Below, piece by piece: positions 1 to 64,000 of a stretch of DNA of 64,000 nt. The notes beneath the pieces are model-generated. The model had not been told where the DNA came from. It searched no databases and worked only from the letters and a program-made list of their open reading frames with translations. Made by a program: the position numbers and the translations under genes. Within the stretch, counting starts at the first letter, position 1; each line of letters starts with the position of its first letter. Source of the DNA: Chondrosia reniformis (Eukaryota; Porifera; Demospongiae; Chondrillida; Chondrillidae); assembly GCA_947172415.1 (NCBI GenBank), contig OX359190.1, positions 3,596,001 through 3,660,000 on the forward strand, written 5' to 3'.

Positions 1-464
1 AAGAGGTTCACTCCCGTCACCATTCCGGCCGTACAGGCAAGCATATTCCATGAGAGGCAACAGGGAGCAAAGGAATCTGTGGATGCCTATGCCCAGGACC
101 TGAGACAACTCTTTCTTAACCAAAAGCTCAGCAGGGAAGTAAAGAGGCCGAGGAAATGGGTAAGTCTGTTTTATCCTCACAATTCGTAGCAGGACTGAGA
201 GCAGATCTCAAGAGCAAGATAGCCGGGCTAGAGGGAGACATGGAGAATCTCTTGGTCCAAGCCCGCTTTGAGGAAGCAAAACTGAGGAGTTTTGGAGAGA
301 ACGGCGGGGTGAAATTATATACAAAGAAGGTTTCAGCCGTACAGGATACCAGGAAAGATTCAACAGGGGTTCAGCCACCCAAGGCACCTAATCCACAGAG
401 GCCGCAGACACAAAGTGTTACAGCTGTAGTGGAGTTGGCCACTTTGCTAGGAGTTGTCCTCTAA
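1..464 (+). pseudogene. Gypsy gag, C-terminal half of the capsid region
   Basis: Bases 1-155 read in frame 1 as a gag segment (FTPVTIPAVQ, then ESVDAYAQDLRQLF). From about 145 the homologous reading continues in frame 3 (EAEEMGKSVL, then FVAGLR, then ARFEEAKLR), ending at a stop at 462-464. The FVAGLR and ARFEEA strings are typical of Ty3/gypsy capsid C-termini. The zinc knuckle that should follow is found in frame 2, so at least two frameshifts damage gag. The 5' end of gag lies outside the window. I see no classical slippery heptamer at the second shift, so decay is more likely than programmed frameshifting. Confidence 0.85.
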
Positions 465-1069
465 AAAAGAAGAGAGGGCCTGTGGAGGCCAAAGGTCAGA
501 CCACCCCAGTGGCTGTTGTAGTTCCAGAGGAAAATCAATTAACCTCCACTAATAAGTCCACAGGAAATTGGCAAGATGTGGCAATAGAAAAGGAGCTGAC
601 TCAGTTAAAGGCTACTCTGCATGGAGTGAAGGCAGCTAAGGAAGCCAGTGATGTGCAGTTAGGAGAAATCCCAAAGACAGTTGTCTCTTTGGAGGGTGTT
701 CCAGTGGAAGCAATGATAGATACTGGATCTCCGGTGAGTATTGTCTCCTTAAAGTGCCTGTTGAATGTATTGCTTTCCAGGAAGGCTGTGGATCAAACTA
801 TTGAAGGTTGGATCCAGGAAATTACCTCCAGGATGAAGCCCACAGCTGTGGCATTGAAGAGTTATAGTGGGGATCATCTTCCCATTGTTAAGCAAATGCA
901 GGTGCAGGTGTCGCGTAAGGGAAGACATGGTAATGTTTGGGTGCAGATACAAAAGGATGCTCCTGTTCATTTTCTTCTAGGTACAGACCTCCAGCCCCGG
1001 TTGGGTCTCCTGGTGAGGGAAGAATCCGACTGTCAGGTAGAACAGCGTGTTGGAGCTGATGATTTGTAG
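392..1069 (+). pseudogene. Gypsy nucleocapsid zinc knuckle plus aspartic protease
   Basis: Frame 2 is open from 392, after a TAA at 389-391. At 416-457 it reads CYSCSGVGHFARSC, a CX2CX4HX4C knuckle that binds RNA in gag. About 85 residues further on comes the retropepsin active site DTGS at 719-730, inside VEAMIDTGSPVSIVS. A second conserved protease strand, HFLLGTDL, appears near 967-990. The frame ends with TAG at 1067-1069, and the polymerase continues in frame 1. There is no ATG at the start, as expected for a region translated as part of a polyprotein. In this copy it could only be made by frameshifting. Confidence 0.85.
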
Positions 1070-2616
1070 ATAAGGTGGCGTCTATAGGGCAGAAGACAAA
1101 AGCCTTGGATGCTCATGCGAATAGTTCACTCATTGAGGGTCAGGTGTGCCTCTTGAAAGCAGTAAAATTACCTGTTGGATTCTGTGGGATGCTTCCAGTG
1201 GAAAAGAAGGGTCCTGGTGGAGAGGAAGTAGCTCTGTTTATTCCAAAGGCTGACTTGGTTCAAAGGGATGGATTTATACTTGAAGAGGTGCTTATGGAGA
1301 CACAACCACGAAGCATGGTTTCAGTGAGGAATACTGGATCAGAGGCCATTGTATTGGACCAGGGACAGGTATTAGGTTCCCTGGAGGCAGTGACTATACT
1401 TGCGGAAGAGGCTGCAGGAGACGAAAGAAAGTCTGATCAGATCCAAGCCGATTGTTGCAGTATCCAGGGATCTTTGCCATCAGACTCGGTGGAGCGAGTG
1501 CAAGAGTTAATGGAGAAGCTTTTGCCAGATTCCAGGAACATTGGGGAGATTGGAAAGGTGCAACTGCAACAGTTAATAAAGGAATATGGAGACATATTTG
1601 CAATGAATGACACTGAGCTGGGATGTGCAGAGGATACTGTGCACTCCATTGATACAGGTGAGCACATGCCAATTAAACAACACCCTCGTCGTATACCTTT
1701 TGCATTAAGGGGGGAGGTAAAGAAAATGATTGAGGGGATGTTGCGACAAGGGGTCATCAAACCATCCCATAGTCCTTGGGCAAGCCCGATTGTTCTCGTG
1801 GCCAAGAAGGATGGGGGTACGCGATTTTGCGTTGATTACAGAAAATTAAATGCTATCACCAAAATGGATGTCTATCCCCTACCCCGTATTGATGACATGC
1901 TGGACCTACTGTCCAAAAACCGTTTCTTTACAACACTAGATCTGGCCTCTGGATATTGGCAAGTAAAAATGGCCAAAACATCTCAGGAAAAAACAGCCTT
2001 CACAACACATCTGGGTCTCTACGAATTCATGGTTATGTCGTTTGGTTTGTGTAATGCTCCGGCTACATTTCAACCGTTGATGGAGAGGATCCTGCATGGA
2101 TTGGTTGGTACAGTCTGTCTGGTCTATTTGGATGATGTTTTGGTGTTGGGCAGGGATCTAGAGGAACATTTGGTGAATATTCGGAAGGTTTGGGATAGGA
2201 TACGGGAAGCAGGGCTGCGATTGAAGCCAAGTAAATGTAAATTGATGAGAGAGGAGGTGGAGTATCTGGGCTATGTAGTTTCTTCCAAAGGGATTGCAGC
2301 TGCACCCAACAAGGTCAGTGCCATTCAACAATATCCCACTCCTAAGGATCTCAAGGCACTTCGCTCGTTTTTGGGGCTGGCCTCCTTCTACAGGAGTTTC
2401 ATACCGTGTTTTTCTGTTGTGGCTGGTCCATTGTTTTCTCTAACAAAAAAGGATGTATCGTTCCAATGGGGAGAATCTTGTCAGAAAGCCTTTCAGCAGC
2501 TGAAAGATAGTCTTAGTAGCGCACCTGTGCTAGCCTTTCCAAATTTTGCATCTGAATTTCTGCTGGAGACAGATGCTTCCGGGAGAGGACTGGGGGCAGT
2601 TCTCTCACAGCAGTAA
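1063..2616 (+). pseudogene. Gypsy reverse transcriptase and start of RNase H
   Basis: Frame 1 is open from 1063 to a TAA at 2614-2616. The first 180 residues are the protease-RT linker. The RT palm and fingers follow: SPWASPIVLVAKKDGG, then RFCVDYRKLNAIT, then TTLDLASGYWQV carrying the first catalytic Asp, then the YLDD box at 2125-2136 carrying the other two. The thumb follows (EVEYLGYVV, LRSFLGLASFYRSFI). RNase H begins near 2560 with FLLETDASGRGLGAVLSQQ and is cut by the TAA. The same frame resumes directly after that stop with intact RNase H sequence, so the stop is a point mutation rather than a natural end. Confidence 0.93.
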
Positions 2617-4320
2617 TCAGATGGGACATGTCGTCCTGTTGCATTTGCTAGCCGAACTCTGCAGAGTCATGAAAAGAACTACAGTGTTACGGAAATGGAG
2701 GGGCTTGCGGTTGTGTGGGCTGTGAAACATTTTCGCCCATACCTTTATGGACATCGTTGTCAGGTGTTTACAGACCATGAGGCTCTAAAGGCTCTGTTGA
2801 ACACACCTCATCCTTCTGGGAAGTTAGCCAGATGGGGTTTGGTACTACAGGAACTAGATTTGGTGATTAATTACCGTCCAGGACGTAAAAATGAGAAGGC
2901 CGATGCTTTGTCACGCTATCCTGTGAGGATGAGTGAAGAGGAGTCTTGTGATGAGAAGGTGGTAGCAGCTATTAATGGTTCAGTAGGGCAAAGGGAAGAT
3001 ACGGAAGAGCAACAACAGCCACTGGACCAGCGGCAGAGAGTAGATCCTGATCTGTTACCTATCATCAATTATCACGAAGATGGAAGCTTGCCAGAAAATA
3101 ATGCTGCCGCTCGACAATTGGTGCTCAATAAGCCTCATTATACCTTAGTGGATGGGATTCTTTACCATCTTGCTTCAGATGGAACCCTATGGCTGGTCCC
3201 TCCCAAACAGGATCGGTATAGCCTATTTACCGGAGTCCATGCTGGAAAGTTTGGTGGCCATTTGGGGGAAGTCAAGGTGCATAGTGTACTGAGTAAGCAT
3301 TACTGGTGGAAAGGAATGAGGCAAGATATTGTCAATTGGACTAGGTCCTGTCTAGCCTGTGCCACGCGTAGGGTCGGGCGTGCTATTAAACCATTTTTAA
3401 CTCCCATTCCAGTAGGTGGGCCATTTGACCGACTTGGAGTGGATGTTTTGCAATTGCCAAAAACAGCCCGAGGCCACCAGTACGCAGTTGTGTTTATGGA
3501 TTATTTGACCAAATGGCCCGAGGTGTTTGCCACAAGAGACCAAACTGCGCTGACCATTGCTAAACTGCTTTTGGGATTGCGAAAAGCCAATACTACTGCC
3601 TACCACCCGAAGACTGATGGGTTGGTTGTGAGATTCAACAGGACGCTACTGGAGATGCTCTCCAAGACATCCAGTGATACAGGAAGGGATTGGGATATCA
3701 ATCTACCTTATGTCCTTTTTGCGTATAGGGTGAGTGCACAAACTTCCACTGGAGAATCCCCCTTTTATCTTCTTTATGGTAGGGATGCTCGGTTACCTTT
3801 GGAGGAGGTATTAGCAACTCCTGTGTCGCGCTCCTTTGTAGGGGTTGATGATTATCGGGCTGAGTTTGCTGCTAAGATGCATGAGGCCTGGGAGCTGGCC
3901 AGAAAACACATAAGTAGAGTGCAAAAGAGACAAAAGAAGCAATATGACCGGAATGCACGACCTGATTCGTTTTCAGTTGGAGAACGTGTCTCTGTCTATA
4001 TGCCGTCAGCTCGGACCGGACCTACCTACAAACTAACACGGCCTTATCATGGACCATACCGCGTGGTGGCAGTTCATGAGACAGGACTGGAGGTCTCCCC
4101 GGTGGGGCATCCTGAGCATGCTCCCATACGGGTTTCCATAGAGAGAATTCGTCGATGCCCTAATCAGTTAGGGGAAGAATTCTATCCACCTTCGAGGAAA
4201 AGACCTACCCAGAATAATAAGGTAAAAGAAAATAAGGAAGATGATTCCAGTACCTGGAGTGGGCGGCTCCGCTCTCATACAGGACAGGGATGTTCACCAG
4301 CTGAGGCGGGGGAAATGTAA
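2617..4320 (+). pseudogene. Gypsy RNase H remainder and integrase with broken catalytic core
   Basis: After the stop the frame continues through RNase H (VFTDHEALKALL, KADALSRYP). Integrase follows, with an HHCC zinc domain (HAGKFGGHLGE, then CLACATRR) and the first catalytic Asp in DRLGVDVLQLP. The core is then deleted: KLLLGL runs straight into RKANTTAYHP, so about 30 residues holding the second catalytic Asp are missing. The third catalytic residue, Glu in the family's GLVERFNRTL, is Val here (GTG at 3628-3630, GLVVRFNRTL). A C-terminal domain ending near 4190 (GPYRVVAVHETGLEV) is intact. This integrase cannot be active. Confidence 0.9.
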
Positions 4321-4345
4321 AGAACTGTTGCTAGGCTAGCTATTT
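4303..4345 (+). other. Polypurine tract and first bases of the 3' LTR
   Basis: The purine run gaggcgggggaaa (4303-4315) lies directly in front of TGTAAAG at 4316, the expected TG start of a gypsy LTR. The last sense codon and TAA of the integrase frame overlap it. After about 30 bp the sequence becomes a short A run and then unrelated DNA with Helitron coding, so the LTR is truncated here. Confidence 0.6.
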
Positions 4346-4539
4346 AAAAAAAAAGAATTGATTACGTCAGTGTATACTGGTTTTGACTGCCTTCAACTCT
4401 AGTGTATTTATGATGTTTTTTGGTAGTAGAGAGTATCTTTTCTGTATCCTTGATAAGTGGATTACGATTAACTTTACGAGTGCTCATTCGACAAGTTGTT
4501 AACCGTGGCATGGTTGCGCTAATATAACGGACTCGAGAG

Positions 4540-5790
4540 GAGAACGTTACACATAGTGCTACATTATTGTAATGGCCATTTGGATAGAGTTTCTGAACTG
4601 CATCCTGCATATGATGCTTTACAGTATCCACTACTACTTCCTTACGGTACTGATGGGTACCACATGTACTTGAGGCAGAAAGGTGGCAAGAAATTATCAT
4701 ACTTTTCATATAATGATTCCATCCAACAATTATTCGTTAAAGGCACGGCATCTATTCCAACAATTCTTAGTAGACTGTTACTGCAAGATTGAATCTGAGC
4801 GACTGCAATTCATCAAAAGAGAACAGAAACATCTGCAAGCCAACTCTTATCAGCATCTGAGAGATTCACTCTTCCAAGATGATGGAGATCCAAGGAATGT
4901 AGGCCAACATGTGATCTTGCCCTACACCTTTACCAGAGGTCCCTGCTACATGCATGAGCGTTAAATGGATGCACTGACTTACCAGATCAGGAATCATAGG
5001 ATTGACCAGACACTTGATTGCTCGGGTTTTTAGTCTAAAGTTAAAGAAGCTAATGGATTTTCTCAAGAAGGGCACCTTTAAAGAACCTCAAGCTCGGCTT
5101 TATTCCATTAAATTTCAGAAGCATGGACTACCGGTCCCATGCCCATATTCTGATTGAGTTGAAGCATGCATGCAGAATGGAACAAGATGGCATTGATAAA
5201 GTAATTATGGCAGAACCACCCTCGGAAACAAATTCACAGTAACATAGCATTGTCAAAGCCAATATGGTGCATGGACTTCAATACCCATAGTGTCAGCATG
5301 ACAAATGGATCATGTTCAAAAAATCACTGTAGGAAAGCTGTCCACTTTTCAACAGAGTTTCTAAAATCTATCAAACTCTCAAATCTTCCACCACATGAGC
5401 TCATGTTGAAATAGGGATGTCTAATCATTCTCTTGTGATCGTTGGATCCGAGGCTTACAAATGGCACCATATGTACCATGACAAAAGGGTCACCTAATCT
5501 CATGGGGGCTCCATTCTCATTCCATTTCCATTAATCCCATCAGACAGTGAGCTACCATTCCAGTCCAGAAGAGTACAATTTCCTGTTAGGCCAAGTTTTG
5601 CAATGATAATTAAATAATCGCAAGGCCAAACACTTAAGGAAGTAGGCATTGACTAGATTACTCCATGTTTCTGCCATGGCATGCTGTATGTTGCACAATC
5701 AAAGAGCGGCTCACACAGGTCTGTACTTGTGCATGCACCAGGCAGGCAGGATTACTAAAAATGTTGTTTAAAGTGAGGTCTTTCAACGAG
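4540..5790 (+). pseudogene. Degenerate Helitron replicase-helicase with internal deletion
   Basis: Broken translations in all three forward frames line up in the order of a Helitron Rep-helicase. ELHPAYDALQYPLLLPYG (about 4596) is followed by NVGQHVILPYTFTRGP and YMHER (4897-4963). MDALTYQIRNHR comes next after a TAA. IARVFSLKLKKLMDF is then followed by FQKHGL and by HAH at 5138-5146, matching the two-histidine rolling-circle motif. MTNGSCSKN follows near 5297. After a gap where the helicase core should be come LSNLPPHELMLK (near 5375), FQSRRVQFPVRPSFAMI with SQGQTLKEVGID (5560-5650), and CFCHGMLYVA. Walker A and B are missing, so the middle was deleted. The terminal hairpin and CTRR end were not identified. 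Confidence 0.88.
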
Positions 5791-6139
5791 TGTTTCACCC
5801 AAGTCATAAGTGGAATTCCTGCAGTCAATATACTAGCCATTGATGTATAATTGGGCATAAACCAACTGTTACAAATATAAGATTAGCTATTGCATATCTG
5901 TATCACCAGCTTCAAAATATAGTTCTTTGTTGTATTTCTTGTTTATGGGAGAGTTGTCCTCGAAAGTGATAAGATCAGAAACTCTGTCGTGGGGAAGCAC
6001 TGAAACAGAGAATTCTATGCTAGTACATATATGTATAAAGTATGGGTACACAAGACATTTCCCTGCTGAAGTAAGTACATTTTATTTCCTTGACTTCTAA
6101 GAAACATTAGTAATAATACTCTACAATATATACACTAAC
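5791..6139. other. Helitron tail to last visible CDK5RAP3 exon, no gene seen
   Basis: AT-rich DNA between the recognisable end of the Helitron helicase and the 3'-most visible CDK5RAP3 exon. I looked on the minus strand for the expected C-terminal coding of CDK5RAP3 and did not find it. The Helitron 3' terminus may lie here. Confidence 0.5.
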
Positions 6140-9100
6140 GTTGGAGAGCTTCTAATTAAGAAGAGCTTCATATTCTTTGATGAAGTAAGACCATTAATTA
6201 TAGAGTCAACGGAAGACTTCATTTCGGCTAGAGTGTGTTCGGTTTCCATTGTTAATTCCTTCGGACTATCTTCTAACTAAAATATAGAGGCAAGAAATGC
6301 ATGTATTAAATGTTATACATTAAATATACATACAGTCAGTACTATATACTCAGCTAAACCTACATAATTAATCCTCGTACAGGCTGATAGCATGAGGAAA
6401 CTACACATATCTTAATGATACATGTACATACTCTTTATAGTCATGTACAATGGGTTTAAAGTTCAATATATATACGTAGATACCCCAAAGTCAAAAATCT
6501 AAGAAAAGTGTTTCTGTTATTTCCATAATTTCCTTAAGATGATGTGTATGTTATTAATGTCTACAGGAAAATGGTGAATTGTTCTTGTGTATACACATCA
6601 GTATCAAAACCACCTTGTAACTAAATAACCACAAAACTAACTTTATAAGTCTAACAATACCACTTCTGAGTAGACAATAGTCATTTTATTCTCATGATCT
6701 CATCTTTGAGTATATTAAAAAGTAATTATTAAGATGAATGCTTTAGTACATATGTACACACATGCATAATGGACCATTTACATAAGTGTCATCCTAACTT
6801 GGTTCATTTGTACTATGTCTTCTTGCCTTCCTTTCTCCTGCTTTCTCTGTGCCAAGAAGGACTGGAGCTCACACATGTCATCTAAGAAGGAATCCTTTGT
6901 GCTTGTGGCCTCAAGGAGGGTTAGCAATTCACTAGGGTCTACCTCATCTAATTTAATACATTGAAAAATATCTACATTATTTATGTATTCTAACTGTTAC
7001 GTACATCAATTTAAAAGCATTTTCGGAGAGTTAGATTACTTACCAATGGTAGTCTTTCCTTCAGCTTCTACAGTAATAGTGTTATTGTCATCTTTTACCA
7101 CTGTTGGTTCAGATATTCCAGTGTCTTCAACAGTAATTCCTGAAATGTCTATTTCAAGATCTGCTCCCAATTCAATTTGCTTAATTTGTTTGTCATCAGC
7201 CTCTGAGATATCGCCCCAATCTATTTCAAGATCTACCTCAGAGGTGAGGTTACTCTGAACTAGAGGTAGCTCAAGGATAGATACCTATTCACATATATAT
7301 TGAGGAAATTATTAAGAACCATATCATGGAAGGTGTATGTTATAATGTTGATTATCTGAACTAATTAGGGATTGATAAGTTCGAACATATTCATCTCATC
7401 TAATCAAATATGTAGCTACATTTTTGACTGCAAATCTACAGGCAAACTGAATAAGTCAGATCATGGACACTCCAGTCTATAGTCGGATGTAGACAAAGGC
7501 TTTATACTAGTTATACTATGGAAACATTCTAACTTTGAGCACATCTGTAACTCTTTCCTTTAATAAAACCAACCCCCTTTCCTTTGATCCCCCATCATTT
7601 AAGAATTGTGCAATAAAAAGGTCATTTGGATGAATGAATCTCCACTATACACTGAAATAGAGATATACCCATTGGCAAGGACAACCAGTAAGATGGTGTT
7701 ACAAAATAAGGGAAAGGACAGAGCTATAACAATGCCAGACCTGAGGCTTCTGTCCAGTTTTCCATTCATACACTGAAGTGTTACCATTTTGTATGACATA
7801 GGTCAGTGTGGACAGACTTGGCACATTCTCTGCACTGAAAAGTAAAAGACCCTTTGTTAAGTCATCATTAGACAGTTATATATAGTATTCACATATACAA
7901 TGAAAGCACAGAGCTCTTAAACTCACATTACCTAGCCGACTAAAACATGTTCTATATCAAATCTTTTAAAAGGATAACCTTTCCACTTTTAGAACATTTT
8001 CAGATGCTCTAAAAGTTGAAAGATGATCCTTTTAAAGGATAGGTTTGACACAGTTGGAAGAAATCCGTATTCTATTATGTTATATATCTAAAAATGCATA
8101 CAGTGAATGTCAACATTTTCCCTAACTGGTGAAAAAAATCTAACTAAATTAACATGATCATACTAGTAAATCAGGTGACCTGTTATACTGACTACAGTAG
8201 TCAGTATACTACTACTACAGTACTTTAACTTACTGGGACATTAATTAATTAAAAAATCTATATTCCTTAAAAGGGTAGGTCTAAAAGCGATTTGATTCAC
8301 AGCAAATATTTCTTTTATAGTTTTCCTAGTTCATATTTAGTACTTGAGGATGATTATAAATATTTGTCATTTGACTATCACTTCAATTAATCATGGAAGC
8401 CATCATTATAAACATGTACCTTCCATTAAACTTGACAAATGCTTGATAATACTCCACAACTGGTTTAAGATTTCTAACTTCATTTGCAATCTTAGAGAGT
8501 GTGTCCGGCAGCTCTTGAGCCAACTGAAGCAGTTCCTGTTTAGGATCCTCGCCCTACAAGACAAATAATGAATGGTATATCTGGTGAGCGGCAGAGAGAC
8601 AAATATGCCAGATAATAAGTGGTATAGGGACTAATATACCAGATAATATGTGGTATAAGTGATATATATACCCCGTTGCCGCGGCAACCGCCTCTGTATA
8701 TATTTCATAACCGGGATATAACAGGATTTAATAAGCCGATGGCAGTATATAGCTTCTTAAATCCTGTTATATCCTGGTTACGAAATATATACACAGGCGG
8801 TTGCCCCGGCAACGGGGTATATGGACTAATATACCAGATAGTGAGTGATATAGGGACTAATATACCTGATAATAAGTGGCATAGGGACTAGTATACCAGA
8901 TAGTGAGTGGCATAGGGTTTATTATGAAGAGAAAGTTTTGCACAATTTTGGAAAAAAAAGAAAACTTACATATGCCAGTATATTCATAAAAAATGTTTAC
9001 ATGGAACATACATACCTACTATATGTTATATAGACTTAAAACATGAATAATCTATAACACCATTTCTATAGACATGATTAACATCATATAAAGGGGAAAA

Positions 9101-12100
9101 TCACTGACAGATCACAGATTGCTGTCCTAAGGTGTTTCATATAGGGAAAAACCTATAAAGCTTTGAATGAAGATACAAAGGTATGTACAGTGATCTTAAC
9201 ATAGGTACCTTAGCTACATATACTAGGAGAGGTCACTACAGCCAATATCAGTGTATATACTAAAGAAAGTCAATTTTATATTATATTATTTATAATTTAT
9301 ATATGATATAATTTGTAGTGATACAGTTGTAGCAGCCATTTTATAGTAAGTCCTTAACACATATTGATTACTGATGTACTTGAATAAACCTGTCTTAATA
9401 ACAAATTACACTAGATACTTATACTATGTAAGATATTACATACTTTTAATATATTGGGCACATACATGTACATGAAGTTTTGCTATGCATATTCTGGTGT
9501 ATATGATGTAATGCTATGCACACATTTACCATTACAGAATGTGTTGAAATACTTTATATATGTACACAGTATATTACAAGTAGTCTGTTTGTTGCATATC
9601 TAGTGTTTAAGGGTAAGGATGAAAGATTCTGTTAAATAATAAGCATTTCAAATATACAGGTAGTTTAATAGAGTAGATATTCATTGCTACGTTGAATATA
9701 TGGTGGTTAATTATTAATTATTGAGCTTGCTGTAGCGTTATGAAACAAGAACTTCAAGACGTTTCGGTCCTCGGACCTTCATCAGTTGAAATGACACACC
9801 CAAAGTATATAAACATCACACAAACTCAATAATTAACTGCCATACAGGCAGTTTAGCAAGAGATAGAATGGTTCAATATGATGACTGCATACAAAAGTAC
9901 AGTCACTAGCTACACTTGAAATAGAATGGGCCATTTAGTCAACTAAAAGATGGAAGCCAATCAGCTGAGATAGCAGACACCATCTGATGGTACCTTAGCA
10001 GTGTCAGTACATACATACCACATAAAAGTGTATCTGTGTATTTAGTCACAAACTGTTATAGTCTATCAACACATCCTACAGAGTTGGACATTCCATTGTT
10101 GTCAAGCTACCCAACAGTTGAGAAGGCTAAAAGGAAGAGCTTTAGAGCTGTAGAAGATCACTATTTGAGGATACAAGTGCAAAGGTACAAAGTGTTTACA
10201 AACCTAATACCACTTTTTCACTTAACAGTAACTCACACAAATCAATTATTAATTTTAAAATACAGTACACCTTTCACATTAAGAATCCCCTGCATCCTTT
10301 CCAGTACACTGCAAACGTATTTCCAATTTTGCTAACATGCATATAAGGATACATACACAATTTTACAACACGTGAAAATCAACATTGGGATCAACATACA
10401 AGGTTTCTACATTATTAAAAATAAAACTAAGAATAGGAGGTATAAATGGTAATACTTTATGTGTAGGAACACATGTACATTAAACTTCAAAAAGAATTAA
10501 TCAAATCTGTACAATGATATACCGTATTCTCTGTAAACATTCAGACACCAAAAAATACTTTTTTGAGGGGTGACCGTGGGTTTTCATAGAATATTTAAGC
10601 AGATGTCTGAAGTTTTATTGATAATCTTCTCGGGAGTCGATATTTTAAGCATCAAGAATCTTTAGGACTATGAATATATAGGCCAAACAGAACGGTCAGG
10701 TAATTCGAGAGTAGGGCTTCGAGTTTTTCTACCTCCAATTACTCTAACGGCTTACAGAAATTATTCTCTGCTTAGTAAATAGATAACATCACTGCATGTG
10801 TTCAAATTATTTAATTAAACGCCAAATTTAATTGTTGTCAGCCAAAAAAATGTTACTAAATATAATTCTAAACACATATCCAAAAAATTAATGTGCCTGA
10901 ATTTTTTAGAGAATATGGTAGTCAGAAATATTAATGTAGTTAATGAAATAAATATATCAGTAACACATAACATATACAACATATAACCATGTGTACATGC
11001 ATACATATGTATGTATGTACATATGTTAAGTAACTTTACACATAAACTCCATAGGGTGAGCATGTCTATTGGCATGAAGAAAGCCATGGCAACAGACAGA
11101 GTAGGAAGCAACAAAGTGATTATATCATGGCTACTGCTCACAGTGACAGTAATAACAATCATTTCATTCACTCCACTGCCTGTGACTACTGCATCAAGAT
11201 ACCCTGAATATGTTGTGTTTGGTGTATCTCAAAAGGAGTATAGCCGATCCCAGAGACACTGTGATGAAATGAATGGGACATTTACTGGAGAGCTGTGCCA
11301 CGGTCATCACAGACATGAGGCTAAATGTACCATTGGAGGCACAGTGTGTGCCAGAAGATACAGTAACCGCCGGATGAGTGCTCTTTGCTGTTGTATCAAT
11401 GGTAAGAATGGGGCCTGCTGTGATGACAAAGCCGTTTGTCCAAATTGTACTAGACCTGTGTGTCCAGACTACTATGATCCTTGCAAGTATGAGAAATGCT
11501 TCCGCCATCCTGAGGCCAACTGTACTGCTACCAGGTGTGGGGAATGCATGGCTTCATTCTCAATACTGCAAAATTTCACTGATACTGACAATGTAACAAG
11601 ACTGGTTGGGGTTGATGTGACTGGAATTTGCCATATACCCATACCAGTGTCTAGGGAGCGGCCTACACTGAGTGGATGCCCAGATGAAGAAATGGAGCCA
11701 GATGAACCAGATGCAAGTCCAAATGCAACATCCACAGTTAGTGGCAGCATTTCCCCAACCCCCTCAGTTACTGTAGCTTAGGGCAAATTCCATAACATTC
11801 ACTCATACAGAAAAGGCTGCAACAATTGAATAATGAGTCATAAGCCAAATTCAAAAAACTAAAAAAGTAAACAACTAAATAGAATTGTTCTACAGAACAA
11901 ACAATAAACAATATTATCAATGAGGCATAATCATTAAGTCTAATGTATAACATCATCTTAGGATTCATTTACTTTAAAGGTTTTTGTAAGTTATAACAAA
12001 TGTAGCATCTACTAACAGTGTAATCACAAAGTGTTGATTATACAGTACAATGAAAGTGGGTTTGGTGTGGATTGATGAATAGCTATGAATATATTTAATA

Positions 12101-15100
12101 TGCATTATGAATACAATTAACAGCACAAAAGGGCACTAGAACTTGAAAGGTTTTTGAACGTTATAAAGCAAATGTAGTATCTACCAAATGAGTAATTTCC
12201 TGTAATCACAAAGTGGTGATTATACAGTACAAAGAAGATGGGTTTGGTGTGGACTGATGAATAGCTATGAATATATTTAATATACGTTATGAATACAATT
12301 AACAGCGCAAAAGGGCACTAGAAGGTCTTAAAATGAAGCAAGCTCTTCAAATCACTATTGCATTTGTCACAATAGCAAGCCTTCTGTTGACAGTGGCAGT
12401 TGTAGTAAATTTCTCTGGGAATCAGTGGAAGGAATTTACAGAAATAAAGAAAGCCAACATTCAACTATCCCATAGTGTTTCAGAAAAGTATCCCAACCAC
12501 ACCCTAGGAGGTCTAACAGAAGAAGAACTGAAGCTAGTACAGAGAATTACTAAAGGACCAATGGGGGAAAAAGAAATTCAAATGATGCAGGATATTTTTG
12601 ATATAACATTTACTTCAGAAGAAATGGAAAATATTAAGGATATATCTCTTATTCCACTAATGGACAGTGAGCATGCTCTATTAAATGATATGTTTGACAA
12701 GGGAATGACAGTTGATCAAATGATCATATCACTTAAGGTACCAGGATCTCCCAGGGTAAGGAGACAGGCCTTACCACTATACAAACGCCTTAACTTGGGA
12801 AAGCAGGTATGTGACATACTGAAAGGACATACGTCTGGAGTCTGCTATTCTGGAAGATGCAGAGGTTCAATCTGCATGTTTAAAGCTATCTGCTGTACGT
12901 TAAATCGAGGCACCGCCAGTCCTCCAACCACTGATGATGCTACTACGGTCAATACAGAGCAGCCAACTACTAGACCAACTACTGAACCACCCACTGAATG
13001 TCCACCAGAAAATGTCTGTCCCAACTGTACAAGGCCCATATGCCCAGGTTGTGCACAAAACTTATGTCCAGAAGGAGTAGTGCCATGCGAATATGATGCT
13101 GATCGCTGTCCCTCTTTGCCTGAAGCAAAATGTGTGGACAACTACTGCACAGAATGCAGAGGTGATTTCTACTGTGAAGATATGCTAGTTAATCGCTATT
13201 GCTTTTATAATGATCGAGATATCCCTGGTCCTATATTACAAGCCTGCAGAGGTGAGGAATATGCTGGATCTGGATCAGGAAACAGTGCAAGCCTAAGATT
13301 CCATAATTCTGATAATTATGAAAATGAACAAGATTCAGCCAATGATTAATGTTCTAATATTAAGCTACAGTTGCCCATGACATCATTATCTCTTTGTATA
13401 TCTCTCTTTATATCACATATTTTACATGACACAATGGTCCCTAGTAGTATATGCATGATATACGTATACAACAGAGCATCGTTTGACTGTCTCCGTCCGA
13501 TACAGTCCACAGTTCACCTACGTACATCTAGACAAGACTTCAACCAAGAGTTACGTATTGCTACAGCTAAGTGGCATTTTTCATACATGCTGGCTGCGAC
13601 TAACAATTTTATTCATTAAAATAATCAATTTCCAATAGGCTGTTATCTTTCACAATTCACAATTTTTTGTCGTAACAATAAAGGATTATAAGTATATTAG
13701 TACCTAACAATGCTATGTGACACTCTTAACTGATCATTGGAATGTTTAAGAATTAAGTACACATCAAAGGTGATTATGACTAATAAACTATCTAAATAGT
13801 TTTTAGGTAAGTACACACAGCTAAAAGTGAAATTCTTCAGACACGCAAATGATCCAACCATTCCTTTCTCTGCAACTACCACCTCTCCGGAAACAGGTTG
13901 AAAGATATCTTCCTGTTCCTTTTTTTGGTTTACACAGATCATCATAGCATAGCTCATCTTCACAGGATTCATAACATCTGTCTGTCACCTCCACTCTGTT
14001 CTCCCCTCTCCCTGTAAAGAATCTAGCAGTACAACCACCACACCTATTACTCTCACACTCAGCCCTGCGCACGTTAGGACACCGAGCCACCCTGCAAGGA
14101 TCAACTGTGCAAACTGATGGATAGACACAGTTTGGACAGGTTGCAAGGGGATCATTACAGCAACACGTAGCGACATCATTGATATGGTCAAAAGTACAGG
14201 TTGATTCTCCAGGACATTCTGGACAGTTTGGCCCATGAACACAAGGCACCTGAAGGTCCTTTCCTCCATGACATAGTGGATTAGGGTTGCAGACAACCCA
14301 TCCATTATGATTCTCGCACACACCTCCATTTCGCTGACATCTTGTTTGTCCATTGCGAAAGGACTGGCATTCAGGACTGTAGCAGGGATTCCGTCTTTTA
14401 ATGTACCTTTTACAGCTATTAGGAAGATCAAAGCACTCGTTGGTTACTTCTTGCCTGCCTCTCCTAACATGGAATGTGGCAGTGTGACCTTCTGGGATGC
14501 ATACTGCGTCAGGGTACCTTGGACAGAAGGCTCTTTCACAAGGATCATAGGAAAATGGACTGGGGAGTATTGGATAGCAGGAAGGGGAAGGTGTGATAGA
14601 AGGGCTGGATACATCAAAGGTTATAGAAGGATGTAGAGTGTCATAAGTAAGCTCAAATGAAGAACTGGATGACGTCTCGGTCTGGAAAGGTAAGTTTGAC
14701 AAACTCAGTGGTAAATCAATTGTGGGTACTGAAGGATTGGGTAGGTCACTGCAATGATCAGTTACTTCCTTGTCACCAATAAAAAAAAGAGCCAAACAAC
14801 CTTCACAGAAGTTGGTGCGACATTCAGCTTCTGGTAGAGCAGGACACTTCACAAATGTACATGGATTTATAGAGCAGTTAAATGGAAGAGTGCAATTTGG
14901 ACAGGTTGCAAGGGGATCATTACAGCAACACGTAGCGACATCATTGATATGGTCAAAAGTACAGATTGATTCTCCAGGACATTCTGGACAGTTTGGCCCA
15001 TGAACACAAGGCACCTGAAGGTCCTTTCCTCCTTGACATAGTGGATTAGGGTTGCAGACAACCCATCCATAATGATTCTCGCACACACCTCCATTTCGCT

Positions 15101-18100
15101 GACATCTTGTTTGTCCATTGCGAGAGGACTGGCACTCAGGACTGTAGCAGGGATTCCGTCTTTTAATATACCTCTTACAACTGTTAGGAAGATCAAAGCA
15201 CTCGTTGGTTACTTCTTGCCTGCCTCTCCTAACATGGAATGTGGCAGTGTGACCTTCTGGGATACAAACTGCATCAGGGTACCTTGGACAGAAGGCTCTT
15301 TCACAAGGATCATAGGAAAATGGACTGGGGAGTATTGGATAGCAGGAAGGGGAAGGTGTGATAGAAGGGCTGGATACATCAAAGATTATAGAAGGATGCA
15401 GAGTGTCATAAGTAAGCTCAAATGAAGAACTGGATGACGTCTCGGTCTGGAAAGGTAAGTTTGACAAACTCAGTGGTAAATCAGTTGTGGGTACTGAAGG
15501 ATTGGGTAGGTCACTACAATGATCAGTTACTTCCTTGTCACCAATAAAAAAAAGAGCCAAACAACCTTCACAGAAGTTGGTGCGACATTCAGCTTCTGGT
15601 AGAGCTGGACACTTCACAAATGTACATGGGTTTATAGAGCAGTTGAATGGAAGAGTGCAATTTGGACAGGTTGCAAGGGGATCATTACAGCAACATGTGG
15701 CGACATCATTGATATGGTCAAAAACACAGGTTGATTCTCCAGGACATTCTGGACAGTTTGGCCCATGAACACAAGGCACCTGAAGGTCCTTTCCTCCATG
15801 ACATAGTGGATTAGGGTTGCAGACAACCCATCCATAATGATTCTCGCACACACCTCCATTTCGCTGACATCTTGTTTGTCCATTGTGAGAGGACTGGCAC
15901 TCAGGACTGTAGCAGGGATTCCGTCTTTTAATGTACCTTTTACAGCTGTTAGGAAGATCAAAGCACTCGTTGGTTACTTCTTGCCTGCCTCTCCTAACAT
16001 GGAATGTGGCATTGTGACCTTCGGGGATACAAACTGCATTAGGGTACTTTGGACAGAAGGCTCTTTCACAAGGATCATAGGAAAATGGACTGGGGAGTAT
16101 TGGATAGCAGGAAGGGGAAGGTGTGATAGAAGGGCTGAATACATCAAAGGTTGTAGAAGGATGCAGAGTGTCATAAGTAAGCTCAAATGAAGAACTGGAT
16201 GATGTCTTGGTCTGAGAAGGTAAGTTTGATAAACTCTGTGGTAAATTAGTTGTGGGTACTGAAGGATTGGGTAGGTCACTACAGTGATCAGTTACTTCCT
16301 TGTCACCAATAAAAAAATGAGCTGAACAACCTTCACAGTAGTTGGTGCGACATTCAGCTTCTGGTAGAGCAGGACACTTCACAACTGTACATGGGTTTAC
16401 AAAGCAGTTGAATGGAAGAGTACAATTTGGACAGATTGCCGCTGGATTGTCGCACTCAATAGCATCAGCAGTCAGAGGAAGGAAGCTGATCAACACGAGG
16501 AATGCCTTATTCATATCTGCTACTTTGATACATTAATTAGTAAAAGTACTGTATTACTATACAATCTCCTATGAGTAGGAGATTGCTATTTTTAAGGTTT
16601 GTGGTAGAGGTTGCTTGTCTTCCTACATGAAGAAGCCAGACTGCCTAGCCACAGCACCTAGCAACATTGCATTTCAATAACCATGTCAACTCTCAACATT
16701 ATTGTATAGACTTGCCATTATATGTGAAATATGAATCCTCCATAAAAGGTTATACATCAAAGGTTACCTAGCAACCTAGCGGCTAACTATACATCACATA
16801 CTGTATACATATGTTACTGCCCACCGGTTTGTTCCGGCTAAGTCAATTTGAAAAGACAAGATATGAAAGATAAACAAATCTAGCCCTGACATCTAGTTCA
16901 TTATGATTTATAATGCAGGAACACTCGTAATGTCCTATATGTATTGGGGGTATATGCAAAATATGCTAACATACAAATAAAAGGCAGTTCTTAGCATTGC
17001 AAATTATTTGCAATTATAAAAAGTTGGACTCTCATGTATCTGGACCTCACTTAACCAGCAGGCCAGATTATCCAGACTGAGATGTGTGTAATATCATTAT
17101 GTCCACGTGTGCATGTGCATGCTAGATTGCTTATCTGTATGCTTACGTAGTTCAGTGAAAGGGAAGTGTATCTCCAAAATTACTGAATAAACTGTACATT
17201 GAATTTAAAGTAAAAACCATAATAGCTATTTACTGTAGAGTGTTTAAAAAAAGCTAAGCTTTGAATAATTTCTAATGGCCCTATACACTTTATTACATTA
17301 ACTATAGGCATGTTTATAATATTATGTGAGTGAATAATATAGCATGTGGATGTGCAACTTATAAGACTACTTGAATAGAATAATGGAGTGTTTGAATAAT
17401 GGAGTGTTATGTTAACAATTTGCCTAAGCCTGCAAATACAGTATATGCATTCAAAGTTCAAACTGCCTGGTAAACCACATTGGATAATTAACCCAAATAT
17501 AAAAATAGAATCACTGATTTATGAAGAGAATACCCTATGTATATAATGTCCTAGGAGCTAGGAGTAAACTGCAGTGCCACAGAAAAAATTAACTCCTAAG
17601 TTATCCTTTTGTTAGCTGTTACACAGTATTTGTAGTCATCATAAAAGCTCAAGGGTCAAGGAGCAGATCTAATTCTCTCAGTCCTTGTGAATATGATCTT
17701 TGTATTTCAGCTCCTTCGTGTCCCTTTAGAGCATGCAAAGAAGTGAAGTATTTCAACAATAGCAAAGAAGTGAAGGGGGTGGTCTCATATTTAAGCACAC
17801 TGCATGTGATCCCAATGCATATAATACTGGGTCCTTTTGGAAAATGCAAAGCTCTTACTCCTTCATACCAAGCAAAAGAAAGGGAATGTGACAGCTTTCT
17901 GTCGAGAATACATTGGATGCAAAAACAGTTCAACTACTACAGCAACTAACGCTGTGACAGGAGGAGCCACGAGAGGAAGACCTAGATCTACCAGACCAAC
18001 CCAGAGGTAGGCAATATAAATAACAAAGAACAATCTACCACTCTTACAAGAACTAGACCAACTTCTAGGTCTAGGAAAACCTTCTAATTAAACCTATCCT

Positions 18101-21100
18101 ACAAACCCCACTCCACCTCCTGAAGAGAGAATAAAGGTTTATTACTGCGTTCCGTATATAACAATCTAGATAATGAACTTTCCGTAGTAGCATAAAATAA
18201 TTGAATTATTTCAGGACGTTTCGGTCCGTAGACCTTCTTCAGCTGAAATGACACTAATGAGTTACACCTCACTCTATATATAGATATAAACAAACAGATA
18301 AGAAAATGTGACATATTATGATGTTAACAACGATGATGCAAAGGGAACATTATCTAGTTTGTCACTTCCTGAGAGGGCAACAATTCCTAGCTGCTTCTCA
18401 GGTATTGTCACACCCATTCCAGCTGCTTTCACAAGGGCTAAACCCACTGTCCCAAAGTAAAAGGTCATCTGAGGGTGATATATATGAGGATGTTAACAAG
18501 CCTTTATTGTGACATACTCCAGAATTATAACACATACACTAGTCAGATGAAACCAAATTCTTCAATCTACAGACGTTTTGATAATCATACTATTACCATC
18601 TTGGAATATGGCACAAACAAGGTTAAGTGGTTTATATATAAAATGATGATATAACAGGGACAAGAAGTATAACTCTTTGAATAGACGTAAATATAGATAT
18701 TTCAATGAGGACTTTCTAATGGAAAAGATGGTTAAATTGGATGCTAACATATAAATCTGTTCAATCCAAAAATTAAATACAAACTTAAGCTGTAGATCTA
18801 ATCCCTGTTAAAAATGTTATAATTTCACTAATTTATCTTTAAATAAATTGTACTGTATGCCAAATATGTACTGTATGTAGCTAGGCATATCAAATGTTCT
18901 CATCACACATAAAATATAGGCTGTATGGAGTAGCACTTTAACATAATAATAATCTGCAGTTAGGCTGAAAGCTGTGATCTGTATCCAAAGTGTGCCTTGG
19001 GAATTTCCAAAAAGATACTCAGATGAAGTATATACATGTAGTCACTCAACAATACTTGTGTCTAGACACCTCTTGTGTTAATAGAGGTAGCAACTAATAA
19101 ATTCAGACCAAAGTCCTATTATATCAGCCTTCAAATACTACCAGTTTAGCAATATTTCCTGTTAATTGATAGAGCTATACATAATAAAAGTTGGATGCTC
19201 TTAAAAATTAGTTCAAGATTTCTTCATAGAGTTCAAATACTACAATTTAGCACGGCAACTATAAATGTAAAACATTCTCATTTGAAAGCTAATACTCTCT
19301 GTCTATCTGCTACCCAAGGATAACATTATCATCAGTTTTGGAGCAGCAAAGTGTAGGTCAGAATCTGGTAAACGTACAACAAGTACCTTCAGATGGTCTA
19401 TCTCTAGCCTATTGAGCTACTAGAGCTGTAGTGTGTTTCTTGACAACCAGACATTTAGACCCTGGGGTCTTCTTTAGTCACTCAAAAGACTATAGTTGAA
19501 CCATCTCACAGATAAGTTTGGTGCAGTTAAAAGAAATCCCTAACATCTACAAAAATTATGCATATACACTATAGTTTTTCAGAAAAACAACGGATACACA
19601 CCCCGCCTTTCTTAACCACACAACAAAAGCTGAAAAGCTGAAATTGATATTGATAAACTTTATGTACAATCTAATATTAAATTTATGCATTGAAAACAAC
19701 ACTTAGTTCGTAAATATCAGTCATCTACGTACACATTCCCTAAAAAGTACTCTGTTTCTGTGAATATTCCTACACCTTCTACATTCATTTCGAAGACAAC
19801 TACGCTCATAGCAAATCGAATTTCTGAATTCAAAATCTTCTCCATTGCAACAAAGTGAAGTTACTTCAATACCATCATGAAAGAACTTGGCCTTACAGCT
19901 ATCACAGCCATCTGCCAGGCAAAAAGCAGACGGAAAGGCGGGGCAAGACGCCTCAGAGCACACCTCACTAGAGCATACAGAATCATCACAACAACAAAAG
20001 GAAAAATATTCGTACCCTCCTTCCAATAAATCACAATATGAATTTTCAGGGCACCTTTCCGGATCATTTTGGCATCTCGTATTTAATCTTCTACCACCAT
20101 ACTTTTTACAAGGAGTAAAGTCATAGCAGCCATTGGTCACATCATTGCCAAATTCATCATAAAAGTGTGCATCACAGCTTCCACAAGTCTGTCTACAAGT
20201 AGCACCAGGATAGGTAGGACATGAACGGAAGGTACACGGATCTACTCCACACTCTCCCTGTGGACAGCAACATTCACCAAAGTTATTGTCACAGTATGCT
20301 CCAGCTGGACAGCTTTCATTTTCAAATTTGCAAGAAATGTTAAGACTTACTCCTCCATACCGCTCACAAGGACCATACTCTTTGGAGCATTGATCAGTAA
20401 CATCCATTTCTCTGTAAAAGAATTGCGCTTTACACTCTCCACACTGGCTTGGTCTACACACGGCAGTGGGAAAGTTTCCGCAAACTGCTCCGTCACATGG
20501 GTCAGCAGAACACCGAGAGGGAGGGCTGCATCCGGGGCAAGGTGCTACCTTAGTATCACAGCAACATGTTGCAAACCTTCCTAATGGGTCAATATCACAA
20601 TAAGAATTCTCAGGGCAAATATCCTTATTATACCGTCCACATTCAACAGACATGTCACTGCCACCTTTACGAGAACAAGCCTGAAAATTGTAACAATTGC
20701 TTGTAACATTGCCATCAAATTTATCAAAAAATTGTGCCTCACAACCTTGGCAGTAATCCACAAAGCATTCTGCTTCAGGATAAGCAGGACATTTTACCAC
20801 TTTACAGGGATCTATGAAACACTGAGCAGGCCTGGTACAGCCAGAACAGGTGGCTTCTCTGTCTTGACAGTTCTGACCGAAGGATAACACTAGAAACTCG
20901 GCCAATAACAACGACACAATTGAACAAAACCTTCCAACACCCTTCATCTCAAAACTGACTGTTACAAACTTACAATACTAAAGTTTCTTAAAAACTACAC
21001 TCAGATATTTGGTCAACTTTGTTCTTTAACTGTCACCACAAGGGATATGCTCAAAGAACCATACTCTGATATCATACCTTATATGGTACACTGACCTTTG

Positions 21101-24100
21101 AAATCATATACAATGGAATGCAAACATCCTAGATTTAGTTGATAGATATATAAAAAGTGTCATAAATGTATGGTTTCAGTGGTTGAGATAATTAACTTAA
21201 AAAGGCTCAGCCATTTACAACTGCACCTTTGTCATCAAAACCAATTAAAAATGGTGGTACTGTTGAATGCTATCTATTTGTACATTATGTGAACATAAAA
21301 AGTAATTCAGTTAAACTAACTATAACTTCTGTCTAACAGTTGTGTTTATATCACATAAGGTGTACCTGATATAATGTATCTGCTACATTCACACAAACTT
21401 CCACTTGTGAATAAAAAATAAATAAAATGGCCACTCTAAGGCAGGATGTTCTAAATAAAGATGATGCTATTTAGCTGCCATTAATCTAACAATCTTATTA
21501 GTGTGATTTAACCTCCCTATACCACTTGGTAACAAGCTGCTCACACTGCTCAGTATGGGTAGTTCAAAAGGAAAAAAAGGAGAAATCATAAGCATTGTGT
21601 ATTACTACTATTCTTGTTAATAAGAATTAATAGACATATTCATTACTTTTTTAAAAAAGGTCACTTCATATATAACTAATAGTTCACAAAAGACAGCAGA
21701 AGACAACACCTCAAAATGCAAGTCAATACATATGCAGGTAGGGCATATGTAAGAAATGGCTAATAACTTCATAGCACTTAAGATGAGATACTTTGGCAAT
21801 GTAAGCCAGTGATATAAATATATATAAGCAAACCTTTATTCCCAATTTTTGACATTCTTCCAAATACTTCTCCTTCAAAAGTTTAGCATTTTTCTCATAA
21901 TCACTCTCCTTCTTGTCGCACTCCTAAATACGTAGATTTAGCAAAAAGGTTATGAAATACAGAATATGAATATCAAAGGAATGAAGCTATTTGTAAACAA
22001 GCTGGCTACTGGTCGAATGATGCTTACTCTACCTGTTGTATTTGCTGTGACTTTGCAATCTGTCGTTTCAAAGCAGGAATCTCAAAATTAACATTTCTCA
22101 TTAAAATCTGAGCTGCCTCAGCTAAAAACAAACAATAAGACAGCTAGAACAGGAGCTTTGGGTTACATTAGGTCCATGAAGGGATATCAGCATTTCAAAT
22201 GCACTTTTATTAGAATATTTTAATAGTGAAGTGATAACTTTCAATATTGTCAACTATGGATATATAACTTTAGTTTCAGTAGGGCTATCACCTAATTATA
22301 ATTAAAAGTGAAATTACCAGTAGAGAGTAGAGGAAGCATAAAGAGGAAAAAAGGGGAAAATGCTATTATTAATTTTTTGTTTGTGGGTTCATTCTAAACT
22401 GGCACATTTGTGTAAATTTTAGACGAATACTTAAAAAGCAATTCAGCTTTTAGTGTTATATAAACTATGCAGCTTTGCAACCACAGTGAATTTTGAGGTG
22501 TTTGTAATTAGTACGTAGATTACATAATCACTGAAATACTACAAATTATACCTGTAGGAGGTACACAGAATGATCAATTTATGAACAGTACTACTGCTGG
22601 TCTGTCACAGCAGTTTTAATGTAGCAAGTCGGATTCAGGGCTACTTTTTAGGGAATGCTAATATTTCAGACCACTTTCTTAATGTCTCTATACTCTTTGA
22701 CCTTTCTTTCAATCGTGTACCTACATTACAGACTTCATTTAAAAGTCATATACACTTACCAAGATAAACATTCCTTTTTTCATACAACTTTTTTACTTCT
22801 AACCAATCCTGTACCAAAAAAGCAGTCAAATATTATTATAGGTAAAATTTTGTACCTTTACATACATATGTACTTTATCATATGTACGTATGAATCTATG
22901 TGTTTAGAATAAGTATCTTTAAATAAATGACTGACTGCATACTTACTGAATTATAAATGGATATGAAAACAATAGCTATGTATAATGATATATGAAGGAA
23001 TAAGGAGTGCTTGTTGCAATCATTATGAGAATAAAGTCTTATTGAGCACCAGCAACATGAATTTACCTATGAAAAATCTAATACACCAGTTTCCTACATG
23101 CTATGCCTACTCTGTAAAAAAGTCTAGAGAGAACTAAACCTGGAGAGAGCAATTATGCAATCCACAAAATAGAACATCCAACTGTTTCCCAGAAAGAGCT
23201 GTCTGGCCCAATGGAGCAGAAGAAAAAGAAAAGACTCCTGTATCTTCATCCAAAGCTCTCAAATCAAAGTAGAAGACTTTAATATCACATACAGGACTTT
23301 CAGTCGGTTGTCCAGACCGGACGTTGCAATCAGTAACTCGCGACTATAACATTTGAACAAACTTTCATTAAAATGACATCACCATGCATGCGTTGATAAC
23401 CTTTTATGATTACCGATTGCAATGTTCATTCTGGAAAACTGACCCAGAAAGTATTGATAAAGATGTAACTAATTTCAAGTCATTATCTTACAAATAACAC
23501 CACAAAAGGAATACCATGGACACCTAAAGAATCCTTGAATATGCTCTACCTGGCCCAGTAAAGTGCAGGATAAGATAAAGAGCTCAGTCTCTCAATTCAT
23601 AAATACCTACGTATATGTATGAGGTTATCCTAAGTGTACAGTCACAAAGGTGCTTGCATAAAGTACAGTAGGCTGGCTTATATAGTGTTACTTATGATAG
23701 GAAGATTATTGAACCTCAGCAACATTAGATTCATAAGGATAGAGCCCTTCTGCTTTGCGGTCTTCATCATAAGCATGCATGTTGTGGAACTGCTTAAAGA
23801 CTCTCAGAAGCATACGTACAAGAAACAACAAAGCAAGGTACATACATCCTCTCAAATGGGTCACTAAGGTGTATCTATGAAAGCAATACTGGTCAAGTGG
23901 AAAGAGGAAAAAGGGTAGTTGAAACTGTATCCTCATCCAAAGCTCTATAAGTTTTCCCCAAGTATTAGTCTAGGAAATAGTCTATTCAATTATCATATTT
24001 CCTTAGCCTCGTATTGATAGCAACCATATCAATCGGTAATGATGTTTTAAATTTTTCATAGTAAATTGCAGTCCCTTCAGAACACACCATAGGGTCTTAC

Positions 24101-27100
24101 AATTTACTCACTTAGAAGACGTATGAATAAATACATTTGTATTTATGTACGTATTATATATGTGCACGTATCATTAAGTGTAAATACAGTGCTAGTATTA
24201 TGTGCATGTAGTGTTGGGTGGTATATCGGACAAACGGTATATACTGATAATGGAGGTCATGGTAATCGATATCACTGTAATTATGTTATACCGCTGTAAC
24301 TGTTAAAGCTGTAAAATCAAGCTAATTAGAGTCTAAAGTGCATGAACACTTACTGCTCGTGGTTTCTTCATGAGTCATGCATCCACATTAGACTAGCACT
24401 AACAACTTCAACCATCTTGTCGTAATAAGGCTTGCACGTTTTTCTGGAAGTATTCTGCAGGTGCACCAACCACATGTCAGAAAGATGATGTCTGTAGTGC
24501 TAGTGTAGATACTCAACTCGTGAAGAAACCACAACCAGTAAGCTTAACAGCTGATTCCAAAGGTGTAGTAATCAATGAAGAAGATCAGAAGCCAACAACG
24601 ATACTTAATGACAACGCTTGTTTCAATATCTTGATAAATGCAATAATCGTGATATTTCATACACGTGATTATTGAGACTATACTTTTAAATACAGCCCAA
24701 CAATATGTGCATGTATGTACAGATACACATACTTTAATCCTCTGTGAGGAGTACTGTCCAAATATATTCTTTGCACCATCAGCTTCAGATTGCTTTAAAT
24801 TTTCAACAATCTTTAATACATGAAAGTAGCTTAAATCTGCAAAATCGTTATATTTTATCATATACAAAAAGGACCAAATTGTATAGTCACATCAATGTAA
24901 TGTATACATAGTGCTGGCAGCAAATATAATGACACTGCGAAGCAAAAAAAACTTCTTTTAAGGTTTGTAGGACAGACTGTGGAGAAATGTACGTACATAG
25001 AAACACCTACGTATAACCAACTAAATATAAACCCCACCCCCAACAAATCTGGATAATGAGTAAGCTTAGCCCCTCCCCCTTCCAATATTTTCACAAAGGT
25101 GCTTTTACCACCCTCCCCCCAACAACCAGATTGGTATTTCTTTTAAATGAAGTTTGGAATATTACGACAATATCATACATACGTACCAGGAACTTCCTTC
25201 AAACTTTTAAATTCTGGAGAGTCAGGCAGATTTGTGGTAGCCGTGGTAACCTTTTCCCTAATATCTCGTACTACTGATGCCCACTTTAAATCACAATGCC
25301 GACGGTCAATCAGCCAATCTGTACAAGGAGATATTAAGGTTTACAAATAGTCACAAAAAATCATGATAGCTTAGTGGTAATTATAAAGGTACATGCATGA
25401 AGCATGCTTGCCAGGTGTCATATACCACCAATAAAGATCCAGACAATATACATACATACCTGATACGTACCAATAAATTAACCCAAAAGGAAGACAGCCA
25501 GAAATTTACTCACACTATATATGGAGTATCACCTATTTGACCGGAAAGAAACTGTTAACTTTTACAATCAATACCAATGGTAAAAATAAAAAATTAACTC
25601 TTCTGTAAAAGCAAGATATTCTGTCAAACACATTGTTGATCATAAATGTATCAAAAACAACCTTAAATGTTTGCTATATACATAGATCCTATTCACACTG
25701 ACTATCACAGAGAAATATCCATCTCGGAAGCTGAATGATTGCTTGTCCAAAAGATGGTACTAATGCTACTGATTCTATTCTATTACGAATATTGAAGAAG
25801 ACAAACATAAATACACTTGAGGAAAAACTACCCTATCAAAAGTATACTCAACAAGTAAGAAAAGGGTGTAAAAAAGTTTGAAACAAATGGCCAACAATTC
25901 CTGCCGGCAGCTAAACTACACACTCAAGGCAGCCATGCCAATATGAAGAAGAACCACTCCATCACAGAAATAGAGCTGAAAAGCAATTCCTTAAGAACAC
26001 CTCTCCTCTTTTGCAAAATGTGAGAGCCAATTACTAGCCTGTGCAAATCCCCTGGCCTAGGTTACTTGGCCTGCCACACACCAATAACTTACTTCCCCCA
26101 ATCAGGGTCCAAGTTGAAGACTGCAGGTCATGTAGCAACCACACGGGGGAGGACCACTGGAAGTCCAATGTGGTCACCCACTCTGTCTGAGGACAGCTGA
26201 AGGGATTAACCACTCTGAAAAGTGAGCCTGCTGGTCATGGGACCTTTCCACCAGCCTGTCTAATGGAAAGGCCCTGTCACCAGCCTGCCTAGTGGAAAGA
26301 CCCCGTCAACAGCCTACCTAGTAGAAAGGCCCCGTCACCAGCCTGTCTAGTGGAAGGCCCTGTCACCAGCCTGCCTAGTGGAAAGGCCCCGTCACCAGCC
26401 TGCCTAATGGAAAGACCACGTCACCAGCCTGCCTAATGGAAAGACCACGTCACCAGCCTGCCTAGTGGAAAGGCCCCGTCATCAGCCTGCCTAGTGGAAA
26501 GGCCCCGTCACCAGCCAGCCTAATGGAAAGGCCCCGTCACCAGCCTGCCTACTGGAAAGGCCCCGTCACCAGCCTGCCTAATGGAAAGGCCCCGTCTCCA
26601 GCCTGCCTAATGGAAAGGCCCCGTCACCAGCCTGCCTAGTGGCCAATTATCATGTGTACTTGGAGCTTCTGTCAAGTGCCTACCTCCACCTTCACTTTAA
26701 ACAGATGGAACTTGAGAAAAGATCCCTCCTGTGATCTTTGTGGGTCAATACAAGCAAATGCCAAGCATATACTGATAAATGATTGCTGTCACTTATCGAG
26801 GCATGAAACATCTCTGATAATCACTCCAAAATTTGCTCTGATCAAGTTCAACATCTTTGATAACATCTAATAATCCCATGCTACGTATCTACTTAATGTA
26901 CTTGAGCCAGACATGATTTGGTAGCTGAAATACAACAAAGATTTCTCATAACTGGGTAAAAATTATGACTAAGTTATAAAAAGTAGACACCTGCAGACCA
27001 ACTTCAGTCACTGAAGAAGACCCTAGGTTTTCAAAGCAAATAGATATATTCCTTGGTCCCAAATCAAATTTAAATATTTGTTGCTTCAAAGCTAGGAGGC

Positions 27101-27359
27101 CCTAGCCGTCGATCCAGCTTTTTTCTCTTTTTAGAACAGATATTTCATTGTAAAAGAATAATAATATGTTCATTCTCTAAGGAAAACACCCTCAATTAAT
27201 CCATATAATAGTCAATTGCTGTGTACCCCAACTAACAATCTGCACTCGTTATACTTGAAACATTTCTGCTAATGTATCAGAATTAATAAACTCATATTTA
27301 GGCTCACCTAAAAGTTTGTTGTAGTGAATGTCAATAGGAAGCTCGGATACTTTCGCCAT
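6140..27359 (-). CDS. CDK5RAP3: CDK5RAP3 (C53/LZAP), eleven exons, C-terminal end outside window
   Basis: CDK5RAP3 binds UFL1/DDRGK1 and guides UFMylation and ER-phagy. Minus-strand exons: 27359-27308, 25318-25187, 24836-24733, 22808-22760, 22121-22033, 21923-21834, 8553-8420, 7834-7741, 7284-7044, 6947-6799, 6276-6140. All have AG/GT borders and matching phases, giving 423 codons plus 2 nt. Family landmarks in order are LPIDIHYNKLL, DWLIDRRHCDLKW, KNIFGQYSSQRIKDW, RNVNFEIPALKRQIAK, TSVYEWKTGQKP, an IDWGDI motif at 7207-7224 (the UFM1/ATG8-binding type), and LTLLEATSTKDSFLDDM. Human CDK5RAP3 is about 506 residues, so roughly 85-95 C-terminal residues are absent. The next exon (phase 2 junction at 6140) probably lies left of the gypsy/Helitron block. 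Intron 6 (13,280 bp) contains four other genes. The ATG choice matches the conserved N-terminus. Confidence 0.93.
6277..6798 (-). other. CDK5RAP3 intron 10, no other feature
   Basis: AT-rich intron between the exons ending at 6799 and starting at 6276. The donor is GTTAGG, weaker than usual, and the acceptor is TTTTAG. No gene or repeat recognised. Confidence 0.6.
7285..7740 (-). other. CDK5RAP3 intron 8, no other feature
   Basis: Intron with donor GTCTGG (after 7741) and acceptor GAATAG (before 7284). Nothing else recognised. Confidence 0.6.
7965..8085. repeat. Short inverted-repeat element with Penelope-type tail
   Basis: Arms at 7965-7994 and 8008-8040 are imperfect inverted repeats. The right arm is followed by ggataggtttgacacagtt and then gaaatccgtattctatta. 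The same tail, in slightly different form, follows the right arm of the Penelope-type insertion ending at 34268 and the element ending near 19545. This looks like a small member of that family inside CDK5RAP3 intron 7. Confidence 0.55.
8585..8930. repeat. Minisatellite based on a GGGACTAATATACCAGATA-type unit, split by an inserted MITE
   Basis: Units resembling agggactaatataccagata, with spacers such as atgagtggtat, recur on both sides of the foldback element at 8671-8817. The array lies at the upstream edge of CDK5RAP3 intron 6, just beyond exon 7. Confidence 0.7.
8671..8817. mobile_element. 147-bp foldback MITE with about 65-bp inverted arms
   Basis: The left arm starts ccccgttgccgcggcaacc and the right arm ends with its near-perfect reverse complement (ggttgccccggcaacgggg). 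The complementarity runs on through the ttcataaccgggatataaca segment, leaving a short central loop. TATA flanks both ends (possible TA-type duplication). The element sits within the minisatellite, so it inserted after the array formed. No coding capacity. Confidence 0.8.
8931..9757. other. AT-rich part of CDK5RAP3 intron 6
   Basis: Very AT-rich intronic sequence with several TATATA-type runs. No gene, repeat family or RNA recognised. Confidence 0.5.
9758..9785 (-). ncRNA. Hammerhead-ribozyme-like core (Penelope-type)
   Basis: Read on the minus strand this is CTGATGA, a self-complementary AGGTCC-GA-GGACC stem, then GAAAC and GTC. That is the order and sequence of the hammerhead catalytic core with a short stem II. 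Hammerheads of this kind are known from Penelope-like retroelements. Stems I and III cannot be settled by eye, so cleavage activity is unproven. Related cores with CTGAAGA instead of CTGATGA occur at 18215-18242 and 33799-33830. Confidence 0.5.
9786..11061. other. Intron 6 spacer upstream of first Cys-rich gene
   Basis: No gene recognised. A weak open frame at 10036-10335 has no similarity I know. A TATG microsatellite-like stretch lies at about 11000-11025, just upstream of the next gene. Confidence 0.45.
11062..11781 (+). CDS. Cys-rich secreted or membrane-anchored protein, 239 aa, intronless
   Basis: I chose the ATG at 11062 because it is followed by a basic stretch and a long hydrophobic segment (ISWLLLTVTVITIISF, about residues 20-35), a signal peptide or anchor. 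A weaker ATG lies upstream in the same frame. The middle region (about 70-125) is Cys-dense and ends in CCC-type clusters (ALCCC). Then comes the module shared with the neighbouring genes: CPNCTRPVCP, then DPCKYEKC, then HPEANCTATRCGECMASF. Several N-glycosylation sequons (NGT, NCT, NFT, NVT) are present. The tail is Ser/Thr/Pro-rich. It lies inside CDK5RAP3 intron 6 on the opposite strand. The family is not identified. An extracellular matrix or defence role is only a guess. Confidence 0.8.
   Translation: MSIGMKKAMATDRVGSNKVIISWLLLTVTVITIISFTPLPVTTASRYPEYVVFGVSQKEYSRSQRHCDEMNGTFTGELCHGHHRHEAKCTIGGTVCARRYSNRRMSALCCCINGKNGACCDDKAVCPNCTRPVCPDYYDPCKYEKCFRHPEANCTATRCGECMASFSILQNFTDTDNVTRLVGVDVTGICHIPIPVSRERPTLSGCPDEEMEPDEPDASPNATSTVSGSISPTPSVTVA
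11782..11976. other. Spacer between two Cys-rich genes
   Basis: AT-rich 3' flank of the 11062-11781 gene. No feature recognised. Confidence 0.5.
11977..12323 (+). repeat. Tandemly duplicated upstream segment of the 12333 gene
   Basis: Two copies (about 11977-12142 and 12147-12323) share the blocks aaaggtttttg, tgtaatcacaaagt, gattatacagtacaa, gggtttggtgtgga, tgatgaatagctatgaat and acaattaacagc. Both end in caaaagggcactagaa. The second copy ends about 10 bp before the ATG at 12333, so it probably contains that gene's promoter and 5' UTR. The first would be a displaced duplicate. Confidence 0.8.
12333..13349 (+). CDS. Cys-rich precursor protein, 338 aa, with furin-type site, intronless
   Basis: It begins MKQALQITIAF with a hydrophobic segment to about residue 27 (signal peptide or type II anchor). 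A long Cys-free, acidic, helical region follows (30-140). Next is a dibasic SPRVRRQAL (about 140-148) that fits a furin-type RxxR cleavage, then a Cys cluster ending CMFKAICC. A Thr/Pro-rich linker (200-225) with many TTxP repeats leads to the shared module: CPNCTRPICP, then CPSLPEAKCVDNYCTECRGDF. The tail is acidic and Gly/Ser-rich. The prodomain-plus-mature layout suggests processing during secretion. It lies inside CDK5RAP3 intron 6. The function is unknown. Confidence 0.82.
   Translation: MKQALQITIAFVTIASLLLTVAVVVNFSGNQWKEFTEIKKANIQLSHSVSEKYPNHTLGGLTEEELKLVQRITKGPMGEKEIQMMQDIFDITFTSEEMENIKDISLIPLMDSEHALLNDMFDKGMTVDQMIISLKVPGSPRVRRQALPLYKRLNLGKQVCDILKGHTSGVCYSGRCRGSICMFKAICCTLNRGTASPPTTDDATTVNTEQPTTRPTTEPPTECPPENVCPNCTRPICPGCAQNLCPEGVVPCEYDADRCPSLPEAKCVDNYCTECRGDFYCEDMLVNRYCFYNDRDIPGPILQACRGEEYAGSGSGNSASLRFHNSDNYENEQDSAND
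13350..13820. other. Convergent 3' spacer between Cys-rich genes
   Basis: Short AT-rich region between the plus-strand gene ending at 13349 and the minus-strand gene ending at 13821. An aataaagg polyadenylation-type signal is seen at about 13678. No other feature. Confidence 0.5.
13821..16514 (-). CDS. Large Cys-rich secreted protein, 897 aa, with three 255-aa tandem repeats
   Basis: The ATG at 16514-16512 is followed by a clean signal peptide (MNKAFLVLISFLPLTADA). From about residue 28 the protein is three near-identical 255-residue units. Each has the shared module (CPNCTLPFNC, NPCT, CPALPEAECRTNYCEGC), a Ser/Thr/Pro linker, and a second module (DPCERAFCPKYPNAVC, HVRRGRQEV). A region with CYSPECQS and NGGVCENHYGW and an NCPECPGES-CCC cluster complete the unit. 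A fourth partial unit ends the protein (CPNVRRAECESNRCGGC). The DNA period is 765 bp. The gene is intronless and lies inside CDK5RAP3 intron 6, in the same orientation. Repeat number could differ between alleles or be mis-assembled. The function is unknown; the architecture resembles matrix or adhesion proteins. Confidence 0.88.
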   Translation of the reverse strand: MNKAFLVLISFLPLTADAIECDNPAAICPNCTLPFNCFVNPCTVVKCPALPEAECRTNYCEGCSAHFFIGDKEVTDHCSDLPNPSVPTTNLPQSLSNLPSQTKTSSSSSFELTYDTLHPSTTFDVFSPSITPSPSCYPILPSPFSYDPCERAFCPKYPNAVCIPEGHNATFHVRRGRQEVTNECFDLPNSCKRYIKRRNPCYSPECQSSHNGQTRCQRNGGVCENHYGWVVCNPNPLCHGGKDLQVPCVHGPNCPECPGESTCVFDHINDVATCCCNDPLATCPNCTLPFNCSINPCTFVKCPALPEAECRTNFCEGCLALFFIGDKEVTDHCSDLPNPSVPTTDLPLSLSNLPFQTETSSSSSFELTYDTLHPSIIFDVSSPSITPSPSCYPILPSPFSYDPCERAFCPRYPDAVCIPEGHTATFHVRRGRQEVTNECFDLPNSCKRYIKRRNPCYSPECQSSRNGQTRCQRNGGVCENHYGWVVCNPNPLCQGGKDLQVPCVHGPNCPECPGESICTFDHINDVATCCCNDPLATCPNCTLPFNCSINPCTFVKCPALPEAECRTNFCEGCLALFFIGDKEVTDHCSDLPNPSVPTIDLPLSLSNLPFQTETSSSSSFELTYDTLHPSITFDVSSPSITPSPSCYPILPSPFSYDPCERAFCPRYPDAVCIPEGHTATFHVRRGRQEVTNECFDLPNSCKRYIKRRNPCYSPECQSFRNGQTRCQRNGGVCENHNGWVVCNPNPLCHGGKDLQVPCVHGPNCPECPGESTCTFDHINDVATCCCNDPLATCPNCVYPSVCTVDPCRVARCPNVRRAECESNRCGGCTARFFTGRGENRVEVTDRCYESCEDELCYDDLCKPKKGTGRYLSTCFRRGGSCRERNGWIICVSEEFHF
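14166..16460 (-). repeat. Three tandem 765-bp coding repeats
   Basis: Identical landmarks recur exactly 765 bp apart, for example the ccatccattatgattctcgc-type block at about 14304, 15069 and 15834. Differences between units are scattered single bases, and the frame is kept throughout. This points to recent unequal crossing-over or ongoing gene conversion. Confidence 0.9.
16562..16585. promoter_or_regulatory. Short inverted repeat upstream of the 897-aa gene
   Basis: caatctccta - tgag - taggagattg is a perfect 10-bp inverted repeat about 50 bp upstream of the ATG. It could be a protein-binding palindrome or a 5' UTR hairpin. The position is all that suggests a regulatory role. Confidence 0.3.
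16586..18190. other. Intron 6 spacer, no gene recognised
   Basis: AT-rich sequence upstream of the 897-aa gene. At 17640-17950 there are short open frames on both strands without recognisable motifs, possibly old mobile DNA. Confidence 0.4.
18195..18262 (-). mobile_element. Penelope-type remnant with hammerhead-like core
   Basis: On the minus strand 18242-18215 reads CTGAAGA, a GGTCTACGGACC stem, GAAAC, GTC. It is followed by an AT-rich hairpin (aaataattcaattatttta). It matches the intact-looking core at 9758-9785 except that U of CUGAUGA is A. No coding fragment adjoins it. Confidence 0.45.
18263..19390. other. Intron 6 spacer, no gene recognised
   Basis: AT-rich DNA. A short open frame at 18318-18512 has no known motif. 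Nothing else supported. Confidence 0.4.
19391..19545. repeat. Degenerate short Penelope-type element
   Basis: It contains the imperfect arms gatggtctatctctagc and ctatagttgaaccatctc. In the middle lies a decayed hammerhead-like core (19449-19482: gacccc/ggggtc stem beside CTAAAGAAG on the minus strand). It ends in the family tail agataagtttggtgcagtt and then gaaatcc. The order matches the better-preserved element at 33734-34268. Confidence 0.5.
19721..20947 (-). CDS. Cys-rich secreted protein, 408 aa, four repeated modules, intronless
   Basis: The ATG at 20947-20945 starts a signal peptide (MKGVGRFCSIVSLLLAEFLV, cleavage likely near LSFG). Two Cys modules then alternate. Module A reads DPCKVVKCPAYPEAECFVDY, then CQGCEAQFF, followed by a conserved NVTSNCY-type strand. 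Module B reads CxxxGGxxxxxxC, then CPENSYCD, then CCC. The four A modules start near residues 46, 150, 234 and 330. Module B resembles lustrin-type or WAP-like Cys repeats, but that is a resemblance only. The last 40 residues are Arg-rich. It is in the same orientation as the host gene CDK5RAP3, inside its intron 6. It is a paralogue of the other three Cys-rich genes by shared module A. Confidence 0.87.
   Translation of the reverse strand: MKGVGRFCSIVSLLLAEFLVLSFGQNCQDREATCSGCTRPAQCFIDPCKVVKCPAYPEAECFVDYCQGCEAQFFDKFDGNVTSNCYNFQACSRKGGSDMSVECGRYNKDICPENSYCDIDPLGRFATCCCDTKVAPCPGCSPPSRCSADPCDGAVCGNFPTAVCRPSQCGECKAQFFYREMDVTDQCSKEYGPCERYGGVSLNISCKFENESCPAGAYCDNNFGECCCPQGECGVDPCTFRSCPTYPGATCRQTCGSCDAHFYDEFGNDVTNGCYDFTPCKKYGGRRLNTRCQNDPERCPENSYCDLLEGGYEYFSFCCCDDSVCSSEVCSEASCPAFPSAFCLADGCDSCKAKFFHDGIEVTSLCCNGEDFEFRNSICYERSCLRNECRRCRNIHRNRVLFRECVRR
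20948..21833. other. Upstream region of the 408-aa gene, end of intron 6
   Basis: AT-rich DNA with no recognised gene. The intron 6 donor of CDK5RAP3 (GTTTGC) is at 21833. Confidence 0.5.
22809..24350. other. CDK5RAP3 intron 3, left part
   Basis: No gene recognised. Short segments near 23240-23290 and 23900-23960 share cctgtatcttcatccaaagc-like text, suggesting an old interspersed repeat. A gtgttgggtggtatatcgg string near 24213 resembles hAT transposon ends, but no partner was found. Confidence 0.4.
24351..24540. repeat. 190-bp inverted-repeat element in CDK5RAP3 intron 3
   Basis: The left arm tactgctcgtggtttcttca (24351) pairs with the right arm ending tgaagaaaccacaaccagta (24540). The match continues to a tagtgctagt/actagcacta pair, about 46 bp per arm. 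It is a MITE-like foldback without coding sequence. Confidence 0.6.
25319..26250. other. CDK5RAP3 intron 1, left part
   Basis: AT-rich to 25900, then less AT-rich sequence near 25980-26250 that may be old retroelement DNA. No coding match recognised. Confidence 0.4.
26251..26642. repeat. 29-bp minisatellite, about 13 copies
   Basis: The unit cagcctgcctagtggaaagg followed by ccccgtcac is repeated head to tail with few differences (tag/taa, ccccg/ccctg/ccacg). It is GC-rich compared with the surrounding intron. It is not a CRISPR array, as there are no spacers. Confidence 0.9.
26652..26870 (+). pseudogene. Fragment of a retroelement polyprotein C-terminus
   Basis: The translation has LNRWNLRKDPSCDLCG and then AKHILINDC. 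This resembles the CxxC-x(n)-HxxxxC zinc segment downstream of the RT in non-LTR elements. It is short, has no flanking domains, and sits directly after the minisatellite. Assignment is tentative. Confidence 0.45.
26871..27307. other. CDK5RAP3 intron 1, promoter-proximal part, with decayed hammerhead-like text
   Basis: At 27010-27036 the plus strand reads actgaagaagaccctaggtt and then ttcaaag. This is the same CTGAAGA-stem-GNAAAG pattern as the Penelope-type cores but with a broken stem. Otherwise AT-rich with no gene. Confidence 0.35.
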
Positions 27360-27533
27360 TTTCAGTTCGAAGAATTAATCTTTGGCAAATGGCGGAGGAT
27401 CTGTAGTGTATATGATTTTTTCTGGTAAGCAACGACAAATTTAAAGCGAAGTTTATATTCGTGTTAAATTAACTATTTGTAGCTGGATTGTGCAATTCAA
27501 GTAGCTTACGCCTTCGCATTTCATCATTTCGTG
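27360..27533. promoter_or_regulatory. Divergent (bidirectional) promoter between CDK5RAP3 and the P450
   Basis: The two ATGs are 174 bp apart and point away from each other. The interval contains caaatggcggaggatctg (about 27384), a YY1-type AANATGGCGG match often found at TATA-less start sites. No TATA box is obvious. Shared promoter use is inferred from the spacing. Confidence 0.6.
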
Positions 27534-29102
27534 ATGTTGGTTTTGTTTTCAAAGAGAACGTTAGTACACCAAGCTTACAGTGTGTTCAAGTTGAGAAGTT
27601 ATCGATATCGTCTCCTTTCATCAATTCCGTCCCCTAAGCCAGTTATAGAAGCTCAACCGACTGTAAAGAAACCTAGGCCCTTCAATGAAATTCCACGCCA
27701 TCGTGGCCTTCCTGTATTCGGAAATTTTTTTGAATTTTTGAATAAAGAATATCGTTTGAAACCATGGTTGATTTGGAATAAGCGAGAAAGTCAGTATGGA
27801 AAGATATGGGTTGAGAAAATGCTACCAAATTTCCCCGCTGCCGTGTTTATAACCGATCCGAAAGATGTTGAGCAGATTTACAGAGCAGACGGAAAAATTC
27901 CTGTTAAAATGGATCTTCCGCCATGGGTTGACTCCCGTAAAGCCTTAAATCGTGAACCCGCCCTGAGTTTGTCATCAGGCGACAAGTGGCTCGCACAGCG
28001 ACAACCAATGTCCAAGTACCTCCTTACATTACCGAGTGTCAATAGGGTCTCCCCAGAATTTAATGATATTGCTCTGGAATTTTGTAGTTACCTAAGAGAG
28101 AATAGAGAGGCTAATAATCTTGTGAGTGATCTCATGAATCATACTGCAAAATGGTCTTTCGAAGGTGTCAATGTATTTGTTCTCAATCATCGCCTTGGTT
28201 TACTTGCTTCGGCTGAAATCCCACCTAATATGCAACAGATATTTGATGCTGTACGTAATTTCCTAGACCTCAGTTTTAAATTACTTCTAAATCCGCCTGT
28301 GTACAAAATCTATCCAACAAAGCAGTGGAAAGAATTCCTTAAAGACACTGATACTATCTTTACCCTAGCTGAAGCTATAATACATAAGAGGATTAAAGAA
28401 ATCAATGCCAATCCACCCTCCACCGAAGACCGTCCTGATTTTTTGACGTATATGATACAGTCAAGCAATCTGTCGGAAAAAATGGTTGTATCAAATGCTG
28501 TAGACCTAATACTAGCTGGCATAGATACCACATCAACCACCTTTACCTTCGCTTTAGCTCTTCTGGCAGAAAATCCAGAAATTCAGTCCAAGCTACGGGA
28601 GGATGTTAAAAGAGTTGTCGGGGATAGCAGAGACATATCTCCCAGTCATATTCATGACCTGCCACTCCTTAGGCACTGTATAAAGGAGACTATGAGGCTT
28701 TTCCCAATAGCAGCTAGCAACACACGTTTTCTCTCAGAGGATACAGTCCTGAGTGGATATGCAGTGCCTTCTGGTACACTTGTCATGATACCAATTTACC
28801 ACACCGGACATAAAGAAGAACTGGTCGAAGATGCTGAAGTGTTTAACCCATATAGGTGGAATCGTGAGACTGGTGTCATTAACAAGTTTACTTCATTGCC
28901 ATTTAGTTTTGGTGCCCGAATGTGTATTGGGAAAAGAGTAGCTGAGCTGGATATGCACACTACCTTGGCTCAGCTAATTAGACACTTTGTCATAAAACTA
29001 CCGACAAATGCATTCTCAAAAGTACAAGCTGTTCAAAGATTGTTTTTATGTCCTGAAAATTCAGTTGACTTGTTGTTTGAAGATGCAGTCTTGAGTAAAT
29101 AA
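27534..29102 (+). CDS. Mitochondrial-clan cytochrome P450 (CYP27/CYP11-like), 522 aa, intronless
   Basis: A haem-thiolate monooxygenase. I chose the ATG at 27534; the GTG just before it is not a plausible start. The N-terminus is Arg/Lys-rich without acidic residues and lacks a microsomal membrane anchor, as expected for a mitochondrial presequence. After it comes the Pro-rich hinge IPRHRGLPVFGNFFEF. The I-helix oxygen-binding motif is AGIDTTSTT (about residue 329), the K-helix is ETMR in CIKETMRLFP, the PERF-like segment is NPYRW, and the haem loop is FSFGARMCIG with the Cys ligand. Length is normal for the family. Electrons would come from adrenodoxin in mitochondria. The substrate cannot be told. 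It lies head to head with CDK5RAP3. No intron is unusual for animal P450s. Confidence 0.93.
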   Translation: MLVLFSKRTLVHQAYSVFKLRSYRYRLLSSIPSPKPVIEAQPTVKKPRPFNEIPRHRGLPVFGNFFEFLNKEYRLKPWLIWNKRESQYGKIWVEKMLPNFPAAVFITDPKDVEQIYRADGKIPVKMDLPPWVDSRKALNREPALSLSSGDKWLAQRQPMSKYLLTLPSVNRVSPEFNDIALEFCSYLRENREANNLVSDLMNHTAKWSFEGVNVFVLNHRLGLLASAEIPPNMQQIFDAVRNFLDLSFKLLLNPPVYKIYPTKQWKEFLKDTDTIFTLAEAIIHKRIKEINANPPSTEDRPDFLTYMIQSSNLSEKMVVSNAVDLILAGIDTTSTTFTFALALLAENPEIQSKLREDVKRVVGDSRDISPSHIHDLPLLRHCIKETMRLFPIAASNTRFLSEDTVLSGYAVPSGTLVMIPIYHTGHKEELVEDAEVFNPYRWNRETGVINKFTSLPFSFGARMCIGKRVAELDMHTTLAQLIRHFVIKLPTNAFSKVQAVQRLFLCPENSVDLLFEDAVLSK

Positions 29103-29694
29103 TTGGAAGATTTCAGGTTACAGATCTTGAATATATGAACTAATGACATTGTTACATAACTTGTATGGTGGAACAATATTATATTCTGCAGACCTTGGTA
29201 TTATGAGTGAAACAATGAAAATAAATTTAATTTGGCTATATAATATAGTATTAGTGTATTATATATCCTTTGTAATTATATAGCCTATACTGCAAGTTAT
29301 ATTCAAAATGCATGCTCTGACTCATGATCATATATTGGATATGTAGCTATACAATATTCAGAGTTCAATGGTGATGATATCAATGCTTTAAGATCACCTT
29401 TAGATCTTAAAAGTTCCCCTATTTTTAATATCAAGTTGAAATATTAAATTATGACTTTTAGTCACTGCACTGTATCGTGCATATAGACATGCAGCATCAC
29501 TTTATGCTAGAATTCTCTCTGTCTCACCTGACACACAAAGTGATGGGATGTATGCTGGATGTGTTGGATCATCGCTTTTCTGCATGCCCATTGTTAAAAT
29601 GAATAGAGCAAACTCTGTCTCCTGCTGAAGGCTGCCAGGGGGAACCATCGGAATTGATCCTAAGAACAGCATTGATCAGGAATATCAGGAAATC
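29103..29694. other. P450 3' flank, no gene recognised
   Basis: AT-rich 3' region. A short plus-strand open stretch near 29468-29630 (ALYRAYRHAASLYARIL) is not recognised and ends in a stop. Confidence 0.4.
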
Positions 29695-30283
29695 TTATTT
29701 AAACTGGGGAGGCCAATCGCCTGAGGCTACTACAAAGGTACCCAGTACAAAAACAACAATATGTACAATAAATAAATAATAAATAAATAAATAAAATAGA
29801 ATTGTCAATTCGGTTGTGTGCATATTGTTACATAATACAAATTGTCGCTCATGCATTAGAATAAAACGTTTACATAGTTCCATAAAATTGTTGAGGCTGA
29901 GGTTAGGTGTTGCACGAATGGCTGTAGGTAGGCTGCACCAGAGGGAAGCACCGGCAAAACTGAATGCCCTCTGTCCGAATGAAGACCTGACCAAGGGAAG
30001 ATTAAGTTGGGAAGTGAAAGAGGAACGAGTGTTATGGTGGCAAGAAACATAAGAGAAGAGCCGAGACAGATAAGGTGGAGCCTGGGAGGATAAGCTGCGA
30101 AACATACACTGAGCCATGTGAAGTTTTCTTCTCAAGGTGAAAGTCGTTAATCCAAGTTCTTGAAGAGCAGCAGTGGAAGAAGAGTCACGACGCCTATGAA
30201 GCACAATCTTGCAACCAAAGTTCAGCAGCGATTCCAAGCGGCGAGATTCATCTTGAGTACAGCCAGACCAGACGACGATCCAT
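29695..30283 (-). pseudogene. C-terminal fragment of a non-LTR retrotransposon polyprotein
   Basis: Minus-strand translation begins near 30283 with WIVVWSGCTQ, followed by RLESLLNFGCKIVLHRRRDS and LRRKLHMAQCMFRSL. It goes on with APPYLSRLF, YNTRSS-like HHNTRSSF, RSSFGQRAFSFAGASLWCSL and ATPNLSLNNF. This is the standard tail after the RT domain in CR1/L2-type non-LTR elements. The RT itself is absent, so the element is 5'-truncated, as is typical after incomplete reverse transcription. A TAAA-rich stretch lies at 29765-29795. Confidence 0.85.
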
Positions 30284-30734
30284 TGCTGTCAGCGAACTTG
30301 ATCGGATGGAAATTGATTAAAGTGCAGGCGGGAAACCTTCATATGGCGGTTGGTATATACAGTTGAAAACGCAACAAGACATTGGCATTCTAGCACTGTC
30401 TGGCCAGCAGAACAAGTCTCTTGTTGCCTACTACGAGCAAATTAGGTCACCGGAATTCCCATTTCCTAGGTAACGACGGAACTGGCAGGAGGTCTATATA
30501 TACTTGATATACTGTGTAACTATATATATCTTACATGTAATCTATATTGCTCTATGTAAAATTGAAGCGTGTGATCTCAATATAACAAATCTCTATGTTA
30601 AGTTTATATTAGCAGGAGTATATTATACAGTGCCGTGATTTTGTAATTCCTCCTCACCTCCCCCACCTCACCTCTGCATAACATGTATATACGTATGCAC
30701 GTGTGTGGCTAGCTACAACATCTCTTTGAATCCT
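30284..30734. other. Possible LTR/leader of second gypsy element
   Basis: AT-rich sequence directly in front of the gag of the next element. A ...atatacagtgccgtgatttt stretch near 30625 could be the LTR end and primer-binding site. No second LTR was found, so this remains open. Confidence 0.3.
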
Positions 30735-31731
30735 CGGTCGTACTTCAGGTTTAACCGGCCAGACGAATGGCCTAAATAGACTCAGCGTTTTGAACAATTC
30801 CATGTAGCTTCTGGTTTATTGAAAGAAAGCGAAGAATGGCAAGTTAACACTCTACTGTACTGCCTCGGAGAAGAAGTTGAGGACGTTCTCGTTTCGATAA
30901 ACATTACCGACGAAAACAGAAAGAAATATGGTGAAGTAATCGATCATTTAGACAATTTCTTCAAAGTATGAAAGAATGTTATATTCAAACACGCTCAATT
31001 TAATCGACGATCGCAGCGCGATGATGATTCGGCGGAACAATACATTATGAGTCTCTATGTAGACTGTCAGTATAGTGCTTTAAAGGAAGAAATGATCCGT
31101 AATAGGATTGTAGTTGGTATTCGGGATCCGAAAGACTACAAATGGATGCTGAATTAACTCTGGAAGAGGCCAAGACATTGGATAGACAGAGAGAAGCCAT
31201 GCATGAGCAACAGCAGGTTCTCAAAGGAGGAGATAAGGACACACAATCCACAATAGCCTTTGTAGGGAAAAGCCTCAGCAAAGGTGGGGGATTGGAAGAA
31301 AGTCATAAAACCAAAAGAAGCAGAATGCATGTAGGAGCAGAAAAGGAGACGTGGAAAGGGTTCCCATAAGCACTATAACTGCCCTGCAAGAGAAGGTACA
31401 TGCCACAAATGTGGCAAGGAAGGTCACTATAGTGCTTGCTACTTTACAAAACAGGTTACCGGAATGGTTGAAGAGCCTGATCCCCTAACAGTAGAAGATA
31501 CATGCCTTTTTCTTGATACTATTGCTGGAGAATAGTCAAAGAAATCATGGATGGCTAAAGTGCTAATAAATGGAAAGGAGCTGTTATTCAAATTGGACAC
31601 TGGAGCAGAAGTCGCAGCAATCTCGGAGACAGCTTACAATACCCCTAATGCCTTCACTTTTGCCAGGCCGCCCGTGGGAAAAGGTTGGAGCCGATTTATT
31701 TGATTTGAATGAGAAGAAATATAAGGTTCAT
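30735..31731 (+). pseudogene. Second Ty3/gypsy element: gag, zinc knuckle, protease, then integrase start
   Basis: The gag reads FNRPDEWPK, RFEQFHVASGLL, EEWQVNTLLYCLGEEVEDVL and MIRNRIVVGIRDP, with stops at several points. A CCHC knuckle CHKCGKEGHYSAC follows near 31399-31437. The retropepsin motif is KLDTGAEVAAIS near 31592. Immediately after, the sequence jumps to LPGRPWEKVGADLFDLNEKK (31650-31720), the start of an integrase core. RT and RNase H are therefore deleted. The element differs in sequence from the gypsy at the window start. It ends where Penelope-type sequence begins. Confidence 0.85.
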
Positions 31732-32012
31732 TCCTTGGTCCATGTTCATGCATGGTGTTGTCTTGATGAGCATGGATGGCTTCTTTAATTTTCCTTCTCA
31801 CCCTGTGTTGTTCTGTTTGGAGGAGAGTTGCATCCCAGTCTATGTCGTGTATATGTCTTCTGTACATGGACAGCAAGGGAGTTAGTTATTGCTGTTGGAT
31901 ATCCTGACAGCTCTCTTATGCTCACTCATTCTTTGGTTCAATGATTTTCCAGTTTCACCAATGTGTACTTCATCACATTGGCAAGGTATCTGATACATCA
32001 CACCTGGTTTGT
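31690..32012 (-). pseudogene. GIY-YIG endonuclease domain of a Penelope-like element
   Basis: Minus-strand reading from 32012: VMYQIPCQCDEVHIGETGKS, then RMSEHKRAV. This has the GIY-YIG signature (Y-I-C-x-C and hIGeTGks). Then, after a stop, AVHV and a frame change lead to HIHDIDWDATLLQTEQH and RRKIKEAIHAHQDNTMHEHG. This is the normal C-terminus of these proteins. RT is absent. The last part is repeated in inverted orientation at 32040-32165. Confidence 0.8.
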
Positions 32013-32039
32013 GAGGTGGTCATCGGTTGGTGTTTTACT

Positions 32040-32340
32040 TGATGTGCGGGATGCACAGAGAAGGAAAATCAAAGAAGCCATGCTCATCAAGACAACACCA
32101 TGCATGAACATGGACCAGGGAATGAACCTGGATGCCATATGGAATGACATTATTAATATTACGAATTAACACACTCCCAATCAACATTCACCCTATTCAC
32201 CCTAGCTATTTATTACCTTTCACTTTGATGCACACAACACACATCATCTCATGTCACACCTTCCCTATTTATACTGGTTTCTGTATCTCCTCATTATTGC
32301 TGATGAAGACTTCCGGGTCAAAGATCTTTACCAATTTTAA
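32040..32340 (+). pseudogene. Inverted Penelope-type C-terminus and 3' tail with hammerhead-like text
   Basis: The plus strand reads QRRKIKEAMLIK, MNMDQGMNLDAIWNDII and a TAA at 32167-32169, homologous to the minus-strand fragment next to it. About 130 bp after the stop is ctgatgaagacttccgggtc and then aaag (32300-32324). Its CTGATGA start and partial stem fit a decayed hammerhead. Inverted neighbouring copies are common for Penelope-like insertions. Confidence 0.7.
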
Positions 32341-32399
32341 CTGACCTTTTCTCCTTGATCACCTTGTGCCCTATTAGAACTAATACATATCCATAGGAA

Positions 32400-32665
32400 C
32401 CTTTAGCACCTTGTGAACCACTCACACCCTACAGAGAATGAAATGTAGTTGATCAGCATTCAATATGCTTCAATCAGACCACTCACAAGGAGAATGACTA
32501 TCAGCTTTTTGAATGCAAACTATCAATTACGTAACTCACTGCTGCTTCAGCTATTCCAGAGAGACCATTATAGTACCAGGATCCCCAGGGCTACCACGGT
32601 CAACATTGATGCCTGGGTCTGCAACAGCACCTGGATTACCAGGTTCTCCATGTACCACAGGCCAG
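32400..32665 (-). pseudogene. Collagen Gly-X-Y fragment
   Basis: On the minus strand the segment at about 32660-32575 reads GEPGNPGAVADPGINVDRGS followed by PGDPG, and a short piece near 32405 continues as Gly-X-Y. The whole block is about 80-85 percent identical by eye to 40505-40780 within the larger collagen pseudogene. It is a duplicated and decayed piece. Confidence 0.7.
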
Positions 32666-32813
32666 TAACTGGGCTTCACAGCTATCAGGATCATTCTCAT
32701 CATTAATTCTCACTGCCACATAAATAGTTGAAGGTACTTTCCCTAGATAGGCCCAGAAGTTGACAATCTTCAAGTTTGTGATGTGCCACAATGTACTCCT
32801 TTGTAACAATGAA

Positions 32814-34732
32814 TTACTTAGTGTGAACAGCAATCCATAGGTCAATAATGGCAACACCTCCATTACCAAACTGCCACCTCAAGTGGTCTGGCAAGGGATT
32901 ATAAAATACTGCTGAGGAGACAAGCTCATGAAGTTCTTCCTTTTCTACAGAATAATAATTATCTCATTAATCTGAACATTTTTCATCACACAATATGGAC
33001 AGCACACACATACCTGAGTCTTCTGCATCAGTAGCAATAATAAATACTTTCTTAATTGGCGTAATTGGCTGCAGCTTTAATTGGATGGATATACCCTGAA
33101 TGAGCATACAATTAGTCCCTCCTTCTCATGTGCCCCTACCCCATGTAATAATGGGGTTCTCCCCTTCCTCTTTCAGGTTTCTATATACTTTAACTGAAAT
33201 CATATCCTTTTAATCTCACATGAGAAGCATATACCATGCATACGTATACTACTACGAGCCTAAGGATGAGATACACTTCATTTAAGTCCAATAATTTAAC
33301 TGATAAGCAAACCACAAACACTCACTCTACAGTGGTCCTTCTCTCCATAGTCATCATAAATGACTTCTTCAAATCTCTGCTAAAGGAATAAACTACAAGT
33401 AAATTTCATACATCACATTATGAAATCATAAAATAATGTATTGTACATACACTTCCACAGGTTAATTAAAAGACACCTCTACATGAATAGGCAGACTTAT
33501 TCTTCCAGACTGTCTGTGTATTTCTAAATGAGTAATTGTCAATTTTTGTACTTGGGTACAGTGCATGATAATTGAATATGTATAAGGTATCTTTCCAGGT
33601 TCAGCACTGATGAGACTCCAGGACATTTTCAATATTGACTGATTTGAATGTTATTGTACTTTTTGGTCTTTTAAAAACCCAAAACAGCCATAACTGTTGT
33701 ATGCTAAAGGAATTCAGCCACTAATCTAGAGATCTTTGGGATGGTACATCCTTTGACTTCTTAAGTGTTTAAAAACGCAGTTTGTTTCCGTTTGTTTGTC
33801 AAACGTTTCGACCCTGGGGGTCTTCTTCAGTGACTGATGGTTAAGTGGAAGAATTGCCTCTATTTATAGAGGATTTTCCCGCCATTTCCACTTCCTGTCA
33901 TGTGACCCTCAGCAGGATGAGAAAAACAGGAAGTATGAATATTAAATCATCTCCAGGCTTGATGTAACTCAATGCCTTGATCTAAATTCATCCTTCCCTG
34001 ACTTTTCTGGATCCTGATGGCTTCTTTGACCCTTCTCCTTTGCCAGTGGATTTCCCTGTCTGTTAACTTGGCCTTGTCCCAAGCAATTGAGTGGCCAGTC
34101 TTGAGGGAGTGAACAGCTATACCGTTGTTCACATCCCCCATCCTGACTGCTAGCTCATGTTCCGCCAATCTCACTTTCAGGGTCCTGCTTTTTTAAACGC
34201 TCAAGAAGTCGAAGGATGTACCATCCCAAAGATAAGTTCGACGCAGTTCTAAGTAATCCTTATTCTATTAATCTAGAGATATTGTTTCTTAAAGGTAAGC
34301 AGACAAATTAATAGGAGTGTGAGAAATCATTAAGAAGGTGACCACAGGACCACACAGTCATTTTACAGTCAATTGATCGTGCTAAGGAACTCTTTCATGA
34401 ACTGATCTATGATGTCATCAATGTTGAAGTGATTCATACTGACTAAACACAAGCTCCTAGGGGCAATATTGTCAGAGCTTTTGGAAACTTTAGTGTACAT
34501 ATATATCATCTTTGCACTGGAAATTTTGACCCCTAATGTTGATTCCTATATATGAGACAACTTATAGCTGGATCTCATAATTAATGTACATACGTACTAT
34601 TGTATGTATGTATTACCAAATTTTGTTATTAAAAGGATCTAACACACACAATATCCACAGTTGTCACAGTAAACTCACGTCAGGCAGTTGGAAGGCAACT
34701 TCTTCTGGTGTATTGACAAATAAAGATTGCAT
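32814..34732 (-). CDS. Unidentified small protein, 106 aa, four exons
   Basis: Minus-strand exons are 34732-34679, 33379-33326, 33095-33014 and 32944-32814. Each border has AG/GT and the phases (0, 0, 1) join without a shift, from ATG to TAA. The predicted protein starts [18 protein letters not shown] and continues with [36 protein letters not shown] and [16 protein letters not shown]. It ends [15 protein letters not shown]. It has no signal peptide, and I do not recognise a family. A nearby frame (NFWAYLGKVPSTIYVAVRIN, 32810-32690) also looks coding and is followed by Gly-X-Y sequence. The stop may therefore be a mutation in a longer collagen-type gene. A Penelope-type element and part of a tandem duplication lie in intron 1. 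Confidence 0.55.
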
Positions 34733-36150
34733 GATTTCGTAGATGATGATTTTCAAATTAGAATGTCAATTACACATTATAAAACGAGACTGGAACTAAA
34801 TAAATTTGTTAGCATCCATATTTTACAGGATTAAAATGTCAAATACGCTATAATCAAATTTTCCTGAATATGGTGATGAATTACGACTTTCCACCCTAAT
34901 GAGCTACATTCACAGGATTGGTAGGACAGGGAGAGCTGGGAGAAATAGAAAGGAAGTTATATTTTTTCACTATTAGGTCTTTAGTGATCAATAGTTCATT
35001 GAGTGTCATGAACTGAAGTGCCCTGTGGTTAATTACAGCCATCTATGTTGACTACTATACAAGTATCACCTAGATGTCTTGAATATATAATTAAGCATGC
35101 ATTTGACTAAAATCCTCTAGCGATATGTAAATTTAACCTCTACATGGATAGGAAAAATTGTCCTTTCCAGACTGTCCCTGTATTTCTAACTGGTTAAATA
35201 ATAGTCAATTTTTTGTACTTGTGTACAGTAGATAATAATTGAATATGTATAATGTATCTTTCCCGGTTCAGCAATATTACCTTGGTGTTTTGAATATTAT
35301 GTCTATTTTTTGGTCTTCTGAGGAGCCATAGCTGTTGTATAGGCTAATTGAATTCAGAAATAAACAAGAGATGTTGCTTGTTGAAGGGAAGCAGGATTAA
35401 TAGGAGTGTGAAAAATCATTAAAAAGGTGGTCACAGTGTGTGTTTACCACAGGACCACACAGTCATTCTCATCATGAAGATGTAACTTTTATTGCATTTG
35501 GCATGTTACAAATTTTTTATATGATAATATTTGTAGTGTCCTAATTATTGTAGGGATTTAGTCCCCTGGTCATAGAATTTGTACAATCTATTAATTGTCC
35601 TAAAGAACTCTTTCCTGAACCAATTGTGTTGTTAAAGTGATTCATACTGACCAAGCACAAGCTCCAACATTGTCAGAGCTTTTCAAAATGGAAAGGGGTA
35701 CACTTTGGTGTATCATCTTTGCATTAGAAATGTTGACCCCTAATCATGACTCCTATATTTGAGACAACTTCTAGCTTTAGATCTCATAATATACGTATGT
35801 ATTGTATGTATGTATGTGTGTATACAGAGTGGAGCATAGATATAGCCCAAATGAGAAATTTACTTGGTTATCATTGGCATCTATTCTTAACACGGTAAAA
35901 ATCAAAGCACTGAGACCAGAAAGTATTGCTATAACCAAATTTTCCTAAGTTTTGCTGAATATGGTGATAAATTCCAACTTCCACCCTAACCATCTGCATT
36001 CACAGGATTGCTAGAACAGGTAGAGCTGGGAGAAATGGAAAGGAAGTTTTGTTTTTCACTGAGGATGATGTCAACCTTCAAAGGTCTTTAGTGATCATTA
36101 GTTCCATGAGTGTAATATAATTAAACAAGCATTTTGACCAAAGTGCTGTA
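33475..36150. repeat. Tandem duplication of an approximately 1.0-1.1-kb segment
   Basis: Unit 1 (about 33475-35135) and unit 2 (about 35139-36150) share long blocks such as ctctacatg-ata and tccagactgtc. Others are gtcaatttttgtactt, cataactgttgtat (catagctgttgtat in unit 2), aataggagtgtga and gaccacacagtcatt. Further shared blocks are aagcacaagctcc and gacaactt-tagct. Unit 1 is longer mainly because of the 535-bp insertion at 33734-34268. Identity is roughly 80-85 percent by eye. Confidence 0.75.
33734..34268 (-). mobile_element. Short Penelope-like insertion with C-terminal coding, hammerhead-like core and 12-bp target duplication
   Basis: The element is flanked by taatctagagat at 33722-33733 and 34269-34280. 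Its ends are inverted repeats (ctttgggatggtacatcctt and its complement aaggatgtaccatcccaaag). Inside, the minus strand encodes [20 protein letters not shown], then [25 protein letters not shown] and MNLDQGIEL. This is the tail of a GIY-YIG Penelope protein and ends near 33947. Downstream of it, at 33830-33799, lies CTGAAGA - GACCCCCAGGGTC - GAAACGTTTGAC, a hammerhead-like core. The same site in the second tandem unit (near 35360) lacks the element. Confidence 0.8.
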
Positions 36151-36430
36151 GTCCATTACTCATATTAGTAATATAGAAATTGAAATGGTTATATATATAC
36201 AAACTTGTACATATATACATACGAATCTTATACTCTATGATTATACTATCCAAGTTGAACCCCACTTCAAATTAGTATACATTTGGAAACTATGTACGTA
36301 GCTGTCTTCTTCTATACAATACTGGCAGACTGATGGAGTGAATGGGTAAATATGACATGAGTTGGAATGGAACTATAATTGGTAGCATAAATGTCAGGTT
36401 GTTCTTAATGTTTAATCTCCATACTCATAA
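36151..36430. other. AT-rich spacer, no feature
   Basis: No gene or repeat recognised. Confidence 0.4.
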
Positions 36431-36720
36431 GCCATCTTAGTCTGGAGGCAATGTTCCACAGTCCCTATATTGTGCGTCAAAAGTAGCCTCCTGGGTAATC
36501 TTGGACAGGTAGTCAGGTAGGCCTGCCAAGATCTGGCCTCTTGGCCAGTCAAAAGCATACCTCTGTGTCCAGGCATTCTCCTCAATTACAATCTGCCTGC
36601 CTTACTCCTCTCTTATGTTCATCTAAGCATTGCCGGAGCCTTCAACCTGTCTGTCCTACATATATATAAGGCTTGACAGTTGGCACACGTAATCCTGTAT
36701 ATGACACCCACTCGATTATA
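36431..36720 (-). pseudogene. GIY-YIG domain fragment of another retroelement
   Basis: The minus strand from about 36712 reads GVIYRITCANCQALYIYVGQ followed by TGRLK, a GIY-YIG start with the CxxC typical of Penelope-like elements. Further on it reads WTQRYAFDWPRGQILAGLPD and YLSKITQEATF, with stops in between. No RT or hammerhead-like core was seen with it. Confidence 0.65.
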
Positions 36721-38008
36721 AACTGTGTCATATGCATGCACATACAGGATTCCACGGGCCAACAAGATTCATATGTAAGACATATTCATGTCACTTATCA
36801 TACCTGCAGTGCTTTTATCATATATATATATTTGGTTTCAGATGAACGAAGGAGCAACCAATCAATCACACATGTAAAACATGATTCAATACAGACCGTC
36901 ACAAAGTTTAATATAGAGAAAGCCAAGAAGATTAAATAGGACTTCATTCCATCATTGATATCATTCTTAGAATGTGAGATATCTGTAATGCTACTTGAAA
37001 CATCATGCAATGTATCTTCATCATGCTGAGCACCTAATAGCTGCTGGTCTAGTATAAAATATGTACTGTATATATAGCAGGACATTTTCATGGGCCTTAT
37101 ACACTCTACAGTGCAGTGATTATATATTTAAGACTCTTTTAAGTTATAGAAGCAGAGCTTTTTGTGACTGCATGTGTATTACTTATTGTATATTGTAGTT
37201 GTAATTGCTAAACTCAGCACTCAATATATATCCCTTCTAATAACCTGTAAATTATAAATTTTTAAATTATTTCCCTTACATTAATGGTACATACATTGTA
37301 ACTAACACTGTATATATAGGTGTGGTAATAGAAATCAAGATCAATTGATTATCAAAACAGGGGAATCAATTTGAAAGCTAATCAAATTAAGCACTAAAAA
37401 TTGTGTATCCTATATATTGCAACTAAAACATCTATATATTTATTCAATAGAGAACATTATTGCTTTTATATTTACTACGTATATCCTACCCGTGCATGCA
37501 GAGATAACTGTATGTATATAGTCACAAAATGTTGAATTACTTGTATTTGATCACTTTAAGAAAACCCTTCTTAACTTCAGGTATATGTAAACTGAGAAGT
37601 TGTCAATTTGAACTCTTCTGCAAAATTTAATTACCTAACTATAAGTTGGAAACAGTGTAATCACAGATTAAGAAGACCAAATCCAACAGAATGAAATAAC
37701 CAATGTAATGTCTAAAGCCATAGTGATATTTTCCTAATTGAAATATTGCAAGTCCTTATATATACACGAAAGGTCATAGTACGTATGTTTTCTGAATAAC
37801 AAATATTCTAAAATGTTTGTTGTATTGCACTGTTTCCAGTAATAGATATCACTGAAAGTGTTTCTTAATATAGGCAATGGTATATATATATAAGAGGAAC
37901 CCCAGCAAAGATGCATCAGATTGGAAATCAGGATGAACTTTAATATTTGACTAAATCAAGCAATTTAATCAGAAGAGCTCTAAAGCTAAAAATCTTTTAA
38001 GCCAGAAG
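36721..38008. other. AT-rich intergenic region; TATA-like run near its right end
   Basis: No gene recognised. A tatatatatataagagg sequence at about 37879-37896 lies 115-130 bp upstream of the next ATG and could be a TATA box. Confidence 0.4.
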
Positions 38009-38665
38009 ATGAAACGGAAAATGTTCATTGGTCTGTTAGTGTTAGCAGTAAAAGTGACAGTTTCAGAAGGTGTGTTCTAATTAAATTTATAAATTTGATT
38101 AACATAATGTTAACATATATTTACCTATATGTATATAGCGGCTGGTACAGTGTACACTAGATGGGGTAAAACCTACTGTAGGTCAGGAACTTACAGAGTA
38201 ATGTATGGAATAGCTGGTGGATCAGGATCTCTACAAAAAGGAGGAGGAACCAACCTCTTGTGTCTACCACACAATCCTCAATTCCTCAGTTATAACTGGA
38301 ACAATCCGGGAGGAACACACATCTCTCCAGTTGAATATGAAACAAGTCAAGGTCCACTCAGCCGTGGTCTCCATCAGCACAACATGCCATGTGCTGTGTG
38401 TGAGACTATCAAGTCAAAGCTGTACATGTTTCCAGCTTTGCATACCTGTCCCTCAGGATGGACTGGAGAATATGATGGTTACGTAATGTCAACACATCAA
38501 AATAATTATAAAGGTGAATATGTGTGTGTTGATCGATATGCAACTTATGTTCCTGGTAGCAGAGATCATACTAATAATGCTCATGATCTGTATTTTGTGG
38601 AACCGCTGTGTAGTGTTTCCCTTGCCCACCTTACCATGATCGCAAGGAACTTGCATGTGTTGTGA
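38009..38665 (+). CDS. Secreted protein with short-chain-collagen (C4-type) C-terminal domain, no Gly-X-Y; frameshifted end
   Basis: Exon 1 (38009-38069) encodes a signal peptide, MKRKMFIGLLVLAVKVTVSE. A 69-bp GT-AG intron leads in phase to exon 2 at 38139. The mature part begins AGTVYTRWGKTYCRSGTYRV and continues with GGGTNLLCLPHNP, MPCAVCETIKS, CPSGWTGEYDGYVMS and EYVCVDRYA. It is the globular domain found at the end of sponge short-chain collagens. No collagen triplets precede it. The family normally ends CGSLPCPPY...LACVVC. Here frame 2 gives CSVSLAHLTM, while another frame gives PCPPYHDRKELACVVKN and a TAA. A small deletion near 38612-38626 therefore changed the end. It may be a young pseudogene, an allele, or an assembly error. 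Confidence 0.8.
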
Positions 38666-38963
38666 AGAATTAACTATTATTCTAAATCAACTGAGCATAA
38701 TGATCAGTTATATATAATTTAGAGCTATAACAGTCATTGTTTTGTGTGGTATGTACGCATTTAGTTTTCTCTCTACATCTTTGCACTGTATTAGTATTTG
38801 TATATCAGTATAGTATCAGTTGCAGTTTCATTGTAATCATTGTTTGTATGCATGTCACTGAGGAAATGTGTGCATTTGCAAACATACAGTACAAGTTATA
38901 ATATACTAAGGTAATCTAATATAAATAAATAAATAATATATATATTTATCCAGAAGAAATACC
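38666..38963. other. 3' flank of the C4-type gene
   Basis: AT-rich, with aataaataaataat at about 38921 that could hold the polyadenylation signal. No other feature. Confidence 0.5.
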
Positions 38964-41250
38964 TTATTGGTGACAGACAAATATATCTCTGTTGGATTCT
39001 AAAAGAATTACACTCCCTCCATTGGGCCCTTGGTCACCATGGGGACCATCAAAACCAGACGCTCCAGACCCCTGTGTACCAGGTAAACGGGGAACAACCT
39101 TCTCACCTGGTCCACCTGGTATATACACCTTCATCACCAGGATCATCAACTCCACCATCAATTCCCCTCTCTCCCCTACCTCCGCTTGGACCCTACAGGA
39201 CAGTAAATACATCGAGACTCATAGCTGCCAACTTTTCAAAATTAAATTCAGGGACACCTTAGCTACGTATACACCTGTCTTCCATCACTTCCAGCTGGGC
39301 CAGGGTCACCACAAGGTCCAAGCCCACCATTGACTCCATTCCTTGCTGGCCTACCATCAGTGCCCTGAGGTCCATTGTCACTTTATAATCATTGGTATAG
39401 CATGTGGATGAATGGATGAACAATTGGTCTGCCAGTGTAGAGTAAGCAGATCAACTCATAACAACATCTGGCAATCCAAGACTTCCTCCTGGACCACTAC
39501 TACCTATCCCTTCCTAAGTTGATGTTAAATAATTATTTTAAAATGGAGGAGACAAATCCTTTTAGATTAAAAGTGTCTCTATATATATTTGACCTCTAAA
39601 GTGCTTATTATTACCTTTAGTATATATACATTAGTGGAGTCCACAGTTAGTGTTAGAGGTTTATTTACACATCACGACCTGGCAAACCATCAGCACCACA
39701 GAAGCCTTGTGGGCCCACTGGACCCATGTCACCTCGTTTTCCTTGGGCACCGCCACATCCCTCTACTCCATCATCACCCACTGCACCTTCACCTCCAGCT
39801 AAACCAAGTCCACCCTCACCGCACGTACAGTAAAGGAGAGAAGAGCACTCTAGTAGATAACAATCTAATTATTGAGTCAAAAGAGACATTTTTTGTTACA
39901 TATTTTACAGATTGTGCAACACCATACAAGTCATCAAATACTATCAAATGATCAGTAATACATTACACACATACATACAGCAGGTCCTTGTGGGCCAGGG
40001 AGACCAACATCTCCTGCTATATATACCCACATCTCTGGCATCACCTGGTTCTTCAACATCTCCTGGCTCACCACACATTCCCCTAGCACCCTTAAGCCCT
40101 ATTAGACCACCATCAGTACCATTAGGTCCTCAGGCTCCCATAGGTCCACCATCTCCAGCCCTCCTCTTGCACCTCCGGCTCCTTGGAGTCCCACATGTCC
40201 TGCTGCTCCATCGTCTCCTGGATTTCCAACAGGACATTGACCTCCTGCAAAACCCTACAGTCGTATCATTGCAAATCACTTCATAAAATGGACAGTCAGA
40301 CAATACTTCAATATATGACCTCTTACTGCTGTAGTATCTCATCCCATTCCCTTAGCACCAATTGGACCCTCGGCTCCCTGCAATTAAGGGCCTAAATAAT
40401 GATTTATCACATTGTGACATTGCTATAAATAAGCTGCACTGTGGATATGCTTAAAGGTAAACATAGTCAGTGTGTTTAATGAACATGGAACCTGTATCTC
40501 CCTTGGAACCTTTAGTACCTTATGAACCAGTTGCACCAGTAAGACCACTCACACCCTACAGAGAATGAAATTTAGTCAACCAACATGCAGTATGCTTCCA
40601 TCAGACCACTCACGAGGACAACCACTATCAGGTTTTTGAATGTCAATTAACTCACTGCTGCTTCAGTTATTCCAGAGAGACCATTATAGTACCAAGATCC
40701 CCATGTTTACCAGGGCTACCACGGTCACCATTGCTGCCTGCATCTCCAATAGCACCCAGACCAGGTTCTCCATCAAAACCTCTGTCTCCCCTTCCACCCT
40801 ATATAATAGTTGAATTAATATGCATATATATCTTCTAAAGAACCTAGATGTATGCAATGCTATAACTGGTTTTACTTACAATAGAACCTGGAGCACCACG
40901 TAGTCCATTAAATCCAGTCAATCCTTGAATTCCCTGAAATTATCATTATCTTAAACAAATAGCACTTTTGGCTCTGATATGTAAATCCATTCACTCTGGT
41001 ACATTGTAGCCCTATGGGTCCCATTTCTCCTTTCTGACCATGCAAGCTTTCTTTGGTCTCCACTACGTCCAGATCTGCCATCTGCACCATTTTCACCAAA
41101 TGTATATACTAGGATTACCAGGTGAAAAATCATGGTCGAGAGAAGAAGCTTTCTTTTTGCGCCAACATTGCCAGGAGGACTCTGACCTTGTTGGGAGAGA
41201 AGTAGGTGTATTCCTTGGTACTAGCCACACTTGCACCCTAGCATTGAAAG
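38964..41250 (-). pseudogene. Collagen gene remnant, about ten Gly-X-Y exons
   Basis: Separate minus-strand blocks read as Gly-X-Y. Examples are GENGADGRSGRSGDQ (near 41100), GIQGLTGFNGLRGAPGSI (40940-40880) and GRGDRGFDGEPGLGAIGDAG (40800-40700). GVSGLTGATGS with a stop lies near 40560. GAEGPIGAKG is at 40380, GQCPVGNPGDDGAAGHVGL at 40245, and GLAGGEGAVGDDGVEGCGGA at 39810. GPQGTDGRPA and GPCGDPGPAGSDG lie at 39372-39270, and GSGASGFDGPHGDQGPNGGS near 39060. Some blocks have splice borders, but others hold stops (TAA near 40525, TGA near 40133) and frame changes. The protein would have been a fibrillar or short-chain type collagen. In this copy it is probably not made. Confidence 0.75.
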
Positions 41251-42240
41251 AGAACAAATAAATAACATTATAATAACAATGAATACAGCTTAAGGGATTA
41301 ATGTTATTCATTGGATTAGTACTTCCTAATTAAGGACCTATATACAATACATCTTAAATGGGAACACTAATCCAAAGGCACATAATCATTACGTAACTAG
41401 TAAATACCGGAAATGCATCAGTGCCGCCATTTTTGAGTGCTAGACCGAGTCAGAAATTTCCGCTACTACTTATAGTTGTAAACACAGTTGCAATACCAGT
41501 GACACATTTCAGTTCAGTTTTTCATCTCTGTTATCCTCAATGTCCAAAAATAAGGTGAGTTTATTTAGTTAGTAGACTCATTCGGTTTCTCGTAGAAGTG
41601 GGCGTTACAATGATAGACTCCCATGATCCCAGTCACTAACCTTTCACTGGTCAAAATGAGTTATAGATTCTCTATGTCATAGAGAATCTCTGGTCCAATC
41701 AAGCGAACTACATGTTCTGCTTGTGTATATGGAAAGCTTTACAACTAATATTCCAATTCAGTGCAAGAAAAATGCGTCCCACTCGCCAGGTTAAAATATT
41801 GGTTACCTGTAAAGCCAATATTTTCCTGAGTTTTTAAATAGTTACACCTTTAGGATAGCTTTCAGAGACCCTCTCTCAAAGTCTCTTTGTTAAGAATACT
41901 GCGACAAGCATCATTGGGTCATGCAAAATTCACCCAAACTAGCTAGCGACTTGTAAACTTGATTAGTAGGGCTTTTCATGAACAATTTAGAAAGCAAAGT
42001 ACATACGCTGCTCATCCATATAGTGGCAGAATGTTTAACTGGTGCACGTTAAGGAGGTATTAAACAGTAAACGCTGAAATTACATGTTAAGTAGCTACAA
42101 ACAGACTGCATGATTTACAGACTGTAACTAAAAAACATTAAAATTTCTTGTAATAAACTGCTACGGCGAACTTATTCAGTTACCAAGCAGACACGCTTCA
42201 ATCAGTAAATATTTCTTACATCAATTTGGTCTTTTGCAGT
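41251..42240. other. Spacer and possible promoter of the kelch gene
   Basis: It contains a GCCGCCATTTTTGAG string (about 41425), a YY1-type element. A perfect 12-bp inverted repeat agattctctatg-t-catagagaatct lies at 41660-41684. An ATG with MSKNK and a consensus donor AAG|GTGAGT is at 41538-41552. That donor is in phase 0 and does not join the kelch exon, whose acceptor needs phase 2. The true first exon is unresolved. Confidence 0.4.
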
Positions 42241-43098
42241 GACCTCCTCACAGATGGAGAAGACAGTCACCTCCTTAAATCCACCGATAATCCAGAAATG
42301 TTGATTGCAACATCCTTTGCTATAACACTTGCACACATTCAAAAAGTGTTCGTTTATGGGGGATTATATGAAGATTCAGCATCTAAACATATGGTTCAGG
42401 TTTACGATGTTAAAAACACTAAATGGTCAACACTACCTCCATCTTCTCATTCTCACAGTGGAGCGGTCATCATTGGAAACCAATTTACTTTAATAAGAGG
42501 CAAAGACACTCGTGACACCCCTGTAAACAAGCTACTGACATGGACAAGCGAAGAATGGTTAGAGCTACATTCTCCAATGCACACCGCCCTATGCAGTCCA
42601 GGTGTTCTTGCAATTGAAGACTTTGTAATTGTGTCTGGAGGAGAAGGAGCAGATGGCAGATCAGTAGACACAATTGAATTCCTGGATACTAAGAATAGAA
42701 AGTGGATCCAGTCGAATCTTAAACTTCCTCTACCATTCTCAAGACACCACATGGCTTTGTGTGGTGAATACATATACATCTGCTGGTACTGGGATGGATA
42801 TTTTTGCAGAATGAATAAGTAGAATTTTATAGCTTCACTTACCATTAATGATATGCATCACTGGGAATGGCACGGGGAAGGAGGGGATTCACTTTTAAAA
42901 TACAGCACCCTACCAGTCCTAGTAAGTAGAAAAGGAATATTCATTTTCAAAAAGAAGAAGTTGACACGAATTAGTAAAGGAACATTTTATGACTTCACTT
43001 GTAAGGCTTCCCTCGACAGAAAAACATTTTTCACCTTTGGAGGTGGAAGATTTGGAGAATACCAGAGAAGAGCTATACAGTACAATATTGTAGTTAAG
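42241..43098 (+). pseudogene. Kelch-repeat protein exon with in-frame stop
   Basis: The acceptor tcttttgcag precedes the exon, and a donor (AAG|GTTAGT) follows 43098. Kelch blades are visible: KVFVYGGLYEDSA with VQVYDVKNTKWSTLPPSSHS, then NQFTLIRGKDTRD with LLTWTSEEWLELHSPM. These are followed by DFVIVSGGEGADGRSVDTIE with FLDTKNRKWIQ, and by KTFFTFGGGRFGEYQRRAIQ. The conserved Gly pair of the second blade is RG rather than GG. A TAG at 42820-42822 interrupts the same frame between the third and last blade, so the copy is probably broken unless a short intron removes it. Many sponge genes carry such blades. Partners are unknown. Confidence 0.7.
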
Positions 43099-43120
43099 GT
43101 TAGTAAACTTATTTTAGGTA

Positions 43121-43635
43121 CAGTAGGCAGTCACTTATCTAAACACATCGGGACCGAAGGGTGTTAGGATAATTGAATTGTTCAGATAATTGAAGTTATG
43201 ACTAACATCATTGACAATACAAAAAAATGGTAACGGTAATGCTGCTTATCAGATAATCGGTGTTTATCAGAAAGTGACAAAGTGATCGTCGTTTGACGGT
43301 TTAAAAATTGTCGCTTTCTGTTTAAGCATTGGTCGTTTATTCTATCGTTATTCGTTCTTCTAATTAACCACTCTTTGTAGTTATCGGTTAGCTTTGTCGT
43401 TTTCCCTTACGTGCTTTGGTTGATGTTAGACGCTTATCGTTCATGGATAAATTCCTGATGTGTTCATTTTTGCTTCTTGATTAAACCTATATAGTCGTGT
43501 TGGTTATTGGTTTACCTTTTTCGTTTCACTGTTACTTTTTTGATGTGTACCGTAAATGGGCGTGGAGTCCAGGAGTGGCATTCGGCTAGTCGACGTGTTC
43601 GGTTAAGTGAAATTCGGATAATTAACTTACTACTG
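43121..43635. mobile_element. Pogo/Tigger-like non-autonomous DNA transposon
   Basis: The left end, TA-CAGTAGGCAGTCACTTATC, is followed by acatcgggaccgaagggtgt and a ggataattgaattgttcaga motif. The right end read in reverse is CAGTAGTAAGTTAATTATCC, followed by gaatttcacttaaccgaaca. These match the pogo-type pattern of CAGT...TTATCCGAA ends. The TA duplication is present on the left only. About 515 bp and no transposase. It lies in the intron downstream of the kelch exon. Confidence 0.5.
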
Positions 43636-44650
43636 TTTTGCAAGTCTTATTTGCATTCAATGTGCACACTTTCTCCTTCAAATACAGGGGCGGAGGAGTA
43701 CGTAGCCAGCAGACCCGGCAGCTGCCGGACCAAAATCTCCAGACCTGTGACATTTTTAAATTTTTATGAAAACCTTACAAATAGGCTTTCAGGGAATTTG
43801 GTCCAGTACCTTTTGAGGGTGTTTGTGGCTGTGATATGAATCATCTTCAGATGGAACGTTTCTTAACACACTCAGGCTCTTAGAAGTGAACACCAAAAAC
43901 TAGTATTTGACCATATGGAAGCAACACCATCTTGCGTTGCGTTGCGTAAGTGCTAAGAAAATGGCGTCATCATTTTCAGAGACCCGTATATTTTTGCCTG
44001 ACCAAAGTCAAGCAATTTTGCTTCCGCCAGCCCTGAAATAGAGGTTTATTTCTTTTGTTAGAGTCACCTAACTTGTGCCCTCAATGTACACGATGCGTAT
44101 GTCAATGTTAACAAGACTTGTATTGCTTTAATGCTCTCGTAGGACTGTGTCCTACGAATGCTTTCACGAGTTTCTCTTTGGATGTGAAGAGAGGAAGTAG
44201 AGGAAAGTGTTCCAAGTATTATACATAAGCACATATCTTAATTTCTCGTCCTAAGTACGTTCATATGATTAGTTATAAGATGTTGGTAGTACAGAAATGT
44301 TAGTTGTAGACACAATTAATAAACTTCTTTCTAACAGTAACACGAGTTAATAGAGCATATATGCAGTAGGCAGAGTCAACAAGCCCTCCTGCCATGTTGG
44401 AGGACAGGAGTTCAGTTAAAAGCTGAAGTACCATTTTTGACATAGACACAGTAGTTTTAGATGAAACCAAGCTGTCATTCGGGGCAGTGGAAATGGCGGA
44501 AATGGCGGAAATGGCGGAAAGCACGAAAATGGGCTTGTCTCAAAGCACGCAGCTTTCTAACTAATAGCGCTGCAGTAGCAGCGATGGATGGAGCCTCTTA
44601 AAGCAGTCCTTTGGAGCGAAAGTCTATTAGAAAGGTTTGGAAACGTTAAC
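43636..44650. other. Spacer, no gene recognised
   Basis: No coding match. Three copies of the 9-mer gaaatggcg in a row lie at about 44491-44517, on the plus strand. Otherwise unremarkable. Confidence 0.4.
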
Positions 44651-44938
44651 GAACGGCCGCGAACAATGAAATAGCCGTATATGACGTAAAATAAAATGTA
44701 ATTACATGAGAACGCTATAGCTAGATGGCCATTTTACCACTCGACGCTTAGGGTGACTTTCTTCACGTATATCAGTTAGGAAGGATTGCTTTCGTAACCA
44801 ACCTTCTTAAATTCTAACGCTACAAACGGGTTATTCCAAGCCTCTTTTACACAGGATCAGCCCAAAGCCAAGCGCTTTGCAACATGCGGACATTTTATTT
44901 TACGTCATATACGGCCATTTTATTGTTCGCAGCCGTTC
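44651..44938. mobile_element. 288-bp MITE with about 49-bp terminal inverted repeats
   Basis: The left end gaacggccgcgaacaatgaa, continuing through gccgtatatgacgtaaaata, is repeated in inverted orientation at 44890-44938 with few mismatches. The interior of about 190 bp has no coding sequence. Flanks were not clear enough to define a target duplication. Confidence 0.75.
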
Positions 44939-45100
44939 ACAAGGTGTCTCAGGGAACCAATTAATGACAATGGAAGAAGTACACATATGATGCAAAATGC
45001 TCTCAATGGATGTACCAACTTTGCAAATGAATCACTGTGTGTGTATAAACAGGACAAAACCACATTCAAAGGGTTTGCTTACATTTTATCTTTTTAATTA

Positions 45101-45680
45101 CCCTGCTGCTGGGGTCCTGAACCCTGCTGCCGGGGTCCTAAACCCTGCTGCCGAGGTTGTGAACCCAGCTGCCGGGGTCCTAAACCCAGCTTCTGGGGTC
45201 CTTAACCCTGCTGCTCGGGTCCTGAACCCCACTGCCGGGGTCCTAAACCCTGCTGCTGGAGACCTGAACCCTGCTGCTGGGGTCGTGAACCTGCTGCTGG
45301 GGTCCTAAACCCTGCTGCTCGGGTCCTGAACCCTGCTGCCGGGGTACTAAACCCTGCTGCTCGGGTCCTGAACCCTGCTGCCGGGGTCGTGAACCCTGCT
45401 GCTGGGGTGCTGAACCCTGCCGCCGGGGTCGTGAACCCTGCTGCTGGGGTCCTGAACCCTGCTGCCGGGTTCATCAACCCTGCTGCTGGGGTCCTAAACC
45501 CTGCTGCCGGAGTCCTAAACCCTGCTGCTTTGGTCCTGAACCCTGCTGCTCAGGTCCTGAACACTGCTACCGGGGTCCTAAACCCTGCTGCTCGGGTCCT
45601 GAACCCTGCTGTCGGGGTCGTGAACCCTGCTGCTGGGGTCCTGAACCCTACTGCTGGGGTCCTGCACCGTCATACTGGGG
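45101..45680. repeat. 21-bp minisatellite, about 27 copies
   Basis: The unit is ccctgctgctggggtcctgaa with variants (gccgg, gctcg, taaac, gtcgtg). Being a multiple of three without stops, it is open on both strands: NPAAGVL-type heptapeptides on plus and AAGFRTP-type on minus. A 2-bp loss near 45290 breaks the plus frame. It ends directly in front of the 2A-containing reading frame. Confidence 0.93.
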
Positions 45681-45789
45681 TCACTCAAACTGTATCTGCA
45701 ATGGATTGTCTTGTGTTTGGCAATCTAAAATATGTACTTCTACTTACAGTATCATCCATGAAATAAAAATATACACTGGCCTGAATGAA

Positions 45790-46305
45790 ATGAAACTTGA
45801 TGGTTTGATAATCCTTATGTCAGTAACATATGAGCCTCGCCATGGTCATTTTACAAATAATTTCTTGGGGTACCATTACATTCCAATGAAGCATTATTAT
45901 TTGGTTTTTGTATTGCACAAGAATATGTGCATCCATCAACGAAGGCAATGGTTCAGGTGTACATTGCATCACCTGCTACTCAGAAGGTGCTACTGTAAGG
46001 GCAACTTTTGCTTAGCTCGTGCATTAAGTATACTGCTATTGCTGGGTGGAGATGTTGAACTGAACCCAGGCCCACGTCAGAATGAGATAAATGATGAACT
46101 GAGCATGCCTACATCAGCTGTTAATCCCGTTATGGATCAAACTGGAATTGAAGGACAAGGATACATGGACAGTGAAGTAAAAAAATGTTCTACACTGGCC
46201 ATGCTGTCAGCATGTCAGAGAAAGAGGCTAGATGCTAAAACAGTTGAAGAGCACCTTATGATTATTAAAAATATCAGAGAATCAGAGACTGCGGCTGCAA
46301 TGTGA
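45790..46305 (+). CDS. Leader reading frame with 2A-type recoding motif (start of Helitron-2 polyprotein)
   Basis: Frame 1 from the ATG at 45790 gives a basic, Cys/His-containing leader (QRRQWFRCTLHHLLLRRCYC). A hydrophobic run (LARALSILLLLG) then leads to GDVELNPGP at 46048-46074. D-V-E-x-N-P-G-P with a preceding helical hydrophobic stretch is the consensus of 2A peptides. In these the ribosome skips the bond between Gly (46069-46071) and Pro (46072-46074). Downstream comes an acidic linker and RESETAAAM before a TGA. The homologous reading continues in frame 2 (TEEQHAARLATL), so this copy has a frameshift near 46290. The product upstream of 2A would be a separate ~94-residue peptide. Whether it works here is not known. 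Confidence 0.7.
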   Translation: MKLDGLIILMSVTYEPRHGHFTNNFLGYHYIPMKHYYLVFVLHKNMCIHQRRQWFRCTLHHLLLRRCYCKGNFCLARALSILLLLGGDVELNPGPRQNEINDELSMPTSAVNPVMDQTGIEGQGYMDSEVKKCSTLAMLSACQRKRLDAKTVEEHLMIIKNIRESETAAAM

Positions 46306-46308
46306 GAC

Positions 46309-46655
46309 TGAGGAGCAACATGCTGCAAGGCTTGCTACACTTACTGAAAATAACAGGAAACGGCTGTACTCAGAAGCCAAGTAAGATCGTGCTGCAAGAC
46401 TTGCCACCCTCTCTGAAAATCAGAGTAAGAGTTTGCAGTCAGAAAGCGATAAAGATCGTGCTGCAAGACTTGCCACCCTCTCTGAAAATCAGAGTAAGAG
46501 GTTGCAGTCAGAAAGCGATGAAGATCGTGCTGCAAGACTTGCCACCTTCTCTGAAAATCAGAGTTAGAGGTTGCAGTCAGAAAGCAATGAAAATCGTGCT
46601 GCAAGACTTGTCACCCACTCTGAAAATCAGAGGAAGAGGTTGCAGTCTGAATCGA
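46309..46655 (+). repeat. 69-bp coding repeats, about five copies
   Basis: Frame 2 reads DRAARLATLSENQSKRLQSE followed by SDK/SDE, repeated with a 23-codon period. It contains a TAA (near 46404) and a TAG (near 46564). Charged, helix-forming repeats like this are common in the N-terminal part of Helitron-type proteins. Confidence 0.85.
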
Positions 46656-47877
46656 CTAAAAAACGGGAGTCAAAACTGAGCAGCAGTAACAAATGGAAGA
46701 AAACAAGATTGATTAATGAATCTAAACAAAAAGTACTCAAGACTGGAGAGAGAAAAAGAGCAAGCAAGGTTAAGAATGCAAGCACATAGGAGGTAAAAAC
46801 GACTTCTGCAAGTAAAATGTAACTCAGAAGCAGAAATAACCAGTAGTGTGCCATGTATTAGCATTGTTTCAAATACCATGGTAAATGTGACCCGCATTAG
46901 TTCAATTTACGAATCCACTGATGGGTTGGAGAGGGCCACTTTGAAGGAAGTTCAAAGAGAAACAACCCAAAGTGATGATTCAGTCATGGATGATACTGCT
47001 AAGGAAAATCTTATCAGACAAAAGTCTGAAGAGGTGGACATGGAAGTGGGTGGAAGTGTAATTGAGTCTGGTGTTGATACTGCATCTGCTGTGCAGGTAC
47101 CAAGACTTGAGATTTCAATACCATCAAAACAAGGTTTGAAGTTCAAAAACAACTTACATAAGTTTGAAAAAGCAATTCTTAATTGGGGGCGACCCATAAG
47201 TGTTTTTCATATGAAAGGTTGTGCTATGAGCAGTTAGGTGCCCTGTACAGCTGCGATATGGCAAATGATCTACTTACTGTGGTGATGAATCAGTTAAAGA
47301 AAGTATAGAAAGTGTTTGGTTGTGTAACAAGTGCAAGAGTGCTATGGAAAGAAAGAAAATTCCAGCAGGATCACAGTTTAATAAAATGAAAGTACCAGAG
47401 GTCCCTTCAGTATTCATTGGACTAAACATATTAGAGCAGCGTTTGATTTAAAAGGCTGCTGTTTTCATGAAAATGGTCATTTTGCCAAAGGGTGGACAAA
47501 GGGCTGTTAGAGGCCAGGTAATCAACTTTCCCTCTAATGTTGACTGTGTCATTTCAGAGCTCCCTCGTTTACCCAGTGGTGATGATATTCTTTACATTCA
47601 GCAGCCAGACTCAATTGGAAGTAAACCATATGACTGTGTCCCTGATACAATTTACCATACCTCTTGATACTCCAAGCTCTGAAAAGGTTAAAGCAACATA
47701 ACCCTTTGTATGGTGACATCACAATCACTAAGATGTCAGAAGACATGTTTAACCATAAGGAAGAAAACGTCACTGACGGTGAAAATGTGAATGAAGACAT
47801 TTTAGAAATGGATGAAACAGGAATTGTTAGGTTGGATGCTCTCCAGCCTGTTATAGAGGCTGTTGACTTGATACAAG
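46571..47877 (+). pseudogene. Helitron-2 N-terminal region (basic stretch and DUF6570-like part)
   Basis: A Lys/Arg-rich segment (KRLQSESTKKRESKLSSSNK) ends at 46789. A second open block (46848-47237) reads STDGLERATLKEVQ and LHKFEKAILNWGRPISVFHM. After several shifts it continues as LPKGGQRAVRGQVINFPSNV and SELPRLPSGDDILYI (47475-47610), the pattern I associate with DUF6570 upstream of Helitron Rep domains. LQALKRLKQHNPLYGDI follows (47667-47717). An acidic linker leads to VDLIQ and the intron-like insert at 47878. Confidence 0.7.
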
Positions 47878-48621
47878 GTAGTATCAGGGGGTACGGTAGT
47901 ACTCCCTATGTAGGGATGACACGTTTTTTTTGTTTTCCCCATACATTGGTATAGGAGCGAAATCCTGAAATAGGCCGAAAATCGACAAAACAAGGTTATG
48001 TATAGGGAAATATAGATACTCTAAATAGACCTTAATAGCAAGCGAATATGACCCGATGGCGAAATAATAAACCTTAAAAATTCCCATTTTCGTCTTCTTC
48101 ATATTCTTCTTCTTCTTCGTCAGCCATAAATAAAACACTATATGAGCTTTTGGACTAATTGTTAAACGAAACTACTACAAATTTTCCAAGCTGTATTCAT
48201 TTGTAGAAGCAAGAGCGATAACGCTATTATTGAGCATGACGGGTTTCATGACCCTAGAGTCAAGGCCTCAATAAAGTCGCCATTTAATGACGTCATATTC
48301 AGTCGAAGATTGCGAAACCAAAATGGTTTTAATTATGCGAATCTAATTCCTAGCCCATGCTCCATAAAAAGTACAGAAACTAGAAATATAAAAAAAATTC
48401 TACAAAAATAGTGAAGATGTAGGGATGGCATAAAAAGTAGAGAAACAAGAAAGGGATGTTACACAGTCAAGCATTAGCTATACATGAATCCTACAAGCAT
48501 GGGTGTTGTATGATTCATGCACAGCTAATGCTTCACTGTGTAACATCCCTTTCTTTTTCTCTACTTTTTATGCCATCCCTACATCTTCACTATTTTTGTA
48601 AAACATTTTTAATATTTCTAG
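47878..48621 (+). other. 744-bp intron-like insert in the Helitron frame
   Basis: The coding text reads ATA CAA G, then GTAGTATCAG..., and resumes after ...ATTTCTAG with TA CCA AAA GAA. Removing 47878-48621 rejoins frame 0 in phase 1 as DLIQ-VPKEQQ. The insert is not coding (many stops). It contains a large hairpin and is AT-rich like sponge introns. It could be a genuine intron or a mobile insertion that supplies splice sites. Confidence 0.55.
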
Positions 48622-48624
48622 TAC
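48371..48624. repeat. 254-bp hairpin with about 115-bp arms
   Basis: Left-arm text gtagggatggcataaaaagt and agaaagggatgttacacagt has its complement at 48525-48590 (actgtgtaacatccctttct, actttttatgccatccctac). The pairing extends outward to ctagaaatat/atatttctag and inward to tagct/agcta. The loop is about 25 bp. It is a foldback MITE-type structure within the intron-like insert. Confidence 0.85.
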
Positions 48625-50539
48625 CAAAAGAACAGCAGATACATAAGTTGCAGAGAGTAACAACCACACCACTAAGTATATTTGAGAATCGAAATGACTT
48701 AGAAGTATTGGCTTTTCCGACCCTTTACCCCAATGGTGAAAATGGTTTTGGCACCATCAGAGAAGTCAAAGTTACACCTCTAGAATATTTTTCCAAACAA
48801 GAATGCTTAGTGCTGACTCAAGATGGGCATGTCATCCTGCTTATATCTATTGGGCCTGTAACATTGTAGAAGCCCTGAAGTTGCAGAGCAGCATTTCCAT
48901 TGCTATGAGGATACGATCATTCAGAATAGGCCACTGTGAGAAGTCTAACTAGGAAACCAACGAGAAGGAGCTACTCACAGCTGTTTTGCTGCTAGGATGC
49001 CTGGAAAATAACCCTCGCTTGCGTGAAAATTGTTATAGCTTCATAAGAGATATTCGTGGCACACAGGCTTATTGGAACTCAGTAAAGATCCAGGTATTTG
49101 CCATGTTTCGCACCCTAGCTCCTCCCACAATTTTTGTCACACTGAGTGCTGACGATAATAATTGGGTAGACTTGATGATAGTCCTAAGCAGGAGTATTGG
49201 TCAGAATCTGTCAGAGGAACAGGAAGCTAATTTATCATCCAATGAGAGGAGAGAACTGATGGGGACAAATGCAGTGGTTACAGCTAGGCATTTTGCACAT
49301 CGCTTTCAGTGCTTCCGCAGGGTAGTGAATAAAGGATTTGGGCAACCTATTGGTGAGGTAGTTGACTACTTTTGGAGAATTGAATTCCAGTTGAGGGGAT
49401 CTCCACATGTCCATTCCATGTGGTAAATAAGGGATGCTCCAAACGTAGATACTACAGCTGGAAGGCAGATTGCTGCACAGAACATTGATAGGTACATTTC
49501 TGTGAATATTCCAACACAAGGTCGCAAAGATGAAGAACTTCGTTCTTTGGTGTTGAGAGTGCAGCAGCACCATCATACATCAACTTGCATGAAAGCAACA
49601 CAAAGGGGGAAAAATGTGGGAGACTGCTGATTTGATTTTCCTTAACCTCTGTCAGAAGATACATGGCTGAAAAGCCATGATGATCCTGGAAACAAGTCCA
49701 GGTTCTATGTCTTCAAGAGATCAGCAGGGGAAGAAAACTGCAATCCATCATACAATACACACCTTCTGAAGGCATGGAAAGCTAATATGGATATACAATT
49801 GATTGGATCAGCATATGGCACAGCTGCATATGTGTGTTCCCACATGTATAAATCAGAAAGTGAAGAGGTCAGGAAAGCTATCCGAGATGCATGGGAAAGC
49901 TTGCCTCCTCAGGCTGCAACAAGAAAGCGTCTGTCAAAGATTGGCAACACAATCCTGACCCATGGTGAGTTGAGTGCCCAGGAGGCAGCATATCGATTGT
50001 GTCATTTGCCATTGAAGGAAAATTCAAGAAAAGTTGTATTCCTTAACACTGCCAGACCAGAGAAGAGAACGAGGTTACTCAAGAGTAGGTCTAAATTGCT
50101 TGAATTGGAGGATGATTCCTCTGATATTTTTGCCCTTGGTATCTTTGATAGATATGCCTCTAGACCAGACACACCAGAATTTGCAAGTAAGACCTTGGCT
50201 CACTTTGCAGTGTGGTGTGATGTAGATACACAAGGTGTTGAGAAAGCTAGAAATGGACCAGCACAGCCTCGTAACCAGTTGCAGAATAACATGGGATGGG
50301 TTCATCTGAGAAGGAAGCAAGCCTGTCTGCGAATTCCAGTACAGACAGTAGAAAGTCATGGTGATGACTATTACTACAGTTTGCTGTTACTATACATCCC
50401 TTGGATGGAGGAACCTGAGTATCTGTTGAAAGGTCACTCTTCTGCAATGGAGGCTTTCATTGTACGAGAAGGAGAAATGGTTCTTTTTAATGCTCACAAT
50501 CATGCCTTTGCAGATGAAGTGCAGAAGGCTGTTGTGTAA
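48622..50539 (+). pseudogene. Helitron-2 Rep (HUH nuclease) region
   Basis: VPKEQQIHKLQ, TPLSIFENRNDLEVLAFPTL, YPNGENGFGT and VTPLEYF start the domain. After a frame change it reads MLSADSRWACHPAYIYWACN, then RENCYSFIRDIRGTQAYWNS and FRTLAPPTIFVTLSADDNNW. GSPHVHSMW follows, with the two-His HUH motif HVH at 49406-49414, just before a TAA at 49424-49426. After the stop the same kind of sequence continues (IRDAPNVDT, QLIGSAYGTAAYVCSHMYKS, AAYRLCHLPLKENSRKVVFL) to 50539. The Rep nicks DNA for rolling-circle transposition. Shifts and stops make this copy inactive. Confidence 0.85.
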
Positions 50540-52604
50540 TTACAAGCCTTGGAAAGATGATGCCTACCAAGATGTCGTTGCCCCAATGGCACCGCAGGCT
50601 CTAAGGGAGGATGCTGCACAACCCTCTATTGAGGCTGAAGGAGGGTTGATGAACCCAGAGCATTTCATGGACCCAGCATGCCTTGATGATGACAATTTGA
50701 GCGCAACAGATGAAGAACATATGCTCCTAAATGACAATGATGACGACATTGGTGCGATGAGTAGACACTCCCTTACTGATAGGGAATTTAGGCAACTCAT
50801 TGCAAGTTTGAATACAAAGCAGCGTAATCCATTTGACATTGTTGTGCATTACACTCGTGAGTTGCACAAACACAGAATGAAAATACGCCACGAACCTCCA
50901 GAACCATTTCATCTGTTTGTGACAGGTGAAGCAGGCACTGGGAAATCACATGTAATTAGGGCTATTAAAGAGCATATGTAACGTTCTATGTCAGGGAGTC
51001 AAGAGATGCATGCCTGTATGTTTATGGCACCGACTGGAGTTGCAACCTTCAACATTGGAGGCCTCACAATCCATAGAGCATTGCGGCTACAGGTGGAGCA
51101 TGGCAGAACTGCTCATCAATTGCAGCTGAATGCCCTAGCCCTGCATGACTTGAGGAATCTGTGGCAAGGAGTGCACACCATCATCATTGATGAATTCAGT
51201 ATGGTGTCTTGCCAGATACTGAAGTCAGTTCACAGTTGACTGTGTGAGATTTATAGCAATGATGACATTTGTGGTGGTTTGAATGTCATTGCAGTGGGCG
51301 ACTTGTACCAGCTATCTCCAGTGAACGGTAGTTATATATTCAGTCAGAAACCTGGACGCTCATTGGGGCGACTGGCTTCACACTTTTGGAGGGATTTCTT
51401 CAAGGTGATTGAACTGGAAGTGAACATGCATCAGCAGAATGATGCTTCATTCTCAGAGATACTTATTCGGATCAGGACGGGCGTGCACATCAATGAAGAT
51501 GTGAATGTTCTGCAAAAACGTTTGGTTTCAGGTGGGACTGTGGATTTGCTGGCTTCCCCATTTGATACAGCTCTGACATTGTATCCCCGTACAGTAGATG
51601 TTGATGGGTACAATGAAATGCAGATAAAAAGTCTGGCAAAGAGCAGTCAAATCTATAGTATTGATGCAGAGTATGCAATATTAGAGAGTCGAGGGCAAAT
51701 TTATGCCAATATTAAATACAATGAGGTTCCCGAACGTCTCATTCCACAAGATGATAAAGACTGTGCTGCACTGCCCCGTATACTGAAGGTAGCAGTTGGT
51801 GCTAAAGTAATGTTGCGACGAAGCATTAACTGTGGTGATGGTTTGGTGAATGGTGCCAGAGGAACAATTGTAGGCTTCAAGTGGTCGAGAAATCCAAGGC
51901 ACTAGAGTATACCTGGTGCATTACCCACAGAGGTATATGTGACATTCTTAGATCCCAATGTGGGGAAATTGTCAAAGGTACCAGTTGTCTCGGAGCAACA
52001 GGATGTTGTACCAATTCAGCCTATTTATGCACATTTCTACAGAAAGGAAGGTACACTCCTGCAGAGAACACAGATTCCCTTGATTCTGTGCTGGGCAGCA
52101 ACTGTTCACAAGGTGCAAGGATTGTCTCTAGATGCAGCAGTCATGGATTTAGGGAAGGATGTACTTGAACCTGGAATGGCCTATGTAGCTCTAAGTCGTT
52201 TGCGCACACTGAATGGATTGGCCCTGCTGAACTTTCAGCCAAAGAAGATTACAGCAAACAAGAGAGTCCATGAGGAAATCGCAAGGCTACGACAAGAATC
52301 TGTTTATAGTGGTGAGGAATCAGAAAAAGAGGAACTAATATCAGGTCATTTTGTCCAGAATTGTAGTCAAAATGAGGAGATATCAAGGGCTGCATTAAAG
52401 GGTAGTAGTGCTTTGGTGCACAATGACAAGTGCATGTCACAATCTTATGTTAAGATTGGGGATAAAGGGACACATGGCAAGGAGCATACATCGGAACCAT
52501 TGGTGGTTGGCAGTCATTCTGTGCATTCAGACATCCCAATTACTTATGTTGACACACTGGTGTTGTCACTGAAAACAACAATTGAAGCTATATATAGTGA
52601 CTAG
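50460..52604 (+). pseudogene. Helitron-2 PIF1-type helicase, three in-frame stops
   Basis: One frame (frame 3) runs through the whole domain. Walker A is FVTGEAGTGKSHVI (about 50918-50960). Then come MAPTGVATFNIGGLTIHRAL, Walker B HTIIIDEFSMVS (about 51174-51210), VIAVGDLYQLSPV, and AVGAKVMLRRSINCGDGLVN. The final motifs are CWAATVHKVQGLSLDAAVMD and GMAYVALSRLRTLNGLAL. Stops at TAA 50979-50981, TGA 51237-51239 and TAG 51903-51905 interrupt an otherwise collinear sequence. All three kinds of stop occur, so a changed genetic code is unlikely. The helicase would unwind donor DNA during transposition. Confidence 0.9.
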
Positions 52605-53376
52605 TAACACTTTGAATAGTGAGTCAATAGTAAGGTGGTCAAAGTGTCATCACAGTCAATTACAGACTATTCTTAGATTGGTGAATCGTCCTTCCCGGGC
52701 AACTTCCAGTAATATGCATCATCAAGTGGATGTTGCAGTAAAAGACAAAGTCTTTCCAGCCTTTACGTCACAGTACATGCCAGCTTACACTAAAAGAGGT
52801 GGAAATTGTATGCTATCTTTGGCCCTTTGTGGAACAGAGCACTACATGTGCCACTTGAGATTGGTGACCGCTTATAGCCTCATTGTGCATCAACAACATA
52901 TGCTAGAAGTCATTCAGCCAACTGCTAGGATACTTCTACCATTGCAGAAACGAGATGCTGCTTCAGTTGCTAAAGCAGCAGAAGTACAGTGGCTGGAATC
53001 ACTTCGCAGTTCTATCTCTGACAAGTCTTGGGGAACCCAATTTCATCTGCATGCACTGGCAATGACTTTGGAGAGGTCCATTTGGTTGTATGCTGTGATG
53101 CACAGCAGATGCCTTCAAGATGGGGAAAAGCAGCTCCAACCAATTAAGCAGGATGTAACACCTACTGAATTGCAAGATCTGTTTGAAATGGGAGACAAGA
53201 GGTTGAATAACAGTATTTGCTATCTCTCTGATGCAGTCCCAGAAGAGCATGTTCCATTTATAGGATTTCTGGATTCCTCTCATTTCACTGCCATTCTTCC
53301 AATGGTGTCTGCAAAATGTTCCTTAGGGTTTGCTCCATTTACCACCTTCATGTCACAGTGGGCTCCTGAAGAGTGA
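52582..53376 (+). pseudogene. OTU-like cysteine protease region of Helitron-2
   Basis: Frame 1 is open for 264 codons and partly overlaps the helicase end. GGNCMLSLALCGTEHYMCHL, then RLVTAYSLIV, resembles the OTU pattern DGNCLFxALSxxxxGTE, with the catalytic Cys kept but the preceding Asp replaced by Gly. A C-terminal SSHFTAILPMV fits the catalytic His strand. OTU domains occur in several Helitron proteins. The shift from the helicase frame suggests decay, although the frame itself is intact in both copies. Confidence 0.6.
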
Positions 53377-54327
53377 TAAATACAAATGTGCTAACTACCA
53401 TCATCGGTAGCAGTGTTTGGGTATCATTTCAAGTGCATGGTAGAATGCAGTGACTGCAAAGGCTGATGTGGTGATGTCAAGTTATATAGAATTTACTATT
53501 TGAGGCTACTTTCAACACACAGAAGTTTACTTTTACTTTACCTATAATGTATTTTCTAAGTCTTTATAAAGTGTATACATCAACAATGTATTTTGACAAT
53601 CAGTGACACTCTACAGCCATACAGGGTGTTAGTATATATGTGCTTTGTAATTTTGAATGTTTTCATTGATGTGGGGTTGGTAGTGTCACAGTTAGTATCC
53701 TCTTTTATGCTTTTCTAAGAAGCAAGGATGCATGAAACAGGCAATTTAAAAGCTTTCTGGTAAGTCAACAATTTCAATTTCTTGAATTGTATAGCTCATT
53801 TGGCTTTCACTTACAAAGTACATTGCCAATTTCTAATTGTTCTCACGTCAATGCAGGTCACTCCTTATCTTCACAACTAGACTTTTGTGAGGGAAAATAA
53901 TATTATAGAAGATCTTAAATCTGCATCGGGTAGATTTGAGGAGTGAGCAAGCATTTCATTTGAAACTTTTATAAGTAGGTGTACATATAACATGATTGCT
54001 AAGTCACTCATTCACACAATTGCGAAGTGCTGTTAATATGCAAATGTACTCGTTTTCTTTAGGTTTCCACATATTCTTTCAAACGAATTAATGCATTTCT
54101 GAGAAGCACTGGATAGAAAAGAAAGAAACCATACCCATGCCATATTTGTCAAATCGCATTTATTGTACTATTAACTTACAAGTCATTTTAGTGCATACTT
54201 CAGTTTTCCTTTAAAACACGTTTGAATGTAGCAAGATGTAATACTCTTCCCTCACACTCTAATTTTAGTTTCTAATGTACTTCTTAGTTGATGATTGATC
54301 ATAGAAGTGTTTAATACAGTATACCAG
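53377..54327 (+). other. 3' non-coding part of Helitron-2, copy 1
   Basis: Nearly identical to 62920-63782 except for a block of about 100 bp at 54200-54300 that is absent from copy 2. No gene. The block could be an insertion here or a deletion there. Confidence 0.7.
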
Positions 54328-54534
54328 TAGCATGAACATGATTGGTAATAACAAGGACACAGCGACCGAAGGGAGTAAAGTAGTTCGAGTTAGTTAGGGG
54401 CCGGTAGTCCCACGAGTTTTTTCAACTCGAACTATTTGTTTTATTTGTATATACTGTAAATTTTGGGCTACTTCCCGTCAAGGAGATAAAGCCTTTTGGA
54501 TGATGATGATGATGATGATAATAATGATTGCACC
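54328..54534 (+). mobile_element. 207-bp insertion with (GAT)n tail, SINE or non-LTR fragment
   Basis: Copy 2 reads ataccag-ctgctgtttg with nothing between, while copy 1 has 207 bp here. The insert ends in ggagataaagccttttggat followed by gatgatgatgatgatgat. Such GAT-rich tails are typical of CR1/RTE-type retrotransposons and of SINEs using their machinery. Confidence 0.6.
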
Positions 54535-54816
54535 CTGCTGTTTGTTTACAGACATCGATCAAAGGCCAAATCGTCTTTATATAATTATAACTTAATGTAT
54601 AGGCAGTGCGTATATAATATAGGAGGTCTCTTACATATGTATATAACCGTTATTGCATAGTAATATATAATCAATAAACTCACTAGAAATGATGTTTGAC
54701 GTCCACGCTGGTAGAACATGTGCAAATCACACATAATAAGGGGCGTTTGGTGGTTTTATATAAAAGAATTTTGTTTATATATGGGTGTCCCACAATTAAA
54801 TGTGTTGGTTGGTCAT

Positions 54817-57800
54817 GCGCAAGGTACGTGACTTGATCGATCATTCGTTTTGATGAATAAAATTATTAAAGTATAGACTTGTATCTCTTTTGTTTCTTGG
54901 GAGATAGGTTTTACTAGAAACAACTTGCTGAAGAATGAAATCTCCAAATCAACTGTCAAAAGAGGATACGTATTTAATGCCATCATAATTACCTCGTTAC
55001 ATCAGCGTGACACCAGCCAAAGGAAGAAATTTCATGATGGCTGATATTACAGTGAAACTTTAATGACATGTTCACAAAAGGTAAACTAATTTTCACCGTG
55101 TATACTTATGATAGCTGGTGCGTTATCAACATGTACAGGTGTTTGTGAAAAAAAATAGCCCATATCTCATGAACTAAGTATTCTTTCAAAGTATACGCGG
55201 TGAAGAGTTAGATTTTAATGTTAAGCGTATATTGGGACTAGTATTAAGATTTTAACCAACATCAAGATTCAACTGAAAATGGTCGACTGAATAATCAATT
55301 TTTCAATCTATAAATCACTAATAAAAACAAAATCATAAATTATAAGAGTTCTAATTCTTGTTTAAATCTTCTCATTTGATGCTTGTTGTAAAATAAAGTG
55401 AGGAATCATGAATTAATTAATTAGGCTTAATTTTTAGCCGCCACTTTGTTTATGGCTGCTATGTGCTCATGTCCTACCTGTGCACCAAGGGAGTCATAGA
55501 TAGCTGTAGTGTTGAATAACTCTGTTATAAGTAAAAACCACTTTTAGACGTTCATCGTTGTGGTGTAGGTTGTTATAGTGATGTCGATATAATTGGCACC
55601 GCCAAATGCTCACTTAAAACACCAAATTTCAGCCGTTATAGCAAAATTTGGCTGTTGGACAAGATTCCAGCTGTTTGATAAAATTTCAGACGCTTGCAAA
55701 TGGGACAATGGATACCATGGAATTAGTGAGTTTCATTGCTTGTATGATATACCTTTCAATAAAGATTGACGGACTTACTCGGCCCTGTTTTAGCAAAGCC
55801 TAAACTATGCAACCCGTAGGTGTACCTAAACTAAACAAAGTAAACTTGATAAGCAAGAACTTTGACATTACACCCACCATCTTGTCCCTCCCCCTTTCAA
55901 GAACTACTCCCACCACCTCCACCGCCCCACACTCTCATCCAGTTTCCCGCCTTCAAACCAAAAAGAAGCCAGACAAGAAAGGGTGGACATGTAAAACGTA
56001 AGATATGTCTTAACCAGTTTTTTATGCATGTTATTTTAATCTATTTTCCATGTGTAGATGCAGGTTCTACAATGTTTCTTTCAGGGGAAGATGCAAAAGA
56101 TGCAATTCCCCAAAAGCAATGTGGGAACACGGGGGAAGGGTTCAATGGTAAACAACATGCACTTAAATGAATCATATATGTAAATTAAAAATTAGTAATT
56201 GTTCTCTTTTTCCTTTAGACATTTTATTCAATAAATGTTTCAAAATGAGGGAACATTGTTTTCACTAGCTATTAACATATATATGTATTGTTTATGTAAT
56301 TAATTATTATTCACGAATTAACCTGATTTGGGAAAATGCTCGAGTTTGTGAGGAAAATTTTCAAGATGAAATATTTTCATGGTGTAAACCCAATCGCATG
56401 CACAGGCGCAAGGTACGCGACTTGATCGATCATTTGTTTTGATGAATAAAATTATTAAAGTATAGACTTGTTGTATCTAACCTAACAATGAAATCTCCAA
56501 ATCGACTGTCAAAAGAGGTTACATATTTAATGACGTCAAAATTACCTCGTTACATCAGCGTGACACCAGCCAGAGGAAGAAATTTTATGATGGCTGATAT
56601 TACAGTGAAACTTTAATGACATGTTCAAAAAGGTAAACTAATTTTCACCGGTATACTTTTGATAGCTAGTCCGTTATCAACATGTACAGGCATTTGTGTA
56701 AAATTCCATTTTTAAAAAAATAGCACAGATCTTATGAACTGGTATTCTTTCAAAAGTATACGCGGTGAAGAAGTAGATTTTAATGTTAAGCGTATTTTGA
56801 GACGTATTAAGACTTAGCGTATTAAGACTTTTAACCAACATCTGAGCGTATTAAGACTTTTAACCAACATCAAGATTAAACTGAAGTATTTTTTAGTATG
56901 GCCGACTGAATAATTTATTTTTCGATCTATAAATCACTAATAAAAACAAAATCATAAATTATAAGAGTTCTAATTCTTGTTTAAGTCTTCTCATTTGATG
57001 TTTTGTTGTAAAATAAAGTGAGGAATTATGAATTAATTAAATAGGCTTAATTTCTAGCCGCCACTTTGTTTATGGCTGCTATGTGCTCATGTCCTACCTG
57101 TGCACCAAGGGAGTCATAGATAGCTGTAGTGTTGAATAACTCTGTTATAAGTAAAAACCACTTTTAGACATTCATCGTTTTAGTGTAGGTTCGTATAATG
57201 ATGTCGATATAATTAGCACCGCCAAATGCTCACTTAAAACACCAAATTTCAGCCGTTATAGCAAAATTTGGCTGTTGGACAAGATTTCAGCTGTTTGATA
57301 AAATTTCAGACGCTTGCAAACAGGACAATGGATACCATGGAATTAGTGAGTGTCATTCCTTGTACGACATACCTTTCAATTAAGATTGGCGGACTTACTA
57401 GGCCCTGTTTTAGCGAAGCCTAAGCTATGCAACCCAATTTTTCTCTTTTTTCCTTTAGACATTTCATTCAATAAATGTTTCAAAATGAGAGAGTATTGTT
57501 TTCACTAGCTCCTTATATATATATAGTGTTTATGTAATTAATTATTATTCACGAATTAACCTAATTTGGGAAAATGCTCGAGTTCAGGCGCAAGGTATGT
57601 GACTTGATCGATCATTTGTTTTGATGAATAAAATTATTAAAGTATAGACTTGTTGTATCTAACCTAACAATAAAATCTCCAAATAACCTGTCAGAAGAGG
57701 ATACGTATTTAATGACGTCAAAATTACCTCGTTACATCAGCGTGACACCAGCCAGAGGAAGAAATTTTATGATGGCTGATATTACAGTGAAACTTTAATG

Positions 57801-59700
57801 ACATGTTCACAAAAGGTAAGCTAATTTTCACCGTGAATACTTTTGATAGCTGGTCCGTTATCAACATGTACAGGCGTTTGTGTAAAATTCCTTTTTTTTT
57901 AAAAAAATAGCGCACATCTCATGAATTAAGTATTCTTTCAAAAGTATACACGGTGAAGAGTTAGATTTTAATGTTAAGCGTATTTTGAGACTAGTATTAA
58001 TACTTTCAACCTACATCAAGATGTCCACATTTTCAACTGAAGCATTTTTTCGTATGGCCTACTGAATAATTTATTTTTCCATCTATAAATCACTAATAAA
58101 AACAAAATCATAAATTATAAGAGTTCTAATTCTTGTTTAAATCTTCTCATTTGATGTTTGCTGTAAAACAAAGTGAGGAATTATGAAATAATTAATTTGA
58201 CTTACATTTTAGCCGCCACTTTGTTTACTGCTGCTATATGCACATGTCCTACCTGTGAACCAAGGGAGTCATAGACTCTGTTATAAGTAAAAACTACTTT
58301 TAGACGTTCATCGTGTAGTGTAGGTTGTTATAGTGATGTCGATATAATTGGCACCGCCAAATGCTCACTTAAAACACCAAATTACAGCCGTTATAGCAAA
58401 ATTTGGCTGTTGGACAAGATTCCAGCTGTTTGGTAAAATTTTAGACGCTTACAAACAGAACAATGGATACCATGGAATTAGTGAGTTTCATTGCTTGTAC
58501 GATATACCTTTCAATAAAGATTAGCGGACTTACTCGGCCCTGTTTTAGCAAAGCCTAAACTATGCAACCCGTAGGTATTCCTAAACTAAACAAAGTAAAC
58601 TTGATAAGCAAGTGATTATCAACTTTATTTTATTAATTGGTTAGAATTTTAACGAAAGGAAGTGTATAATATGTATATGAATTTATTGAAGATTAATGCA
58701 ATCAAACGAAAGAAGGTCACCTTCGTAGTGTGGCACAGGCCCATGATTTGTTCTTCTCTACTTATGTTCTGTCCTGACAAAGCCTTAATCAGTGCACAAA
58801 AGGTGCATTCTTTTTCTCTTAACCGTCCATATTGGACACTGTAAGAAATGTGTCCATATACCCTAGCTGTCGGTAAGCCTATAAACCGGTTCAGAGGTAC
58901 TGTAGTTTCCATAGTATTGGTATACTGTTACAGTTATGTAAATATTGTTTAGATATCGTATTCTATTTTAAATATATTATAGGATGAATTGCCCTTGTTG
59001 GAAGACAACACAAATCCATCCCTCTACACAGCATTAACCCACCACCCCCACCCAACATTTCCAAAACCACCTCCACCAATCCACCACCCCCACCATACAT
59101 TACCCCTTTCACCCTCACAAACCCACCACCCTCATCCAACATTGCTCCCACCATCTTGTGCCTCCCCCTTCCAAGAACTACTCCCACCACCTCCACCGCC
59201 CCACACTCTCATCCAGTTCCCCGCCTTCTAACCAAAAAGAAGCCAGACAAGAAAGGGTGGACATGTAAAACGTAAGATTTGTCTTAACCAGTTTTTTATG
59301 CATGTTATTATAATCTATTTTCCATGTGTAGATGCAGGTTCTACAATTTTTCTTTCAGGGGGAGATGCAAAAGATGCAACTTCCCAAAAGCAAGGTGGGA
59401 ACACGGGGAAGGGTTCAATGGTAAACAAAATGCACTTAAATGTGTCATATGTGAAAATGTAAAATTAGTAAATTAGTAATTGTTCTCTTTTTCCTTTAGA
59501 CATTTCATTCAATAAATGTTTCAAAACGAGAGAACATTGTTTTCACTAGCTATAAACATATAAATATATTGTTTATGTAATTAATTATTATTCACGAATT
59601 AACCTGATTTGGGAAAATGCTCGAGTTTGTGTGAAAACGTTTCATGATGAAATATTTTCATGGTGTAAACCCAATCGCATGCACTTCTTGATAGGAACGA
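54817..59700. repeat. Tandem array of three non-coding units (about 1.2-2.1 kb)
   Basis: Units begin with gcgcaaggtacgtgacttga or a close variant at about 54818, 56406 and 57588. Each contains gtgacaccagcca, cgccactttgtttat-type text, ggcaccgccaaatgctcact, and gataccatggaattagtgag. Unit 2 lacks the block from cccgtaggt to the ctttttcctttagac segment. Units 1 and 3 keep it, including a Pro/His-rich stretch (55870-55990, 59000-59270). No convincing gene. The array lies between the two Helitron-2 copies and may be part of a larger composite element. Confidence 0.75.
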
Positions 59701-60208
59701 ACAATTGAATGAGTGGTTTGGGCCAAATATGAAAACATTTTAAACAATGAAAATTTCCCCTTTTAGGTGGCCATTTTAAAATTGCGTATAACTCTGAAAA
59801 TGGTCAGTAAACTTTGCATGTATCCGTTAAGACTTGCGTAATCTATATACCTACAATATATATTTGCTTCTTTTATAATATAGTTATACTATGGTTTAAA
59901 CCTATAATATTTTAGACAAAGATTCTAATGTATAAGCGATATGGATACATATAAATTTCCAAGTTATCGTACGATTTTTAAACGCTGCGGCGGGTAAGGG
60001 TAAGAATTTTGAGCCAATATAATGGTCATCGGCGGGTAATAGGTTAACTCCAAAAGAAGAATTAAGAAAGATGCATATTCCCTACAATCTTTTGCAAGCC
60101 ATGGTAATAATTTAAATGACGGACAATCAGTAATCTGACCAGCCAAAATAGGCTTAGTAGTCATAAAAATTGGTGGGGGTGATTACATTAAGTTGTGAAT
60201 AAAAGGGA
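59701..60208. other. Junction region before Helitron-2 copy 2
   Basis: No coding match recognised. Two cggcgggtaa strings occur at about 59989 and 60033. The homology to copy 1 begins abruptly at 60209. Confidence 0.5.
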
Positions 60209-62147
60209 ATGGACCCAGCATGCCTTGATGATGACAATCTGAGCTCAACAGATGAAGAACATATGCTTATAAATGACAATAATGACAACATTGGAGCGAT
60301 GAGTAGACACTCCCTTACTGATAGGGAATTTAGGCAACTCATTGCAAGTTTGAATACAAAGCAGCGTATTCCATTTGACATTGTTGTGCACTACACTCGT
60401 GAGTTACACAAACACAGAATGAAAATACGCCACGAACCTCCAGAACCATTTCATCTGTTTGTGACAGGTGGAGCAGGCACTGGAAAATCAAATGTAATTA
60501 GGGCTTATAAAGAGCATATGTAAAGTTCTATGTCAGGAAGTCAAGAGATGCATGCCTGTATGTTGATGGCACCGACCGGGGTTGCAGCCTTCAACGTTGG
60601 ATGCCTCACAATCCATAGAACATTGCGGCTACAGGTGGAGCATGGCAGAACTGCTCATCAATTGCAGCTGAATGCCCTAGCCCTGCATGGCTTGAGGAAT
60701 CTGTGGCAAGGAGTGCACACCATCATCATTGATGAATTCAGTATGGTGTCTTACCAGATACTGAAGTCAGTTGACAGTTGACTGTGTGAGATTTATGGCA
60801 ATGATGACATTTTTGGTGGCTTGAATGTCATTGCAGTGGGTGACTTGTACCAGCTATCTCCAGTGAACGGTAGTTCTATATTCAGTCAGAAACCTGGACG
60901 CTCATCGGGGCGACTGGCTTCACACTTTTAGGAGGGATTTCTTCAAGGTGATTGAACTGGAAGTGAACATGCATCAGCAGAATGATGCTTCATTCTCAGA
61001 GATACTTAATCGGATCAGGACGGGCGTGCACATCAATGAAGATGTGAAAGTTCTGCAACCACGTTTGGTTTCAGGTGGGACTGTGGATTTGCTGGCTTCC
61101 CCATTTGATACAGCTCTGACATTGTATCCTCGTACAATAGATGTCGAGGGGTACAATGAAATGAAGATAAAAAGTCTGGCAAAGAGCAGTCAAATCTATA
61201 GTATTGATGCAGAGTATGCAATATTAGAGAGTCGAGGGCAAATTTATGCCAATATTAAATACAATGAGGTTCCCGAACGTCTCATTCCACAAGATGATAA
61301 AGACTGTGCTGCACTGCCCCGTATACTGAAGGTAGCAGTTGGTGCTAAAGTAATGTTGCGACGAAGCATTAACTGTGGTGATGGTTTGGTGAATGGTGCC
61401 AGAGGAACAATTGTAGGCTTCAAGTGGTCGAGAAATCCAAGGCACTAGAGTATACCTGGTGCATTACCCACAGAGGTATATGTGACATTCTTAGATCCCA
61501 ATGTGGGGAAATTGTCAAAGGTACCAGTTGTCTCGGAGCAACAGGATGTTGTACCAATTCAGCCTATTTATGCACGTTTCTACGGAAAGGAAGGTACACT
61601 CCTGCAGAGAACACAGATTCCCTTGATTCTGTGCTGGGCAGCAACTGTTCCAAAGGTGCAAGGATTGTCTCTTGATGCAGCAGTCATGGATTTAGGGAAG
61701 GATGTACTTGAATCTGGAATGGCCTATGTAGCTCTAAGTCGTTTGCGCACACTGAATGGATTGGCCCTGCTGAACTTTCAGCCAAAGAAGATGACAGCAA
61801 ACAAGAGAGTCCATGAGGAAATGGGAAGGCTATGAAAAGTCTCTGTTCATAGTGGTGAGGAATCAGAAAAAGAGGAGCTAATATCAGGTCATTTTGTCCA
61901 AAATTGTAGTCAAAATGAGGAGATATCAAGTGCTGCATTAAAGGGTAGTAGTGCTTTGTTGCACAATGACAAGTGCATGTCACAATCTTATGTTAAGATT
62001 GGGGATAAAGGGACACATGGCAAGGAGCATACATCGGAACCATTGGTGGTTGGCAGTCATTCTGTGCATTCAGACATCCCAATTACTTATGTTGACACAC
62101 TGGTGTTGTCACTGAAAACAACAATTGAAGCTATATATAGTGACTAG
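60209..62147 (+). pseudogene. Helitron-2 copy 2, helicase, 5'-truncated
   Basis: It starts at the position matching 50667 of copy 1 and follows it at roughly 97-98 percent identity. Walker A is FVTGGAGTGKSNVI. It shares the stops TAA (60521-60523), TGA (60779-60781) and TAG (61446-61448) with copy 1. It adds its own one-base insertion near 60930 (cttttaggagg) and a TGA at 61833-61835. The Rep and N-terminal regions are absent. Not functional. Confidence 0.9.
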
Positions 62148-62919
62148 TAACACTTTGAATAGTGAGTCAATAGTAAGGTGGTCAAAGTGTCATCACAGTC
62201 AATTACAGACTATTCTTAGATTGGTGAATCGTCCTTCCCGGGCAACTTCCAGTAATATGCATCATCAAGTGGATGTTGCAGTAAAAGACAAAGTCTTTCC
62301 AGCCTTTACGTCACAGTACATGCCAGCTTACACTAAAATAGGTGGAAATTGTATGCTATCTTTGGCCCTTTGTGGAACAGAGCACTACATGTGCCACTTG
62401 AGATTGGTGACCGCTTATAGCCTCATTGTGCATCAACAACATATGCTAAAAGTCATTCAGCCAACTGCTAGGATACTTCTACCATTGCAGAAACAAGATG
62501 CTGCTTCAGTTGCTAAAGCAGCAGAAGTACAGTGGCTGGAACTACTTCGCAGTTCTATCTCTGACAAGTCATGGGGAAACCAATTTCATCTGCATGCACT
62601 GGCAATGACTTTGGAAAGGTCCATTTGGTTGTATGCTGTGATGCACAGCAGATGCCTTCAAGATGGGGGAAAGCAGCTCCAACCAATTAAGCAGGATATA
62701 ACACCTACTGAATTGCAAGATCTGTTTGAAATGGGAGACAAGAGGTTGAATAACAGTATTTGCTATCTCTCTGATGCAGTCCCAGAAGAGCATGTTCCAT
62801 TTATAGGATTTCTGGATTCCTCTCATTTCACTGCCATTCTTCCAATGGTGTCTGCAAAATGTTCCTTAGGGTTTGCTCCATTTACCACCTTCATGTCACA
62901 GTGGGCTCCTGAAGAGTGA
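62125..62919 (+). pseudogene. Helitron-2 copy 2, OTU-like region
   Basis: The same 264-codon frame as 52582-53376 with few substitutions (for example RGGNC becomes IGGNC, so the Cys is kept). The frame is uninterrupted in both copies, although the helicase in front of it is broken in both. Confidence 0.65.
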
Positions 62920-64000
62920 TAAATACAAATGTGCTAACTACCATCATCGGTAGCAGTGTTTGGGTATCATTTCAAGTGCATGGTAGAATGCAGTGACTGC
63001 AAAGGCTGATGTGGTGATGTCAAGTTATATAGAATTTACTATTTGAGGCTACTTTCAACGCACAGAAGTTTACTTTTACTTTACCTATAATGTATTTTCT
63101 AAGTCTTTATAAAGTGTATACATCAACAATGTATTTTGACTATCAGTGACACTCTACAGCCATACAGGGTGTTAGTATATATGTGCTTTGAAATTTTGAA
63201 TGTTTTCTTTGATGTGTGGTTGGTAGTGTCACAGTTAGTATCCTCTTTTATGCTTTTCTAAGAAGCAAGGATGCATGGAACAGGTAATTTAAAAGCTTTC
63301 TGGTAAGTCAACAATTTCAATTTCTTGAATTGTATAGCTCATTTGGCTTTCACTTACAAAGTACATTGCCAATTTCTAATTGTTCTCACGTCAATGCAGG
63401 TCACTCCTTATCTTCACACTAGACTTTTGTGAGGGAAAATAATATTATAGAAGATCGTAAATCTGCATCGGGTAGATATGAGGAGTGAGCAAGCATTTCA
63501 TTTGAAACTCTTATAAGTAGGTGTACATATAACATGATTGCTAAATCACTCATTCACACAATTGCGAAGTGCTGTTAATATGTAAGTGTACTCCTTTCCT
63601 TCAGGTTTCCACATATTCTTTCAAACGAATTAATGCATTTCTGAGAAGCACTGGATAGAAATGTTTGGAACCAAAGAAAGAAACCATACCCATGCCATAT
63701 TTGTCAAATCGCATTTATTGTACTATTAACTTACAAGTCATTTTAGTGCATACTTCATAGAAGTGTTTAATACAGTATACCAGCTGCTGTTTGTTTAGAG
63801 ACAGCGATCAAAGGCCAAATCGCCTTTATATAATTATAAGTTAATGCATAGGCACTGCGTATATAATATAGGAGATCTCCTACTTATGTATATAACCGTT
63901 ATTGCATAGTAAAATATAATCAATAAACTCACTAGAAATGATGTTTGACGTCCTCACAGTTAGAACATGTGCAAATCACACATAAAAAGGGGCGTTTGGT
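62920..64000 (+). other. 3' non-coding part of Helitron-2, copy 2, running off the window
   Basis: It matches 53377-54760 of copy 1 apart from the missing 100-bp block and the missing 207-bp insertion. The duplication continues beyond the right edge, so its end cannot be placed. Confidence 0.8.

Follow-up and report, generated by a model that had tools for sequence, protein, structure and literature searches.

We identified, in the genome of the sponge Chondrosia reniformis, an OTU-bearing Helitron without an AP endonuclease, in which one long reading frame opens with a basic leader ending in a 2A (StopGo) sequence and very probably gives the leader and the Rep-helicase as separate products by predicted ribosome skipping. 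The finding is broader than first stated: a conserved 2A heads several Helitron families in this one sponge genome, the only one searched (G000; 117,379,552 bases in 15 contigs).

The motif came to attention in the window, by which we mean the whole stretch of 64,000 nucleotides that was analysed. A frame on the plus strand (45790–46302, with its stop codon at 46303–46305) encodes ALSILLLLGGDVELNPGP in the window translation. An earlier sequence-only reading had reported a full match to the 2A consensus in this first frame, and the match is there; the would-be skip point lies between Gly (46069–46071) and Pro (46072–46074). A degenerate DNA pattern for GDVE[LF]NPGP gave 44 matches in the genome and none when reversed, and D[VIM]ExNPGP, which takes in the StopGo core D(V/I)ExNPGP, gave 126 matches against 1 for the reversed pattern. 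A chance motif is ruled out by these counts together with the shifted controls given below.

The window copy is a decayed member of what we call family A, lying in pieces in several frames (see table). The earlier reading had joined the motif to the rest of the element through one frameshift; there is more than one, and the coding pieces fall in several frames with stops. Its list of Helitron domains held in part, with Helitron_like_N and Pif1_2B clear on the plus strand and DUF6570 and OTU weak in the window; all of these, and STPR repeats, are found in an intact relative, L012. Most of the 737-bp insertion has a relative at 77% in L010. In the STPR region of the window and of the family A copies, repeated off-diagonal matches occur at 69-bp steps, which suggests that repeat number differs between copies; a match to FMBP-1 (PDB 5d23) further suggests that this is a DNA-binding part of variable length. 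Elsewhere in the window, a second decayed Helitron Rep fragment matches PF14214 (4725–4982, plus strand).

Table. Features of the family A copy, in window positions.
Feature	Positions	Strand	Remarks
Leader, 94 codons, many basic residues, ends NPG	45790..46071	+	choice of start Met inferred; aligned with 11 other leaders
2A/StopGo motif SILLLLGGDVELNPGP	46027..46074	+	skip predicted at 46071/46072
Predicted downstream product, Pro first, to the frame's first stop in the window copy	46072..46305	+	
STPR-type repeats DRAARLATLSENQSKRLQSESDE	46269..46789	+	broken by stops and frame changes in the window copy
DUF6570 region	47340..47730	+	limits approximate, mapped from L011 by arithmetic
Insertion	47885..48621	+	737 bp; none of the 12 other family A copies that cover this point has it
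HUH Rep (Helitron_like_N), damaged in the window copy	48791..49420	+	profile match
PIF1-type helicase	50900..52290	+	stops inside; limits approximate
OTU-like region	52573..53376	+	frame differs from helicase frame; GDGNC of L012 is RGGNC here
3' end region, inverted repeat AAGTAGTTCGAGTT ... AACTCGAACTATTT	54378..54441	+	many family A matches stop at 54441–54444

For relatives, we retrieved the surrounding 10 kb for 23 of the 43 GDVE[LF]NPGP places outside the window, along with one copy each of two further families taken from the list of Rep matches. In three natural copies from three families, a single frame runs unbroken from the leader over the 2A to the Rep-PIF1 helicase: L011 in family A (2312 codons, 2050 of them from the motif on), L012 in family B (2523 codons, 2260 from the motif on) and L032 in family D (2510 codons, with the motif at residue 291). 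The check proposed at the outset, to see whether the motif precedes Rep within a shared open frame, thus came out positive, and the suspicion that intact relatives would lack the motif failed on the same copies, in which the 2A lies in frame between two coding segments. The L012 protein (P0002) contains STPR repeats, DUF6570, Helitron_like_N, PIF1 and OTU; the L011 protein (P0001) has the same domains except OTU, its frame ending before that part; and L032 has DUF6570, Rep, PIF1 and OTU with no STPR match. In the order L011, L012 and L032, the E-values were 2.1e-30, 5.8e-31 and 6.1e-26 for PF14214 and 3.3e-26, 5.5e-27 and 4.6e-21 for PIF1; the STPR profile PF21107 scored 4e-33 in L011 and 2.4e-25 in L012, and OTU (PF02338) 1.4e-6 in L012 and 1.2e-11 in L032.

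Most other copies are broken. At 21 of the 23 places, all found with the family A/B-type pattern, the frame ends within 418 codons of the motif, and one of these 21 (L017) lacks Rep and, as far as seen, is no Helitron. We read 10 of the 27 long-frame Rep loci that have the motif; three are open from 2A to Rep (L011, L012 and L032) and seven are broken in between (L016, L021, L022, L026, L027, L030 and L033). The last of these, the only family C copy read, is open across leader and 2A; a TAG follows in frame 72 codons past the 2A Pro, and after it comes a 1652-codon stretch with Rep and helicase. In family B, a frame change before the Rep part falls at the same place in L026, L027, L030 and L034, and similarly in L025. 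It lies at ...LLQRKK / KKIPAVSQFNKM..., where L012 is open. The simplest explanation is a lesion passed on by descent; it may also be a site of frameshifting. Because so many frames end early, seven of ten are broken and five family B copies have this frame change, the claim of a single frame rests on three copies. The copies are also grouped in places. Three family C Helitrons, each with an exact 2A and a 1652-aa Rep frame, lie head to tail (G000 C5:4587408, 4599373 and 4611338) at a spacing of exactly 11,965 bp, and nearby family A pairs in opposite orientation, at G000 C2:5579129(+)/5602019(-) and C3:2880663(+)/2902296(-), suggest inverted duplication.

The association with Rep holds genome-wide. 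A PF14214 search (150 of 153 candidates scored) gave 133 matches, which we merged into 119 Rep loci. At 69 of these, an exact D[VIM]ExNPGP precedes Rep by no more than 6 kb on its own strand, at distances of 528 to 3364 bases, and none of the 119 has one downstream of Rep or on the opposite strand. When the motif matches were moved by 20–500 kb in 500 rounds, the mean was 1.5 loci and the maximum 6. The attached motifs were DVELNPGP (40), DVEVNPGP (14) and DIESNPGP (9), with DVEQ, DVES, DIEL, DMEQ, DIEQ and DMES versions once each; from this variety it follows that the consensus is kept across families that differ in x residue and in codons. Among Rep loci in frames of at least 700 aa, four of which have a stop inside the Rep match, 27 of 29 have the exact motif upstream and the remaining two are one base away (C6:4225690, reading NLGP, and C11:3514037, where a Leu codon comes after NPG). 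In the part of the C6 copy that was read, the motif change is joined by a frame break between 2A and Rep.

If remnants that differ from the A/B or D motif by at most three mismatches are counted too, 78 of the 119 loci have a 2A or its remnant and 41 have none. The latter include a fifth Helitron family that we call E, with at least 64% Rep identity to L039, where 0 of 12 loci have a 2A; in about 3.6 kb read upstream of two family E Reps we saw no 2A. Excluding family E, 78 of 107 Rep loci have a 2A or remnant, and many of the other motif-less loci are short fragments.

We then compared codons between L011 and L012 with our own Nei-Gojobori script. The 17-codon 2A core differs by 7 synonymous and 2 nonsynonymous changes (dN 0.057, dS 0.79, omega 0.07), and omega for the catalytic domains is 0.078 in Rep and 0.052 in PIF1. 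For the codons after the 2A it is 0.85, and for the leader it is 0.26 with dS saturated. Identical residues number 15 of 17 in the core, 22 of 64 in the leader and 18 of 45 after the 2A (Fisher p 9e-5). As estimated from these codon differences, the 2A core is under strong protein-level constraint and evolves like the catalytic domains, and its flanks do not. Across 12 leaders from families A to D, the consensus G, D, E, N, P, G and P and four L residues are invariant. In Rep-helicase, families A and D are 28% identical; between the minisatellite and the 2A they are 42% identical, over a stretch that is partly repeat. StopGo is probably an old and integral expression strategy of this rolling-circle lineage, the leader-2A having been kept while the Rep-helicase diverged to that degree, so that leader and transposase would come from one frame.

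The region further upstream behaves differently between families A and B. A common 5' region with a minisatellite has about 85–91% DNA identity (about 85–87% between L011, oriented, 560–1614 and L012 430–1602), and the leader and post-2A codons of the two families are far more divergent than this region. Its omega is 0.87–0.98 (0.98 in the open stretch of the minisatellite), and the minisatellite and 5' region are therefore probably not coding. The similar 5' region beside a divergent leader and post-2A part suggests that 5' ends were exchanged between families A and B. In the window, between 42001 and 46100, only the leader-adjacent part of the region was found again.

By its predicted enzyme, the element is a rolling-circle DNA transposon of the Helitron superfamily. 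An HUH Rep with two tyrosines and a PIF1-type helicase occur in one protein, the HxH and the two Tyr four residues apart are invariant in four families, and Helraiser (7lcc) is matched at 9.3e-12, through the helicase. The canonical Helitron subgroup has TC at its 5' end and CTRR at its 3' end. Of seven family A copies inspected, five have AACTCGAACTACTTGTTT, part of the inverted repeat, at the putative 3' end where copies stop matching, and CTRR was seen at the putative 3' end of none; the 5' end of the element was looked for and not found. Helentrons, proto-Helentrons and Helitron2 are similar in their Rep-helicase, in OTU (Helentrons) and in an inverted repeat near the 3' end, according to the accessible portion of one account (PMC4067079). 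Helentrons have an AP endonuclease, whereas we found no match to one fused to the C-terminus in the L011, L012 or L032 proteins, and the same portion of that account mentions no 2A for the Helentron group. Judged on its protein domains, the sponge element is OTU-bearing like Helentrons and, by the endonuclease, is not a Helentron.

How the 2A would act follows from its surroundings. According to a cryo-EM and survey paper (PMC12846837), StopGo requires (D/G/C/N)(V/I)ExNPGP together with a suitable sequence ahead of it; in one class of such contexts, this sequence is rich in L and has (A/S/C)G just before the D. The contexts of family B (LLLLAG) and family C (LLLLSG) fit this class, and those of A and D (LLLLGG) depart from it by a single residue. 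The basic leader noted in the sequence-only reading is real: in 15 copies its pI is 9.0–10.1, and its length from the chosen Met is 65–94 residues (94 in A, 90 in B and 65 in D). AlphaFold models of 12 natural leaders had a mean pLDDT of 45.6, with helices, including one at 73–90, at low confidence, and for this reason we claim no fold for the leader. In the proposed mechanism, the ribosome would stall at NPG, release the basic leader and resume at Pro, so that one mRNA would give a separate leader and a Pro-initial protein of roughly 2050–2260 residues. The latter would contain Rep and helicase, joined by STPR repeats in families A and B and by OTU in B and D. More tentatively, the leader may be a small protein that binds nucleic acid or has a regulatory role, and if skipping is incomplete, a lesser share of the product might stay fused, with a hydrophobic run that could alter where it goes or how active it is.

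We weighed four alternatives to this mechanism. The sequence-only reading had itself allowed that the 2A frame might belong to a separate, APE-type non-LTR retrotransposon abutting the Helitron, and such elements are present in the genome. Not all 2A sites are attached to Helitrons: 57 of the 126 D[VIM]ExNPGP matches are not followed by a Rep match within 6 kb. We fetched 4 of the 15 DVE[A/T]NPGP places (L035, L036, L037 and L038). In L035 (1153–2868), a 2A with an L-rich context ending in AGD heads a frame with PHD and endonuclease domains, which fits the known class of non-LTR elements with a 2A, as far as its domains tell. L038 is like L035 from its start into the PHD part and L037 only up to the 2A; L036 has a different leader and, by eye only, an endonuclease-like start. 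The Helitron 2A is another matter, as one open frame runs from 2A through Rep to helicase in three families, the same arrangement recurs at the 69 Rep loci, and the 2A frames of L011, L012 and L032 have no match to a reverse transcriptase or AP endonuclease. An abutting element is ruled out by the three open frames, and its probability is close to nil. As separate observations, G[VIM]ExNPGP has 9 matches in the genome and none reversed, with GIERNPGP, which has Gly at the first core position, at 8 places (for example G000 C1:3715268), and a search for relatives in viral contigs matched a pattern in 81 stretches, of which none was confirmed.

The other alternatives leave the 2A in the Helitron and differ in what it does there. 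We consider it unlikely that the leader-2A is mainly a targeting switch, in which unskipped protein would go to membranes via the L-rich run and skipped protein to the cytoplasm or nucleus; such a switch would add to skipping and not replace it. L-rich runs stand right before the motif, with a best 19-residue hydropathy of 1.2–2.1 in four families, and a precedent is given for S. purpuratus NLRs in the portion of PMC4981915 available, but the run is internal, with about 45–75 residues, many of them basic, ahead of it, and in family D the value is just 1.19. That the peptide owes its conservation to some other role, amphipathic or hydrophobic, with skipping absent or incidental, seems to us improbable; the GG before the D in families A and D is unlike the reported StopGo class, but the invariant columns are those of StopGo plus the L run, and the residues at x (L, V, S, Q) differ within what the known consensus permits. 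It is very improbable that the 2A codons go untranslated in the Rep mRNA, through a later Met start or a splice or frame change in between. In-frame Met codons do follow the motif in family A, and the breaks between 2A and Rep in seven of the ten long-frame loci read, alike in several family B copies, would suit this idea; against it stand the constraint on the core, with its excess of synonymous over nonsynonymous differences, and the copies L011, L012 and L032, whose frames run on without a break from 2A across Rep. Skipping between leader and Rep-helicase is the reading we prefer.

Outside viruses, natural 2A sequences are listed for non-LTR retrotransposons and NOD-like receptors in the part of one source available (PMC11512398), and another calls StopGo rare in cellular genes, in the part available (PMC12846837). 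Viral 2A as described in the latter has the same core D(V/I)ExNPGP and an LLLLSG-type upstream context; it serves RNA-virus polyproteins, whereas the sponge 2A lies in a DNA transposon of an animal genome. The sea-urchin NLRs resemble the sponge element in that the N-terminal region of a protein encoded by an animal genome has a 2A-like peptide and a hydrophobic run (Roulston et al., 2016, PMC4981915, in the part available). There, a 26-residue N-terminal sequence heads an immune receptor, whereas in the sponge 65–94 residues, mostly ahead of the run, precede the skip site of a transposase, and the 2A peptide is not itself the N-terminus.

In the non-LTR case, the 2A likewise lies in the frame of a mobile element, as in the sponge Helitron; those elements encode an endonuclease and, by class, a reverse transcriptase, whereas here an HUH Rep-PIF1 helicase of a DNA transposon lies downstream. 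A 2A in APE-type non-LTR retrotransposons was reportedly described by Odon et al. in 2013, as cited in PMC12846837 and PMC11512398. In the literature we searched, no 2A was described in a Helitron; a 2025 survey by Rao et al. (Cell Rep 44:115822), said to be a systematic one of 2A sequences, lay outside that scope and may already list such proteins.

With the sponge element, a recoding peptide known from elsewhere turns up in a class of mobile element that is new for it, the recoding being predicted. Natural material for following it up is at hand, with L012 and L032 as positives and family E and the NLGP copy as negatives. If the prediction is true, StopGo would extend to another class of mobile elements, the DNA transposons, and two unrelated types of element in one animal genome would have a 2A. 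To our knowledge, the expression of Helitrons is little understood; they would gain a concrete step of translation and a second protein.
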